Below, one piece after another: positions 1 through 47,007 of a DNA stretch of 47,007 nt. Below the pieces are notes generated by a model. That model was given only the letters and a program-made list of their open reading frames with translations, searched no databases and was not told the origin of the DNA. This DNA comes from an uncultured Bacilli bacterium (GTDB lineage: Bacteria; Bacillota_I; Bacilli_A; RF39; UBA660). Each line of letters opens with the position of its first letter. Positions within the stretch are counted from its first letter, which is position 1. The DNA lies in contig CALVVB010000004.1 of NCBI GenBank assembly GCA_944363735.1, positions 1-47,007 of the forward strand, written 5' to 3'. The position numbers were made by a program, and so were the translations under genes.

Positions 1-464
1 ATCTCTAACAGTTCACTATCTATTTTCATATTCTCAATTAATGATAACAATTCATCTTCTGCAGTATATTGATTTAGTCTATCAAGTTCACTTTGAATCT
101 TCTCTGCTTGCCTTAAAAGTTTATTTTGTTCTAGTTCACTTGCATTACTTAGTTTTTCATAAATAACATTTAATTCTTGTTCTAACACTTCAATTGGTCT
201 TCCACTATATAAATAATCTAAGACATTTTTCTCTTTATCAGTAAAATTAATCTCTTGAGGAAGATAACCTATCTTTTTATTATTTACAGTTACTTTACCA
301 GCATCTAAAAACTCTTCTTTCAAGATAATTTTAAATAGAGTTGTCTTTCCTGCACCATTTACACCAACAACACCTACTTTATCATCATCTTCTATTAAAA
401 AGGAAGCATCATCATAGATGATTTCACTACCAAATGCTAGATACATATTTTGTCCCTTCATCAT
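1..464 (-). CDS. ABC-F family ATPase, N-terminal part (partial)
   Basis: This gene runs off the left edge, so only about the first 154 codons are present. It starts MMKGQNMYLAF and has a Walker A motif GVNGAGKTT near residues 37-45. A glutamate-rich linker typical of soluble two-domain ABC-F proteins follows. ABC-F proteins act at the ribosome as translation factors or give antibiotic protection; no membrane segment is visible. Two adjacent ATGs at 464 and 461 are possible starts. AGAAGG lies 4 nt before the first and 7 nt before the second, which slightly favours 461. The subfamily cannot be decided without the second ATPase domain. Confidence 0.85.
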   Translation of the reverse strand, partial: MMKGQNMYLAFGSEIIYDDASFLIEDDDKVGVVGVNGAGKTTLFKIILKEEFLDAGKVTVNNKKIGYLPQEINFTDKEKNVLDYLYSGRPIEVLEQELNVIYEKLSNASELEQNKLLRQAEKIQSELDRLNQYTAEDELLSLIENMKIDSELLE

Positions 465-497
465 GTCACCTTCTTTAGATAGATTAATCTTAACATA

Positions 498-527
498 AAA
501 TAGTTAGCATTTCCATACTAACTATTT
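498..527 (-). terminator. 10-bp hairpin, weak terminator candidate
   Basis: AAATAGTTAG (498-507) and CTAACTATTT (518-527) form a perfect 10-bp stem with a 10-nt loop, between the serine hydrolase and the ABC-F gene. On the minus strand it is followed only by TTATGTT, so the U-tract is poor. The stretch between here and 625 is AT-rich and holds no convincing gene. Confidence 0.3.
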
Positions 528-624
528 CTAATTACAATATCACAAGTATTTTTCGACATAACTATTGTAGCAATCAATAAAATCTTGTATAAATTTCTGA
601 ATGAATATACTATTAATACAATAA

Positions 625-1569
625 TTAAATTAAATTTCTAAATATTTCAGTAATATTTTTCATATTTTCTTCTGTTGACATTATTGTTATTAAAATATCC
701 TTATCTTTATTAACTATTATGTATTGTCCATTAGCACCATCTCTAAATATAAAACCATCACGTGATATAAAAACATAATACCCTATTCCTATTTTAGGAA
801 ACAATCTATCTTTTTTATAAGCACTTGGTGTTTCTAATTGCAATTTAGTTACTTCATTCATCCAATACTTAGAAATTACCTCTACTCCGTTAAATCTTCC
901 ATCATTTAATAATAATTTCCCTATCTTGTGAAAATCACTATGTTTTAAATATAAACCTGTCGCTCCTGGACAATAAATTCCATAATTATCCCATTTAAAT
1001 TCTAAAATTTTCAACTTTTTAAATATATTCTCATTTATAAAATCTTTCAAATTTATATTAAATGCTTCTTGAAAAAATACTGACAATACAAATGGTTCTA
1101 CGTTGTTATAAGCATATCTTTCATTAGGCTCATAAGGAATATCATAATTTAAAGCATAATCAAGTAATTTATTTTCATCAATATTCTCTATATATTTTTC
1201 AGACATCATTTGAGATTCATAACCTGTTGTATGAGTCAATAAAGTCCTTATTGTCCATTTTTTAATTTTTTGTAAATTATCTTCATTTCGAATATCTACT
1301 ATTTTCTCTATTACAGGGTAAATTTCAGTATCTAAGGATATTGCTTTTCCACTAACTTTCATCTTTCTATCAATAGCAATTCCAATAGCCATTGACACTA
1401 GTAATTTTGAGCAACTCCTTAACTCATGCAATTTATTATCTCTATATATAATTTTTTCAATTTCTTCGTTTTGTTCAATATAAATACTATCAATATTAAG
1501 GCTAGGTAAAGTTTTAGATAATTTTTCAATATTGTTTTTTAACTCATCTATATTAATAATCTTTTCCAT
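625..1569 (-). CDS. Serine hydrolase, class C beta-lactamase-like fold
   Basis: The protein (about 314 aa) matches the beta-lactamase/penicillin-binding transpeptidase-like hydrolases (PF00144 type). It has an SxxK nucleophile motif (SCSK, near residue 55), a YxN motif (YAYNN, about residue 155) and the family signature LLTHTTGYES. There is no signal peptide, so it is probably cytoplasmic. Members are esterases, peptidases or lactamases, and the substrate cannot be read from the sequence. ATG at 1569 is preferred because GGAG sits 7 nt upstream; an upstream TTG at 1575 would be only 2 nt from that site. It lies 18 nt after the fic gene and is probably cotranscribed with it. Confidence 0.85.
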   Translation of the reverse strand: MEKIINIDELKNNIEKLSKTLPSLNIDSIYIEQNEEIEKIIYRDNKLHELRSCSKLLVSMAIGIAIDRKMKVSGKAISLDTEIYPVIEKIVDIRNEDNLQKIKKWTIRTLLTHTTGYESQMMSEKYIENIDENKLLDYALNYDIPYEPNERYAYNNVEPFVLSVFFQEAFNINLKDFINENIFKKLKILEFKWDNYGIYCPGATGLYLKHSDFHKIGKLLLNDGRFNGVEVISKYWMNEVTKLQLETPSAYKKDRLFPKIGIGYYVFISRDGFIFRDGANGQYIIVNKDKDILITIMSTEENMKNITEIFRNLI

Positions 1570-1587
1570 ATGCAATCTCCATAAAAA

Positions 1588-2325
1588 TTAATTCTCCTCT
1601 AAAAAATATTTAGCCATTCTTTCATAATTATCTTGACTATTTAGACAAGTATCTATTAAATAGCCTTTTTCATTATGAAGTTGATATTCTTTAATTCCTC
1701 TAATATAAAAATCTTTATTTCTATCTTCAATATAAAATGGCATTATATCATTATATAAACATTCTCTAAACATAATCATTCTGCCAACTCTACCATTGCC
1801 ATCTTGAAAAGGATGAATATGCTCAAACTTAACATGAAATTCTATTATATCTTCTAATTTTTTATTTTCTATACTATTATACCAATCTAACAAACTTTTC
1901 ATATCTTTACTAACATCTTTTGGTAAACTTGTTGTAATATTACCAACAAAATTCTTTTTCTTCTTATATTCACCTACATTAAACCATTCTTTTTCACTAT
2001 CAGTTAGAGTTCCATCTTTTAAAATAAAATGATATTTCTTAATCATATCTTCATCAAGAGGATTATCTAATGTATCTAACATATATTTAAATAATGTAAA
2101 ATGATTTTTAGTTTCTGTAGCATCTTTTAAAACTATTACTTTATCATTGTTTGCTAAAATAGTACCACTTTCAAAAATACTAGCAGTCTCATCAGGAGTT
2201 ATAGTAGATCCTTCTATATGATTAGTATTATATGCAAAGTCAATTTGTGTTTTATGATACAAATTACCTGGCAAATTTATTTTTCTTTGTTCTATTAAAG
2301 CTTTTTTTACATCACTTACTTGCAT
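1588..2325 (-). CDS. Fic-domain protein, class II (probable AMP transferase)
   Basis: The 245-aa protein has the full Fic catalytic motif HPFQDGNGRVGR (about residues 166-177) on the core helix. Fic enzymes usually move AMP from ATP to a hydroxyl on a target protein. The N-terminal segment TNHIEGS fits the inhibitory (S/T)xxxE(G/N) motif, whose glutamate blocks ATP binding in class II Fic proteins, so the enzyme should be self-inhibited. It starts at an ATG 8 nt after AGGAGG. No separate antitoxin gene is adjacent. Its target is unknown. Confidence 0.9.
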   Translation of the reverse strand: MQVSDVKKALIEQRKINLPGNLYHKTQIDFAYNTNHIEGSTITPDETASIFESGTILANNDKVIVLKDATETKNHFTLFKYMLDTLDNPLDEDMIKKYHFILKDGTLTDSEKEWFNVGEYKKKKNFVGNITTSLPKDVSKDMKSLLDWYNSIENKKLEDIIEFHVKFEHIHPFQDGNGRVGRMIMFRECLYNDIMPFYIEDRNKDFYIRGIKEYQLHNEKGYLIDTCLNSQDNYERMAKYFLEEN

Positions 2326-2379
2326 AAATAAACCTCCTAAACATATTATTTATAATTATATTTTATCAAATTATTGAAA

Positions 2380-2415
2380 AAAAGTCTTTAGTTAAGGTGA
2401 TTAAATTAGACTTTT
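2380..2415 (-). terminator. Rho-independent terminator of the small membrane protein gene
   Basis: AAAAGTCT (2380-2387) pairs with AGACTTTT (2408-2415), with an inner TTAA/TTAA pair and a GGTGA loop. Read on the minus strand the stem is followed by a run of T, as expected for the gene ending at 2440. Confidence 0.55.
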
Positions 2416-2439
2416 AACATTCATTTTATTTATATTATT

Positions 2440-2826
2440 TCACTTATAATCTTTATACCCTTCTGTTTTATAATCATTACATTTTATATAAAGCTTATAA
2501 TCTATACCACAATCTTCCACTGCAAATGTTTTTGCATACCCATCACAATATGATTTTCCTGAAGTATCTAGCATATCTTCTTTTTTTAAATAACCATTAT
2601 TAATTAAATGATCAGCAGTTATAGTCATTTCTTTAGTAATATTCTCTTCACAGTGTCTTTTACTATTACCAGTAGCATCCAAATTCCATATTACAGCTTC
2701 TTCAAATGCATCTTTTATTTCATTATATCTTTCTTTAGCATTATTAAAGTTAAATGTCATATAAATACTTAATAATATAATAACAATTACAACAAATATA
2801 ATTAAAATTAATATCTTTCTCTTCAT
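2440..2826 (-). CDS. Single-pass membrane protein, pseudopilin-like
   Basis: The 128-aa protein has a very hydrophobic N-terminal helix (about residues 5-26) directly after MKRK, then an extracellular part of about 100 residues with four cysteines (roughly residues 59, 94, 106 and 116). The helix-then-NAKERYNEIKDAFEEA arrangement and the C-terminal YKLYIKCNDYKTEGY segment resemble small type IV pilin-like proteins of low-GC bacteria. No prepilin peptidase site is obvious and no pilus genes are nearby, so this is only a likeness. The gene starts at ATG after GAGGTG and has its own terminator. Confidence 0.6.
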   Translation of the reverse strand: MKRKILILIIFVVIVIILLSIYMTFNFNNAKERYNEIKDAFEEAVIWNLDATGNSKRHCEENITKEMTITADHLINNGYLKKEDMLDTSGKSYCDGYAKTFAVEDCGIDYKLYIKCNDYKTEGYKDYK

Positions 2827-2867
2827 AACACACCTCTCATATTTATAATTATAACTATTATATCATA

Positions 2868-3854
2868 CTAATCCTTATTTAACTCTTCACTCAATTTACT
2901 TGTAATACCCCGTGGACTTCTAACAGATTTAACACCACAGCTTTTTAATCTTTCAAAAGTAAACTCATTGTCATTATATCTTTTAATTAGTTTTAACATC
3001 ATAACATCTTCATCTAAAGAAATAACTACACACTTAAACATAATATAAGCATAAGGCTCTGTAATATAGATGTAAACAATATCATTAATCATAAAGTTAT
3101 GTGACTTTCTCCAAGTAATAGTATCTTTATCATTAAAAGAATTAACAATATCATAATACTTTGGATTAGCAGGAATAATCCATTCTTTTTTTCTATTAGA
3201 TAAATCATAACTAATATCTATTAGATTCATAACTTTTTCATTAGATAAAGTATTATCTAAAGTAATGCTAACCCAACTCTTTTTACTCATGTGATATGCT
3301 GGATAAATACCTTCTTTATTTAAATAAGTATTAACTAAATCATCTAACTTTACATTTAACACTTCAACTTTTCCACTCTCATTAAGATTAAGGTTACTTC
3401 TATCTATATTCATAATAACCCCAAACCACTTATTACTACTTTTATTTCTAAATATTCCATAATTAGGATTAGACTCCCATAAGAATTCTTGCAAGACATT
3501 ATATTTTTCTTTAATTAAATTACTAACTTCATTAGACTGTTTATAAATAAAATATTCTTCAGTATAACAATTATTGGCGATAGATTCTAGTACTTTAATA
3601 TACTCATCTTTTACTCTATTAACAAAATCTCCTTTAACAATTTCAAGACGAAAGTTAGTATATTCATAGTCTCCATCTAGGTCATAAACTTTACCTATAA
3701 TATTACCTTTACTATTAATAGTAATATCGACTCTAAAAATATCATCCATAATTAATTTAGAATATTTATAAATATTGTTTTCTAATGTAAAACCATAAGG
3801 AATTAATTTATCTTTATTTAGTTTTCTCTTTTTAAAAACTTCATCTTCTAACAC
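2868..3854 (-). CDS. YjbR/MmcQ-like protein fused to an EVE/ASCH-type domain
   Basis: The 328-aa protein has two parts. Residues about 1-215 look like MmcQ/YjbR (CyaY-like fold), with WFGVIMNIDRS and the family-typical end YPAYHMSKKSWVSITLD. Residues about 220-320 (WIIPANPKYYDIVNSF, then DIVYIYITEPYAYIMFKC) look like an EVE/PUA-related domain, a fold that reads modified bases in DNA or RNA. Together they suggest a nucleic-acid-binding protein, but its substrate is unknown. The start is GTG at 3854, chosen because AGGAGG lies 7 nt upstream and no ATG fits better. Confidence 0.75.
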   Translation of the reverse strand: MLEDEVFKKRKLNKDKLIPYGFTLENNIYKYSKLIMDDIFRVDITINSKGNIIGKVYDLDGDYEYTNFRLEIVKGDFVNRVKDEYIKVLESIANNCYTEEYFIYKQSNEVSNLIKEKYNVLQEFLWESNPNYGIFRNKSSNKWFGVIMNIDRSNLNLNESGKVEVLNVKLDDLVNTYLNKEGIYPAYHMSKKSWVSITLDNTLSNEKVMNLIDISYDLSNRKKEWIIPANPKYYDIVNSFNDKDTITWRKSHNFMINDIVYIYITEPYAYIMFKCVVISLDEDVMMLKLIKRYNDNEFTFERLKSCGVKSVRSPRGITSKLSEELNKD

Positions 3855-3886
3855 AATAGTTCCTCCTAATAAATTTATTATATAAC

Positions 3887-3915
3887 AAAAAAGTTCTAAG
3901 TAAAACCTAGACCTT
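3887..3915 (-). terminator. Imperfect hairpin with T-run, probable terminator
   Basis: AAGTTCTA (3891-3898) pairs with TAGACCTT (3908-3915) with one mismatch, and the minus strand continues into TTTTTTG. It overlaps the stop codon of the short orphan reading frame at 3907-4050 and would end the transcript that passes through the monooxygenase gene. Confidence 0.4.
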
Positions 3916-4050
3916 TATTAACTTATCTATAAATTCATTACAATCTTCCTTTATAAGAATAGATTTATCTTCTATTTCAAAAGTTGTATCAGAATATCTA
4001 TCATTTACGCTTAATACATCTCTTGTTAAAATTAAAAAATAGAAAATCAA
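3907..4050 (-). pseudogene. Short orphan C-terminal reading frame, probable gene remnant
   Basis: After the monooxygenase stop, an open frame of about 47 codons ends at 3907. Its residues (for example DRYSDTTFEIEDKS and EDCNEFIDKL) look like ordinary coding sequence. It has no ribosome-binding site and no ATG, only a TTG at 4050, and a terminator-like hairpin sits on its stop. It reads like the tail of a lost gene. I do not recognise the family. Confidence 0.3.
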
Positions 4051-4054
4051 TAAA

Positions 4055-4357
4055 CTATTTATGTTTATTTTTTTCTACAAACTGTTCTACTCTCATATGA
4101 AGATTATATTTATCTCTAAGCTTAGCAATCTCTTTCATCATTTCTGTTTTATGATGTTTATCTAAGACTTCTTCATTTTCCCATCTATCTATTAATAGAA
4201 CTGTCTCTTCATCATCCATTGGAAAGAAATACTCATACTTTAAATTACCTTCTTCATTTCTTATTCTCTCTACAAGACCACTTTCTACCATTTCTTTAGC
4301 AAAGGCTTTTGCACTACCATTCTTACCTGTATAATATATATTTATTGTTAAACTCAT
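4055..4357 (-). CDS. Antibiotic biosynthesis monooxygenase (ABM)-like protein
   Basis: The 100-aa protein is the right size for a single ABM-fold domain (YgiN/quinol monooxygenase-like dimeric alpha-beta barrel). It shows family features such as YEYFFPMDDEETVLLIDRW followed by H-K-T-E-MM in the last helix. These small enzymes oxidise quinol-type substrates without a cofactor, although many members have no tested activity. The gene has a strong AGGAGG site and lies 2 nt after the gene upstream (4360-5013), so it is the last gene of a tight operon. Confidence 0.8.
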   Translation of the reverse strand: MSLTINIYYTGKNGSAKAFAKEMVESGLVERIRNEEGNLKYEYFFPMDDEETVLLIDRWENEEVLDKHHKTEMMKEIAKLRDKYNLHMRVEQFVEKNKHK

Positions 4358-4359
4358 TA

Positions 4360-5013
4360 TTATTCCTCCTTTAGTTCATTAATATCTATAGTTAAAATAG
4401 AATCTTTATTTTCGTCTAACATACAGACCAATTTATTATCATCCCAACATTTAAAATCAATATCACAGCCTAGTTCATAATATTTTGAAGGTAAATTAAG
4501 CCAATTCCTAGACTCTACTATTTCCATAGGTTTAGTAAAATCTAAAACAATTAATGAATATGGAGTTCCCCAGTAACAACCACTAACTACTAACAAGTTA
4601 CTATTAATATTATAATTAACATCACACCAAATAAAAGTTTCTTTATTATCTAAATAAGATTCACTTGGTATATAATTAATACATTCTAATGTCTTTAAGT
4701 TTAAAACACTATAACCATATAAATCTATAGAAAATAACAAATATTTATTACCATCAGAATGTTTTATAATAGTAGCATATCTAGATATATTATAAATATT
4801 TTTCCATTCATAAATCATTTTTTCATCTTTATATAATCTACATATTTCCCCATCTTTGTTACTATCTATATCTTTATAGTAATAATATTTTATAGAATAT
4901 TCATCATCTAACTCTACTTCATTTGTTGGCTTTAATAAATTACATTTAGTATAAACTAATTTATCTAACTCCTTAATTAACTGATTATATTCTTCACTAC
5001 CATAAAAGTTCAT
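4360..5013 (-). CDS. Conserved hypothetical protein, beta-rich
   Basis: I do not recognise a named family. The protein (about 217 aa) is rich in beta-strand-like stretches with aromatic residues (KYLLFSIDLYGYSVLNL, then CYWGTPYSLIVLDFT), suggesting a few propeller-type blades; it is soluble with no signal peptide. The start at 5013 is chosen because GAGG lies 8 nt upstream and the ATG falls 1 nt after the stop of the alpha/beta hydrolase, which suggests translational coupling. An upstream extension to 5058 would overlap that gene and lacks a binding site. Confidence 0.5.
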   Translation of the reverse strand: MNFYGSEEYNQLIKELDKLVYTKCNLLKPTNEVELDDEYSIKYYYYKDIDSNKDGEICRLYKDEKMIYEWKNIYNISRYATIIKHSDGNKYLLFSIDLYGYSVLNLKTLECINYIPSESYLDNKETFIWCDVNYNINSNLLVVSGCYWGTPYSLIVLDFTKPMEIVESRNWLNLPSKYYELGCDIDFKCWDDNKLVCMLDENKDSILTIDINELKEE

Positions 5014-5014
5014 A

Positions 5015-5647
5015 TTAATTACCTCGATCTTTCCAAAATTTATAAATAATACTAGCAAGTTCTTTCGGATTATCTACATTAACTTCGTGAGAAGAATTAT
5101 TTATAGTTTTAAAAGAGCTATTATTAATAAATTTATTTAATAATTTTGCACTTTCCATGTTTTGACTATCTTTAACACCACATAAAATCAAAGTTTTACA
5201 AGTTATTTTATCTAAATTACTAGTTATATCTAAATTACTCATAGAATTAACAAGAGAAATAAAATCTTTCTTCTTACAACCAATTTTCTCAAAAGTAGAT
5301 CTAGGCATTATCTTAAATATTAAGCCTTGAACCTTAAAAAGAAACTTATGTATTTTATAAGGTGTTCCAATTAATATAAGAGAATTTACTTTATCAGGAA
5401 ACTCTTTTGCATAGTGTAAAGCAAGTATACCCCCAAGAGAAAGGCCACATAGATTTAATTTTTCATCAAATCCATTACAATAATTAACAAACTGTTTATA
5501 TAAAGTATCATAATCTGATGTAATATCTTTTAGCATTGAATATAAACTAGGAGTTTCTACCTTTATATTATTACTTTTTAACTCTTCTTCTACTTTATTC
5601 CAACTTACTTCGTTTTGTCCTAATCCGTGTATTAAAATATTTTTCAT
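5015..5647 (-). CDS. Alpha/beta hydrolase
   Basis: The 210-aa protein has the alpha/beta hydrolase fold: an HGLGQNE oxyanion-region motif near the start, the nucleophile elbow GLSLG (serine near residue 75), an acid in CGVKDSQ and the catalytic histidine in NSSHEV. It is shorter than most members and appears to have a small lid domain (RSTFEKIGCKKKDF region). The substrate is unknown. The ATG at 5647 has AAGGA about 9 nt upstream; a longer frame to 5695 would run into the neighbouring ATPase gene. It is followed immediately by the hypothetical gene. Confidence 0.85.
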   Translation of the reverse strand: MKNILIHGLGQNEVSWNKVEEELKSNNIKVETPSLYSMLKDITSDYDTLYKQFVNYCNGFDEKLNLCGLSLGGILALHYAKEFPDKVNSLILIGTPYKIHKFLFKVQGLIFKIMPRSTFEKIGCKKKDFISLVNSMSNLDITSNLDKITCKTLILCGVKDSQNMESAKLLNKFINNSSFKTINNSSHEVNVDNPKELASIIYKFWKDRGN

Positions 5648-5666
5648 TACATCAATTCCTTCATTA

Positions 5667-6869
5667 CTAATTATTATCTTGTAAAAGCCAATCAACTACA
5701 TTTATTTTAGTTATTCCATCATAGTCTGACTCTAAATCCATATCTAATGTTAATAAATATTTAGGATAATGATCACCAGTTTTTTGTAATGAACGTAATT
5801 CTCTTTGTAATACTTTCTCATCCCGAACTGTTAAAGCTACTTGAAAATATTTTAAGCCATCACGAGATTCAGCGACAAAATCAACTTCTAAGTAATCAAC
5901 TTTACCAACATATACTCTATAACCTCTTCTTAATAGTTCAAGATATACTATATTTTCAAGAATATGTCCCATATCGCTATCTGCTTTCTTACCTAATAAA
6001 TAACTTCTTAATCCTTGATCTACTACATAGTATTTATAATCTCTAGCTAGTAAGTTTTTACCTTTAACATCAAATCTTTCAGCTTTATATATTAAAAAGC
6101 TCTCTATAAAAGCAGTTATATACTTTTCAACAGTATGATTACTAGTACTAATTCCTTTACTAGTTAAAGTATCACTTATTTTTTTAGTTGATATAGGGCT
6201 ACCAATACTATCAAAAATAAACTTTAACACGCTTTCTAAAAGCATTTTATCATTGATATTATTTCTAGCCATAATATCTTTATAAACGATAGTAGAAAAA
6301 ATTCCATCTAAATATTTATCTAAATCATTAGGATTAGATTTTATAATACTAATATTTCCAGGCATTCCACCATTTCTCATATAGTTTAAAAATAATTGTT
6401 GATAATTATTATCATCAAAAGCAGATACATACTCTTTAAATGATAATGGTAACATTTTAATTTCTATATATCTACCTGATAATAAAGTCGCAAGTTCTCC
6501 TGATAATAAATAAGCATTAGACCCAGTAATATATACATCTACATTTTTCTTTATATATAAACTATCAACAGCCTTTTGAAACATAGGTACATTTTGAACT
6601 TCATCCAAAAAGACATAATATTGATTTTTAGAATCTATTTTTTCTTTTATATAATCATATAGTTGTTTATAGTCTTCAAAATTATAATCAGCATCTTCTA
6701 AATTTAAAGATATTATTTGTTCATTACTAATACCAGTACTCTTTAAATAATCTATAAATAATTGAAACAAAGTAGATTTACCACATCTTCTTATACCAGT
6801 AATAACTTTTATTAAATCTTTGTCTTTCCATCTTTTTAATTCTTCAAGATATTCTGTTCTTTCTATCAT
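5667..6869 (-). CDS. P-loop ATPase with C-terminal DUF4143 domain
   Basis: The 400-aa protein belongs to the AAA_14/DUF4143 family. Walker A is GIRRCGKST (about residues 25-33) and Walker B is YYVFLDEVQN (about residues 85-94). A sensor-like ITGSNAYLLSGE follows, then the C-terminal DUF4143/PD-(D/E)XK-like part with VDFVAES and FQVALTV. The role of this widespread family is unsettled; it is abundant in gut bacteria. The gene has its own good promoter just upstream and an AGAGGTG site. It is 19 nt ahead of the hydrolase. Confidence 0.85.
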   Translation of the reverse strand: MIERTEYLEELKRWKDKDLIKVITGIRRCGKSTLFQLFIDYLKSTGISNEQIISLNLEDADYNFEDYKQLYDYIKEKIDSKNQYYVFLDEVQNVPMFQKAVDSLYIKKNVDVYITGSNAYLLSGELATLLSGRYIEIKMLPLSFKEYVSAFDDNNYQQLFLNYMRNGGMPGNISIIKSNPNDLDKYLDGIFSTIVYKDIMARNNINDKMLLESVLKFIFDSIGSPISTKKISDTLTSKGISTSNHTVEKYITAFIESFLIYKAERFDVKGKNLLARDYKYYVVDQGLRSYLLGKKADSDMGHILENIVYLELLRRGYRVYVGKVDYLEVDFVAESRDGLKYFQVALTVRDEKVLQRELRSLQKTGDHYPKYLLTLDMDLESDYDGITKINVVDWLLQDNN

Positions 6870-6890
6870 AGTTTTTCACCTCTACTATGA

Positions 6891-6919
6891 GTATACATTA
6901 AAAAATATACAAAGTCAAA
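6891..6919 (-). promoter_or_regulatory. Sigma-A type promoter of the DUF4143 ATPase gene
   Basis: On the minus strand TTGACT (6919-6914) and TATACT (6896-6891) are separated by 17 nt. The predicted start of transcription is about 6884, 15 nt before the ATG at 6869. The remaining gap to 6992 holds no convincing gene. Confidence 0.6.
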
Positions 6920-6992
6920 TTATGGAAATATTGTTCCAAAACTCTTACGTTTTATTATCTTCTGGAACTTGTAATTTGAATAAAACTATATC

Positions 6993-7286
6993 TTAAACAT
7001 AATAAATAATTTCTTTATTTAAAGATTTAGCATACTCTATTTCACTTTTAGTGCTATTACCAATATAACCATCTACATTAACAACTAAAATAGCATCACT
7101 TAACTTTATTTTTTCTTTATGCATTTTATCGATTATTAAAGCTTCTTCTTTGCTATAATCATCTTTACTAGATCTTGATAATTCATTAGGCATTAATACA
7201 CAATTACCTTCTAAAGTTAATTTTTCTGCTATATCTATCATCTCTTTTTTAAATCTATAACTACCACATACTGTTATTACTTTCAT
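6993..7286 (-). CDS. Nucleoside 2-deoxyribosyltransferase-like protein
   Basis: The 97-aa protein has the Rossmann-like layout of small deoxyribosyltransferase/DUF4406-type proteins. It begins with VITVCGSYRFKKEM, has a middle helix with DKMHKEKIKLSDAILVVN, and ends in the glycine motif GYIGNSTKSEIEYA, whose glutamate is typical of the active-site region. Such proteins bind or cleave nucleoside N-glycosidic bonds, but close homologues are mostly untested. It starts 2 nt after the XRE regulator stop, so it is probably cotranscribed. Confidence 0.6.
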   Translation of the reverse strand: MKVITVCGSYRFKKEMIDIAEKLTLEGNCVLMPNELSRSSKDDYSKEEALIIDKMHKEKIKLSDAILVVNVDGYIGNSTKSEIEYAKSLNKEIIYYV

Positions 7287-7288
7287 AT

Positions 7289-7852
7289 TTACTCACAACT
7301 GCCTCCATTATCTTCAAAATACTTTTCTATATTTTCTACACTATGCTCTATATTAGCATAATCTGTAATATCTTTTAAATAGATTTCCATATCTTTATTA
7401 CACTCCATACATTCAAAATAATTATCTTCTCCAATTGTAATCAAATAATTATTATCTCCAATAGAACAATTTAAATCAGCAGATATTATCTCTGTCGTTG
7501 TCCTTTGCTCATTAGGAAAAACAGTAAATAAAATTAATGCAATGACAAAAAGTATTACATATATTATTGATAAGATTCCTATTACTTTTAAAATTTTAAT
7601 TATAATACCTGCTAACTTTTCTGTATTACTAACTTTAGCTTCTAAAACATTTTTAATATCATTATCAGTTAATTCATCTAAACTAACATTAAATACTTTA
7701 GATAATTCTTTCGCTTGTTTAATATCAGGAGCTGTCTCACCTAACTCCCATTTAGATATTGTTTGCCTACTAACTCCTATCTTTTCTGCTAATGCTTCTT
7801 GAGAAAGATTGTTTTTCTTTCTCAATTCTAATATTTTATTTCCTATTTCCAT
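7289..7852 (-). CDS. XRE-family regulator with membrane anchor
   Basis: The 187-aa protein has a Cro/CI-type helix-turn-helix at residues about 5-60 (NLSQEALAEKIGVSRQTISKWE) followed by a transmembrane helix (about residues 88-112) and a short outside domain with a CMEC pair. Membrane-bound XRE regulators of this layout are common in Bacillota and are thought to sense envelope or peptide signals. ATG at 7852 is preferred, as GAGG lies 8 nt upstream; the GTG at 7861 overlaps that site. The target is unknown and may be its own operon. Confidence 0.85.
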   Translation of the reverse strand: MEIGNKILELRKKNNLSQEALAEKIGVSRQTISKWELGETAPDIKQAKELSKVFNVSLDELTDNDIKNVLEAKVSNTEKLAGIIIKILKVIGILSIIYVILFVIALILFTVFPNEQRTTTEIISADLNCSIGDNNYLITIGEDNYFECMECNKDMEIYLKDITDYANIEHSVENIEKYFEDNGGSCE

Positions 7853-7866
7853 TTTTTTCACCTCAT

Positions 7867-8043
7867 TTAAAAGTATATAATCTTAAAGCTTTTTAATCTA
7901 GCAATATATAATGCTTTTCTTTTAGGAGTAGGAATACCATAAAAATCAAATAGGTTTCGCATATATTTTGCCATTGCTATAGCATTTTCTTTATCTTCAT
8001 TCTTTTCAAAAAGTTTTTTTATTTCTAAGTATTTATCCATCAT
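7867..8043 (-). pseudogene. alkD-like DNA glycosylase, N-terminal fragment
   Basis: A 58-codon frame carries the typical N-terminus of AlkD/DNA-alkylation-repair HEAT-repeat proteins (NAIAMAKYMRNLFDFYGIPTPKRK, cut here to its parts AMAKYMRNLF and FYGIPTPKRK). It stops after KIIYF, whereas complete family members have about 210-230 residues. The rest is missing from this window, so this is a 3'-truncated gene. The neighbouring XRE gene starts just beyond the break. ATGs at 8043 and 8040 are both possible. It is probably non-functional. Confidence 0.6.
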
Positions 8044-8064
8044 AATCCCACTTTCAAATTAATA

Positions 8065-8850
8065 TTAATTATTACCAACATCATTATTAATATAATTATC
8101 AAAATATTTAAACATATCAGTCATTATATTCTTACCTATTTCATTTGTTTTATTAGAATCCATAATAATATTATATATCTCATCTTGTGTCATAGTTTGA
8201 AAAAGATATCTTACAGCAAGATAAGATAATTTATATAAATCATAATTATCATTTCTAAAATCATTTCCGTGTTTTATTCCTTTTAATTCTGGAATATATT
8301 TTGTTTCCTTTTTTACTTTATTATAAAACTTAACAAATTCATTAAAGTCTTGTTCTAAATAATCATATTCTCCTGATAAATTTTGAGCTAGTCCCTCATC
8401 AAACCAAACAACTCTGAAATTAGAACTTCCACTAACACAATTATTAAGATAAATAATATGAACAAGTTCGTGAATTGGAGTAGATATTCTTCTTCTATAA
8501 ACTTTATCAGAAATATATTCATTTTTATTATCTTTTAGAGCATATATACCATTTTTATCTTTTCTTAATTCAACAAATTGATTACACATACCTTTATCAT
8601 AAGTGCCAACTGCATAATCAGGTAATGTATTGTTTCCATTTCTTAAATCGTTTATAACAAAACTTCTAAACTTTTTAATATCATCAAACAAATTAATTTG
8701 ATATTTACTATAACTTTTTAAATGATAAAAGTTAAATACTTTCTCACATTGCTTATAAAAATAACTGACAATATCATCTACAATAAACTTTAAACTGTCT
8801 GGTGCACATATTTTTAATTTATCATCCTCATATTGTATTTTTTCTACCAT
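8065..8850 (-). CDS. Gluzincin-type zinc metallopeptidase
   Basis: The 261-aa protein contains HELVH (IHELVHIIYL, about residues 127-136), the zinc-binding HExxH helix. About 25 residues on comes WFDEGLAQNLSG, whose glutamate is the third zinc ligand of peptidase MA-like gluzincins. There is no signal peptide or membrane segment, so it appears cytoplasmic. The substrate is unknown; relatives include M1-like and DUF-class peptidases. It starts at ATG after GGGAG and lies 21 nt upstream of the alkD fragment. Confidence 0.7.
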   Translation of the reverse strand: MVEKIQYEDDKLKICAPDSLKFIVDDIVSYFYKQCEKVFNFYHLKSYSKYQINLFDDIKKFRSFVINDLRNGNNTLPDYAVGTYDKGMCNQFVELRKDKNGIYALKDNKNEYISDKVYRRRISTPIHELVHIIYLNNCVSGSSNFRVVWFDEGLAQNLSGEYDYLEQDFNEFVKFYNKVKKETKYIPELKGIKHGNDFRNDNYDLYKLSYLAVRYLFQTMTQDEIYNIIMDSNKTNEIGKNIMTDMFKYFDNYINNDVGNN

Positions 8851-8879
8851 AACTTTCTCCCTGAATTAAAATCTATTAT

Positions 8880-9278
8880 TTATTTTTCTTTATATAGTTT
8901 TATCCAACCTATATCTAACCAAAATTTCACTTCATCATATGCTGATAACTCTTCAGACGGCATATTTAAAATATAGATATCTATATTTTTATTATGAATT
9001 AAATTTAGAATTACAACATAAGTTAACTCTGCAATAGCACTAGCACCTATATAACCTTTAATTCCATTTTTTTCTTCATTCATTAGAAAAAACACATCAG
9101 TATTTTCTAAAGCATTATAAAAGTTTTTATATACTATAGGTAATTCTTCTGTATATTTATCTTGTTCAATTAATCTTGGGTAATCTAATATTTCATAATT
9201 TTGCTTTTTAAAATAATCTAACCAGTAATTAACTTTATCTTGTAATTTACTACTTACTGAAATAACAATTTTTTTCAT
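8880..9278 (-). CDS. Hypothetical Rossmann-like protein
   Basis: The 132-aa protein starts KKIVISVSSKLQDKVNYWLDYF and has NTDVFFLMNEEKNGIKGYIGASAIAE, a layout like deoxyribosyltransferase or nucleotide-binding folds: a first beta strand, then a glycine motif followed by a helix with glutamate. I cannot assign a function. ATG at 9278 is chosen because GTGAG lies 9 nt upstream; the ATG at 9287 overlaps it. The similarity in layout to the 6993-7286 gene is weak. Confidence 0.5.
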   Translation of the reverse strand: MKKIVISVSSKLQDKVNYWLDYFKKQNYEILDYPRLIEQDKYTEELPIVYKNFYNALENTDVFFLMNEEKNGIKGYIGASAIAELTYVVILNLIHNKNIDIYILNMPSEELSAYDEVKFWLDIGWIKLYKEK

Positions 9279-9310
9279 AAACTTCATCTCACTTTCAAAA
9301 TATAATTATA

Positions 9311-9830
9311 TTAATCTATCTTATAAATATAATTCTCTTTTCTTGGTTTTTCCTTCACTTCCATATCAGGATAGCCTAATATACAGTTACCTATTCCTTC
9401 ATAGTCTCCAGTAATTCCTAAAGACTTTAATATTTCTTTTCCCTCTTCTGTTTCAAACTCTTCTTTTTGCTCGATGTATCCAACAGCTACCAAGTCCTAA
9501 AGAACTTGCCGCTAGCATCATATTTTCCATAACTAAACTTCCATCATAAATATATGTAGGAACTGTCTTATCTGCTAGTACGACAATAACAACAGGTGCG
9601 CCATAAAAAGGATCAGTATCTACTCCCATAATCTTAGCATTTAATTTAGATAGTTTATCTCTGACCTCTTTATTAGTAATAGCAATTATTATAGGAGACT
9701 GTCTATTCATACCAGATGGTGCATAAGTACCTGCTTTTAACACTTCATCAATTAAATCATCAGGAACCATATCACTTTTATATTTCTTTATACTTCTTCT
9801 TTCTACTAGATTTTTAATAACTTCATTCAT
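9311..9830 (-). pseudogene. Nitroreductase family protein, frameshifted
   Basis: The first frame (9830 to about 9465) encodes an FMN-dependent nitroreductase start: VIKNLVERRSIKKYKSD, APSGMNRQSP and SSLGLGSCWIHRAK. The protein should continue EEFETEEGKEILKSLGITG, but that sequence is in the next frame and ends at 9311. The shift lies in a run of five A (minus strand) at 9464-9468; four A would restore about 172 aa, a normal length. It is either a single-base insertion that inactivated the gene or an assembly error. Start and AGGAGG site are intact. Confidence 0.85.
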
Positions 9831-9892
9831 AAGTAATTCCTCCTACTTTAAGTATAGCATTTATTCCAAAAGAAAAATAGTAGTTTAAATTA

Positions 9893-10180
9893 CTATTTAT
9901 CACAATAAATCTTATCTAATTCTTCTTCTATATCTTTGATAGTTTTCTTTAACTTTTCAATATCAGAGCTATCATTACTTATATCTTTATTATCAATTTT
10001 ACTAGCATCAATTGTAATTTGTTGAGAAGCATATGTTTGCATAGTAAGACCAACTAATTGTAACCAGTTTCCAATACTATCCTGCTCTTCTAAAGACAAC
10101 TTTTGTGATAGTATTAAACCTATTAAAAAGGCCGATGTCGCAAAACTATTAGGTTCAATATTAAAAAATATTCTTTCCAT
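9893..10180 (-). CDS. Conserved hypothetical protein with C-terminal coiled coil
   Basis: The 95-aa protein begins MERIFFNIEPNSFATSAF, followed by a moderately hydrophobic segment (LIGLILSQKLSLEEQ) and GNWLQLVGLTMQTYASQQ. It ends in a charged heptad-like stretch (DIEKLKKTIKDIEEELDKI) likely to form a coiled coil. I believe similar short proteins occur in gut Bacillota, but no function is known to me. ATG at 10180 is preferred over 10189 because of the spacing to GGTAGTGA. Confidence 0.5.
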   Translation of the reverse strand: MERIFFNIEPNSFATSAFLIGLILSQKLSLEEQDSIGNWLQLVGLTMQTYASQQITIDASKIDNKDISNDSSDIEKLKKTIKDIEEELDKIYCDK

Positions 10181-10230
10181 AAGTATCACTACCTATTAAA
10201 ATTATTAATCTTTATAGTATATGCAAAATA

Positions 10231-10779
10231 TTAATTTGTGTATTTCTTATAAAATGAACAGTCTTTATCGTGTGAATTAATAATACCTATCGCCTGTAAA
10301 TAAGAATAAATAATAGTACTTCCTACAAACTTCATACCTCTTTTCTTTAGATCTCTCGATATAACATCAGATAAAATATTAGTAGTCTTACCTACTTCAT
10401 ATATAATTTTATCTTTAGTAAATACTTTTAAATAGTTATAAAAACTGCCATATTCATTCTTTATATCTCTAAAAATAATAGCATTACTTATACTAGCTTT
10501 TATCTTTAATCTATTTCTAATAATATCTTTATTCTCTAACAACTCTTTAATCTTTTCATTACTATAAGAACAAACTTTATCTAACTCAAAATTATCATAG
10601 TCTTTTCTAAAACTCTCTCTTTTATTTAAAACACATTCCCAAGATAGTCCTGCCTGAAATGATTCTAATATTAACATTTCAAACAAATATTTATCATCAA
10701 AATTAGGTACTCCCCACTCTTCATCGTGATATTTAATGTATATTGGATTATTTAAGTTACACCATTTACATCTTTTCAT
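10231..10779 (-). CDS. tag: DNA-3-methyladenine glycosylase I
   Basis: The 182-aa protein is a full-length Tag enzyme, which removes 3-methyladenine from DNA as the first step of base-excision repair. The zinc-site residues are visible: CKWC at the start, H in IKYHDEEWG, and HDKDCSF at the end. Family motifs ESFQAGLSWECVL and GMKFVGSTIIYSYLQAIG (helix-hairpin-helix side) are conserved. Its ATG overlaps the ogt stop by 4 nt (ATGA), so the two genes are translated from one transcript as an alkylation-repair pair. Confidence 0.95.
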   Translation of the reverse strand: MKRCKWCNLNNPIYIKYHDEEWGVPNFDDKYLFEMLILESFQAGLSWECVLNKRESFRKDYDNFELDKVCSYSNEKIKELLENKDIIRNRLKIKASISNAIIFRDIKNEYGSFYNYLKVFTKDKIIYEVGKTTNILSDVISRDLKKRGMKFVGSTIIYSYLQAIGIINSHDKDCSFYKKYTN

Positions 10780-11312
10780 AATGCTGTTCCTTTCTTTGGA
10801 ATAAATAACTTTTCCATATTAACTTTTTCGTGTTTTAATAAATATACTTTCTTATCAATACCACCAGCATATCCTGTTAAACTACCATTTGTTCCTACTA
10901 CTCTATGACATGGTATGATTATGGAAATAGGATTATGGCCAACTGCTCCTCCAACCGCTTGACTAGACATTTTTTTAAGTCCTTTTTGTTTAGCGATGGT
11001 ATCTGCAATATCTTTATAAGTTATAACTTCTCCATAAGGTATTTCGCAAAGTATTTTCCATACTCTTTTTCTAAAATCACTACCTAAAGGACTTAAATCA
11101 AGTTCATCTATACTAGGTTTTTCCCCTTTGAAATATCTATCTAACCAATATTTAGTTTTTTCTAATATCTCTTTTTCTTCTTCTTTTATTTCATCTTTCA
11201 AATCAGAAAGATAATACTTCTCTTCTTCTATCCATAAACCTATTAATTTATTATTTTTGGAAGCTAGTAAAATATCTCCAAGTGGAGATTTATAATGTGT
11301 AGTGTAAATCAT
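10776..11312 (-). CDS. ogt: Methylated-DNA--protein-cysteine methyltransferase
   Basis: This 178-aa suicide enzyme transfers the alkyl group of O6-alkylguanine onto its own cysteine. The active-site motif PCHRVVGTNGSLTGYAGG is present near residues 133-150, preceded by the helix-turn-helix region FRKRVWKILCEIPYGEV. The N-terminal domain is a normal-length Ogt/AdaB type. It lies ahead of tag with a 4-nt overlap; an alkD remnant is 3 kb away. The start ATG has AAGGA about 11 nt upstream. Confidence 0.93.
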   Translation of the reverse strand: MIYTTHYKSPLGDILLASKNNKLIGLWIEEEKYYLSDLKDEIKEEEKEILEKTKYWLDRYFKGEKPSIDELDLSPLGSDFRKRVWKILCEIPYGEVITYKDIADTIAKQKGLKKMSSQAVGGAVGHNPISIIIPCHRVVGTNGSLTGYAGGIDKKVYLLKHEKVNMEKLFIPKKGTAL

Positions 11313-11340
11313 TTAAATCATTCCTTAAAAATTATATTAC

Positions 11341-12084
11341 CTAATTAAACAACAATGGTATATTTCCATACAATATTACTCTCAATATTCCTATAATTAA
11401 TAAATGTAGTGGATAATATAGATAGAAAAACCATTTTAACCATTGTACTTTTCCCTTTTTACCATTATATCCTTTTAATAGAGGATATACCAATATTACA
11501 AATAATTGAATAATACCATATACTTTATTTACAAATATAAATGATACTAAAGCATAAATAGAAGTCCAAAACATCATACTATTCATCTTTTTACTTAAAT
11601 TATTTCTATTCTCATACATAGAAAGTATAATCATTAGTCCTATACAACTCCAATCTGATGAGAAAGTAATAACATTTAATAAAATAACTAACAGCCATTT
11701 TTGCCATTCTTTTAAATTGCTTTTACCATATACAATATAAAGAGCAACTACAGACCAAGCAAGGGTCCACATAATACTTGTTTGATTAAAGATATTACCT
11801 GTACTAAAAGGTATGTAATTTATCCCAAATGCAAAACAATATGCAAAATGAGATAAGAAAGCAAAGATAAATAATCTTATAATATATTTTTTTAAGTTTT
11901 TAGTATAATAAAAACCTTCACAGATAAAGAAAAACATGATAGGTGCAGTTAATCTTCCAATTATATGACAAATATTAGAAATCATACTATTAGGCATACC
12001 AGGATATAATAAATCTGCAATATGATCTATTGTCATTGCTATTATTGCTATTAATTTTAAATGATTAGAATTAAGTTTTTTCAT
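11341..12084 (-). CDS. TraX family membrane protein
   Basis: The 247-aa protein has about seven or eight hydrophobic helices and the family N-terminus NSNHLKLIAIIAMTIDHIAD with RLTAPIMFFFICEGFYYT. TraX proteins are membrane proteins related to acyltransferases; the founding member acetylates pilin in F plasmids, while chromosomal copies in Bacillota have no known role. The start has a clean GAGG site. It is separated from the regulator upstream by a small terminator hairpin and shows no link to a conjugation operon. Confidence 0.85.
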   Translation of the reverse strand: MKKLNSNHLKLIAIIAMTIDHIADLLYPGMPNSMISNICHIIGRLTAPIMFFFICEGFYYTKNLKKYIIRLFIFAFLSHFAYCFAFGINYIPFSTGNIFNQTSIMWTLAWSVVALYIVYGKSNLKEWQKWLLVILLNVITFSSDWSCIGLMIILSMYENRNNLSKKMNSMMFWTSIYALVSFIFVNKVYGIIQLFVILVYPLLKGYNGKKGKVQWLKWFFYLYYPLHLLIIGILRVILYGNIPLLFN

Positions 12085-12145
12085 ACTTTTACCTCTATAA
12101 ATTTATAGTTTATAACCTTGTTTAAACAATTATATCATACTTTAA

Positions 12146-12174
12146 CAAATAAAAGTAGAGCCATAAGGCTCCTT
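12146..12174 (-). terminator. Small hairpin terminator after the second XRE gene
   Basis: GAGCC (12158-12162) and GGCTC (12167-12171) form a 5-bp stem; the minus strand then reads TACTTTTATTT. The hairpin is nearly the same as the one at 13505-13520. The 80 nt between it and the XRE stop codon hold no supported gene. Confidence 0.4.
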
Positions 12175-12253
12175 AAATATGTAATTTATTTACCAACTTA
12201 CTCATAAAGTCCATTTTTACTTTTAAAATAATCTTCTATATTTTCTGAAAACT

Positions 12254-12763
12254 TTAATTTTTCTTTCTAGTTAAAAAAATTCCACTAATTAATCCAATAA
12301 TGATAATTGGTACTATTCTAATAAATAACCATTCAAAAGAATGAAATGCAACTCCTAAAACAGCATTTTCAGGATTATTATAATCCCAATTTAAGTATGG
12401 ACTATTTAATGAAACTAAAGCTATGAAAATAATTATTATAATTATACACAATGATATTAGAAGACAATGAGTTATTTTTCTTTTTTCCCTTTTTCTTTGT
12501 GATAATTGTAAGTTTATTATTTCTAATTTTTCAGAAATTGCTTTTAAATCATCTGTTTTAGATTCAGCGATATTTTCTCCAAGTAATGTGCTTACAGGGA
12601 TTTCAAAAATCTCTGAAATTGAGATTAACATTTCTGCATCTGGAACTGATAAGCCTTGTTCCCATTTAGAAATTGTTTGTCTAACGACATTCAATTTTAC
12701 TGCAAGTTCTTCTTGTGAAAATCCTTTTGACTTTCTTATTGCTTTAATGTTATTTTTTAACAT
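12254..12763 (-). CDS. XRE-family regulator with two membrane segments
   Basis: The 169-aa protein has a helix-turn-helix (FSQEELAVKLNVVRQTISKWEQG, residues about 14-36; motif core VVRQTISKWE), a linker, and two hydrophobic helices (about residues 95-115 and 145-162). It is the same architectural class as the regulator at 7289-7852. ATG at 12763 is chosen because AAAGGAG lies 7 nt upstream; the longer frame to 12820 has no site. A TATAAT box sits about 25 nt before the binding site. Its targets are unknown. Confidence 0.85.
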   Translation of the reverse strand: MLKNNIKAIRKSKGFSQEELAVKLNVVRQTISKWEQGLSVPDAEMLISISEIFEIPVSTLLGENIAESKTDDLKAISEKLEIINLQLSQRKREKRKITHCLLISLCIIIIIIFIALVSLNSPYLNWDYNNPENAVLGVAFHSFEWLFIRIVPIIIIGLISGIFLTRKKN

Positions 12764-12867
12764 TTTACAACTCCTTTCTTCACAAGTATTATATAAAGAA
12801 CAGTCCGTTGCTACAAGCAATGCTTATTAACATTTGGAATTTATCCTAATAAATTACTATTTGTTAT

Positions 12868-13359
12868 TTAGATAATTATATCATTAAAAATCAAATGATT
12901 AAATTGAAGATTTTCACTTTCTAAAATTTGTTTAAGAAAACTAGGTCTAATATCATAATTATTTACTTCTTTTAAATCTATCCACTTGAAATCTAATTTT
13001 ATTTTATGACCTTTATCATTTTCAGTAATAGTAAAATTATTAGTATCTATATTTTCAATAGGACTCATTAAATAATAGAAAGATATTTCATGCACTTTTT
13101 TTGAATATTTATTTATAAAGTAATTTTCTACTACACCTAAATATTTACTAATATTAAACTTTTTACCTACTTCTTCTAACAATTCACGTTTAACTGCATC
13201 CTCTGTTGTTTCACCTAATTCTACATAACCTCCAGGTAAACAAAGAAAACCGCTATCATCCATATCAACTAATAAAAGTTTATTGTTTTTAATAATTAGT
13301 CCAGACACTCTAAACTTAAAATTATAATCATCTGTTTTGATTTTTATACTTTTTTTCAT
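12868..13359 (-). CDS. NUDIX hydrolase
   Basis: The 163-aa protein carries a complete Nudix box, [23 protein letters not shown] (split: [13 protein letters not shown] and [10 protein letters not shown], about residues 45-67), which binds the metal used to cleave nucleoside-diphosphate-linked substrates. The N-terminal strand [19 protein letters not shown] and the length fit a housecleaning NUDIX enzyme, with no extra domain to reveal the substrate. It is the last host gene before the mobile element. Its upstream region contains the displaced sRNA terminator. Confidence 0.85.
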
Positions 13360-13495
13360 CTAACCACCCGTCTTTTTTATATAACTTCTTTCGAATTAGG
13401 CAAATACTTTTTTTGTTATTCATTAAAAATCAATACTCTATATTCACTCTATCTCATAAATTATTACTATCATTTATAATTATACAATTAAATAC
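13360..13495. other. AT-rich upstream region of the NUDIX gene
   Basis: No gene is visible here. With the next 226 bases it makes a 360-base stretch without coding sequence. The part nearest the NUDIX gene is AT-rich and probably holds its promoter (a TATAAT-like box lies near 13480), but I could not find a matching -35 box. The rest of the stretch holds the terminator, att core and repeats listed separately. Confidence 0.4.
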
Positions 13496-13520
13496 AAAAA
13501 AAGTGGAGCCTTATGGCTCC
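13496..13520 (-). terminator. Terminator, probably the displaced 3' end of the host sRNA gene
   Basis: GGAGCC (13505-13510) and GGCTCC (13515-13520) pair around TTAT. On the minus strand the stem is followed by ACTTTTTTTG. It directly abuts CTTCAGGGGG (13520-13529), exactly as the terminator at 23850-23876 abuts the other copy. I infer that it belonged to the small-RNA gene whose promoter and 5' part are now at 23876-23990. Confidence 0.7.
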
Positions 13521-13529
13521 TTCAGGGGG
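13520..13529 (+). other. Left attachment core (attL)
   Basis: CTTCAGGGGG, seven G/C of ten in a very AT-rich window. It matches 23876-23885 exactly and in the same orientation, at the other end of the element. A hairpin terminator and an AAAAAGTG sequence precede it at both ends. Confidence 0.6.
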
Positions 13530-13541
13530 AAATATTAATAT

Positions 13542-13556
13542 CAGTTCGTAACAATT
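13542..13556 (+). repeat. 15-bp inverted repeat, left copy
   Basis: CAGTTCGTAACAATT is the exact reverse complement of AATTGTTACGAACTG at 22576-22590, just upstream of the integrase start. One copy is next to the left att core and one in the int leader, so both could bind the same element-encoded protein. Confidence 0.5.
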
Positions 13557-13643
13557 TAATAATTAGTTAAAGTCTTATATTATAAGGCTTTTTCATTTTC
13601 TTAAATTTACTAAAGTTTATAAAAATAACTTAATTTTCTGAAT

Positions 13644-13667
13644 TTAGTATCTAGATTTGGTATCTGG
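13644..13667 (+). repeat. Integrase arm-type repeats, left end (two copies)
   Basis: TTAGTATCTAG (13644-13654) and TTTGGTATCTGG (13656-13667) repeat the motif found three times at 23772-23815, in the same orientation. Repeats of this sort inside both ends are typical binding sites of the integrase N-terminal domain, as in Tn916-like elements. Confidence 0.55.
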
Positions 13668-13721
13668 AAATCTAATATAACAATTACTCAATACTTCAAT
13701 ATATAATAATCAGAAATAATC

Positions 13722-13964
13722 TTATTCTAAATCCAATTGTGATATTATTCGTTTCCTTTTTCTAGGATTTGCTAAAGCATTTAATTCTTTAACAGTTTGA
13801 TCTATTACTTTTTTTTCTTCCTCTGACAAAGTTCCATAATTTGTTATTTCCAATTGTTCTCCATCATATAATTTATCAGCAAACTCTATATAATCAAATT
13901 TTTCTTTTGTTTCGTCATTTATAAAATTCACCGAATTTCCATTCTTTTCAATTTTATATTTCAT
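13722..13964 (-). CDS. Small protein partner of the PHP-ABC ATPase
   Basis: The protein (80 aa from the ATG at 13964) is short, charged and soluble. It begins KYKIEKNGNSVNFINDETKEKFDY and ends with a basic patch (NPRKRKRII). I do not recognise a family. It overlaps the 3' end of the large ATPase gene by 11-14 nt, and its AAGGAGG site lies inside that gene, so the two are translated as a unit. It could be a regulator, antitoxin or structural partner; the sequence does not say which. ATGs at 13967 and 13964 are both possible, with spacing favouring the latter. Confidence 0.5.
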   Translation of the reverse strand: MKYKIEKNGNSVNFINDETKEKFDYIEFADKLYDGEQLEITNYGTLSEEEKKVIDQTVKELNALANPRKRKRIISQLDLE

Positions 13965-16299
13965 CATTTTCCTCCTTATATGTTTTTATGTTGTATTTTT
14001 TAAATCTTTTCTTTATAGACTTCTTTCCACCATCAGTTATATCAGCAATAATATCCAAACATTTTTTATCAAATATTTTGTTTTCTATATAATTAGACCT
14101 AATAGTAATATTGTCGCCATTTGCTCTGCAATATATTATATTTTCTGCATCTGCTAAAACTGGAATGGTTGCATTATGGCTAACAATAATAATTTGCTTC
14201 TTAGTTTTTGACTTTTTTATATCATTTATTAGTTTATTATTTATATATTTATTGGCTAAATTATCTTCTGGTTGGTCAATTATTAATGGTGCCTCATCTT
14301 TACCGTATTGCAAAATCAACTCTGTTAAAACTGCTGTTTTCCATCCAGGACTTAACTCTTCCCATTTTCTTTTATCAGAAGTAATTATTTTATAATCATA
14401 TTTGTTGGACGAAGTAAATTTAGAAAAAATCTTTTGTTTAAAAACATCATAGTTATCAATTTTATATGATTTATTCAACTTATCCAAAAACAAATCGGAT
14501 GGTTTTATTTTTTCAAAATCAGTTATCTTATTATCGTTTTTTAAAAAATCATTGATATAATCTATGATATTGTTTTTTGTTATTTCCAACTTGTTTTCAA
14601 TAAATAATTGATGACCAGAAATAATTATAGGCTTTGATTGTACCTTATAAGAAAATTTGGCTAATTCATTTAAAGCTTTATCAAATTTTTTTCTTTCCTC
14701 TAAATATTTTGATATATATAATAGTGCTTTCTCATAATTACTATTTTTTGTTTTTATCTCATTATCATCATATTTGTAATTTTCGTCGAATTCTGTTTTA
14801 TGTTTTTTTATTATTTTCCTAATATATTTTTCAAAATAACTCTTTTTATATGCAGTATCTAGTTTTTGTTTAATAGATTCTATTTCTTCTTTTATATCTT
14901 CTATATAAATATTAGTTTTGCTAAATTTATATATTTCATCTAAATAATCTTGATGCTTTTCATATTCATCTTCATTATAATCTAACTTATCAATAATATT
15001 TTCCTTTGGAAATAGTTTTTCTAGTGGATTTTCTCGTTTACTCTTAAACAAAATTAAATTATCTAAATTAGTTAATGCCATTAAATTATTTTGGTAAACT
15101 TCTATTAGTTCAACGGCATTAAGGAGATTTGCTAATACATTATGAAGTTTATTTAATTTATCAGAAGTTTTTCGTTTAGATTGTTCAGTGGGTCCAAACA
15201 TCTGCTTTATTAAAGGAATATCCTCGATTTTATTTTTATTTGCAACATCTGATATAAAATTTTGATTTATATAATATGGAACAAAACCAACAGGATTATC
15301 AACCACCAATCCATCAAAGTCATATTTTACTGAATAATCAATCTTACCTAGTTTAGGATTTATTTCTTTTACAAGAGTATCAACTAATAAACTCTTACCA
15401 GATGATGATTCTCCAATAATAACATTTAATCCCTGTTTAAAATTAACATCGATATCTAGCAAATCATTTTTTATTTTGTATCCATGTATATATTCCTCAT
15501 ATAAATTTGGAATATTTTCGGAATATATTAAACGATTTGATTCTGATAAAGCTATTCTTAATCCTTCAAAAGTTGGTTCTGCAATAATCCATGTTGGTAT
15601 AAATTTTTCAGCCTTATCATCTTTTGGATTCGGATATTTTGTTGGATTATAATTATCAGAACAGGTAATTAAATTAGTGAACTCATCTATTCCTAGTTTT
15701 TTGAAATAATTCTTTGTTTTTTCCTTTCCAGAAGTGGTTCTGGCTGTAAAACCATCAAATTGATTATAGTATAAAACTTTTTCCATTACATTATCAAATT
15801 TTATTCCTTTAGGCATTGCTTTATCAAATGTACTATGATTTTGTCCACCATGTGGAAGAAGTATAAAATCATAATCGTTAAAAGTATTAATTATTTCTTC
15901 TAATTTTGGAATATCTTTATAATCTTCTTTATCAATTTCTTTTTTTGGATATAGCATATCAAGTTTTTCATTTATTTTGTCTATATTATCGCCATTTATT
16001 TCCACATTAAAGAATATATGGCAATGATATGGCTTTTTCTTTGTATCATAACTTACATGTAATTCAGCACCCAATATTAAGTAATACATATCTGGCAATT
16101 TATTCAAATAAATTTTCTTATTTATTATGTTATGATCAGTAAATGATATAAGCTTTTTCTTATCACAAGATATCTTATTAATATTTTTTATCAGTGCATC
16201 AATATCATATTCAACCCCATCTTTAATTTTATTTGGATTTTCAGATGTATGAATATGCAAGTCTGTATAAACGGGTTCAAATGACTCTTTTCTAATCAT
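13954..16299 (-). CDS. PHP-domain plus ABC/SMC-type ATPase (TrlF/RloC-like)
   Basis: The 781-aa protein begins with a PHP metal-hydrolase domain: DLHIHTS (residues 13-19), SFTDHN, LLPHGGQNHS and TCSDNYN. An SMC-like ATPase follows: Walker A GESSSGKS (about 296), a long helical middle region (about 370-560), signature-like LSPGW (about 651), Walker B LIIDQPEDN (about 673) and switch histidine VSHN (about 703). The DQPED motif is typical of RloC/PrrC and TrlF-type ATPases, many of them phage-defence effectors. In the last PHP motif an asparagine stands where a histidine is usual. It starts at ATG after AAGGAAG. Its own promoter and a leader hairpin lie upstream. Confidence 0.85.
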   Translation of the reverse strand: MIRKESFEPVYTDLHIHTSENPNKIKDGVEYDIDALIKNINKISCDKKKLISFTDHNIINKKIYLNKLPDMYYLILGAELHVSYDTKKKPYHCHIFFNVEINGDNIDKINEKLDMLYPKKEIDKEDYKDIPKLEEIINTFNDYDFILLPHGGQNHSTFDKAMPKGIKFDNVMEKVLYYNQFDGFTARTTSGKEKTKNYFKKLGIDEFTNLITCSDNYNPTKYPNPKDDKAEKFIPTWIIAEPTFEGLRIALSESNRLIYSENIPNLYEEYIHGYKIKNDLLDIDVNFKQGLNVIIGESSSGKSLLVDTLVKEINPKLGKIDYSVKYDFDGLVVDNPVGFVPYYINQNFISDVANKNKIEDIPLIKQMFGPTEQSKRKTSDKLNKLHNVLANLLNAVELIEVYQNNLMALTNLDNLILFKSKRENPLEKLFPKENIIDKLDYNEDEYEKHQDYLDEIYKFSKTNIYIEDIKEEIESIKQKLDTAYKKSYFEKYIRKIIKKHKTEFDENYKYDDNEIKTKNSNYEKALLYISKYLEERKKFDKALNELAKFSYKVQSKPIIISGHQLFIENKLEITKNNIIDYINDFLKNDNKITDFEKIKPSDLFLDKLNKSYKIDNYDVFKQKIFSKFTSSNKYDYKIITSDKRKWEELSPGWKTAVLTELILQYGKDEAPLIIDQPEDNLANKYINNKLINDIKKSKTKKQIIIVSHNATIPVLADAENIIYCRANGDNITIRSNYIENKIFDKKCLDIIADITDGGKKSIKKRFKKYNIKTYKEENDEI

Positions 16300-16320
16300 T
16301 TAATTCACTTCCTTACTACT

Positions 16321-16368
16321 AAAAAAACGCCAATACAAAACCTTATAAAATATAAGCCTGTACTAGCG
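16321..16368 (-). terminator. Leader hairpin with seven-T tail before the ATPase gene
   Basis: CGCCAATACA (16328-16337) pairs imperfectly with TGTACTAGCG (16359-16368), and CTTATA/TATAAG (16342-16347, 16351-16356) pair inside. The minus strand then reads TTTTTTT. It sits between a TATAAT box (16392-16387) and the ATPase start codon. It is thus either the terminator of the upstream HAD operon or an attenuator in the ATPase leader. Confidence 0.6.
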
Positions 16369-16386
16369 CTTCCTTTTTATATATCA

Positions 16387-16392
16387 ATTATA
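16387..16392 (-). promoter_or_regulatory. Extended -10 promoter candidate for the ATPase gene
   Basis: The minus strand reads TGATATAAT, an extended -10 box; no good -35 is visible 17 nt upstream. Transcription would start near 16380, about 80 nt before the ATG, so the hairpin at 16321-16368 would be in the leader. Confidence 0.4.
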
Positions 16393-16422
16393 TCACAAAT
16401 TTAACTTTTTTTATCATATTTT

Positions 16423-16483
16423 ATGACACAATGACACATTGTTTGCGAGTACCCTACATGCATTTATAGTGTCATAGTGTCAT
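16423..16483. repeat. Large inverted repeat of tandem ATGACAC units
   Basis: Two ATGACAC units (16423-16429, 16431-16437) face two GTGTCAT units (16469-16475, 16477-16483) across a 31-nt spacer, giving 14 bp of complementarity around one mismatch. The repeat begins 6 nt after the HAD stop and lies upstream of the ATPase promoter. It has no T-tail on the strand of either gene, so it looks more like a protein-binding site or recombination border than a terminator. Confidence 0.6.
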
Positions 16484-16488
16484 TTTCT

Positions 16489-17268
16489 TTATTTCTTTTT
16501 AAATGTTAGTCCTTTTTCTGATTTAATAGGATAAATAAAATTTACTAAATCTACAAATTCTTTATAACTTTGAATGCTATAATCAGTTATCTCATTAATT
16601 TTTTCTCTATCTAAATCTGCATATTTATCATAAATATTTACAACTTCAATACCTGCATTCTTGCTTGCTAATACTCCTGTATAAGAATCTTCAAATATTA
16701 AACATTCACTTGGAGATGCATCATAGTATTGCATTATTTTATTATATATTTCAGGATTAGGTTTCTTATTTTTTACATCTTCTTTTCTAGTAATCAAATC
16801 AAAAACTTCTGCTATATTCATTTGTTCTAGCATTCTTTTATTCTTTTTAGAATAAATATCTAGTTGAACTTGTGTTGTCATTGTTGCTAATACTAAAGTA
16901 AATCCTAAATCTTTCAACATTAATATTAATTTAACGACATCATGTTTAAAATCCATCTCGTTTTCTAAAACTTCACCTGATTTATCCCATCTAATATTAA
17001 GTAATGTCTGTGCATCTCTAATACTGAAGTTATACTTTTTTATTAGATATTTGCAATATGCCAAATAAATATCACTATCTTGATTGCTATGAAGAAAAGC
17101 ATCTCTTTCTGTTTGTATATTGTCTAAATCTATAGACATTCCTCCAAATTCTTCAATCAGTTTTTGATCTGTTCTATTCCAAACCCCAATAGAATCAATT
17201 AGTGTCCCATCCATATCGAAAATAATATACTTTTTATCTTTTAATTTAAGTTCATTTAGTTGTTTCAT
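16489..17268 (-). CDS. HAD-family phosphatase (beta-phosphoglucomutase-like)
   Basis: The 259-aa protein has the haloacid dehalogenase motifs: FDMDGTLIDS (about residues 18-27, catalytic aspartates), the threonine region LATMTT, the lysine in NKKPNPEIY and FEDSYTGVLAS. A helical cap of about 75 residues follows motif I. It hydrolyses phosphate esters of small metabolites; the substrate is not determinable. It is the last gene of the cassette after the zeta-like kinase, with a 49-nt gap and its own AGGAGG site. It may remove a phosphate that the neighbouring kinase adds, but this is inference. Confidence 0.85.
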   Translation of the reverse strand: MKQLNELKLKDKKYIIFDMDGTLIDSIGVWNRTDQKLIEEFGGMSIDLDNIQTERDAFLHSNQDSDIYLAYCKYLIKKYNFSIRDAQTLLNIRWDKSGEVLENEMDFKHDVVKLILMLKDLGFTLVLATMTTQVQLDIYSKKNKRMLEQMNIAEVFDLITRKEDVKNKKPNPEIYNKIMQYYDASPSECLIFEDSYTGVLASKNAGIEVVNIYDKYADLDREKINEITDYSIQSYKEFVDLVNFIYPIKSEKGLTFKKK

Positions 17269-17317
17269 TAGGTTTTACCTCCTATAATCTAATTTGCTTT
17301 ATTATCATTAGAATTAA

Positions 17318-18175
17318 TTATTTTTTATGTGATTTTTCATTATCGTAGTAACTATTTATTTCACAATAAACACTTTCTATTTTCTTTAATTCATCAAATT
17401 GTTCTTGTGGTGCCTTTCTATTCATCATACATTGCTTAATATTATTCATTCTTTTTTCATAGATAGTACATGCATGATCATTACTTTGTTTTCTAAATTC
17501 TTGTAATACCTCTAAGTAATCATTTCCAACTGGTATAACCTTAAATTGATTATCAAATGATACAACATAATTTACTTTTACACCTAAAGATATGCATTTC
17601 GATATGAAATCAGGCAATAAAGTATAACATTTATTATGTGATTCAATATTTGATAATTTAGCATTATCACTTTTTAATATTTCTTTTTCATATCTTTCTC
17701 TTGTAGCAAGTAAACTTGCTAAATCTCCTGCTACCACAACATTTAAAACAACATCGTATTCATTAGGAATTGTTTTTATTAACTCCAATAAGCTACTATC
17801 AATTGGAGCTTTTTCTCTTAAAACTGAATATCTATTTTGTATTGCATAAGAGAAAAGCTCATCCCCCCATAAATGTGCATCATAATTTGTTAGTTTTGCA
17901 TAACTTGTTGGATATTTATCCAATATTTCATCAGAATACTTACTCAAATATCTATAATCATCAGAATTTATAATTACATACTGAGATAAGTCTTCATGAT
18001 TTATATAAGTTGTTTTTCCACAACCCGGTTGTCCTACAACAAACATAATAGATGGATTATTTTCAGCAACTCTATCTGAAAACAATTTCTTCTTTAAAAG
18101 TTCTAAAACCACATCATGTTCTTTTTCAGATAGTTTATATTTTTGAATTAATTCTTGTAATAATTGATTGTTCAC
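17318..18175 (-). CDS. Zeta-toxin family kinase
   Basis: The protein (about 285 aa) has a P-loop FVVGQPGCGKTT (near residue 50), the substrate-site motif INSDDYR and an ATP-contacting region LATRERYEKE, as in zeta/PezT toxins. Those kinases phosphorylate UDP-N-acetylglucosamine and so block wall synthesis. The apparent ATG at 18190 has no ribosome site before it; GGAGG lies just inside and is followed 8 nt later by a GTG at 18175, which I take as the real start. It is one of four same-strand genes led by an XRE regulator, resembling pezAT with two additions. The C-terminal part is helical. Confidence 0.8.
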   Translation of the reverse strand: MNNQLLQELIQKYKLSEKEHDVVLELLKKKLFSDRVAENNPSIMFVVGQPGCGKTTYINHEDLSQYVIINSDDYRYLSKYSDEILDKYPTSYAKLTNYDAHLWGDELFSYAIQNRYSVLREKAPIDSSLLELIKTIPNEYDVVLNVVVAGDLASLLATRERYEKEILKSDNAKLSNIESHNKCYTLLPDFISKCISLGVKVNYVVSFDNQFKVIPVGNDYLEVLQEFRKQSNDHACTIYEKRMNNIKQCMMNRKAPQEQFDELKKIESVYCEINSYYDNEKSHKK

Positions 18176-18216
18176 TTTTGCATCCTCCATTTTAATTTAT
18201 ATATAATTCTTATAAA

Positions 18217-18717
18217 TTATTTAATTAATCCCATATCTAAAAATAAATCTTCTAAATATCGGTTTTTATCCAAGATAATAATTGGATAACTATAATCTTC
18301 TTGGTTTCTACTCCAATTATCAAAATTATACATAACATCTTTTATTAATTCATTACTATTTCCTCTTTGCTTATATCTTTCTAGTAATTTTTTTCTGTTA
18401 TCATAATCATTAGATGGCAATATAAATAAAAAATCTATATTATTATTAATCAATAGTTCTCTTACATCTAAACTAGATGGTACTAATACAATATCATATT
18501 TTTTTCTTGCTTCTAAAATAGCATTTAAATAATTATTAGGCCATTCTGGATTTGGAGTTCTAGATGAATCGTATTTCTTTTTCTCATAATCATTTTTATC
18601 AATCATCGAGTAATCACATCTATATGGAGAACTCTGTAAATCGCATACATTTGAATATTTATTACCAACAGTTGTTTTACCTAATCCTGCAAATACACTT
18701 ATAACTTTTCCGTTCAT
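18217..18717 (-). CDS. Small P-loop kinase-like protein
   Basis: The 166-aa protein has a shortened P-loop at its very start (SVFAGLGKTTVG) and the layout of nucleotide or nucleoside kinases: a YDIVLVPSSLDVREL strand, FLFILPSNDYDNRKKLLERYKQRG (lid-like arginines) and a short C-terminal helix. The likely function is phosphorylation of a small nucleotide-like substrate, but the P-loop lacks the usual glycine pattern and activity is uncertain. ATG at 18717 is chosen because AAAGGAG lies 8 nt upstream. It is 13 nt after the XRE gene and 41 nt before the zeta gene start. Confidence 0.55.
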   Translation of the reverse strand: MNGKVISVFAGLGKTTVGNKYSNVCDLQSSPYRCDYSMIDKNDYEKKKYDSSRTPNPEWPNNYLNAILEARKKYDIVLVPSSLDVRELLINNNIDFLFILPSNDYDNRKKLLERYKQRGNSNELIKDVMYNFDNWSRNQEDYSYPIIILDKNRYLEDLFLDMGLIK

Positions 18718-18730
18718 CGTCATATCTCCT

Positions 18731-19252
18731 TTAGTTTTTCTTTGGCAACTTACTATAATCATATTTATGTTCTGCTACTTCTAATTCATCAAAAGCATAT
18801 TTTATATCTTCAATTGCTTTATCAATTGTATATAAACTATCTTTATCTTTTTGCATTATTTGCAAGTGTTCTATTGTATAAAATAACTTTTGTCTTGCAT
18901 CACTTACTTTTTTTCTTTTTTCATTATCAAAATCTAGTAATTCTAGTTCAGATTTTTTATATTGTTCTATTAAGTCTTTTAAATCTTTACTAGATTTATT
19001 TGCATATTTATCTTTAGAAACATAGAAAAGCATCTCATCATAACCAGCTACCTTTAATAATTTTTGTAATGACATATCTAATGTTTCAGCAATCTTTCGT
19101 AGATCATCAATATCTACTTTTTTTATTTTACCATTAATTAAATCATTTAAAGTACTTCTGCTAATACCTGTTAATTTAGCAAGTTCTCTTTGTGAAATAC
19201 CTTTTGCTTCTCTTGCTGATTCAATTAAAATTTTAAGTTCTTCTGAGTTCAT
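18731..19252 (-). CDS. XRE-family regulator, PezA-like antitoxin candidate
   Basis: The 173-aa protein has an N-terminal helix-turn-helix (SQRELAKLTGISRSTLNDLINGK, about residues 18-40; core GISRSTLNDL) and a charged helical C-terminal half (about residues 75-165). That matches PezA-type antitoxins, which repress their operon and bind the zeta kinase. It is the first gene of the cassette and has its own promoter overlapping an 18-bp palindrome. ATG at 19252 is preferred (GAAGTG upstream) over a start at 19288. Antitoxin function is inferred from position and layout. Confidence 0.85.
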   Translation of the reverse strand: MNSEELKILIESAREAKGISQRELAKLTGISRSTLNDLINGKIKKVDIDDLRKIAETLDMSLQKLLKVAGYDEMLFYVSKDKYANKSSKDLKDLIEQYKKSELELLDFDNEKRKKVSDARQKLFYTIEHLQIMQKDKDSLYTIDKAIEDIKYAFDELEVAEHKYDYSKLPKKN

Positions 19253-19292
19253 AATAACACTTCTTTCTCCCCTTTTGTCTCTCAACAATTTA

Positions 19293-19321
19293 ATTTTACC
19301 ACATTTTTATTCAAATGTCTA
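19293..19321 (-). promoter_or_regulatory. Promoter of the XRE-kinase-zeta-HAD operon
   Basis: The minus strand reads TAGACA (19321-19316), 17 nt, then TAAAAT (19298-19293), close to the consensus. The -35 box lies within the left operator palindrome (19316-19333), which suggests autoregulation by the XRE protein. Confidence 0.6.
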
Positions 19322-19392
19322 GTTTTTCGGTCAAGTTGTATTGACAATATTTTCGGACAGTGTTATATTTAAATTGTCCTTAATATCGGACA
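19316..19392. promoter_or_regulatory. Paired operator palindromes between divergent promoters
   Basis: TGTCTAGTTTTTCGGTCA (19316-19333) and TGTCCTTAATATCGGACA (19375-19392) share half-sites and an 8-nt spacing. A further half-site GGACA lies at 19355-19359. One palindrome covers the -35 box of the leftward promoter and the other the predicted start of the rightward transcript, as expected for a single repressor controlling both. Confidence 0.6.
19341..19369 (+). promoter_or_regulatory. Strong promoter of the mobilization/replication genes
   Basis: TTGACA (19341-19346), 17 nt, TGT-TATATT (-10 at 19364-19369, with an extended TG). This near-consensus promoter drives the rightward genes from 19417 on and faces the leftward cassette promoter. 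Confidence 0.75.
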
Positions 19393-19416
19393 TTCAGAAG
19401 AAAGGAGGTTAAGAAT

Positions 19417-19671
19417 ATGAAATTATTTAAGAAAGATAATATAAATGATTATATAATTCCTAAAGATTTATCTATTAGGGCAACTGGTATGCTTAATTCA
19501 TTATTAGTCAGAACTAATGATGAACTTGAAAATATTGATCTCTACTCTCTTAGTAATGATAGTAGAAAAGATGTTGCATTAGCATTTAGAGAATTAAGAA
19601 AGAAAAAATATATTATCTATAATTCATTAGATGATACATATTACGTTTATGTATCACCACAAAAAAAATAA
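19417..19671 (+). CDS. Small winged-helix-like protein of the element
   Basis: The 84-aa protein is soluble. Its middle part (SIRATGMLNSLLVRTNDE, then LSNDSRKDVALAFRELRKKKYI) fits a short winged-helix domain of the kind used by replication or regulatory proteins. No family is recognised with certainty. It has an excellent AAAGGAGG site and is the first gene after the strong promoter, directly ahead of another small gene and the RepA-like ATPase. It may take part in replication control or in regulating the element. Confidence 0.5.
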   Translation: MKLFKKDNINDYIIPKDLSIRATGMLNSLLVRTNDELENIDLYSLSNDSRKDVALAFRELRKKKYIIYNSLDDTYYVYVSPQKK

Positions 19672-19691
19672 TATGAAAGGAGGAAAAATAT

Positions 19692-19943
19692 ATGTCTGCA
19701 GAAGAAACATTAAAATTAATAGCTAAGCAATGGTGCACCCTAGAAGATATTATGAAACTTGGTCATCTTGGTAGGAATTCTGCACTAAAGGCTAAAAAGA
19801 AAATAAAAGACAAATTAGAAAAACAAGGTTATCTTATTCCAAAGTCTGTCATTCCAACTAAAGAAGTTGTCGCATTCTTTGATATAGATATACCTTATTT
19901 AGAATCTAGAGTTTCTAGTAAAGAATTGATAAAAAAATTGTAA
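19692..19943 (+). CDS. Small DNA-binding-like protein (excisionase or DUF3173-like)
   Basis: The 83-aa protein contains a helix-turn-helix-like segment (TLEDIMKLGHLGRNSALKA) followed by KKIKDKLEKQGYLIPKSVIPT and KEVVAFFDID. This resembles small helix-turn-helix proteins such as DUF3173/excisionase-like factors found in integrative elements. Those usually sit next to int, but here integrase is 2.7 kb away, so the assignment is tentative. It starts 20 nt after the previous gene with an AAAGGAGG site and ends 14 nt before the RepA-like gene. Confidence 0.45.
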   Translation: MSAEETLKLIAKQWCTLEDIMKLGHLGRNSALKAKKKIKDKLEKQGYLIPKSVIPTKEVVAFFDIDIPYLESRVSSKELIKKL

Positions 19944-19957
19944 GAAAGGAGATACAA

Positions 19958-20908
19958 ATGAAACAACTAAATGAAATAAATAAAATCATAAAAAAAGATA
20001 TCATCGTTGAAAACCTAATGATATCAAATGGAGTTTATCTACTTGTATCTCATCCTAAGGTTGGCAAGTCAATGTTTGCTCAGCAACTTGCCTTCTCTCT
20101 TACTACTGGAGAAGATTTTTTAGGATTTAAAGTAAATCCCTCTCATGTCTTATATATTACCACAGAGGGAGATATAAATCAATTAGAAACAAGATTTAAG
20201 TTAATGAATTTAAAGCCTAAATTAGATAAACTTCACATAATAGATTCAGATGATATATCAGATTTTTATATTAGAGATATTGAATATGATATTCATCAGT
20301 TAGCATCCAATAATCAAAAACTATTTGTCATTATAGATATGTTAAAAGATATAAAATTTGATACTAGTTATGATTTAAATAACTATCAAGAAATAAATGA
20401 TGTTGTATTTAGAAAATTAAAAGAGTTATATAAGAAATATAATATCACTCTGCTTGTTACTCATCACTTAAATAAAAGAGATGACACTATGGGTAGTGTT
20501 GGATTAAATGCTGATGTATCTGGAATTATTAAATTAAAAGAATCAAGAAATGATTATAACAAACTAACTTTAGATTATAAAGGTAGAGATTTAGGTAGAT
20601 TAGAATTAAATTTAAAACGAAATGATAATCAAACATTTAGTATTATAGATGAAAATACAGATGATGAAACTGATTATAATCTACTCTTATTTATAAAATA
20701 TGCAGTTTCTAAAAAAGATTTTGATTATACAATATCAGATATTTTATCTAAAACAAATATTTTATTAACTCCAACACAACTTGGAGGTTTAATTCAAAGA
20801 AACCTAAGTTTATTGGAGAAAGAAGGTCTTCATATAACAAGTAAAAGAACTGCTAATGAAAGATTATGGCATTGTTCTTATGAAGAACCTTCCGAAAATA
20901 ATGAATGA
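19958..20908 (+). CDS. RepA-like AAA ATPase (AAA_25)
   Basis: The 316-aa protein has the RecA-like helicase-loader layout: Walker A SHPKVGKSMFA (about residues 31-41), VLYITTEGD and Walker B LFVIIDMLKDI (about 125). A LLVTHHLNKRDD segment follows, and a C-terminal winged-helix-like region after residue 240. It resembles the RSF1010 RepA/AAA_25 hexameric ATPases used by plasmids and mobile elements, so the element may replicate after excision. The gene is followed at once by a chain of hairpins that could be an origin. Start ATG after AAAGGAG. Confidence 0.8.
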   Translation: MKQLNEINKIIKKDIIVENLMISNGVYLLVSHPKVGKSMFAQQLAFSLTTGEDFLGFKVNPSHVLYITTEGDINQLETRFKLMNLKPKLDKLHIIDSDDISDFYIRDIEYDIHQLASNNQKLFVIIDMLKDIKFDTSYDLNNYQEINDVVFRKLKELYKKYNITLLVTHHLNKRDDTMGSVGLNADVSGIIKLKESRNDYNKLTLDYKGRDLGRLELNLKRNDNQTFSIIDENTDDETDYNLLLFIKYAVSKKDFDYTISDILSKTNILLTPTQLGGLIQRNLSLLEKEGLHITSKRTANERLWHCSYEEPSENNE

Positions 20909-21084
20909 ACGTGGCACGTTCTGACCTGTAAGGTTGGAAGTGGCGATAGTGAATTCATTACCCATTAATTAAATGATATAGTATATCGTTTAATTAATCT
21001 TGTAATAGAGAATGCCTTTACCTATTTATTAGGTATTGGCTCTAGCTATTACAAGCATAAAGGATTCTAAGGAATATTCCTTAG
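20907..21084. other. Chain of hairpins between repA-like and mobV, possible origin
   Basis: Perfect or near-perfect hairpins follow each other: GAACGTG-g-CACGTTC (20907-20921), ACCT-gta-AGGT (20924-20934), ATTAATTAAA with TTTAATTAAT enclosing GATATA/TATATC (20964-20998), CTTGTAATAG with CTATTACAAG (20999-21008, 21046-21055) enclosing AGA/TCT, GCC/GGC and ACCTA/TAGGT, and the palindrome CTAAGGAATATTCCTTAG (21067-21084). No reading frame fits. It may act as a single-strand or replication origin, or be transcribed as a structured RNA. Confidence 0.6.
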
Positions 21085-21117
21085 CTCACGGTTGGGCATA
21101 TATTATGCCCTAGTGAG
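21085..21117 (+). other. Candidate oriT of MobV type
   Basis: CTCAC (21085-21089) pairs with GTGAG (21113-21117) around an inner stem GGGCATA/TATGCCC (21094-21100, 21104-21110). The layout recalls the pMV158-type oriT, in which a hairpin ends in TAGTGTG just before the nick; here the corresponding sequence is TAGTGAG. It lies 45 nt upstream of the relaxase gene, the usual place. The nick site is inferred only. Confidence 0.5.
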
Positions 21118-21162
21118 ATAGAGTATTATTTTAAAACAAGCATTGAAAGGAGGTCAAAATAA

Positions 21163-22542
21163 ATGTACTCAGGAAAACAAGCGCTACGATTAGAAAAGTT
21201 TAAAGCATCAGATATTGGTGGACTTGATAAAGAATTAAAGGAAAGAAAAGGTTCTGGTAAATATGATAGTACTAGAACTCCATATAATATAGAATTAATA
21301 AATTATGATGGTCTTACTCTAGCAAGTTCTACATATGATTATCTTTATTCTAATAATATAAACTATAACCCAAATAAAAAAAGTACAAAAGTATTGAATG
21401 GTTTAATCATAACAAGTGGTCAAGAATTCTTTGAACATTATGGAATGGAATTTAAAGATACTGGAGAAGTTTATAAAACTGGAGATAACGCTGGTAAACC
21501 AATTAGACATGTTGTTATAGATGAAAGCCATAAATTACCAACTGAAATAAAAAGATTTTTTGATGAAAGTCTTAACTTTATTTCTAACTTCGTAGGAAAA
21601 GAAAATATAAGATATGCAGCAATACATCTTGATGAATCTACTCCACATATGCATATATATTTCACTCCAGTAGTTAATGAAGTTAAGAGAAAAGTATTTG
21701 AGTTAGATGAAAATGGTCATCAATTAAAACACGAAATAACTAATAAAAAAGGAGAAAAGAAATTAGTACCAATTCAAAAGAAAGATAAAAATGGAAATAA
21801 TATCTATGAAACAGTTAAAGGTAAATTTCTAAATTCAGATCAATTTTGGAAACAAAAAGGTGGTAATGCTTCTTATACTCTACTTCAAGATGATTATAAC
21901 GAATTTATTAAGTCAAAAGGTTATAACTTATTTAGAGGTGAAATTGGTGGAGATAAAACTCATCTAACTAATGCTATGAAACAGCAAATTGAATTAAATG
22001 CTTTAAATAAAGAAATAAGAAAAGAAAATGAGCTATTAAAAGAGGCAAATAAAGCCGAGAATAGATTTATTGATAAAGTTGATAAAGAAACATCAAAAGA
22101 TATCTTAAATCCTATTAAAAAAGGTATTTTAAAGCAATATAAAGATGAAGATATAGATAATCTATCTACTTACTCAAAAGAACTTGCTGAAGATAATATT
22201 AAAAAGGATTTAGAAATTAAACTTCTAACTAAAGAAGTTAATGATTTTAAATCAGGAGAAGCTTATATTAATCAAAAGAAAATTATTGATAGTCAAAAAG
22301 AAATTATTGAAAATAAAAATAAAGAAATAGGATTTTGGAAAAATAAATTTCAAGAATTAACTGAAGAATTTAATAATTTTAAAAATACGATTCAAAACAA
22401 AATATATTCTTTAACTACTAAATTATTAGATGTACTTCATATTCCATATAATTGGCATCAAGCTAATGATCCTGACTTTGCTATTGATAAAGCAAGACAA
22501 CACTTAAATAAAAATAAATCACGTGATGATTTAGAGAGATGA
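21163..22542 (+). CDS. MobV-family relaxase
   Basis: The 459-aa protein shows the MobV metal-binding motif AIHLDESTPHMHIYFTP (about residues 150-166), which with upstream residues cuts one strand at oriT and pilots the DNA to the recipient. The N-terminal domain spans about residues 1-270; then comes a long charged coiled coil (about 275-420: KENELLKEANKAENRF, then EIGFWKNKFQELTEEFNNF). No transmembrane segment. Start ATG after AAAGGAGG. It needs a helper's mating machinery, which is absent here. An integrase gene follows after 87 nt. Confidence 0.9.
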   Translation: MYSGKQALRLEKFKASDIGGLDKELKERKGSGKYDSTRTPYNIELINYDGLTLASSTYDYLYSNNINYNPNKKSTKVLNGLIITSGQEFFEHYGMEFKDTGEVYKTGDNAGKPIRHVVIDESHKLPTEIKRFFDESLNFISNFVGKENIRYAAIHLDESTPHMHIYFTPVVNEVKRKVFELDENGHQLKHEITNKKGEKKLVPIQKKDKNGNNIYETVKGKFLNSDQFWKQKGGNASYTLLQDDYNEFIKSKGYNLFRGEIGGDKTHLTNAMKQQIELNALNKEIRKENELLKEANKAENRFIDKVDKETSKDILNPIKKGILKQYKDEDIDNLSTYSKELAEDNIKKDLEIKLLTKEVNDFKSGEAYINQKKIIDSQKEIIENKNKEIGFWKNKFQELTEEFNNFKNTIQNKIYSLTTKLLDVLHIPYNWHQANDPDFAIDKARQHLNKNKSRDDLER

Positions 22543-22575
22543 TTATAAATATTTGTAGTTTGTATGATAAAATAT

Positions 22576-22590
22576 AATTGTTACGAACTG
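22576..22590 (+). repeat. 15-bp inverted repeat, right copy, in the integrase leader
   Basis: AATTGTTACGAACTG, reverse complement of 13542-13556 near the left end. It lies 40 nt before the integrase start codon, in the short gap after mobV, where it could be an operator or accessory protein site. Confidence 0.5.
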
Positions 22591-22629
22591 GTATATTTAT
22601 AAATCCCAACAAAAAAGGAGGAATGAAAT

Positions 22630-23748
22630 ATGGGAATATATAAATTACCAAAAAATCAATGGACTAAAGATGGTCGTAAATATAAATATTATTGGAATGA
22701 AAAAGATAAAAATGGAAAATGGCATAAAAGGTTTTCTAAAGCTTATAAAACTAAATTAGATGCAATGAACGCTGAAAGAGAGTTTTTAAATAGTAAGGTT
22801 GAATTTGGTGGAGATATGGATATGACATTTGGTACTCTTACTGACCAATATATCGAATCTCAAAAAAATAAAGTTAGAAGAAGAACAATGGAAACATATT
22901 TAAAAAGAAGAAGATATTTTGCTGATTTTGAGAATGTTAAATTAAAAGATATGGATGGAAATCTATATCATAAGTTTCAACAAGATTTATGGAATAAACC
23001 TATTAAATGTTCTACTAGAAATGATGTTCAAAAGTTTTTAAAAATTATTCTTAATTGGGGAATGAAAATGTATGATATCAATCTAATGAAATTTTATAAA
23101 AAAATAGAGTTCTTTAAAGACCCTAATGAAATGAAAGAAGAAAAAGATGTTTACACTTTTGAAGAGTTTCAAAAATATATAACAGGAACTACTAATCTAA
23201 ATGATAAAACAATGTTTGAAATGTTATATTATTGTGGATTACGTCGTGGTGAAGCAAGAGGTTTACAATGGTCTGATATTGACTGGAATAATAAGTTAGT
23301 ATCTATTACTAAACAAGCTAATAGTGTAAAGGATAGTCAAAAATATTATGAACTAACTCCACCTAAAACATCTAAAAGTATTAGAACTTTACCTCTTACT
23401 GAAGTTTTATATAACGATTTAGTAAATTTATACAATGAAAAAAAGAAGTACTACGGCTTCAATGACAAATGGTTTATCTTCGGAGAACACGAACCATTAA
23501 CTTTCGGAATGATGTCTAGAATTAATGGTAGAATTGCTGAAAGTGCTGATATTAGAAGAATACCACTACACTCTTTTAGACATAGTTGTGCATCTCTACT
23601 AATTAATACTGGACAACCTGTAACAACTGTATCTAAGTATTTAGGACATGCTAGTACTAAAGAAACATTAGATACATATGCTCACATGTTTCCAAATAAT
23701 CTTACTAATGTAAAAAATACCATAGATAATTTAAATCTAGGTATTTAA
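22630..23748 (+). CDS. int: Tyrosine recombinase/integrase
   Basis: The 372-aa protein is a full-length phage/Tn916-type integrase. The N-terminal arm-binding domain (about residues 1-55) includes YYWNEKDKNGKWHKRFSKAY. A SAM-like core-binding domain spans about 65-160. The catalytic domain has arginine in CGLRRGEARGLQW (about 206), HSFRHSC (about 314), LGHAS (about 338) and the nucleophilic tyrosine in TYAHMF (about 350). It excises and inserts the element at the short core sequences. The start has GGAGG 8 nt upstream. The gene ends about 130 bp before the right att core, a typical place. Confidence 0.92.
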   Translation: MGIYKLPKNQWTKDGRKYKYYWNEKDKNGKWHKRFSKAYKTKLDAMNAEREFLNSKVEFGGDMDMTFGTLTDQYIESQKNKVRRRTMETYLKRRRYFADFENVKLKDMDGNLYHKFQQDLWNKPIKCSTRNDVQKFLKIILNWGMKMYDINLMKFYKKIEFFKDPNEMKEEKDVYTFEEFQKYITGTTNLNDKTMFEMLYYCGLRRGEARGLQWSDIDWNNKLVSITKQANSVKDSQKYYELTPPKTSKSIRTLPLTEVLYNDLVNLYNEKKKYYGFNDKWFIFGEHEPLTFGMMSRINGRIAESADIRRIPLHSFRHSCASLLINTGQPVTTVSKYLGHASTKETLDTYAHMFPNNLTNVKNTIDNLNLGI

Positions 23749-23771
23749 ATAAACTTAAATAAAAAATAAAT

Positions 23772-23815
23772 TTGGTATCTGAAAAAAGGTTTTTGGTATC
23801 TGGCTTGGTATCTAG
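23772..23815 (+). repeat. Integrase arm-type repeats, right end (three copies)
   Basis: TTGGTATCTG at 23772-23781 and 23793-23802, and TTGGTATCTAG at 23805-23815. Two further copies with the same orientation lie at 13644-13667. They are spaced 61 to 104 bp inside the right att core. Confidence 0.6.
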
Positions 23816-23849
23816 AAAAAATTAAAAACCTCAGAAACCCTTATAAAAC

Positions 23850-23955
23850 AAAAAGTGTTCCCTCTTTCGAGGGAACTTCAGGGGGTTCGGTTGAATATAA
23901 ATCCACACTTAGATCGTGGATTATATCACCATGATAAGTAATATACTTATCATGT
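23850..23955 (-). ncRNA. Small RNA gene carrying the integration site (chimeric 3' end)
   Basis: A promoter (23990-23962) predicts a start near 23955. From there come a 5' hairpin CATGATAAGTA/TACTTATCATG (23954-23930), a second hairpin AATCCAC/GTGGATT (about 23922-23900), a single-stranded ACCGAACCCCCTGAAG and a terminator GTTCCCTC/GAGGGAAC (23857-23876) followed by ACTTTTTG. There is no reading frame with a ribosome site. The CCCCCTGAAG is the att core, so everything to the left of it now comes from the mobile element; the native 3' end should be at 13496-13520. No known RNA family is recognised. Confidence 0.65.
23876..23885 (+). other. Right attachment core (attR)
   Basis: CTTCAGGGGG, identical to 13520-13529. 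It overlaps the last base of the terminator hairpin stem. A third copy is at 27053-27062, outside the element. Confidence 0.6.
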
Positions 23956-23961
23956 ACATTA

Positions 23962-23990
23962 ATCATATCTAAAAATTTTAAAGTTGTCAA
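23962..23990 (-). promoter_or_regulatory. Promoter of the small RNA
   Basis: On the minus strand TTGACA (23990-23985), 17 nt, TATGAT (23967-23962). It lies 34 nt after the recG stop codon, pointing away from recG, and there is no protein gene before the terminator about 110 nt further on. Confidence 0.7.
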
Positions 23991-24023
23991 TTTGATTTTG
24001 AAAATTTTAGAAAAATTTTACAA

Positions 24024-26009
24024 CTAGCTATGTATAATTGCACTAATAAGTCTTAATTTATTAGCATCATTTTCTTTATCTAGTAAGTATTCTAAAGAGT
24101 CTTCTCTAGCTTGTAACAATATTTTATAATCTGCTTTTAAATCTGCTATCTTAAAGGTCATATCACCACTTTGTTTAGTACCAAATAAATCTCCATGTCC
24201 TCTTAATTTAAAATCTTCTTCACTTATTTCAAATCCATCATTAGTATTTTCCATAATCTCAAGTCTTTTTGTATCATTATCACTAATTAAGATACAACTA
24301 GACTGTAATTCACTTCTTCCTACTCTTCCCCTTAACTGATGTAGTGTAGATAAACCAAATCTTTCAGCATTAAATATTACCATCATCGTAGCATTCGGTA
24401 CATCTACCCCTACTTCAATAACAGTTGTACTAATTAGTATCTGTACTTTATTTTGTAAGAACTCATTCATAATTAACTCTTTAGCAGCACTAGCCATTTT
24501 ACCATGTACTAAATCTATTTTATATTTACTACCAAAAGCAAGAGTCATTTTTTCTTTTAAATCATTTACATTAGTTAAATCGCTGTTTTCACTTTCTTCT
24601 ATTAAAGGAGCGATAACATATATCTGATGACCTTCTTTTAACTCTTCATACATTAATTCTAAAACATCTTTAATCTCTTTATTTGTCTTAACAACTGTCT
24701 TAATCTTCTTTCTACCCTTAGGTCTTGTCTTAATAGTAGAAACATCCATATCTCCGTAAATAGTTAAAGCATAAGTTCTAGGAATTGGAGTTGCACTCAT
24801 ATATAAGGTATCAGGTTTTTGTCCTTTATTTTGTAAGTTAGCCCTTTGATTAACTCCAAATCTATGTTGTTCATCTGTTATAACTAAACCAAGATTATGA
24901 TAAGTAACATCATCTTGAATTAGAGCATGTGTTCCAACGATTATATCTATATCACCATTTTTTAATTCTTCATAAATTAAATCTTTTTCTTTCTTAGGAG
25001 TTGATCCTGTAAGTAAAGCCATATTTAAGTTATAATCTTTAAAAACTTCTTTTAAATTACTAAAGTGTTGGGTTGCAAGTATTTCAGTAGGAGCCATTAA
25101 AGCACTTTGATAACCACTTAAATAGTTTGCATACATGGCTATAAAAGAAACAATAGTCTTACCACTACCAACATCACCTTGTAATAATCTATTCATCCTA
25201 TTAGGCCTTTTTAAATCTTTAATAATAGTATTAACTGCAGTTACTTGATCTTTAGTTAGTTCAAAAGGAAGAGATGAAATAAAATTATTTACTTTAGATT
25301 CATCTATACTTCTTGCAATACCACTATTTGCCTTCTTATTCTCTTCTTTTAAATAATTAATTTTAAACATAAACTCAAATAATTCTTCATACTTAAGTCT
25401 TATTATCGCTTCTTTTAATTTTTCTTTACTAGGTGGATTATGTACGATATTTAAAGCCAGTCTCTTATTAGAAAAATTATATTTTTCTTGATATTTTAAA
25501 GGTATACTATCATGTATCTCTTTACTTTGACCAAGTAGGGCCATATTAATATATAAAGCCATATTTTTATTAGTTAAGCCACTAGTTAAATGGTAAACTG
25601 GCTCGATCTTTACTTTATTAGATAAAGACTCCATCTTTATTTCTGATGCTGTTATAACATTTTTAGGTTTATCAAACTTACCAATTACTGTGATAGTTGT
25701 ACCAACTGTAAGTTGACTTTTTAAAAAAGCTCTATTAAATATTGAAACTCCTACAACTCCACTAGCTGTTACAAGGCGAAAGTTCATTTTATTAAGTCCT
25801 GCTTTAAATCTAACTAATATTGGACTACTTTCTATTTTTCCATCTATAATTATATGATCTCCATCATTTGTTTCAGCTAAATTTCCTCTAACTAAAAATT
25901 CATATCTAAAAGGATAATGGGTAACTAAATCATCTACTGTATTTATCCCAATTTTAGAAAGAAGTGTTAAAGCTCTAGGTCCTACACCTTTTATATCTTT
26001 TAATGCCAT
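24024..26009 (-). CDS. recG: ATP-dependent DNA helicase RecG
   Basis: This 661-aa protein remodels stalled replication forks and Holliday junctions. The N-terminal wedge/OB domain (helix-hairpin-helix GVGPRALTLLSKIGI; HYPFRYEF) is followed by helicase motifs: Walker A LLQGDVGSGKT (about 277-287), DEQHRFG, TLYMSATPIPRT, and the C-terminal LRGRVGRSE. The length is normal. ATG at 26009 is chosen (GAGG 8 nt upstream); the GTG at 26018 overlaps the binding site. It stands alone with an extended -10 promoter just upstream, and the small RNA gene lies downstream. Confidence 0.97.
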   Translation of the reverse strand: MALKDIKGVGPRALTLLSKIGINTVDDLVTHYPFRYEFLVRGNLAETNDGDHIIIDGKIESSPILVRFKAGLNKMNFRLVTASGVVGVSIFNRAFLKSQLTVGTTITVIGKFDKPKNVITASEIKMESLSNKVKIEPVYHLTSGLTNKNMALYINMALLGQSKEIHDSIPLKYQEKYNFSNKRLALNIVHNPPSKEKLKEAIIRLKYEELFEFMFKINYLKEENKKANSGIARSIDESKVNNFISSLPFELTKDQVTAVNTIIKDLKRPNRMNRLLQGDVGSGKTIVSFIAMYANYLSGYQSALMAPTEILATQHFSNLKEVFKDYNLNMALLTGSTPKKEKDLIYEELKNGDIDIIVGTHALIQDDVTYHNLGLVITDEQHRFGVNQRANLQNKGQKPDTLYMSATPIPRTYALTIYGDMDVSTIKTRPKGRKKIKTVVKTNKEIKDVLELMYEELKEGHQIYVIAPLIEESENSDLTNVNDLKEKMTLAFGSKYKIDLVHGKMASAAKELIMNEFLQNKVQILISTTVIEVGVDVPNATMMVIFNAERFGLSTLHQLRGRVGRSELQSSCILISDNDTKRLEIMENTNDGFEISEEDFKLRGHGDLFGTKQSGDMTFKIADLKADYKILLQAREDSLEYLLDKENDANKLRLISAIIHS

Positions 26010-26035
26010 ACACACCACCTCTTTTTCTGTCTCAT

Positions 26036-26044
26036 ATTATAGCA
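26036..26044 (-). promoter_or_regulatory. Extended -10 promoter of recG
   Basis: The minus strand reads TGCTATAAT; the -35 region is only T-rich. The same TGCTATAAT occurs before gatC (37425-37417), so it may be a common promoter form in this genome. Confidence 0.5.
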
Positions 26045-26102
26045 TATTTTTTAGAATTTTAAAAGAAAATAAATCATAAAATTTAAATAAAAGGAGGAAG
26101 TT

Positions 26103-26831
26103 ATGAAAGTAATTGCAAATGGTGGTGCATCTACTAAAAATGTAGCTAGTAATACTTTAGATGCTATTTATTTAGGACTTAATGCTCCATATATTGATGG
26201 ATTTAAATTTAAACTTTATTTGACTAAAGATAAAGAAATTATTACTTTGAGTGATGATATTGTAAATCTTTTTACAAAGGGTATTAATGAAATAGATGAC
26301 TATACTTTGAAAGACTTTCTATTTTTTAATGTAGGAAGTAGTGTTCAAAAACAACAAATAGTTACGTTAAGACAAATTTTATATACTTTTCAAAATAGAG
26401 GAAAATATTTAATATTAGAACTTGCTGATCAAAAAGAAAATAATGCTTTATTTACAGATTTAGTTTTGAATATGGTAAGGAGTTACTCTAATAGTATTAA
26501 TATTTATTTGGAAAGTGAAAATAAAGAAATAGTTGAGTATTTAAAAGCAACTGATAATTCTTATCCTATCGGTATTAGGGTAACAGAAAATAGTAGAGAT
26601 AATTGGTTTATTGATGTTGATTTTTATGATATTAACACTACTCTTTTAGATGATTTTAATATAAGAGAAAAAGTTAGAGAAAATAAGCTTATTATGATAG
26701 ATCAAGTAAATAGAATGGAAGTATTTGATTTAATCTATGCTGAATATCAAGATATATTTAATTATATTTATATTATAACTAGTCAAATTGCTAATATTAA
26801 TAGTAATGAGCAAATCCAAAATAGAAGTTAA
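26103..26831 (+). CDS. GDPD-fold protein without catalytic residues
   Basis: The 242-aa protein aligns by layout with glycerophosphodiester phosphodiesterases: the opening KVIANGGASTKNVASNTLDA, then GFKFKLYLTKDKEIITLSDD, and LILELADQKEN in the middle. Active enzymes have HRG at the start, a glutamate/aspartate pair in the second strand and HD in the last motif. Here they are NGG, KFK and SD, so phosphodiesterase activity is unlikely. It has no signal peptide. It may be a binding or regulatory protein. AAAGGAGG site, and a terminator overlaps the stop codon. Confidence 0.65.
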   Translation: MKVIANGGASTKNVASNTLDAIYLGLNAPYIDGFKFKLYLTKDKEIITLSDDIVNLFTKGINEIDDYTLKDFLFFNVGSSVQKQQIVTLRQILYTFQNRGKYLILELADQKENNALFTDLVLNMVRSYSNSINIYLESENKEIVEYLKATDNSYPIGIRVTENSRDNWFIDVDFYDINTTLLDDFNIREKVRENKLIMIDQVNRMEVFDLIYAEYQDIFNYIYIITSQIANINSNEQIQNRS

Positions 26832-26849
26832 ATTTTAACTTCTGTTTTT
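26823..26849 (+). terminator. Terminator of the GDPD-like gene
   Basis: AGAAGTTAA (26823-26831) and TTAACTTCT (26835-26843) form a 9-bp stem, followed by GTTTTTA. The TAA stop codon is part of the stem. Confidence 0.75.
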
Positions 26850-26940
26850 ATTAGTAGTACTTTTAAGTATATATATATAATTTTTTAATAACTACTTAAA
26901 CTATAAACATCTAAAAAATAGTATTTTTTTCAAAAAAGTG

Positions 26941-26969
26941 TTGACAAAATAACAACAAGTGATTATTAT
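26941..26969 (+). promoter_or_regulatory. Promoter of the collagen-like gene leader
   Basis: TTGACA (26941-26946), 17 nt, TATTAT (26964-26969). Transcription should start near 26976, about 175 nt before the start codon. The stretch from 26850 to here is AT-rich and holds nothing else I can name. Confidence 0.75.
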
Positions 26970-26975
26970 AAAAAG

Positions 26976-27085
26976 CACCAATTCGGAATTAGGCGAATTG
27001 GTCGCTAGTATCACACTAGCCAACCCCTTTTTATTCTTTTTAAGAGACTGCCCTTCAGGGGGTGCAGTCTCTATTTTTATTTTTG
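26976..27085 (+). ncRNA. Structured leader RNA with terminator (possible attenuator)
   Basis: After the predicted start come hairpin CCAATTC/GAATTGG (26978-26984, 26995-27001), hairpin GCTAGT/ACTAGC (27004-27009, 27015-27020), a single-stranded AACCCC (27022-27027) and a terminator AGAGACTGC/GCAGTCTCT (27043-27051, 27064-27072) followed by ATTTTTATTTTTG. The terminator loop is CTTCAGGGGG plus flanks. AACCCC could pair with the loop's GGGGGT and weaken the terminator, and GCACC at the 5' end could pair with GGTGC. This looks like an attenuation leader; no known riboswitch was recognised. Confidence 0.55.
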
Positions 27086-27151
27086 TCCATGACAATAGTC
27101 AAGACGGAAATTTATATCCTTCATATTTTAATAATGAAAGGAGATAAAATT

Positions 27152-27838
<687 letters not shown>

Positions 27839-27855
27839 TAAAACAATAATTTGAA

Positions 27856-27881
27856 AGCATCTCATAAATGAGATGCTTTTG
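27856..27881 (+). terminator. Terminator of the collagen-like gene
   Basis: AGCATCTCAT (27856-27865) and ATGAGATGCT (27868-27877) form a 10-bp stem with a 2-nt loop and a TTT tail. Confidence 0.85.
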
Positions 27882-27918
27882 TAATTTTAACTTCTTAACA
27901 ATAGTTAAATTAAGAAAC

Positions 27919-27936
27919 GACTAGTTTAAACTAGTC
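27919..27936 (-). terminator. Palindrome after dacA, weak terminator
   Basis: GACTAGTTTAAACTAGTC is a perfect 18-bp palindrome immediately after the dacA stop codon. The minus strand continues GTTTCTTAATTT, so the T-tail is only moderate. Confidence 0.4.
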
Positions 27937-29252
27937 TATACAAAGTTCATATTACCTACCATCATATCAGTTATTGTTTTACCAAACAGTTCTAGAAAGT
28001 TAAGCTTATCTATATTTTCTGTTACTGTTAATATTTCTTCTTTTATCTTTTCATTATTACTATCTTTAATTATAATCTTACCTACTTCATCTCCTATTTT
28101 TAAAGGTAAGTTATTATTAGTTATTTTTATATCATAAGCATATTTTTTAGTATCTGCACTTTTCTTAGAAAGTATTGCAATATCATTTAGTGGCACTAAA
28201 CTAATTTTAGGACTAGTCGCTTTATCTAAACTTATTTCTTTTACAATATCATCTGTTGTTTTTAATATTTCTATTTTATAGTTATTAAATCCATAATCAA
28301 GTAAGCTCATCGTTTCACTATTTCGAACTTGACTATTCTCTTCTCCTAAAACTATAGCGATAAGTCTTAAATCATCTCTTTTGGCAGTTGCTGCTAGGCA
28401 GTACTTAGCAGCATCTGTATGTCCTGTTTTTAGTCCATCTGCACCTTCATAAAATCTTACTAATTTATTAGTATTAACTAACCAAAATTTATTATCAGTA
28501 TCTTCTCTTAGATAATCTTCATAAACTGATGAGAATTCTAATATCTTCTCATGTTTTAAAAGTTCTCTTGCAATTACAGCCATATCATAAGCACTTGAGT
28601 AGTGTCCATCTTCATCTAGTCCTGTACAGTTTTTAAAGAAAGTATTTTTAAGTCCTAACTCTTTAACTTTTGTATTCATCATCTCTACAAATTCAACTTC
28701 ACTTCCTGCAATAAACTCTGCCATAGCGACAGTGGCATCATTAGCACTTGCCATAGATATACCTTTCATCATATCTTCAACAGTCATCTTTTCTCCTGTT
28801 GTTAAATAAATTTGGCTTCCTCCCATACCTGAAGCATTTGCACTTGCTGTAACAATATCATTCCATTTAATTTTACCAGCTTCAATTTGCTCTAATATAA
28901 TAATCTGTGCAACCATTTTAGTCATAGATGCAACTGCTACCTGTTCATCTTTATTTTTTTCAAAAATTATCTCACCAGTAGTTGCATCCATTAAAATACC
29001 AGCTGTTGCATTAGGTATAAGTGATGTATCAATAGCATCATCATTATTTATATTTTCTCCATTTGTATCAGTATTTTCAGTAGTAGCATTCTTATTGTTT
29101 AAAGTATCACTTTCTTTATTATTAGACTCTTCATTAGTAGTAGAGTCATTTTGTTCTGTAATACTTTTCTCTTTATTATCAGCTTCTTCCGCTTTAACAT
29201 AACAGGGTATTAAAAGAATAGATAACATAAGTAATATAATTACCTTTTTCAT
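27936..29252 (-). CDS. dacA: D-alanyl-D-alanine carboxypeptidase, PBP5 type
   Basis: The 438-aa enzyme trims the terminal D-Ala of peptidoglycan stem peptides. It has a signal peptide (residues 1-21, ending VKA), a 50-residue E/N/T/D-rich linker (about 22-77), the catalytic domain with SxxK (SMTK, about 107), SxN (SAN, about 170) and KTG (about 277), a PBP5 C-terminal beta domain (about 320-410) and an amphipathic tail (LELFGKTITDMM) that would anchor it to the membrane outside. The linker is unusual for the family. The gene faces vanY on the opposite strand. Confidence 0.93.
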   Translation of the reverse strand: MKKVIILLMLSILLIPCYVKAEEADNKEKSITEQNDSTTNEESNNKESDTLNNKNATTENTDTNGENINNDDAIDTSLIPNATAGILMDATTGEIIFEKNKDEQVAVASMTKMVAQIIILEQIEAGKIKWNDIVTASANASGMGGSQIYLTTGEKMTVEDMMKGISMASANDATVAMAEFIAGSEVEFVEMMNTKVKELGLKNTFFKNCTGLDEDGHYSSAYDMAVIARELLKHEKILEFSSVYEDYLREDTDNKFWLVNTNKLVRFYEGADGLKTGHTDAAKYCLAATAKRDDLRLIAIVLGEENSQVRNSETMSLLDYGFNNYKIEILKTTDDIVKEISLDKATSPKISLVPLNDIAILSKKSADTKKYAYDIKITNNNLPLKIGDEVGKIIIKDSNNEKIKEEILTVTENIDKLNFLELFGKTITDMMVGNMNFV

Positions 29253-29387
29253 TAAATCAACTCCTAATAAAGGCTATGCTATCTTTTTTTAAATATGATT
29301 ATCTAATTTATATTAAAATCTCTATGAATATGATATTATGGTATTAATAAAGATTAACTATAATAAAATTAAGTAAGGTGTTTATGT

Positions 29388-30260
29388 ATGAAAAAGATTA
29401 TTATTACTTTAAGTAGTATTATTGTTATTATTTTTATTATTCTAATGATTTTCTTATTTAATACTAATAGTAAAGATAAAGATATTAATGATGTTAAAGA
29501 AAATGAAACTACAGAAAATGTTCCTTTAGAAGAAAATAATAAGTTTAGAAAGTTATCTTATTATAAAGAAGAAAATCTAGATAGATATAAATCTTATGAA
29601 ACTAATAATCCTAATCTTTCTATAGAAGATACCGTTACAAGAGTTAATCTAAATTTAGATAAAGAAGTTTATACTGATACTATTCCTTCTACTAATTTAA
29701 ATACTAACTACTTACTTGTTAATAAGTTTAATTATTTAGATAGTAATTATATTCCTAATAATCTCGAACTTTTAGATAATAGTTATGCTAAAAGTGGTAT
29801 TTATTTAGTTAAGGAAGCTAAAGATAATATTGAAAGATTGATAAATGATGCTAAAAATGATGGTATGAATATTAGAGTAATCTCTGCTTATAGAGCTTAT
29901 TCTTATCAAGATAAACTATATAATAACTATGTTAAAAACGATGGTGTAGAAATGGCTGATACATATTCTGCTAGACCAGGATATTCTGAACACCAAACAG
30001 GATTAGTTGTTGATGTAACAAGAGCCTTTGATGACTTTAATAATTTCGAAAATACTGATGAGTATAATTGGATGTTAGAAAACGCCAGTAATTATGGATT
30101 TATCTTAAGATATCCTAAGGATAAAGAAGATATTACTACATATAGTTTTGAGGCTTGGCATTATCGTTATGTAGGTGTAGAACTTGCACAAAAAATAAAG
30201 GCTAGTAACCTAACCTTTGATGAGTATTATGTAAGATATTTGGAAAGTGATAAAAATTAG
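29388..30260 (+). CDS. vanY: D-alanyl-D-alanine carboxypeptidase, VanY type (M15)
   Basis: The 290-aa zinc peptidase has a membrane-spanning N-terminus (about residues 3-25), a linker and an M15B domain. Zinc ligands are seen in SEHQTGLVVDV (His and Asp) and EAWHYRYVG (His); the catalytic glutamate precedes the last histidine. It removes the terminal D-Ala or D-Lac from muropeptides and acts outside the cell. There are no resistance genes nearby, so it is likely a housekeeping wall enzyme. A TATAAT box (29359-29364) lies upstream. Its stop overlaps that of the NUDIX gene by 4 nt. Confidence 0.92.
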   Translation: MKKIIITLSSIIVIIFIILMIFLFNTNSKDKDINDVKENETTENVPLEENNKFRKLSYYKEENLDRYKSYETNNPNLSIEDTVTRVNLNLDKEVYTDTIPSTNLNTNYLLVNKFNYLDSNYIPNNLELLDNSYAKSGIYLVKEAKDNIERLINDAKNDGMNIRVISAYRAYSYQDKLYNNYVKNDGVEMADTYSARPGYSEHQTGLVVDVTRAFDDFNNFENTDEYNWMLENASNYGFILRYPKDKEDITTYSFEAWHYRYVGVELAQKIKASNLTFDEYYVRYLESDKN

Positions 30261-30769
30261 AAATCACTTTTTATTTTTTCAAATAATTTAATTCTATTTT
30301 CTTTAAAAGAAGTTTTCCCTTCTTTAATCATCATTATAATTTCATCTATATTAAACCATTTAACTTCTGATAGTTCTTCTTTTTGAATAGTAAATTCTTC
30401 TGCTTTTTTATTACATCTAACATAATAAAAATAAGTTATATGAGAATTACTATCCTTAATAGCAACTTCTCTTTCACCATAAGGAATTAATTCTTTAGGA
30501 GTTACATCTAGTCCTACTTCTTCTTTTATTTCTCTTATGGCTGCATCTTCTAAACTTTCATTTGCATCAACATGTCCTGCACAAAGACCCCACTTATTAG
30601 GATCAAATCTTTTATTAGCACTTCTTTTTTGTAATAATATTTCTTTGTTATCATTAATAATAAATATACCTACTTCATTATGAAGTAAATTTTTATCATG
30701 AGCTTCTTCTTTGTCCATAATTTGTCCTGTAAAATTTCCATCTTTATCTATTATTTTAATTAATTCCAT
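30257..30769 (-). CDS. NUDIX hydrolase, isopentenyl-diphosphate-isomerase-like
   Basis: The 170-aa protein has an intact Nudix box (GHVDANESLEDAAIREIKEEVG, split: GHVDANESLEDAA and IREIKEEVGL, about residues 73-95). Its N-terminal signature ELIKIIDKDGNFTG with MDKEEAH resembles the Idi/YfcD-like branch, which often acts on nucleotide or prenyl diphosphates. The substrate is not certain. ATG at 30769 is chosen (GGAGATG upstream). It is the last gene in a minus-strand run that begins with gatC, with convergent overlap to vanY. Confidence 0.85.
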   Translation of the reverse strand: MELIKIIDKDGNFTGQIMDKEEAHDKNLLHNEVGIFIINDNKEILLQKRSANKRFDPNKWGLCAGHVDANESLEDAAIREIKEEVGLDVTPKELIPYGEREVAIKDSNSHITYFYYVRCNKKAEEFTIQKEELSEVKWFNIDEIIMMIKEGKTSFKENRIKLFEKIKSDF

Positions 30770-30812
30770 TTTTTCATCTCCAAATATTATAAATAACAAA
30801 AGAAAAGACGAT

Positions 30813-31685
30813 TTACTTTTCTTTCTTTAAGGCTTCATCAATATCAGTTTTCTTTAATCTTAATGTCTCTTGTATTACTCCTGTAGCATTAAAACACATA
30901 CCAAGGGTAAAGATATAAGCTAAGATATAGACCCATATTAGTAGTATTAAGATATTTGACATAGCTCCATAAAAGACGTTATAGTTAGCAAAATAATCTA
31001 CATAGAAAGCATATACTTTTGAACTTATTAACCACATAAGTGTTGTAAATAAAGCTCCTGGTGTAGTACTTCTACTACTTATTTTTGTATCTGGGGCAAT
31101 TGTATATAGTAGTTTTAAATTATAATATATTAAAAATAGGGAAATAGGATATTCTAATATACGATAAGTATTTTCAACTAAATTTGTTAAACTATCACTA
31201 TGAATAGAATTTGTAATTATTTTTATTAAGATATCTCCAAAAGCAGGAACTAATATCAAGAACAAAAATAACACAACCAATATTAATGTCATTAATACTG
31301 CTTTAGCTCTTCTTTTAATTTCACTATGTTCTCTTACTTTATATATTTCATTGGATGTATTAATTATAGAGTATGTTCCATTACTCGCAAGAATAAAAGC
31401 AGCGAAAAAGAATACTATCATATTAAAATTCAATAAATTTCCTCCATTACCTACTGGTATTAAGTAATTTATAACATCACTTGGCACAACTGATTCTAAA
31501 ATTTCTTTAATACTTGTAGCAGGAAGTCCAAATTCACTTCCTATCGCTCCTACTAAGGCAATTAAAGGAATAATTGAGATAACAAGAAAAAAAGCAAGTT
31601 GACCTGGTAAGATCCGCATTTCTGGCAGTTTAATTATTGAAATAACTCTTCTTAAAAATATTCTCATTTTCTTGCTTCTCTTCAT
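30813..31685 (-). CDS. YihY/virulence factor BrkB family membrane protein
   Basis: The 290-aa protein has six predicted membrane helices, beginning after a basic N-terminus (RILPGQLAFFLVISIIPLIALVG) and including LLIWVYILAYIFTLGMCFN. The family was first misnamed ribonuclease BN; its true role is unclear, with suggestions of envelope lipid transport. The gene lies 9 nt after the two-sensor GGDEF gene, in the same operon. Confidence 0.9.
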   Translation of the reverse strand: MKRSKKMRIFLRRVISIIKLPEMRILPGQLAFFLVISIIPLIALVGAIGSEFGLPATSIKEILESVVPSDVINYLIPVGNGGNLLNFNMIVFFFAAFILASNGTYSIINTSNEIYKVREHSEIKRRAKAVLMTLILVVLFLFLILVPAFGDILIKIITNSIHSDSLTNLVENTYRILEYPISLFLIYYNLKLLYTIAPDTKISSRSTTPGALFTTLMWLISSKVYAFYVDYFANYNVFYGAMSNILILLIWVYILAYIFTLGMCFNATGVIQETLRLKKTDIDEALKKEK

Positions 31686-31694
31686 TTCTATCTC

Positions 31695-33749
31695 CTACTT
31701 TAATCCTTGCTTTTTTGTCATCATCTCAAGTGTTGCTTCATTTATGGCATCATCAAGTGTTTTAATGTCATCTTCGATCATACTATAACCAACACTAGCT
31801 CCAAAATCATGTGGTAAATTTTTCATTTCCTTCTCTAGCTTTTTAGCATATGTTTCTACTTGTCTTTCACTATATCCCACTAAATAAACTAAAAACTCAT
31901 TACCATCTGTTCTAATTATTTCACTGTTTTCTAGTTGTGTATTAACTAATGTTGAAGCAGCAGTTATTATTAATCTATCTCCTTCTTCATGTCCATAATT
32001 ATCATTTATATATTTAACATTATTTAAATCTATTATAACAACAGCTTGTGGATATACTTTACTACTCTCCCAATCAGGAGCTTTTTTATTCAAGTAATTT
32101 CTATTCTTTAAAGAAGTTAAAAGATCAGTATATTTATGTCTATCCTCTTTCTTAACTTTTTTTACTTTTCTTTTATACTTAAAGTATAAATATAAAACAG
32201 TTAAGGCAATTAAAGGAATAGATACTATTAAAAGTATTATTAAAAATAATCCAACAAAGCTACTCCTTTCAACTATTGATCTACTAATATCTGCAAAACC
32301 ACTGTTTCTATAATTATAATATGAGTTCGTTGTAATGATATAGTTAAATAAGTTATAAAATGAACTATTATTGTTCTTAACCATAAACTTATAATCGTTC
32401 ATCATAGTATCTTGATATAAAACATCAAAATCTTTAAAGGTTGTATTTTTATAAAGATTATATACTTCATTATCAACAATAAGCATTCTATTTTTAGCAT
32501 TTTTAACTAAACTATCATTATTATCATAAGTTGTAATATCACTACGACTATTATTTTCAAAATAATTATATAATGAAGTATCTCCAACAATTGCAATTTT
32601 TTCATCTTTCAAACTTTCAAAAGAATTAACGACATAATTGTCACTTCTTTTACCTAAAACAACATAATCTTCAATAAATGTTGATATTGTAGGTTTATAT
32701 TCATCATTTTCCTCACTAAAATTATAATAGTCAAAATAAATATCAACATCACCTTTTTTAACTGCTTTCCTTAAGGCTTCTTTACTACTATATCTTTTGT
32801 AAGTAAAACTAATATCAGTAAGCCTACTCATTCTTTTTAAGTATTCTCCTGCAATACCAGAAACAACACCATCTACTTCAACTTCATAAGGATAGTTTTC
32901 AACATAACCATAAACATAATTTTTCTTAACTAAATCTGTAGATTCAGCTGATGTAACTTCATTTTTAGTAATATAATAATTAAAATACACATCATTATAT
33001 TCATCAACAAAATTATCAGTTTTCCACTTTTCAAAATATTTTTTAATAATAGTATTAAGTTTAATATTATTTTTATCATCACTTAAAGAAAGTACTATTT
33101 TTTTAGACATTTCTGTAAAATAATAATTTATAAAGTAAGTATTATTTTCAATAGTTTTATCTAAATACATAATATTAGGTATTATAATCATACCAACTTC
33201 ATTATTATCTAAAGCTTGAAACAATTCATCTATTGTATCATATGATTTAAAAGCAAGTCCTACTCCAGATTTTAAATAGTAACTAATCTCTGCAGCATCA
33301 TCTTTAAATACACCAAAGGTTATATTGGACATATCAGAAACTCTATTAATTCTCATATATTCTTTACCTATAGCAATATAACCATCTGTTGCAATTAATA
33401 AATCATTACTAGTTAGTTCTTCTTCATTATTTAAAACTCTAAAACTATAGGAATTATTATCATCTAACTCATTATCTTTAGAATAAGCTATTTTATTAAA
33501 TTCTAGACCAACATTATCTTTAAAATCTTCTAAAAAGTTAAAAAAGACTCCCTCTCCATTTAAACCATAAAGAGGATAATCATTTATAACATTTATATCA
33601 ATCATTTTAGTATCATTTTCTAAAACCCATTTCTTCTCATTAACAGTTAAAGAAGTTTTAGCATCTTCTCTATTATAATAGATAAAAACTCCTATAAATA
33701 CAATTATTACAACTAAAAGAGGAAGAATAATTAATGCTTTTTTCTTCAT
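31695..33749 (-). CDS. Membrane sensor: two solute-binding domains plus GGDEF-like domain
   Basis: The 684-aa protein has a membrane helix at residues about 5-25, then two tandem extracellular SBP_bac_3-like domains (about 35-270 and 275-495), a second membrane helix (about 510-535) and a GGDEF fold (about 550-684; DLLTSLKNRNYLNKK, VVIIDLNNVKYINDNYGHEEGD). The catalytic GGDEF motif reads DGNEF (in RTDGNEF), so the metal aspartate is replaced by asparagine. Activity as a diguanylate cyclase is doubtful, though the rest of the fold is well kept. Ligands could be amino acids or similar solutes. Confidence 0.8.
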   Translation of the reverse strand: MKKKALIILPLLVVIIVFIGVFIYYNREDAKTSLTVNEKKWVLENDTKMIDINVINDYPLYGLNGEGVFFNFLEDFKDNVGLEFNKIAYSKDNELDDNNSYSFRVLNNEEELTSNDLLIATDGYIAIGKEYMRINRVSDMSNITFGVFKDDAAEISYYLKSGVGLAFKSYDTIDELFQALDNNEVGMIIIPNIMYLDKTIENNTYFINYYFTEMSKKIVLSLSDDKNNIKLNTIIKKYFEKWKTDNFVDEYNDVYFNYYITKNEVTSAESTDLVKKNYVYGYVENYPYEVEVDGVVSGIAGEYLKRMSRLTDISFTYKRYSSKEALRKAVKKGDVDIYFDYYNFSEENDEYKPTISTFIEDYVVLGKRSDNYVVNSFESLKDEKIAIVGDTSLYNYFENNSRSDITTYDNNDSLVKNAKNRMLIVDNEVYNLYKNTTFKDFDVLYQDTMMNDYKFMVKNNNSSFYNLFNYIITTNSYYNYRNSGFADISRSIVERSSFVGLFLIILLIVSIPLIALTVLYLYFKYKRKVKKVKKEDRHKYTDLLTSLKNRNYLNKKAPDWESSKVYPQAVVIIDLNNVKYINDNYGHEEGDRLIITAASTLVNTQLENSEIIRTDGNEFLVYLVGYSERQVETYAKKLEKEMKNLPHDFGASVGYSMIEDDIKTLDDAINEATLEMMTKKQGLK

Positions 33750-33757
33750 AATTTCTC

Positions 33758-34216
33758 CTATCTATCTTTACTCCAAGAAAACTCATTTTTATCTTGATGT
33801 TTATAACCTATAATTGGAAATCTAGTGTCTTCTTCATTAGATTTTTTTATAAATACTTGAATATCATAATATGTTGTCTGATCTTCCTCAAGATTTTCAA
33901 CAACAAGAGAAGTTAAAGCTTTAGCAGGATCTAATTCTACATCATCATTAACTGTAATAATAACATTTAATATACGTCCCTTTATATCAGTTTCTACACT
34001 TTTAACTTCATCTTTTTCTTCTAATTTAGATATGATATTCTTTTGTTGTTTACTAGTAATCTCTACTTTTTCAATCCCTTCTAACCTATCACCATATATT
34101 GCTCTTCCTTCATTAGGAAATAAAGTTAGTTTAATAGCAAAAACTAAAATCACAAAGATTAGACAGATAATAAAAGTTATTACTGTAAGCTTATTATTCT
34201 TAATAAATTTTTTCAT
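33758..34216 (-). CDS. Hypothetical single-pass membrane protein
   Basis: The protein (about 152 aa) has a membrane helix at residues about 12-32 and an extracellular part with three possible beta-alpha units (VEITSKQQKNIISKLEEKDE, then ILNVIITVNDDVELDPAKA and YDIQVFIKKSNEED). I know no function. It lies between gatB and the two-sensor gene, in the same direction, so it is probably an envelope protein carried by the gat operon. ATG at 34216 is favoured over the GTG at 34225. Confidence 0.6.
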   Translation of the reverse strand: MKKFIKNNKLTVITFIICLIFVILVFAIKLTLFPNEGRAIYGDRLEGIEKVEITSKQQKNIISKLEEKDEVKSVETDIKGRILNVIITVNDDVELDPAKALTSLVVENLEEDQTTYYDIQVFIKKSNEEDTRFPIIGYKHQDKNEFSWSKDR

Positions 34217-34268
34217 ATTTATCACATCCTAGTATAACTATTATATAATATTATTTATAAGTTATCAA

Positions 34269-35687
34269 TTACTTATTTAAAGCTTCACATAACATATCAC
34301 TTGCCATTTTAGGATTAACTGCACCTTTTGTTTCTTTCATAACTTGACCCATCAAGTATTTTAAGGCTCTATCATGACCGTTCTTATAGTCATTTACACT
34401 ATCAGTATTATTTTCTATTACTTTAGATATTATTTCTTTAATAAAACTATCATCAGTAATATTTTCGATATTAAATTCTTTTTTTAACTCTTCAAGAGTC
34501 TTATTAGTTTCCATTAAAGAATCTATTAAATCTTTAACATTTTTATTAGATAAATCCCCACTTTCTAAAGCTTCAATTACATTAACTAATTTCTCATATG
34601 AAAGATTAGTGTCAGTTATTACTTTATTATGTTTATTTAAGTATGAAGATACATCTGATAGTAATAGATTTACTGCTGTTACATAATTAGTTTTATATTT
34701 AAGTAACCCTAAAAAATAATCGTTTAAAGATCTATTATTAATTAATTTTTCTATTTGTAAGGAATTAAGACCTACTTTACTATATTTTTCTCTTAATTCA
34801 TCCGGAAGTAAAGGTAAACTCTTCAAAGAATCATTAATAAATTCATCACTAAGGTCTAAATAAGGAATATCTGGCTCGATAAAGTAACGATAGTCATTTC
34901 CTGTTTCTTTAACTCTCATAAGAATAGTTTTTCCTTGTTTATCATCAAAACGTCTTGTTTCTTCTTTAATTATTTCCCCATTATTAAGCATTTCTTCTTG
35001 TCTTTTTATCTCATAGTCTATAGCAAGTCCTACATTGTGAATAGAACTAACATTTTTAACTTCTACTTTAGTACCAAAATTATTATCTTTACTAATAGAA
35101 ATGTTAGGTTCACATCTCATACTACCTTCTTCCATTTTACAATCACTAATATTAGCATAAAATAATAATTCTTTTAATTTTGTAAGATAGGCCATCGCCT
35201 CTTTACCATTTTTTATACAAGGTTTTGTTACTATTTCTATTAAAGGTATCCCTGCTCTGTTAAAATCAAGTAAACTAACATTACCACGATGAGCACTCTT
35301 ACAAGTATCTTCTTCAATATGTAACTCTTCTATTTCGATTTTTTTCTTAACTCCATCCACTTCAATTTCTACATAACCATTTCTACCTATAGGTGTTCTA
35401 TTTTGTGTAATTTGATAGTTTTTAGGATTATCTGGATAAAAGTAATTTTTACGGTCAAAGTGCATTCTACGAGTAATATCACAGTTTAAAATATGTGCAG
35501 TACGCACTCCTTGTCTCACTATTTCTTTGTTAACAGTAGGAAGAGTTCCTGGATAACCTAAATCTATAACATTAACAGCTGTATTAGTAGCCATACCATA
35601 AGTATTAGCACTAGAAGAAAATAGTTTACTTTTACTTTTGATTTCCACATGTACTTCTATTCCTATCGTAGGAGTAAATTCACTCAT
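34269..35687 (-). CDS. gatB: Aspartyl/glutamyl-tRNA amidotransferase subunit B
   Basis: The 472-aa subunit binds tRNA and the glutamyl-phosphate intermediate in GatCAB, which makes Gln-tRNA (and Asn-tRNA) from misacylated Glu-tRNA(Gln) (or Asp-tRNA(Asn)). The signature TIGIEVHVEIKSKSKLFSSS is at the start, with DFNRAGIPLIEIVTKP and the YDFL-like EGSMRCEPNISIS following; the C-terminal helical GatB/YqeY domain is complete. It follows gatA at once (TAA then ATG), so translation is coupled. Confidence 0.97.
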   Translation of the reverse strand: MSEFTPTIGIEVHVEIKSKSKLFSSSANTYGMATNTAVNVIDLGYPGTLPTVNKEIVRQGVRTAHILNCDITRRMHFDRKNYFYPDNPKNYQITQNRTPIGRNGYVEIEVDGVKKKIEIEELHIEEDTCKSAHRGNVSLLDFNRAGIPLIEIVTKPCIKNGKEAMAYLTKLKELLFYANISDCKMEEGSMRCEPNISISKDNNFGTKVEVKNVSSIHNVGLAIDYEIKRQEEMLNNGEIIKEETRRFDDKQGKTILMRVKETGNDYRYFIEPDIPYLDLSDEFINDSLKSLPLLPDELREKYSKVGLNSLQIEKLINNRSLNDYFLGLLKYKTNYVTAVNLLLSDVSSYLNKHNKVITDTNLSYEKLVNVIEALESGDLSNKNVKDLIDSLMETNKTLEELKKEFNIENITDDSFIKEIISKVIENNTDSVNDYKNGHDRALKYLMGQVMKETKGAVNPKMASDMLCEALNK

Positions 35688-37106
35688 TTAAAACACCTCC
35701 TCTATATTACTAGCAAGTTTATAAATAGTCGCTTCATCATATGTTTTACCTATTATATGTAATCCAATAGGTAGCCCCTCACTATTTTTTCCAACAGGAA
35801 CAGATAAAGCTGGAAGTCCTGCCATATTAACAGGTATGACTAAAACATCATCCATAAAAGCCTTGTGAGGATCATCTTTAGTAATTCCTAGAAGAGGAGC
35901 GACTCTAGTTGTTGTAGGTCCAATGATTAAATCATAATCTTTAAAAATACGATTAAACTCTTTAGTAATATCATCACGCACCTTCAAAGCTTTATCATAA
36001 TAGGTTTTAGCATTATCCCCACTTAAAATATAAGAACCAACCATTATTCTTCTTTTAACTTCATCACCAAAACCTTTTCCTCTAGTTTTTTCATACATTT
36101 CATCAACAGTTTTAGCAGCAGTTGCTCTTGTTCCATAACGAACTCCATCAAAACGAGCAAGGTTGCTACTAGCTTCGGCCATAGCGATTATCTGATAAAG
36201 ATTAACAGCAGTATCTAAATAGTTCATATCAACAATATCGATAACTGCACCTTTTTCTTTTAAATACGAAATAACCTCTTTAACTCTCTTGTTAATTTCT
36301 TCATCTACAATATCACTAATAAAGTATTTAGGTAAAGCTATCTTCATACCTTTAACATCTTCACCAATAAGTCTAGTAAAGTCTTCTTTATCTTTACTAA
36401 CACTAGTAAGATCTTTTTCATCTTCGCCAACTAAAATATTTAATAATGATGAATTTTCATACACAGTTCTAGTCATTGGTCCTATTTGATCTAAACTTGA
36501 TGCAAAGGCAACTAAACCATAACGAGAAACTCTTCCATAAGTAGGTTTCATTCCAACAAGTCCTGTATAACTAGAAGGTTGTCTAATACTTCCCCCTGTA
36601 TCTGTTCCAAGAGCAAGGGGAACTAGACCTCCTGCAACTGCACTAGCACTACCACCAGAACTACCACCTGTAACCCTTTTTTTATCAAGAGGATTTAAAG
36701 GTGCTCCAAAGTAACTAGTTTCACTAGTAGAACCCATAGCAAACTCATCCATATTAGCTTTACCAATAATTAGCATTTTTGCTTCTTTAATTTTTTCTAC
36801 AACAGTAGCGTCATATATAGGTATAAAATTATCTAAAATGTGTGATGCACAGGTTGTTCTTAAATCTTTAGTTACAATATTATCTTTAACTGCAATAGGA
36901 ATACCAAAGAAAAGGTTATCAGGATCTACTTCACCTAAATTTTTAGCTTCTTCTCTTACTTTATCATTTATAGTAATAAAGGCATTTAAGTCTTTGTTTT
37001 CTTTTATTCTTTTTAATGATTCTTCTACTAAATCAAGAGGAGTTATTTTTTTATCAACTAATAACTCATGTATTTCTTTAATACCTAAATCTAAATATTT
37101 ACTCAT
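35688..37106 (-). CDS. gatA: Aspartyl/glutamyl-tRNA amidotransferase subunit A
   Basis: The 472-aa amidase liberates ammonia from glutamine for GatB. The Ser-cisSer-Lys triad is seen in PIAVKDNI (Lys) and VTGGSSGGSASAVAGG with TDTGGSIRQPSS (serines), the amidase signature. The length is normal. Its start overlaps the gatC stop by 8 nt. Confidence 0.97.
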   Translation of the reverse strand: MSKYLDLGIKEIHELLVDKKITPLDLVEESLKRIKENKDLNAFITINDKVREEAKNLGEVDPDNLFFGIPIAVKDNIVTKDLRTTCASHILDNFIPIYDATVVEKIKEAKMLIIGKANMDEFAMGSTSETSYFGAPLNPLDKKRVTGGSSGGSASAVAGGLVPLALGTDTGGSIRQPSSYTGLVGMKPTYGRVSRYGLVAFASSLDQIGPMTRTVYENSSLLNILVGEDEKDLTSVSKDKEDFTRLIGEDVKGMKIALPKYFISDIVDEEINKRVKEVISYLKEKGAVIDIVDMNYLDTAVNLYQIIAMAEASSNLARFDGVRYGTRATAAKTVDEMYEKTRGKGFGDEVKRRIMVGSYILSGDNAKTYYDKALKVRDDITKEFNRIFKDYDLIIGPTTTRVAPLLGITKDDPHKAFMDDVLVIPVNMAGLPALSVPVGKNSEGLPIGLHIIGKTYDEATIYKLASNIEEVF

Positions 37107-37392
37107 TAATCATCACCGGCACTTCTATAAAACTTCCATTCTTTTTAGGAGCATTTATTGTTGCAACTTTTGCACTTAGCATCTCTCCTACAACATCATC
37201 TCTTAATCTAGTATTTTCATTAATTGGTGTATACATCATCTCATCATCAAAGTCTTTAACTTCTTTTATCTTATCTATATCATCCATTAATACTTTAAGT
37301 TGCACTCTAAACTTCTCAATTTCTTCTTCAGTTAGAGAAATACGAGCTAGATGGGCAACATGTAGTACTTCTTCTCTACTTAATTTATCCAT
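37099..37392 (-). CDS. gatC: Aspartyl/glutamyl-tRNA amidotransferase subunit C
   Basis: The 97-aa subunit wraps between GatA and GatB and stabilises them. The family start HVAHLARISLTEEEIEKF and the later LRDDVVGEM are conserved. It is the first gene of the gat operon, with AAGGAGG and an extended -10 promoter about 25-30 nt upstream. Confidence 0.95.
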   Translation of the reverse strand: MDKLSREEVLHVAHLARISLTEEEIEKFRVQLKVLMDDIDKIKEVKDFDDEMMYTPINENTRLRDDVVGEMLSAKVATINAPKKNGSFIEVPVMINE

Positions 37393-37416
37393 AATTCCTC
37401 CTTTTCTTACTAGCTT

Positions 37417-37425
37417 ATTATAGCA
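37417..37425 (-). promoter_or_regulatory. Extended -10 promoter of gatCAB
   Basis: The minus strand reads TGCTATAAT with a T-rich -35 region, the same form as before recG. Confidence 0.5.
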
Positions 37426-37505
37426 TAGTTTAAGAATTAAAAAAAGTAATAGTACTTATGTATTGCCTACTACTTAATTTTAAAACCATTAGATTAGAAA
37501 CTATT

Positions 37506-38222
37506 TTAATTACCTTTTCTTAAATATTTATTCTTAAAATACTTAAATATAGGCATTATTATACTGACCATACCTACTATTATGAAAGCTACTGCAAATA
37601 AAAGTGGTATTACCATACTATTAGTATAATAAGTAAACATTTTAATAAAAGAAAAATATCCAGTCGCTATATATGTAATTATATAACCAAGAAATATCAT
37701 TAAAACACCTGGTATAAACCCTAAAAACAAATTAATTATAGTTTTTAATTTTCCATCTTTTATTATTTTTTTAGTTTCAATCATAAAGGCAATAGAAGTT
37801 ACAATAATACCCAATATACCTAAAAATGAAAATAAAAACTTTAATGATAAAGAAGGAATATAAGCTTCTTCCGGATTATTAGGATTGTATTTTATAGGTC
37901 TTGGACTATTAATTCTAGGTAATATTCCACTTTCACCAGAAGAAGAGACAGTATACTCATTTTCATTCACAGTATAAGAATAAACAAGATTATACATTGT
38001 TTGATCTGAATTATTAACTTCTTTATAACTAATTAAATAACCAGTTGTAATCTCATAATTTTCTATATTTTCTATAGTAAAAGAAAATACTAACATAAAC
38101 ACACTAAATAGAAAAGCAATACAAAGCATAAATAAAGTTGTAACTAGTTCTTTTTTATTATTATCCATTATTTTACCACTATCGAGAAAACTCGACTCCT
38201 CCTTTTTTTTATATATCTTCAT
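37506..38222 (-). CDS. DUF3592 membrane protein
   Basis: The protein (238 aa or about 220) has four or five membrane helices with a DUF3592-type extracellular loop between the first and second (GYLISYKEVNNSDQTMYNLV, then PIKYNPNNPEEAYIPS). Its role is unknown. The start is uncertain: ATG 38222 has no ribosome site, while AAAGGAGG lies inside the frame, and between it and the next ATG (38168) is a small hairpin TCGAG-tttt-CTCGA that could bring them closer. No operon partner. Confidence 0.65.
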   Translation of the reverse strand: MKIYKKKEESSFLDSGKIMDNNKKELVTTLFMLCIAFLFSVFMLVFSFTIENIENYEITTGYLISYKEVNNSDQTMYNLVYSYTVNENEYTVSSSGESGILPRINSPRPIKYNPNNPEEAYIPSLSLKFLFSFLGILGIIVTSIAFMIETKKIIKDGKLKTIINLFLGFIPGVLMIFLGYIITYIATGYFSFIKMFTYYTNSMVIPLLFAVAFIIVGMVSIIMPIFKYFKNKYLRKGN

Positions 38223-38255
38223 ATATATGATAAGTGTTATATTTATACAATTGCC

Positions 38256-40241
38256 TTATTTAGAAAAATATACATTATCATAATTAAATTCTTTCTCATC
38301 TAAGTTAAAACTATAACTAGAATCAATATGAGTACATTTTCCATCAAAGTAAGTTTTAAACTTATCATTTTTTACATTAACTAAACTATAAGAAGTATCT
38401 TTATCTATATTTAAGATATTACCTTTAATAAGCATTACTTCTATATAGCCTTTAGTCTTAATAATTAATGGAATATTACCATGTTTTTGTCTAATAGACT
38501 CTATTAAATTTTTCAACTCTAAACTATTAAGTTCTACTGATAAAGTAATAGCTTTGTACCCTAGTTTATATAAATAATAGGCAGTATATGAATTATAGAC
38601 ATTTAGATGATATGAGCTGATTATATTAGTAGTTGGTCTAAATAAATTACTAACAATACTTTTATTTTTTAAGATATCTTTAAGGTAAAAGAAATTTCTT
38701 TCTACTTCCCCATAACTATCTAAATCTATTACTTCTTTAGTATTTATTTTATCAAAAGTAACTTCTTTAACGATAGGTTCATTATAATCATTGAGACGCT
38801 CTCCTATTAATCTTTCTGATAAAGTTCTTCTAGCAATGTTCAAATCTCCTATTCTTATAAAGATATCTTCATCCATATCTATATTTATATGTTTAGTAAT
38901 AAATGGAGTGTTACCTAGTTTTTCTAACTGACTAATTAATCTATCTTTAGATATAGGATTATTAATAGATTTTTCTACTACATTACCAGTATAAGTAACA
39001 GAGTGGGTTAAATCTCTAAATGTTAAAGTAAATGCTTCTCCTACTTTCGCTTTTACGTCTATATTAATAGGTACTTTTCTAGTAATAGTAAAATCTGTTA
39101 TTTCAAGAGATTTATCAGTAGTCTTTCTAACTTCATCTAGACTAGTTAATTTAACTTTATTATCAACTTCTACTATTTGTTTAGAATTGCCTTTATTAAT
39201 TAGATTATCTTTTAAGTCATAGAGATAATTAACAATCATTCCTTTATTACTTTCCCTAAATCTTATACCATCCCCTTGTAATAAAGGTTTATCTAGTTCT
39301 ATTCTAATTCTTGCATCATTAACATCTATAACTTTACCTAAATGGCTTCCTAAATGATTAGGACTTAATTTATTTATTAAATCATTATCATTAAATAAAT
39401 GTCCTTTAGTAAATCCTCTATAAAACATACTCTTTAAGTCTTCTATAGTCTTAATAGAAAGTTCTTCTCCATCAAGTATTTTACGGTAATATTTAGTAAT
39501 AAATCCTACATAAGATGGACTTTTCATTCTTCCTTCTATTTTAAGACTAGTAACATTACTAGGTAATTTCTTAATATCAATGGAGGTATTTAACTCTTTC
39601 ATTGATAAAAGATATCCTTCATCTATTAAAGTATTATCTTTATATAGTTTATAAGGAAGTCTACAACTACCAACACAATCTCCCCTATTAGCACTTCTTC
39701 CTCCTAGCATTGAACTAAATAGACAGTTACCAGAATAACTTACACATAAGGCTCCATGAATAAAGACTTCTAGTTCTACAGGTATATCTATTTTCTTAAT
39801 CTCATCTATACTCATTTCTCTTGGAAGCACTACTCTTTTTACTCCCATTTCGTATAGAAGTTTAATAGTCTCATAACTACTACTATTAACTTGAGTTGAA
39901 GCATGAATTGTAAGATTAGGATACTTCTCCAGACATAAAGAAATCATCCCAAAATCTTGCATTAAAACAGCATCTACTCCTAAATTATATAAAAACTCTA
40001 CTTCTTTAAGAAAATCTTCTACTTCATTTTCTTTTACTAAAGTATTCATTGTTACATAAATCTTAACACCATAGATTTTACCTAGTTTTAAAACTGTTAT
40101 TAATTCTTCTTCCGTAAAATTCTTAGCATAACTCCTTGCTCCAAACATTTTACCTGATAAATAGATAGCATCGGCCCCATTATTAAGTGCTGCATAAAAT
40201 GAATTTATATCTCCTGCTGGTACTAATAGTTCCATAAACAT
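38256..40241 (-). CDS. U32 family peptidase
   Basis: The protein (about 661 aa) has the U32 catalytic-type domain at residues about 1-280 (MELLVPAGDINSFYAAL, then HGALCVSYSGNCLFSSMLGG and RNRGDC-like ANRGDCVGSCRLPYKLY) and a long C-terminal extension with an extra beta domain (DUF3656 type), as in the RlhA/YrrO class. Relatives act in tRNA or rRNA hydroxylation or in collagen cleavage. ATG at 40241 (or 40235) is chosen: a promoter at 40300-40272 would start transcription near 40265, after the ATG at 40280. Confidence 0.88.
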   Translation of the reverse strand: MFMELLVPAGDINSFYAALNNGADAIYLSGKMFGARSYAKNFTEEELITVLKLGKIYGVKIYVTMNTLVKENEVEDFLKEVEFLYNLGVDAVLMQDFGMISLCLEKYPNLTIHASTQVNSSSYETIKLLYEMGVKRVVLPREMSIDEIKKIDIPVELEVFIHGALCVSYSGNCLFSSMLGGRSANRGDCVGSCRLPYKLYKDNTLIDEGYLLSMKELNTSIDIKKLPSNVTSLKIEGRMKSPSYVGFITKYYRKILDGEELSIKTIEDLKSMFYRGFTKGHLFNDNDLINKLSPNHLGSHLGKVIDVNDARIRIELDKPLLQGDGIRFRESNKGMIVNYLYDLKDNLINKGNSKQIVEVDNKVKLTSLDEVRKTTDKSLEITDFTITRKVPINIDVKAKVGEAFTLTFRDLTHSVTYTGNVVEKSINNPISKDRLISQLEKLGNTPFITKHINIDMDEDIFIRIGDLNIARRTLSERLIGERLNDYNEPIVKEVTFDKINTKEVIDLDSYGEVERNFFYLKDILKNKSIVSNLFRPTTNIISSYHLNVYNSYTAYYLYKLGYKAITLSVELNSLELKNLIESIRQKHGNIPLIIKTKGYIEVMLIKGNILNIDKDTSYSLVNVKNDKFKTYFDGKCTHIDSSYSFNLDEKEFNYDNVYFSK

Positions 40242-40271
40242 CACTGTCTTTCTATTAATTAATACATTTAT

Positions 40272-40300
40272 ATCATACAAAATATTAATGATTTAAACAA
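40272..40300 (-). promoter_or_regulatory. Promoter of the U32 peptidase gene
   Basis: On the minus strand TTGTTT (40300-40295), 17 nt, TATGAT (40277-40272). It excludes the upstream in-frame ATG at 40280 as the start. Confidence 0.55.
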
Positions 40301-40317
40301 GAAAAAAGTACTAAGAG

Positions 40318-40758
40318 TTATCTTAATACTTTGCTTCTACCCTTATTAGCATAATTTTTCAAGTCCATAACAGATGTACCATACTTTACATCTAAAATAT
40401 TCATATCTGACACTTTAGTTATTTCTTCTTTATTTTCCACAAAGTACTTTAATTTTCTTATCTCATTGACATCAAGGCAGCATTAAAAAGATGCCATGCT
40501 TCTTGAAGTATAGCTCCTATTGTACCTAGAGTAACAGAGACAGGTAAAATAGATAAACATTCATATAACATACTTAATATATTACTATAATCTAAATTAA
40601 GATTTACTCCAAACACATTACTTGCTACAGAAACACTTACAGGGATTGCAAAGGTCACTACACCAGAAATAGTTCCTTTTACTAAGGACTTTTTTAAATG
40701 TTTCTTTTTCATAGATTTTTAAATCTGCAACTCTTACTTTTTCTTCTTTAGTTTTCAT
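40318..40758 (-). pseudogene. Broken paralogue of the 41683-42108 membrane protein
   Basis: Three frames together match the intact gene at 41683-42108. The N-terminal part (KVRVADLKIYEKETFKK) aligns with KVRITNLQTYEKEMGEK, the middle is a two-helix membrane part (40458-40712 frame), and the end (EIRKLKYFVENKEEITK and NYANKGRSKVLR) aligns with TLKKLKYFLVHKEEITK and DYASRGRSKVLG. One frameshift lies in a run of six T (plus strand) at 40690-40695, a second near 40475-40495. It is therefore not a functional 84-aa gene. Confidence 0.7.
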
Positions 40759-40773
40759 TAAACTTCTCTTTTA

Positions 40774-41580
40774 TTAAATATGTAACTTACTATTATCTAA
40801 TTCATTTTCTTTACCTAGTAATAAGTTTTCAAAAAACATAACTAAATAACTTTTATCTTCTTTAATACCTTTATTATAATTTATGTAATTCGCTCTTACT
40901 AAAGCGTTTCTAAAATATAGAGAATTATCTTTAAATAGTTCATTATTAACATTAAAGCCCATACTTATTAAATATTTTTGAATGAAGATAGAAGTTGTTC
41001 TGGTATTACCTTCACTGAATGGATGTACTTGCCAAATCCTTGAGGTAAACTCTGCTATTCTATTAATTAACTCACTTTCATTCATATTAATATAATCTAT
41101 ATTTTTCTCTTCAAGAAAATCATATTTTAAAGACTCTTCTATTAAGTCATAAGATTGATAACTTACTGTATCATTATCTAATATTTCTTCATCTTTAGTG
41201 ATGTTATAAGTTCTAAATTCTCCAGGATGATATATATCTTTATCAAGGTTTTGAAATAATCTTTTATGATAGTTCTTATAAGTTAGATAATCAAATCTAA
41301 AAGATTTATCACTTAATATCTCATAGATAGCAAGTGATACTTCATCAGCTTCTTTTTCACTATTAGATACATTATTATCTTTAGAATAGTATGATGTTAT
41401 ATCATCTTTAACTTCTTTATATGTCTTTTTACCATCAATATGTTCATTAGTTAACTCTACCATATATTTAGATGGTTTTAATCTATCAACTTCTTGTAAT
41501 CCAAAAGCAATATTCCAATATAATTGTTTAACTTTAGGACTTTTTTCATCAAGTACTTCATTATAAGTTTTTTCGTTCAT
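40774..41580 (-). CDS. Fic-domain protein, HPFxEGN variant
   Basis: The 268-aa protein has a Fic core with HPFSEGNTRTTSIF (about residues 196-209). The usual D/N is replaced by E and the final arginine by a serine, a variant common in Clostridia-like Fic proteins. The N-terminal part (about residues 35-70, ELTNEHIDGKKTYKEVKDD) resembles a fused VbhA-like antitoxin helix. Nucleotide transfer onto a protein is likely but unproven. It lies between two copies of a small membrane-protein gene, one intact and one broken. Confidence 0.85.
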   Translation of the reverse strand: MNEKTYNEVLDEKSPKVKQLYWNIAFGLQEVDRLKPSKYMVELTNEHIDGKKTYKEVKDDITSYYSKDNNVSNSEKEADEVSLAIYEILSDKSFRFDYLTYKNYHKRLFQNLDKDIYHPGEFRTYNITKDEEILDNDTVSYQSYDLIEESLKYDFLEEKNIDYINMNESELINRIAEFTSRIWQVHPFSEGNTRTTSIFIQKYLISMGFNVNNELFKDNSLYFRNALVRANYINYNKGIKEDKSYLVMFFENLLLGKENELDNSKLHI

Positions 41581-41682
41581 GGTATCACTTCCCTATATCA
41601 ATTTATTAAATATAGAATATCATAATTTATACAAATATACTAGTTCATTTTATTTGTTTTTAAAAGAAAAAAGTACTAAGAG

Positions 41683-42108
41683 TTATCCTAATACTTTACT
41701 TCTTCCTCTACTTGCATAGTCTTCTAATTGTTCTTTGGTTAAATTTCCAGTATTTAAAATGCTTATTTCTTTATCAGAACCTTTAGTAATCTCCTCTTTA
41801 TGTACTAAAAAATATTTTAATTTTTTTAAAGTATCTATTTTATCTTGATACATAAGTAATGAAACTCCAATAGGGATACCACTAAATCCTGCTCCCAAAC
41901 CAATACTATCCATAATAAAATCAATTACTGTATTTGGATTACCTAATTTATATCCTATAAATGCTCCTATTGGGAAAGCTATAGCAGCAGCAGGATATCC
42001 TCTTTTTAAAAAATATTTTTCTCCCATTTCTTTTTCATAGGTTTGAAGATTTGTAATTCTTACCTTATGTTCCATTCTTTTTACTTCTTCATTTCTTCTT
42101 TTATACAT
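41683..42108 (-). CDS. Small two-helix membrane protein
   Basis: The 141-aa protein has a charged N-terminus (RRNEEVKRMEHKVRI), a conserved NLQTYEKEMGEKYFLKRGYP stretch, two membrane helices (about residues 40-58 and 65-90) and a charged tail ending ASRGRSKVLG. I know no function. A broken paralogue lies 1.3 kb downstream, and the 3' ends and short flanks of both copies are alike. Start at ATG after GGGGG. Confidence 0.55.
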   Translation of the reverse strand: MYKRRNEEVKRMEHKVRITNLQTYEKEMGEKYFLKRGYPAAAIAFPIGAFIGYKLGNPNTVIDFIMDSIGLGAGFSGIPIGVSLLMYQDKIDTLKKLKYFLVHKEEITKGSDKEISILNTGNLTKEQLEDYASRGRSKVLG

Positions 42109-42183
42109 ATAAATTTCCCCCTTGTTAAATTTACTGAAATTATATAAAAAACACTTGATTTTGTCAATGTATATAGAACAAAA

Positions 42184-42891
42184 TCAAGCATTTCCGAATC
42201 TTCTATTTCTCTTTCTATAACAATCAAGTGATTTCTCTAAACATTTAATATCATAATCAGGAAAATAAGTATCTGGAAAATCATATTCAGTATAACTTGA
42301 TTGATATATCATAAAATTACTAATTCTTTTTTCTCCGCTTGTTCTAATAACAAAATCAAGTGGTGGTAAGTCTTGATATAAATTTCTACTTACAACTTCT
42401 TTTGTAATATCTTCTATATTTAAAGAACCATCTAATACTTGCTTGGCAATTTTTTTAGTCATATCAACTATTTCACAATCACCACCATAGTTAAGACAAA
42501 TATTTAGTATTCCTTTTGTATTATTTTTAGTATCATTAGTAATTTTATCCATACTGTCAATTACACTTTTAGGAAGATTTTCACGTCTTCCTGAAAATAC
42601 TACTTTAACATCATTTTTCTTTATAGATTCTAACTTACTATTGAAAAGTGTTACAAACAGTTTCATTAAGTAATCAACTTCACTTTTTTCACGCTTAAAG
42701 TTTTCAGTAGAAAAGGCATATAAGGACACAACTTTAATAGAAGTATTTTTATAAATATAATCAAGAAGATTAATTAGATTATCTGCACCTGCTTTATGTC
42801 CTGCACTTCTATTTAGGCCTCGCTCTTTAGCCCATCTACCATTACCATCCATAATAATTCCTAAATGATTAGGATATACTACATCACTCAT
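42184..42891 (-). CDS. uppS: Isoprenyl (undecaprenyl) diphosphate synthase
   Basis: The 235-aa cis-prenyltransferase makes the C55 lipid carrier for wall polymers. LGIIMDGNGRWAKERGL at the start carries the catalytic aspartate (residue 15); SAGHKAGADN, LYAFSTENFKR and LDFVIRTSGEKRISNFM complete the family set. It starts 3 nt before the end of the nifJ operon segment and is read in the same direction, with AAGGAG upstream. Confidence 0.95.
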   Translation of the reverse strand: MSDVVYPNHLGIIMDGNGRWAKERGLNRSAGHKAGADNLINLLDYIYKNTSIKVVSLYAFSTENFKREKSEVDYLMKLFVTLFNSKLESIKKNDVKVVFSGRRENLPKSVIDSMDKITNDTKNNTKGILNICLNYGGDCEIVDMTKKIAKQVLDGSLNIEDITKEVVSRNLYQDLPPLDFVIRTSGEKRISNFMIYQSSYTEYDFPDTYFPDYDIKCLEKSLDCYRKRNRRFGNA

Positions 42892-42893
42892 AA

Positions 42894-45800
42894 TTACTCC
42901 TTATTTTTATTTGTTAAGTCATTATAATATTCATAACTTTCTTTAGCGTTATTTTCATTTTCTAGAAGTAAATTATCTGCTTCATCACTATTTATAATTT
43001 TTAATGATTTATATCTATCTTCACTATTTAAATATTCTTGATACTTATTAAAGTCACTTTTAGCATCCATTTTAAATTCTTTAGTATCTGGATTATAATG
43101 GAAAATTGGAAAATATCCACTACTTGTTGCTTGTTTCTCTTCATCAATAGAGTTACTCATTCCTTTTAGTATACCCCAAGCGATACATGGAGAGTATGCA
43201 ACTATTAGACTTGGTCCATTATATTTTTCTGCTTCTAACATTACTTTAACTGTACTTGCAGGATTAGCTCCTAAAGATATAGCCCCTACATAGACATCAG
43301 AATTAGTTAAAGCTATTTTTAATAAATCTTTCTTGGTTGTCTTTTTACCAGTTGATGCAAATTTTGCCACTGATCCTGCCCTAGTAGACTTACTAGCTTG
43401 TCCTCCAGTATTAGAGTAAACTTCTGTATCAAGAACTAAAATATTGACATTTTCTCCACTGTTTAGAACATGGTCTATTCCGTTATATCCTATATCATAA
43501 GCCCAACCATCTCCTCCTACAGCCCATAAAGAAATAGGCATAATATATTTCTTTAGAGATTTTAAAGCTTTAATCTTAGTATGAGGAATAACAGAAAGTA
43601 AAGCTTTAGCAGTATCTACATTAACATCATTAACATAATCTAAATAAATATCTTTTTCTTCTTCATCAACTTTAGAGATATTTTCATTTATAATATTCTT
43701 TAATTGGTTTTTCTTAACTTCATCAGCTATTTTCATTCCAAAGCCAAACTCTGCATTATCTTCAAATAAGGAGTTAGCCCAAGGAACACTATATGGAGTT
43801 GAAGGACTAGATGCACCATAAATAGATGAACATCCTGTTGCATTGGCAATTACAAGTCTATCTCCAAATAATTGTGTTAATAGCTTTAGATAAGGTGTCT
43901 CCCCACAACCAGCACAAGCACCACTAAACTCAAATCTAGGTCTTTTAAACTGGCTACCTTTAACAGTACTAACACTCATAACATCTTTCTCAGTTACTTC
44001 ATTAAATAAGTATTCTGTCTCTTTTAAAGTAATATCATTTACAAGACTTTCTTTACTTACCATTTCAAGGGCTTTAACACCTTTCTTACCAGGACAAATA
44101 TTAGCACATAATCCACAACCAGTACAATCTTTATAACTGACTGAAATTGTAAATTTTAAATTATCTCCTAAATTACTATCTAAAAGTTTATCATTTAAAC
44201 TATTAGGAGCCTTTTCTACCTCATCTTTATCTAGTAAAAATGGTCTTATTACTGCATGAGGACAAACAAGGGAACATAAGTTACAACTAATACAGTTTTC
44301 ACTTTTATATTTAGGAACTACTTCACTAATATCACGTTTCTCAAGTCTAGAAAGTCCTCCATCAACAGTACCATCAGGTCTATCTAAAAAAGCACTAACA
44401 GGTAAAGTATCTCCTTCACGTTTATCAATTATATCAAACAAACTAGTTCTAACTTCACTAACAGGAATATAATCATCCATACTTTCATCTATCTTAAGTA
44501 AGTGTGTTGTATTAATAGCATTATCTACTGCTTTTTTATTTTTATCTGCTAAATTATTTCCTTTAAGTTTAAATCTATCATCAAGATTATCTTTTAACTT
44601 CTTAATAGCATAATCACTATCTAGAATATGACCAAATTTAAAGATTAAAGCTTCCATAATTGCACTTATCTTATTACCAAGTCCTTCTTTTTTAGCAATT
44701 TTATAAGCATTAACTACATAGACTTTAATATTATTATCTAGAATATACTTTTTATCTTCACTACTTATCATAGAAATAATCTCATCATCAGTTCTACTAC
44801 TATTAAGAAGAAACACTCCATTCTTTTTAATCTTATTAATAAATCTAAATTTAGTAAGATAAGTATCCTGTGTACAAACTAACAACTTAGCTTTTCCCAC
44901 ATAATAAGTAGATCTAATAGGTGTTTTAGAAAATCTTAAATGACTTAAAGTAACTCCACCTGATTTTTTAGAATCATATTGGAAATAACCTTGGACATAA
45001 GCATCTGTAGAATTTCCTGTTATTTTCATTAAATCTTTACATGCAGACACCATTCCATCACTACCATAACCATAAACAAGGAATGATGTTTGTCCTTTAT
45101 GAGGTAAATTAAACTCTTTATCATAAGGAATACTTAAGTTAGTAACATCATCATCAATTCCTATAGTAAAGTTATGATTAATAGTATCTAAATTATCATA
45201 TATTGCTTTTATCATAGATGGAGTTGTATCTTTACTAGATAATCCATATCTTCCTCCTACTACTTTAATATCTCTATCTAATGATTTAATAATGTTATCT
45301 ACATCCAAAAACAATGGTTCTCCTGTACTTCCAGCTTCTTTAGTACGATCTAATACTGCAATCATCTTAACAGTTTTAGGAATACTCTTTAAGAAATATT
45401 CTCTTGAAAAAGGTCTATATAAATGTACTTCTACTACTCCAACTTTCTCACCATTATCATTTAAATAATCTACTACTTCTTTAATAGTCTCACAAACACT
45501 ACCCATGGCAACAATTATTTTAGTAGCATCACGTCTACCATAATAATTAAATGGTGCATAATTTTTTCCTGTTATTTTATTAATTTCCTGCATGTATTCA
45601 TTAACTATGTCTGGTAATTCTAAATAATATTTATTTCTAACTTCAGTCGCTTGAAAATATATATCATCATTTTCACTAGTACCTCTAGTTACAGGATTAT
45701 CTGGGTGAAGACTTCTTTTACGAAAAGCATCAAGGGCTTTCTTATCTACTAGTTTTTTTAATTTATTAGTATCAATTACATCTATCTTTTGTAATTCATG

Positions 45801-46322
45801 ACTTGTTCTAAAACCATCAAAAACATTCATAAAAGGAACTCTACCTTTAATAGCAGATAAGTGTGCTACTCCTGTTAAATCCATTACTTCTTGAACTGAA
45901 GATGAGGCAAGTATTGCAAAACCTGTACTTCTAGCAGCATAAACATCTTGATGGTCACCAAGTATTGACAAAGCATGAGTTGCAATACTTCTTGCCGCTA
46001 CATTTATAACACAAGGAAGTAATTCTCCTGCTATTTTATACATATTAGGTATCATTAATAAAAGACCTTGACTAGCTGTATAAGTAGTAGTTAAACATCC
46101 TGCTTGAAGCGAACCATGAACCATACCAGCAGCCCCTGCTTCACTTTCCATTTCCACTACTTTAACAGGTTGATTAAAGTAATTAAGTTTTCCTTCACTT
46201 GCCCATTTATCAGTAAGTTCTGCCATAGGAGATGCAGGAGTTATTGGGTATATACCTGCAACTTCTGTAAAATTATATGAAACATAACTACAAGCTTCAT
46301 TTCCATCCATTATTTTCTTCAT
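42894..46322 (-). CDS. nifJ: Pyruvate:ferredoxin (flavodoxin) oxidoreductase
   Basis: The 1142-aa single-chain enzyme turns pyruvate and CoA into acetyl-CoA, CO2 and reduced ferredoxin, a central step of anaerobic energy metabolism. It has the N-terminal core domain (EVAGIYPITPASPMAELTD), the gamma-like domain, two 4Fe-4S clusters (CISCNLCSLVCP at about 684 and CTGCGLCANICPG at about 738) and the C-terminal thiamine-diphosphate domain (GACAGCGETP, then GGDGWAYDIGY and NTGGQASKSTRAG). The length is close to family normal. It is 3 nt ahead of uppS on the same strand. The start ATG at 46322 has only a weak binding site (GAGTGA). Confidence 0.96.
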   Translation of the reverse strand: MKKIMDGNEACSYVSYNFTEVAGIYPITPASPMAELTDKWASEGKLNYFNQPVKVVEMESEAGAAGMVHGSLQAGCLTTTYTASQGLLLMIPNMYKIAGELLPCVINVAARSIATHALSILGDHQDVYAARSTGFAILASSSVQEVMDLTGVAHLSAIKGRVPFMNVFDGFRTSHELQKIDVIDTNKLKKLVDKKALDAFRKRSLHPDNPVTRGTSENDDIYFQATEVRNKYYLELPDIVNEYMQEINKITGKNYAPFNYYGRRDATKIIVAMGSVCETIKEVVDYLNDNGEKVGVVEVHLYRPFSREYFLKSIPKTVKMIAVLDRTKEAGSTGEPLFLDVDNIIKSLDRDIKVVGGRYGLSSKDTTPSMIKAIYDNLDTINHNFTIGIDDDVTNLSIPYDKEFNLPHKGQTSFLVYGYGSDGMVSACKDLMKITGNSTDAYVQGYFQYDSKKSGGVTLSHLRFSKTPIRSTYYVGKAKLLVCTQDTYLTKFRFINKIKKNGVFLLNSSRTDDEIISMISSEDKKYILDNNIKVYVVNAYKIAKKEGLGNKISAIMEALIFKFGHILDSDYAIKKLKDNLDDRFKLKGNNLADKNKKAVDNAINTTHLLKIDESMDDYIPVSEVRTSLFDIIDKREGDTLPVSAFLDRPDGTVDGGLSRLEKRDISEVVPKYKSENCISCNLCSLVCPHAVIRPFLLDKDEVEKAPNSLNDKLLDSNLGDNLKFTISVSYKDCTGCGLCANICPGKKGVKALEMVSKESLVNDITLKETEYLFNEVTEKDVMSVSTVKGSQFKRPRFEFSGACAGCGETPYLKLLTQLFGDRLVIANATGCSSIYGASSPSTPYSVPWANSLFEDNAEFGFGMKIADEVKKNQLKNIINENISKVDEEEKDIYLDYVNDVNVDTAKALLSVIPHTKIKALKSLKKYIMPISLWAVGGDGWAYDIGYNGIDHVLNSGENVNILVLDTEVYSNTGGQASKSTRAGSVAKFASTGKKTTKKDLLKIALTNSDVYVGAISLGANPASTVKVMLEAEKYNGPSLIVAYSPCIAWGILKGMSNSIDEEKQATSSGYFPIFHYNPDTKEFKMDAKSDFNKYQEYLNSEDRYKSLKIINSDEADNLLLENENNAKESYEYYNDLTNKNKE

Positions 46323-46471
46323 ATATTATCATCACTCTTTTCTATCGTTTCTAAATTTATTATATAATAAAATTATGTTTTTATCTATCTATTTAGAAAA
46401 AATTGTGTTATAGTATGAGTGAGAAGCGATATAATTAAAAAACATTACAATATATAGATAGGAGTAAAAAC

Positions 46472-46912
46472 ATGAATAAAATTGAAAGTTCAAAACCAGA
46501 TATTTCTGAATATGGATTTATAAGGCTTTACAGTGCTACTGTAATCTTGCAAGGTAAAAATCCTATATTTGAAAATCATGAATTAGAAAAAGATTTATTT
46601 AAGTATTATGATAAAGAAGAATACAATTTCTTTTTTGAAGATATTGTAAAAAGAGAAGATAAAATATTTAAAGATAGTAGTTATTTAGATTTAAATGCTG
46701 GTTTAGGGCAAGGATATGCTTTAGGATTATTATTACCACTACAAGGATCTAAAAATTTAAAATCTATTATTAATCTCTCTAGAGAAAATGCTAGTGAAAT
46801 ACTTTCATCATTTAATGAGAAACAGATAGTAGCAATGGAAAATCTATGTAATGAAATGACTGAAGAAAAGAACAAAATGAATAATAAAACATTTACTAAA
46901 AAATCAAGTTAA
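46472..46912 (+). CDS. Hypothetical soluble protein
   Basis: The 146-aa protein is charged and mostly helical (KYYDKEEYNFFFEDIVKREDK; ENLCNEMTEEKNKMNNKTFT) with one small hydrophobic patch (LNAGLGQGYALGLLLPLQG) too short to span a membrane. No family recognised. It is divergent from nifJ, starts after GATAGGAG, and ends just before a terminator. Confidence 0.6.
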   Translation: MNKIESSKPDISEYGFIRLYSATVILQGKNPIFENHELEKDLFKYYDKEEYNFFFEDIVKREDKIFKDSSYLDLNAGLGQGYALGLLLPLQGSKNLKSIINLSRENASEILSSFNEKQIVAMENLCNEMTEEKNKMNNKTFTKKSS

Positions 46913-46962
46913 ATTTTTGACAAAAGTTAATATCTCGACTTTGACAGTTTTATAAAGACAAA

Positions 46963-47006
46963 ATCTCTCGAACCCTTATTTTATAAGGATTTAGAGAGAT
47001 TTTTTT
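46963..47006 (+). terminator. Terminator of the last gene
   Basis: ATCTCTC (46963-46969) pairs with GAGAGAT (46994-47000) around an inner CCTTAT/ATAAGG pair, followed by six T. Confidence 0.85.
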
Positions 47007-47007
47007 G

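Follow-up and report, generated by a model that had tools for sequence, protein, structure and literature searches.

In Bacillus subtilis, the small RNA (sRNA) RosA acts as a sponge of RoxS and FsrA; it has a length of about 229 nt and contains three G-rich regions, two of which are predicted to be single-stranded (PMC8216469). RsaI (RsaOG) of Staphylococcus aureus is a partner of RsaE, RsaG, and RsaD; it contacts sRNAs through G-rich segments and mRNAs through a C-rich one (PMC8216469). An sRNA locus can also serve as an integration site, e.g., ryeA/ryeB of Salmonella for phage PhiW104 (Balbontin 2008, as reported in PMC7380047).

The window, i.e., the whole stretch of 47,007 nt analyzed here, stems from an uncultured Bacilli bacterium and contains two sRNA genes, RNA1 and RNA2 (Table 1), for which RosA-RoxS and RsaI-RsaE would be the best model, with G-rich segments occupying C-rich seeds. 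As with RosA, a G-rich segment of one sRNA (RNA2) is predicted to pair with the C-rich seed of another (RNA1). In contrast to RosA, the G-rich segment of RNA2 is one conserved terminator loop, RNA1 and RNA2 flank recG, and no Rfam relationship was found. RNA2 also appears to share with RsaI the combination of a G-rich segment for sRNA pairing with a C-rich segment, which may bind mRNAs. Unlike RsaI itself, it had no match to the RsaOG family of Rfam at E values up to 5. The Rfam searches (whole window at gathering threshold; 23700-27200 at E values up to 5) yielded no credible match at all, and the covariance models of RsaE/RoxS and RsaOG had none in either search. A literature search on small RNAs of RF39 returned nothing relevant.

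Table 1. Positions of the analyzed genes, RNAs, and sequence elements in the window
Feature	Position	Strand	Evidence
Integrated mobilizable element	13530..23875		Protein domain search
Far att copy CCCCCUGAAG and probable original RNA1 terminator GGAGCC-AUAA-GGCUCC	13505..13529	-	Same terminator type in relatives
Zeta-toxin-like protein of the element	17318-18190	-	Protein domain search
AAA_25 protein of the element	19958-20908	+	Protein domain search
Mob_Pre relaxase of the element	21163-22542	+	Protein domain search
Tyrosine integrase of the element	22630-23748	+	Protein domain search
RNA1, conserved small RNA with two hairpins followed by an unpaired seed and a terminator	23849..23956	-	Promoter, terminator, folding, relatives; ends estimated
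Current RNA1 terminator hairpin, supplied by the element	23857..23876	-	Identical hairpin and flank beside the same integrase type in other genomes
RNA1 seed ACCCCCUGAAG, serving also as the right-hand att core of the element	23876..23886	-	Near-invariant across genera; homology between most genomes stops here
RNA1 promoter TTGACA-17-TATGAT, near-consensus	23962..23990	-	Promoter scan; kept in relatives
recG, conserved gene between RNA1 and RNA2	24024..26018	-	Protein search; synteny in other genera
RNA2 promoter TTGACA-17-TATTAT, near-consensus	26941..26969	+	Hexamers kept, spacer diverges between genomes
RNA2, conserved small RNA: three hairpins, the last being the terminator	26974..27085 (about)	+	345/385 genomes, folding; ends estimated from promoter and terminator
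RNA2 ultraconserved core GCUAGUAUCACACUAGCCAACCCCUUUUUAUUC with C/U-rich unpaired stretch	27004..27036	+	No change in nearly all loci read
Terminator of RNA2 with covarying stem, conserved loop CCUUCAGGGGGU, and U tract	27043..27085	+	Folding, covariation
Segment CUUCAGGGGGU of the RNA2 loop, complementary to the RNA1 seed over 11 nt	27053..27063	+	Sequence search, duplex prediction
Collagen-like gene, genus-level neighbor of RNA2	27152..27838	+	Protein search

RNA1 and RNA2 are two previously undescribed, putatively expressed small RNAs that are conserved over more than 100 genera of gut bacteria. Both have an own promoter, an intrinsic terminator, a conserved structure, and an intergenic position. 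In RNA1, which is encoded on the minus strand, two hairpins are followed by the unpaired CAACCGAACCCCCUGAAG and the terminator; the seed is predicted to be unpaired, and the folding energy differs from that of shuffled sequences by a z value of -5.4. BLAST revealed near full-length relatives in 25 of the 35 genomes of the window's genus (loci L005-L029), and in most of them, the match stops exactly at the core, with a different terminator hairpin beyond it. In the family, RNA1 was detected in 153 of 243 genomes with a covariance model of the genus and in 183 of 243 with a family model; the latter (R3) contains just 7 base pairs and is mostly sequence-based, and absences of RNA1 are soft. The unpaired ACCCCCUGA is kept in nearly all relatives read outside genus g99, the exceptions being a degenerate candidate in genome G096 and variants in the length of the C run.

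In RNA2, two hairpins precede the unpaired CCAACCCCUUUUUAUUC and the terminator that holds CUUCAGGGGGU. This terminator was found by folding (z value of RNA2 versus shuffles -5.1) and was not listed by a simple terminator scan. Strong matches occur at 28 loci of the window's genus (L035-L062), where the body is nearly identical, in contrast to the divergent spacer of the promoter and stem of the terminator. The covariance model detected RNA2 in 214 of the 243 family genomes and in 345 of 385 genomes of a sample of the order, all listed matches belonging to the same family. The exact 33-nt core pattern was found in at least 118 stretches of GTDB contigs, nearly all from metagenome-assembled genomes (MAGs) labeled Bacilli, Bacillales, Tenericutes, Mollicutes, or similar. 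The lineage is a large, mostly uncultured gut group, represented by small-genome MAGs labeled Bacilli, Tenericutes, or Mollicutes. The two RNA genes are often 2-5 kb apart and flank recG; in loci selected to cover both, RecG is 53-75% identical to RecG of the window and the RNA2 core is unchanged. An RNA core that is unchanged across genera with RecG proteins about 55-75% identical is yet without any entry in Rfam. Tandem duplicates of RNA2 about 150 bp apart were observed at L210 (positions 5079 and 5234; one copy with UUCAGGGGGG, the other with CACAGAGGAG) and in genome G318 (C1:117051 and 117204).

The link between the two RNAs is a sequence of ten bases, CTTCAGGGGG. A genome-wide exact search found three copies in the 1.25-Mb genome, all on the plus strand and all inside the window (13520-13529, 23876-23885, 27053-27062). 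Within the window, permitting one mismatch added no further copy; 0.30 copies were expected, and three were reached in none of 100 shuffles. The copies at 13520 and 23876 are the two ends of the integrated element, where the minus strand reads CCCCCTGAAG, then a hairpin, then a T tract; both att copies are thus located immediately 5′ of a minus-strand terminator hairpin. The third copy had been reported in a terminator loop by an earlier reading of the sequence alone, and its exact position and the predicted fold verify this: the stem AGAGACUGC/GCAGUCUCU (27043-27051/27064-27072) of a plus-strand terminator encloses the loop at 27052-27063, followed by a U tract. The perfect complementarity to the sRNA, given there as 10 nt, is real and extends over 11 nt (ACCCCCUGAAG in RNA1). 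The view that such a match is not expected by chance was right, as the RNA2 loop is kept family-wide. What had been designated as the leader of the collagen-like gene is a separate RNA gene with its own near-consensus promoter and not specifically a leader of that gene.

Stem and loop of the RNA2 terminator turned out to evolve differently. Among 96 sequences, both sides of the stem were changed at 10 of the 12 pairs, and 98.3% of the cells were paired. For the whole structure, 254 double-change cells were counted versus a mean of 64 in shuffles, a type of count that is inflated by relatedness. The loop, in contrast, retained the sequence CAGGGGG in about 90% of the RNA2 tails, of which 191 distinct ones were compared. 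The triplet 5′ of GGGGG was UCA in 155 tails, CCA, ACA, or GCA in 15, UUA in 3, and another one in 3, while 15 tails lacked GGGGG. The "other" triplet of L320 is an artifact of the scan caused by an extra G run in the stem, and the true loop is CUCAGGGGGG. The variant UUAGGGGG, present in three tails, is compatible with pairing through wobble. Such a pattern, with sequence constraint in the loop and sequence freedom in the stem, is expected of an interaction site.

A matching change in both partners was observed in genus g99. Its RNA1 contains ACCCCCUUGG in all four genomes in which it was read (G251, G132, G296, and G297), and RNA2 of G251, G296, and G297 contains CCAAGGGGGU. The two are perfectly complementary over 10 bp, and three of the positions have changed in both RNAs. 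A search of 400 kb of G251 located CCAAGGGG at two places only, RNA2 and, in antisense orientation, RNA1. In the other two species, UU replaces the AA of the loop (CCUUGGGGGU in G132, CCAUUGGGGGU in G295), and there is no match. The sequence-only reading had proposed to look for co-variation of the two partners, and the outcome was mixed, with a matching change in three of the five g99 species and none in the other two. The co-change may be a single event, and its weight is limited also by the two non-matching species.

The 11-bp duplex of RNA1 and RNA2 has a predicted energy of -20.4 kcal/mol, and opening would cost 3.5 kcal/mol for the RNA1 seed and 5.8 kcal/mol for the RNA2 loop, so that a simple sum predicts a net energy of roughly -11 kcal/mol. 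The comparison reveals a loop that is complementary to a seed predicted to be accessible, and the complementarity is conserved. It is not universal. Eight genomes have lost the RNA2 loop and retain an intact RNA1 seed (G040, G062, G162, G280, G281, G283, G284, and G286). The loop is also lost in G096, which has the degenerate RNA1 candidate only, and in G005 of the window's genus, in which the search found no RNA1. Conversely, seven genomes have kept the loop and show no RNA1 beyond recG (G052, G066, G241, G228, G151, G134, and G256), a group confounded by incomplete assemblies and relocated RNA1 copies. RNA2 loops may thus persist without a nearby RNA1. Changes of one partner alone, which had been named as the observation that would speak against pairing, therefore do occur in several genomes; both segments are still conserved family-wide. 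Such changes indicate that pairing is not obligatory and that the RNA1 seed has other uses, i.e., it is kept for more than RNA2.

Taken together, pairing of the sRNA with the loop, as had been suggested, is very likely, because both segments are conserved throughout the family and changed together in one genus. Direct RNA1-RNA2 pairing, as predicted from comparison, is well supported, but not obligatory. The reading that we consider probable is a conserved sRNA-sRNA pair with sponge-like mutual control. RNA1 would expose, after the second hairpin and ahead of the terminator, the C-rich seed ACCCCCUGA, RNA2 would present (U)UCAGGGGGU in its terminator loop alongside the ultraconserved C/U-rich stretch, and the two RNAs would pair directly over 9-11 bases. 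Pairing would occupy the RNA1 seed and, as a likely consequence, mark or destabilize one of the RNAs. That termination is not the regulated step is inferred, as is the direction of the effect. With more than 100 genera, the pair would be well suited for testing sRNA-sRNA pairing via a terminator loop.

Other uses of the seed could be found among mRNAs. The hok mRNA is one type of type I toxin mRNA. Fst is also encoded by a type I toxin mRNA (reviewed in PMC4147584). Similar transcripts, predicted to encode tiny hydrophobic peptides and to have base-paired ends as well as an occluded ribosome-binding site, were found in the window's genome; in contrast to type I toxins, the peptides had no credible match in Pfam or NCBIfam, and their toxicity is putative. 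It is possible, though we would not favor it, that RNA1 mainly targets such mRNAs, i.e., that it acts in trans, in this genus, on mRNAs for small hydrophobic, type-I-toxin-like peptides and that the RNA2 loop mimics the mRNA loop. In agreement with this, UUCAGGGG is located about 20-26 nt upstream of hydrophobic open reading frames of 16-24 amino acids at L440, L445, and L446 in the own genome, and the same arrangement occurs in G001, G010, G012, and G034. Folding places UUCAGGGG next to the occluded ribosome-binding site and pairs the 5′ and 3′ ends of the transcripts, with -68 to -83 kcal/mol for those of the own genome, and the predicted duplexes with RNA1 have -15 to -24.5 kcal/mol. On the other hand, a homologous mRNA of G230, a genome of another genus, has a small AUAA loop without an RNA1 site, no such mRNA was recognized in 400 kb of G251, and the searches detected no RNA1 in G034 in spite of the mRNA present there. 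TCAGGGG is also not enriched genome-wide, with 19 sites versus 20 in the reversed control; 3 of the 19 lie 20-26 nt before tiny open reading frames such as MSKKDFLIVILLIIIILLIIYR. Judged from these comparisons, the link of RNA1 to toxin-like mRNAs is at best genus-level, and RNA1 may regulate putative toxin-like mRNAs in this genus. Somewhat more doubtful still is a family-wide circuit of two sRNAs, in which the RNA1 seed would be regulatory site, crossover site of elements, and controller of toxin-like mRNAs at once, and the RNA2 loop a decoy of the toxin-mRNA loop.

The toxin-like mRNAs have a leader GGAATACTTAGTAATGGGTG, with the ribosome-binding site in a hairpin and a loop UUCAGGGG that is complementary to RNA1. 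Their positions in the own genome are G000:C12:16454 (L440), G000:C46:840 (L445), and G000:C63:73812 (L446); further loci are L095, L099, L101, and L113. Homologous peptides of G230, MTKKDFLISSLIIIIILLIALLFVILK and MYKKDFLILSFIIIIFLHIALLFTLVK, are encoded at L474:12622 and L487:15569, and the L487 mRNA has the same fold around its AUAA loop. A plasmid search with one toxin-like mRNA gave short weak matches only, and the leader pattern was found in none of the viral contigs.

A second alternative is that the loop serves RNA2 itself, its GGGGU pairing with the own ACCCC as a pseudoknot, and that the match to RNA1 is incidental. AACCCC is indeed invariant in RNA2, and pairing of the C run with the loop is predicted at -11.1 kcal/mol, before opening costs. 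Nevertheless, we regard this as unlikely, as it accounts neither for the co-change in g99 nor for the conservation of UCA ahead of the G run, and AACCCC persists where the loop is lost. RNA1-RNA2 pairing remains the preferred explanation of the loop.

The sequence-only reading had instead proposed that the sRNA pairs with the nascent leader, alters termination, and thereby controls the collagen-like gene. The loop is part of an intrinsic terminator upstream of this gene, and the gene is present 3′ of RNA2 in most genomes of the genus. It is absent in several others that contain RNA2, and, in general, RNA2 is conserved while its downstream gene is not: of 130 distinct downstream regions, 5 contained a collagen-like gene, all with the terminator type of this genus, and it occurred at none of 125 loci outside the genus. 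The count covers RNA2 loci for which 700 bp or more of downstream sequence was available (n=130); the recG-spanning loci of other genera, which end about 100 bp past RNA2, do not enter into it. Control of the collagen-like gene through termination is thus very improbable. A role of RNA2 as leader or attenuator of the gene was rejected on the same counts. Inspection of an alignment by eye revealed a possible sigma-K-like promoter, GAC-16-CATATTTTAAT, ahead of the collagen-like gene (27086-27151), with similar sequences in relatives.

The weakest proposal sees in the third copy a further integration site or the relic of one. The copy does share ten bases and the orientation with both att copies, but the proposal can practically be dismissed, since a check for element copies at this site found none of the 191 distinct RNA2 tails joined to an element end, whereas many elements occupy RNA1 sites, and the loop is conserved also in genera with an unrelated terminator stem.

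RNA1, in contrast, is used repeatedly. It shows a direct repeat at both element ends, a restored RNA gene, and an integrase at one end. ARAGORN found no tRNA or tmRNA in the window, and the att site is thus not a tRNA. Of 60 RNA1 sites, 15 had a homolog of this integrase no more than 1.5 kb downstream; apart from that of the window, three of these, although located in other genomes, share 92-97% identity with it. Element ends also account for most other CTTCAGGGGG sites of the genus, where recurrent element-internal flanks abut CCCCCTGAAG, followed by a terminator hairpin. The 3′ end of RNA1 appears to be an integration hot spot, at which the integrative elements would cross over in the seed, bring their own substitute terminator, and leave RNA1 intact. 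PhiW104 likewise integrates site-specifically where an sRNA gene ends (3′ end; PMC7380047); in contrast to that case, many elements in many genera would use the seed-terminator boundary here and swap in an own terminator hairpin. This suggests a reason for which integrases can share one target over so many genera: they would use a seed that the host cannot change and replace the terminator so that the RNA survives.

The element ends that abut CCCCCTGAAG belong to three or four distinct families at least (two ends each at L114 and L119; L100, L104, L106, L107, L112, L115, and L116), and the contigs with two ends suggest tandem arrays of elements at RNA1. The NUDIX neighbor at the far att boundary is found at the same boundary in L104. 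RNA1 is often located at contig ends, e.g., G192:C2:96, G041:C22:35, G069:C38:30, and L007 (G014), which would be expected if elements at the hot spot break assemblies and may explain some of the missing RNA1 calls.
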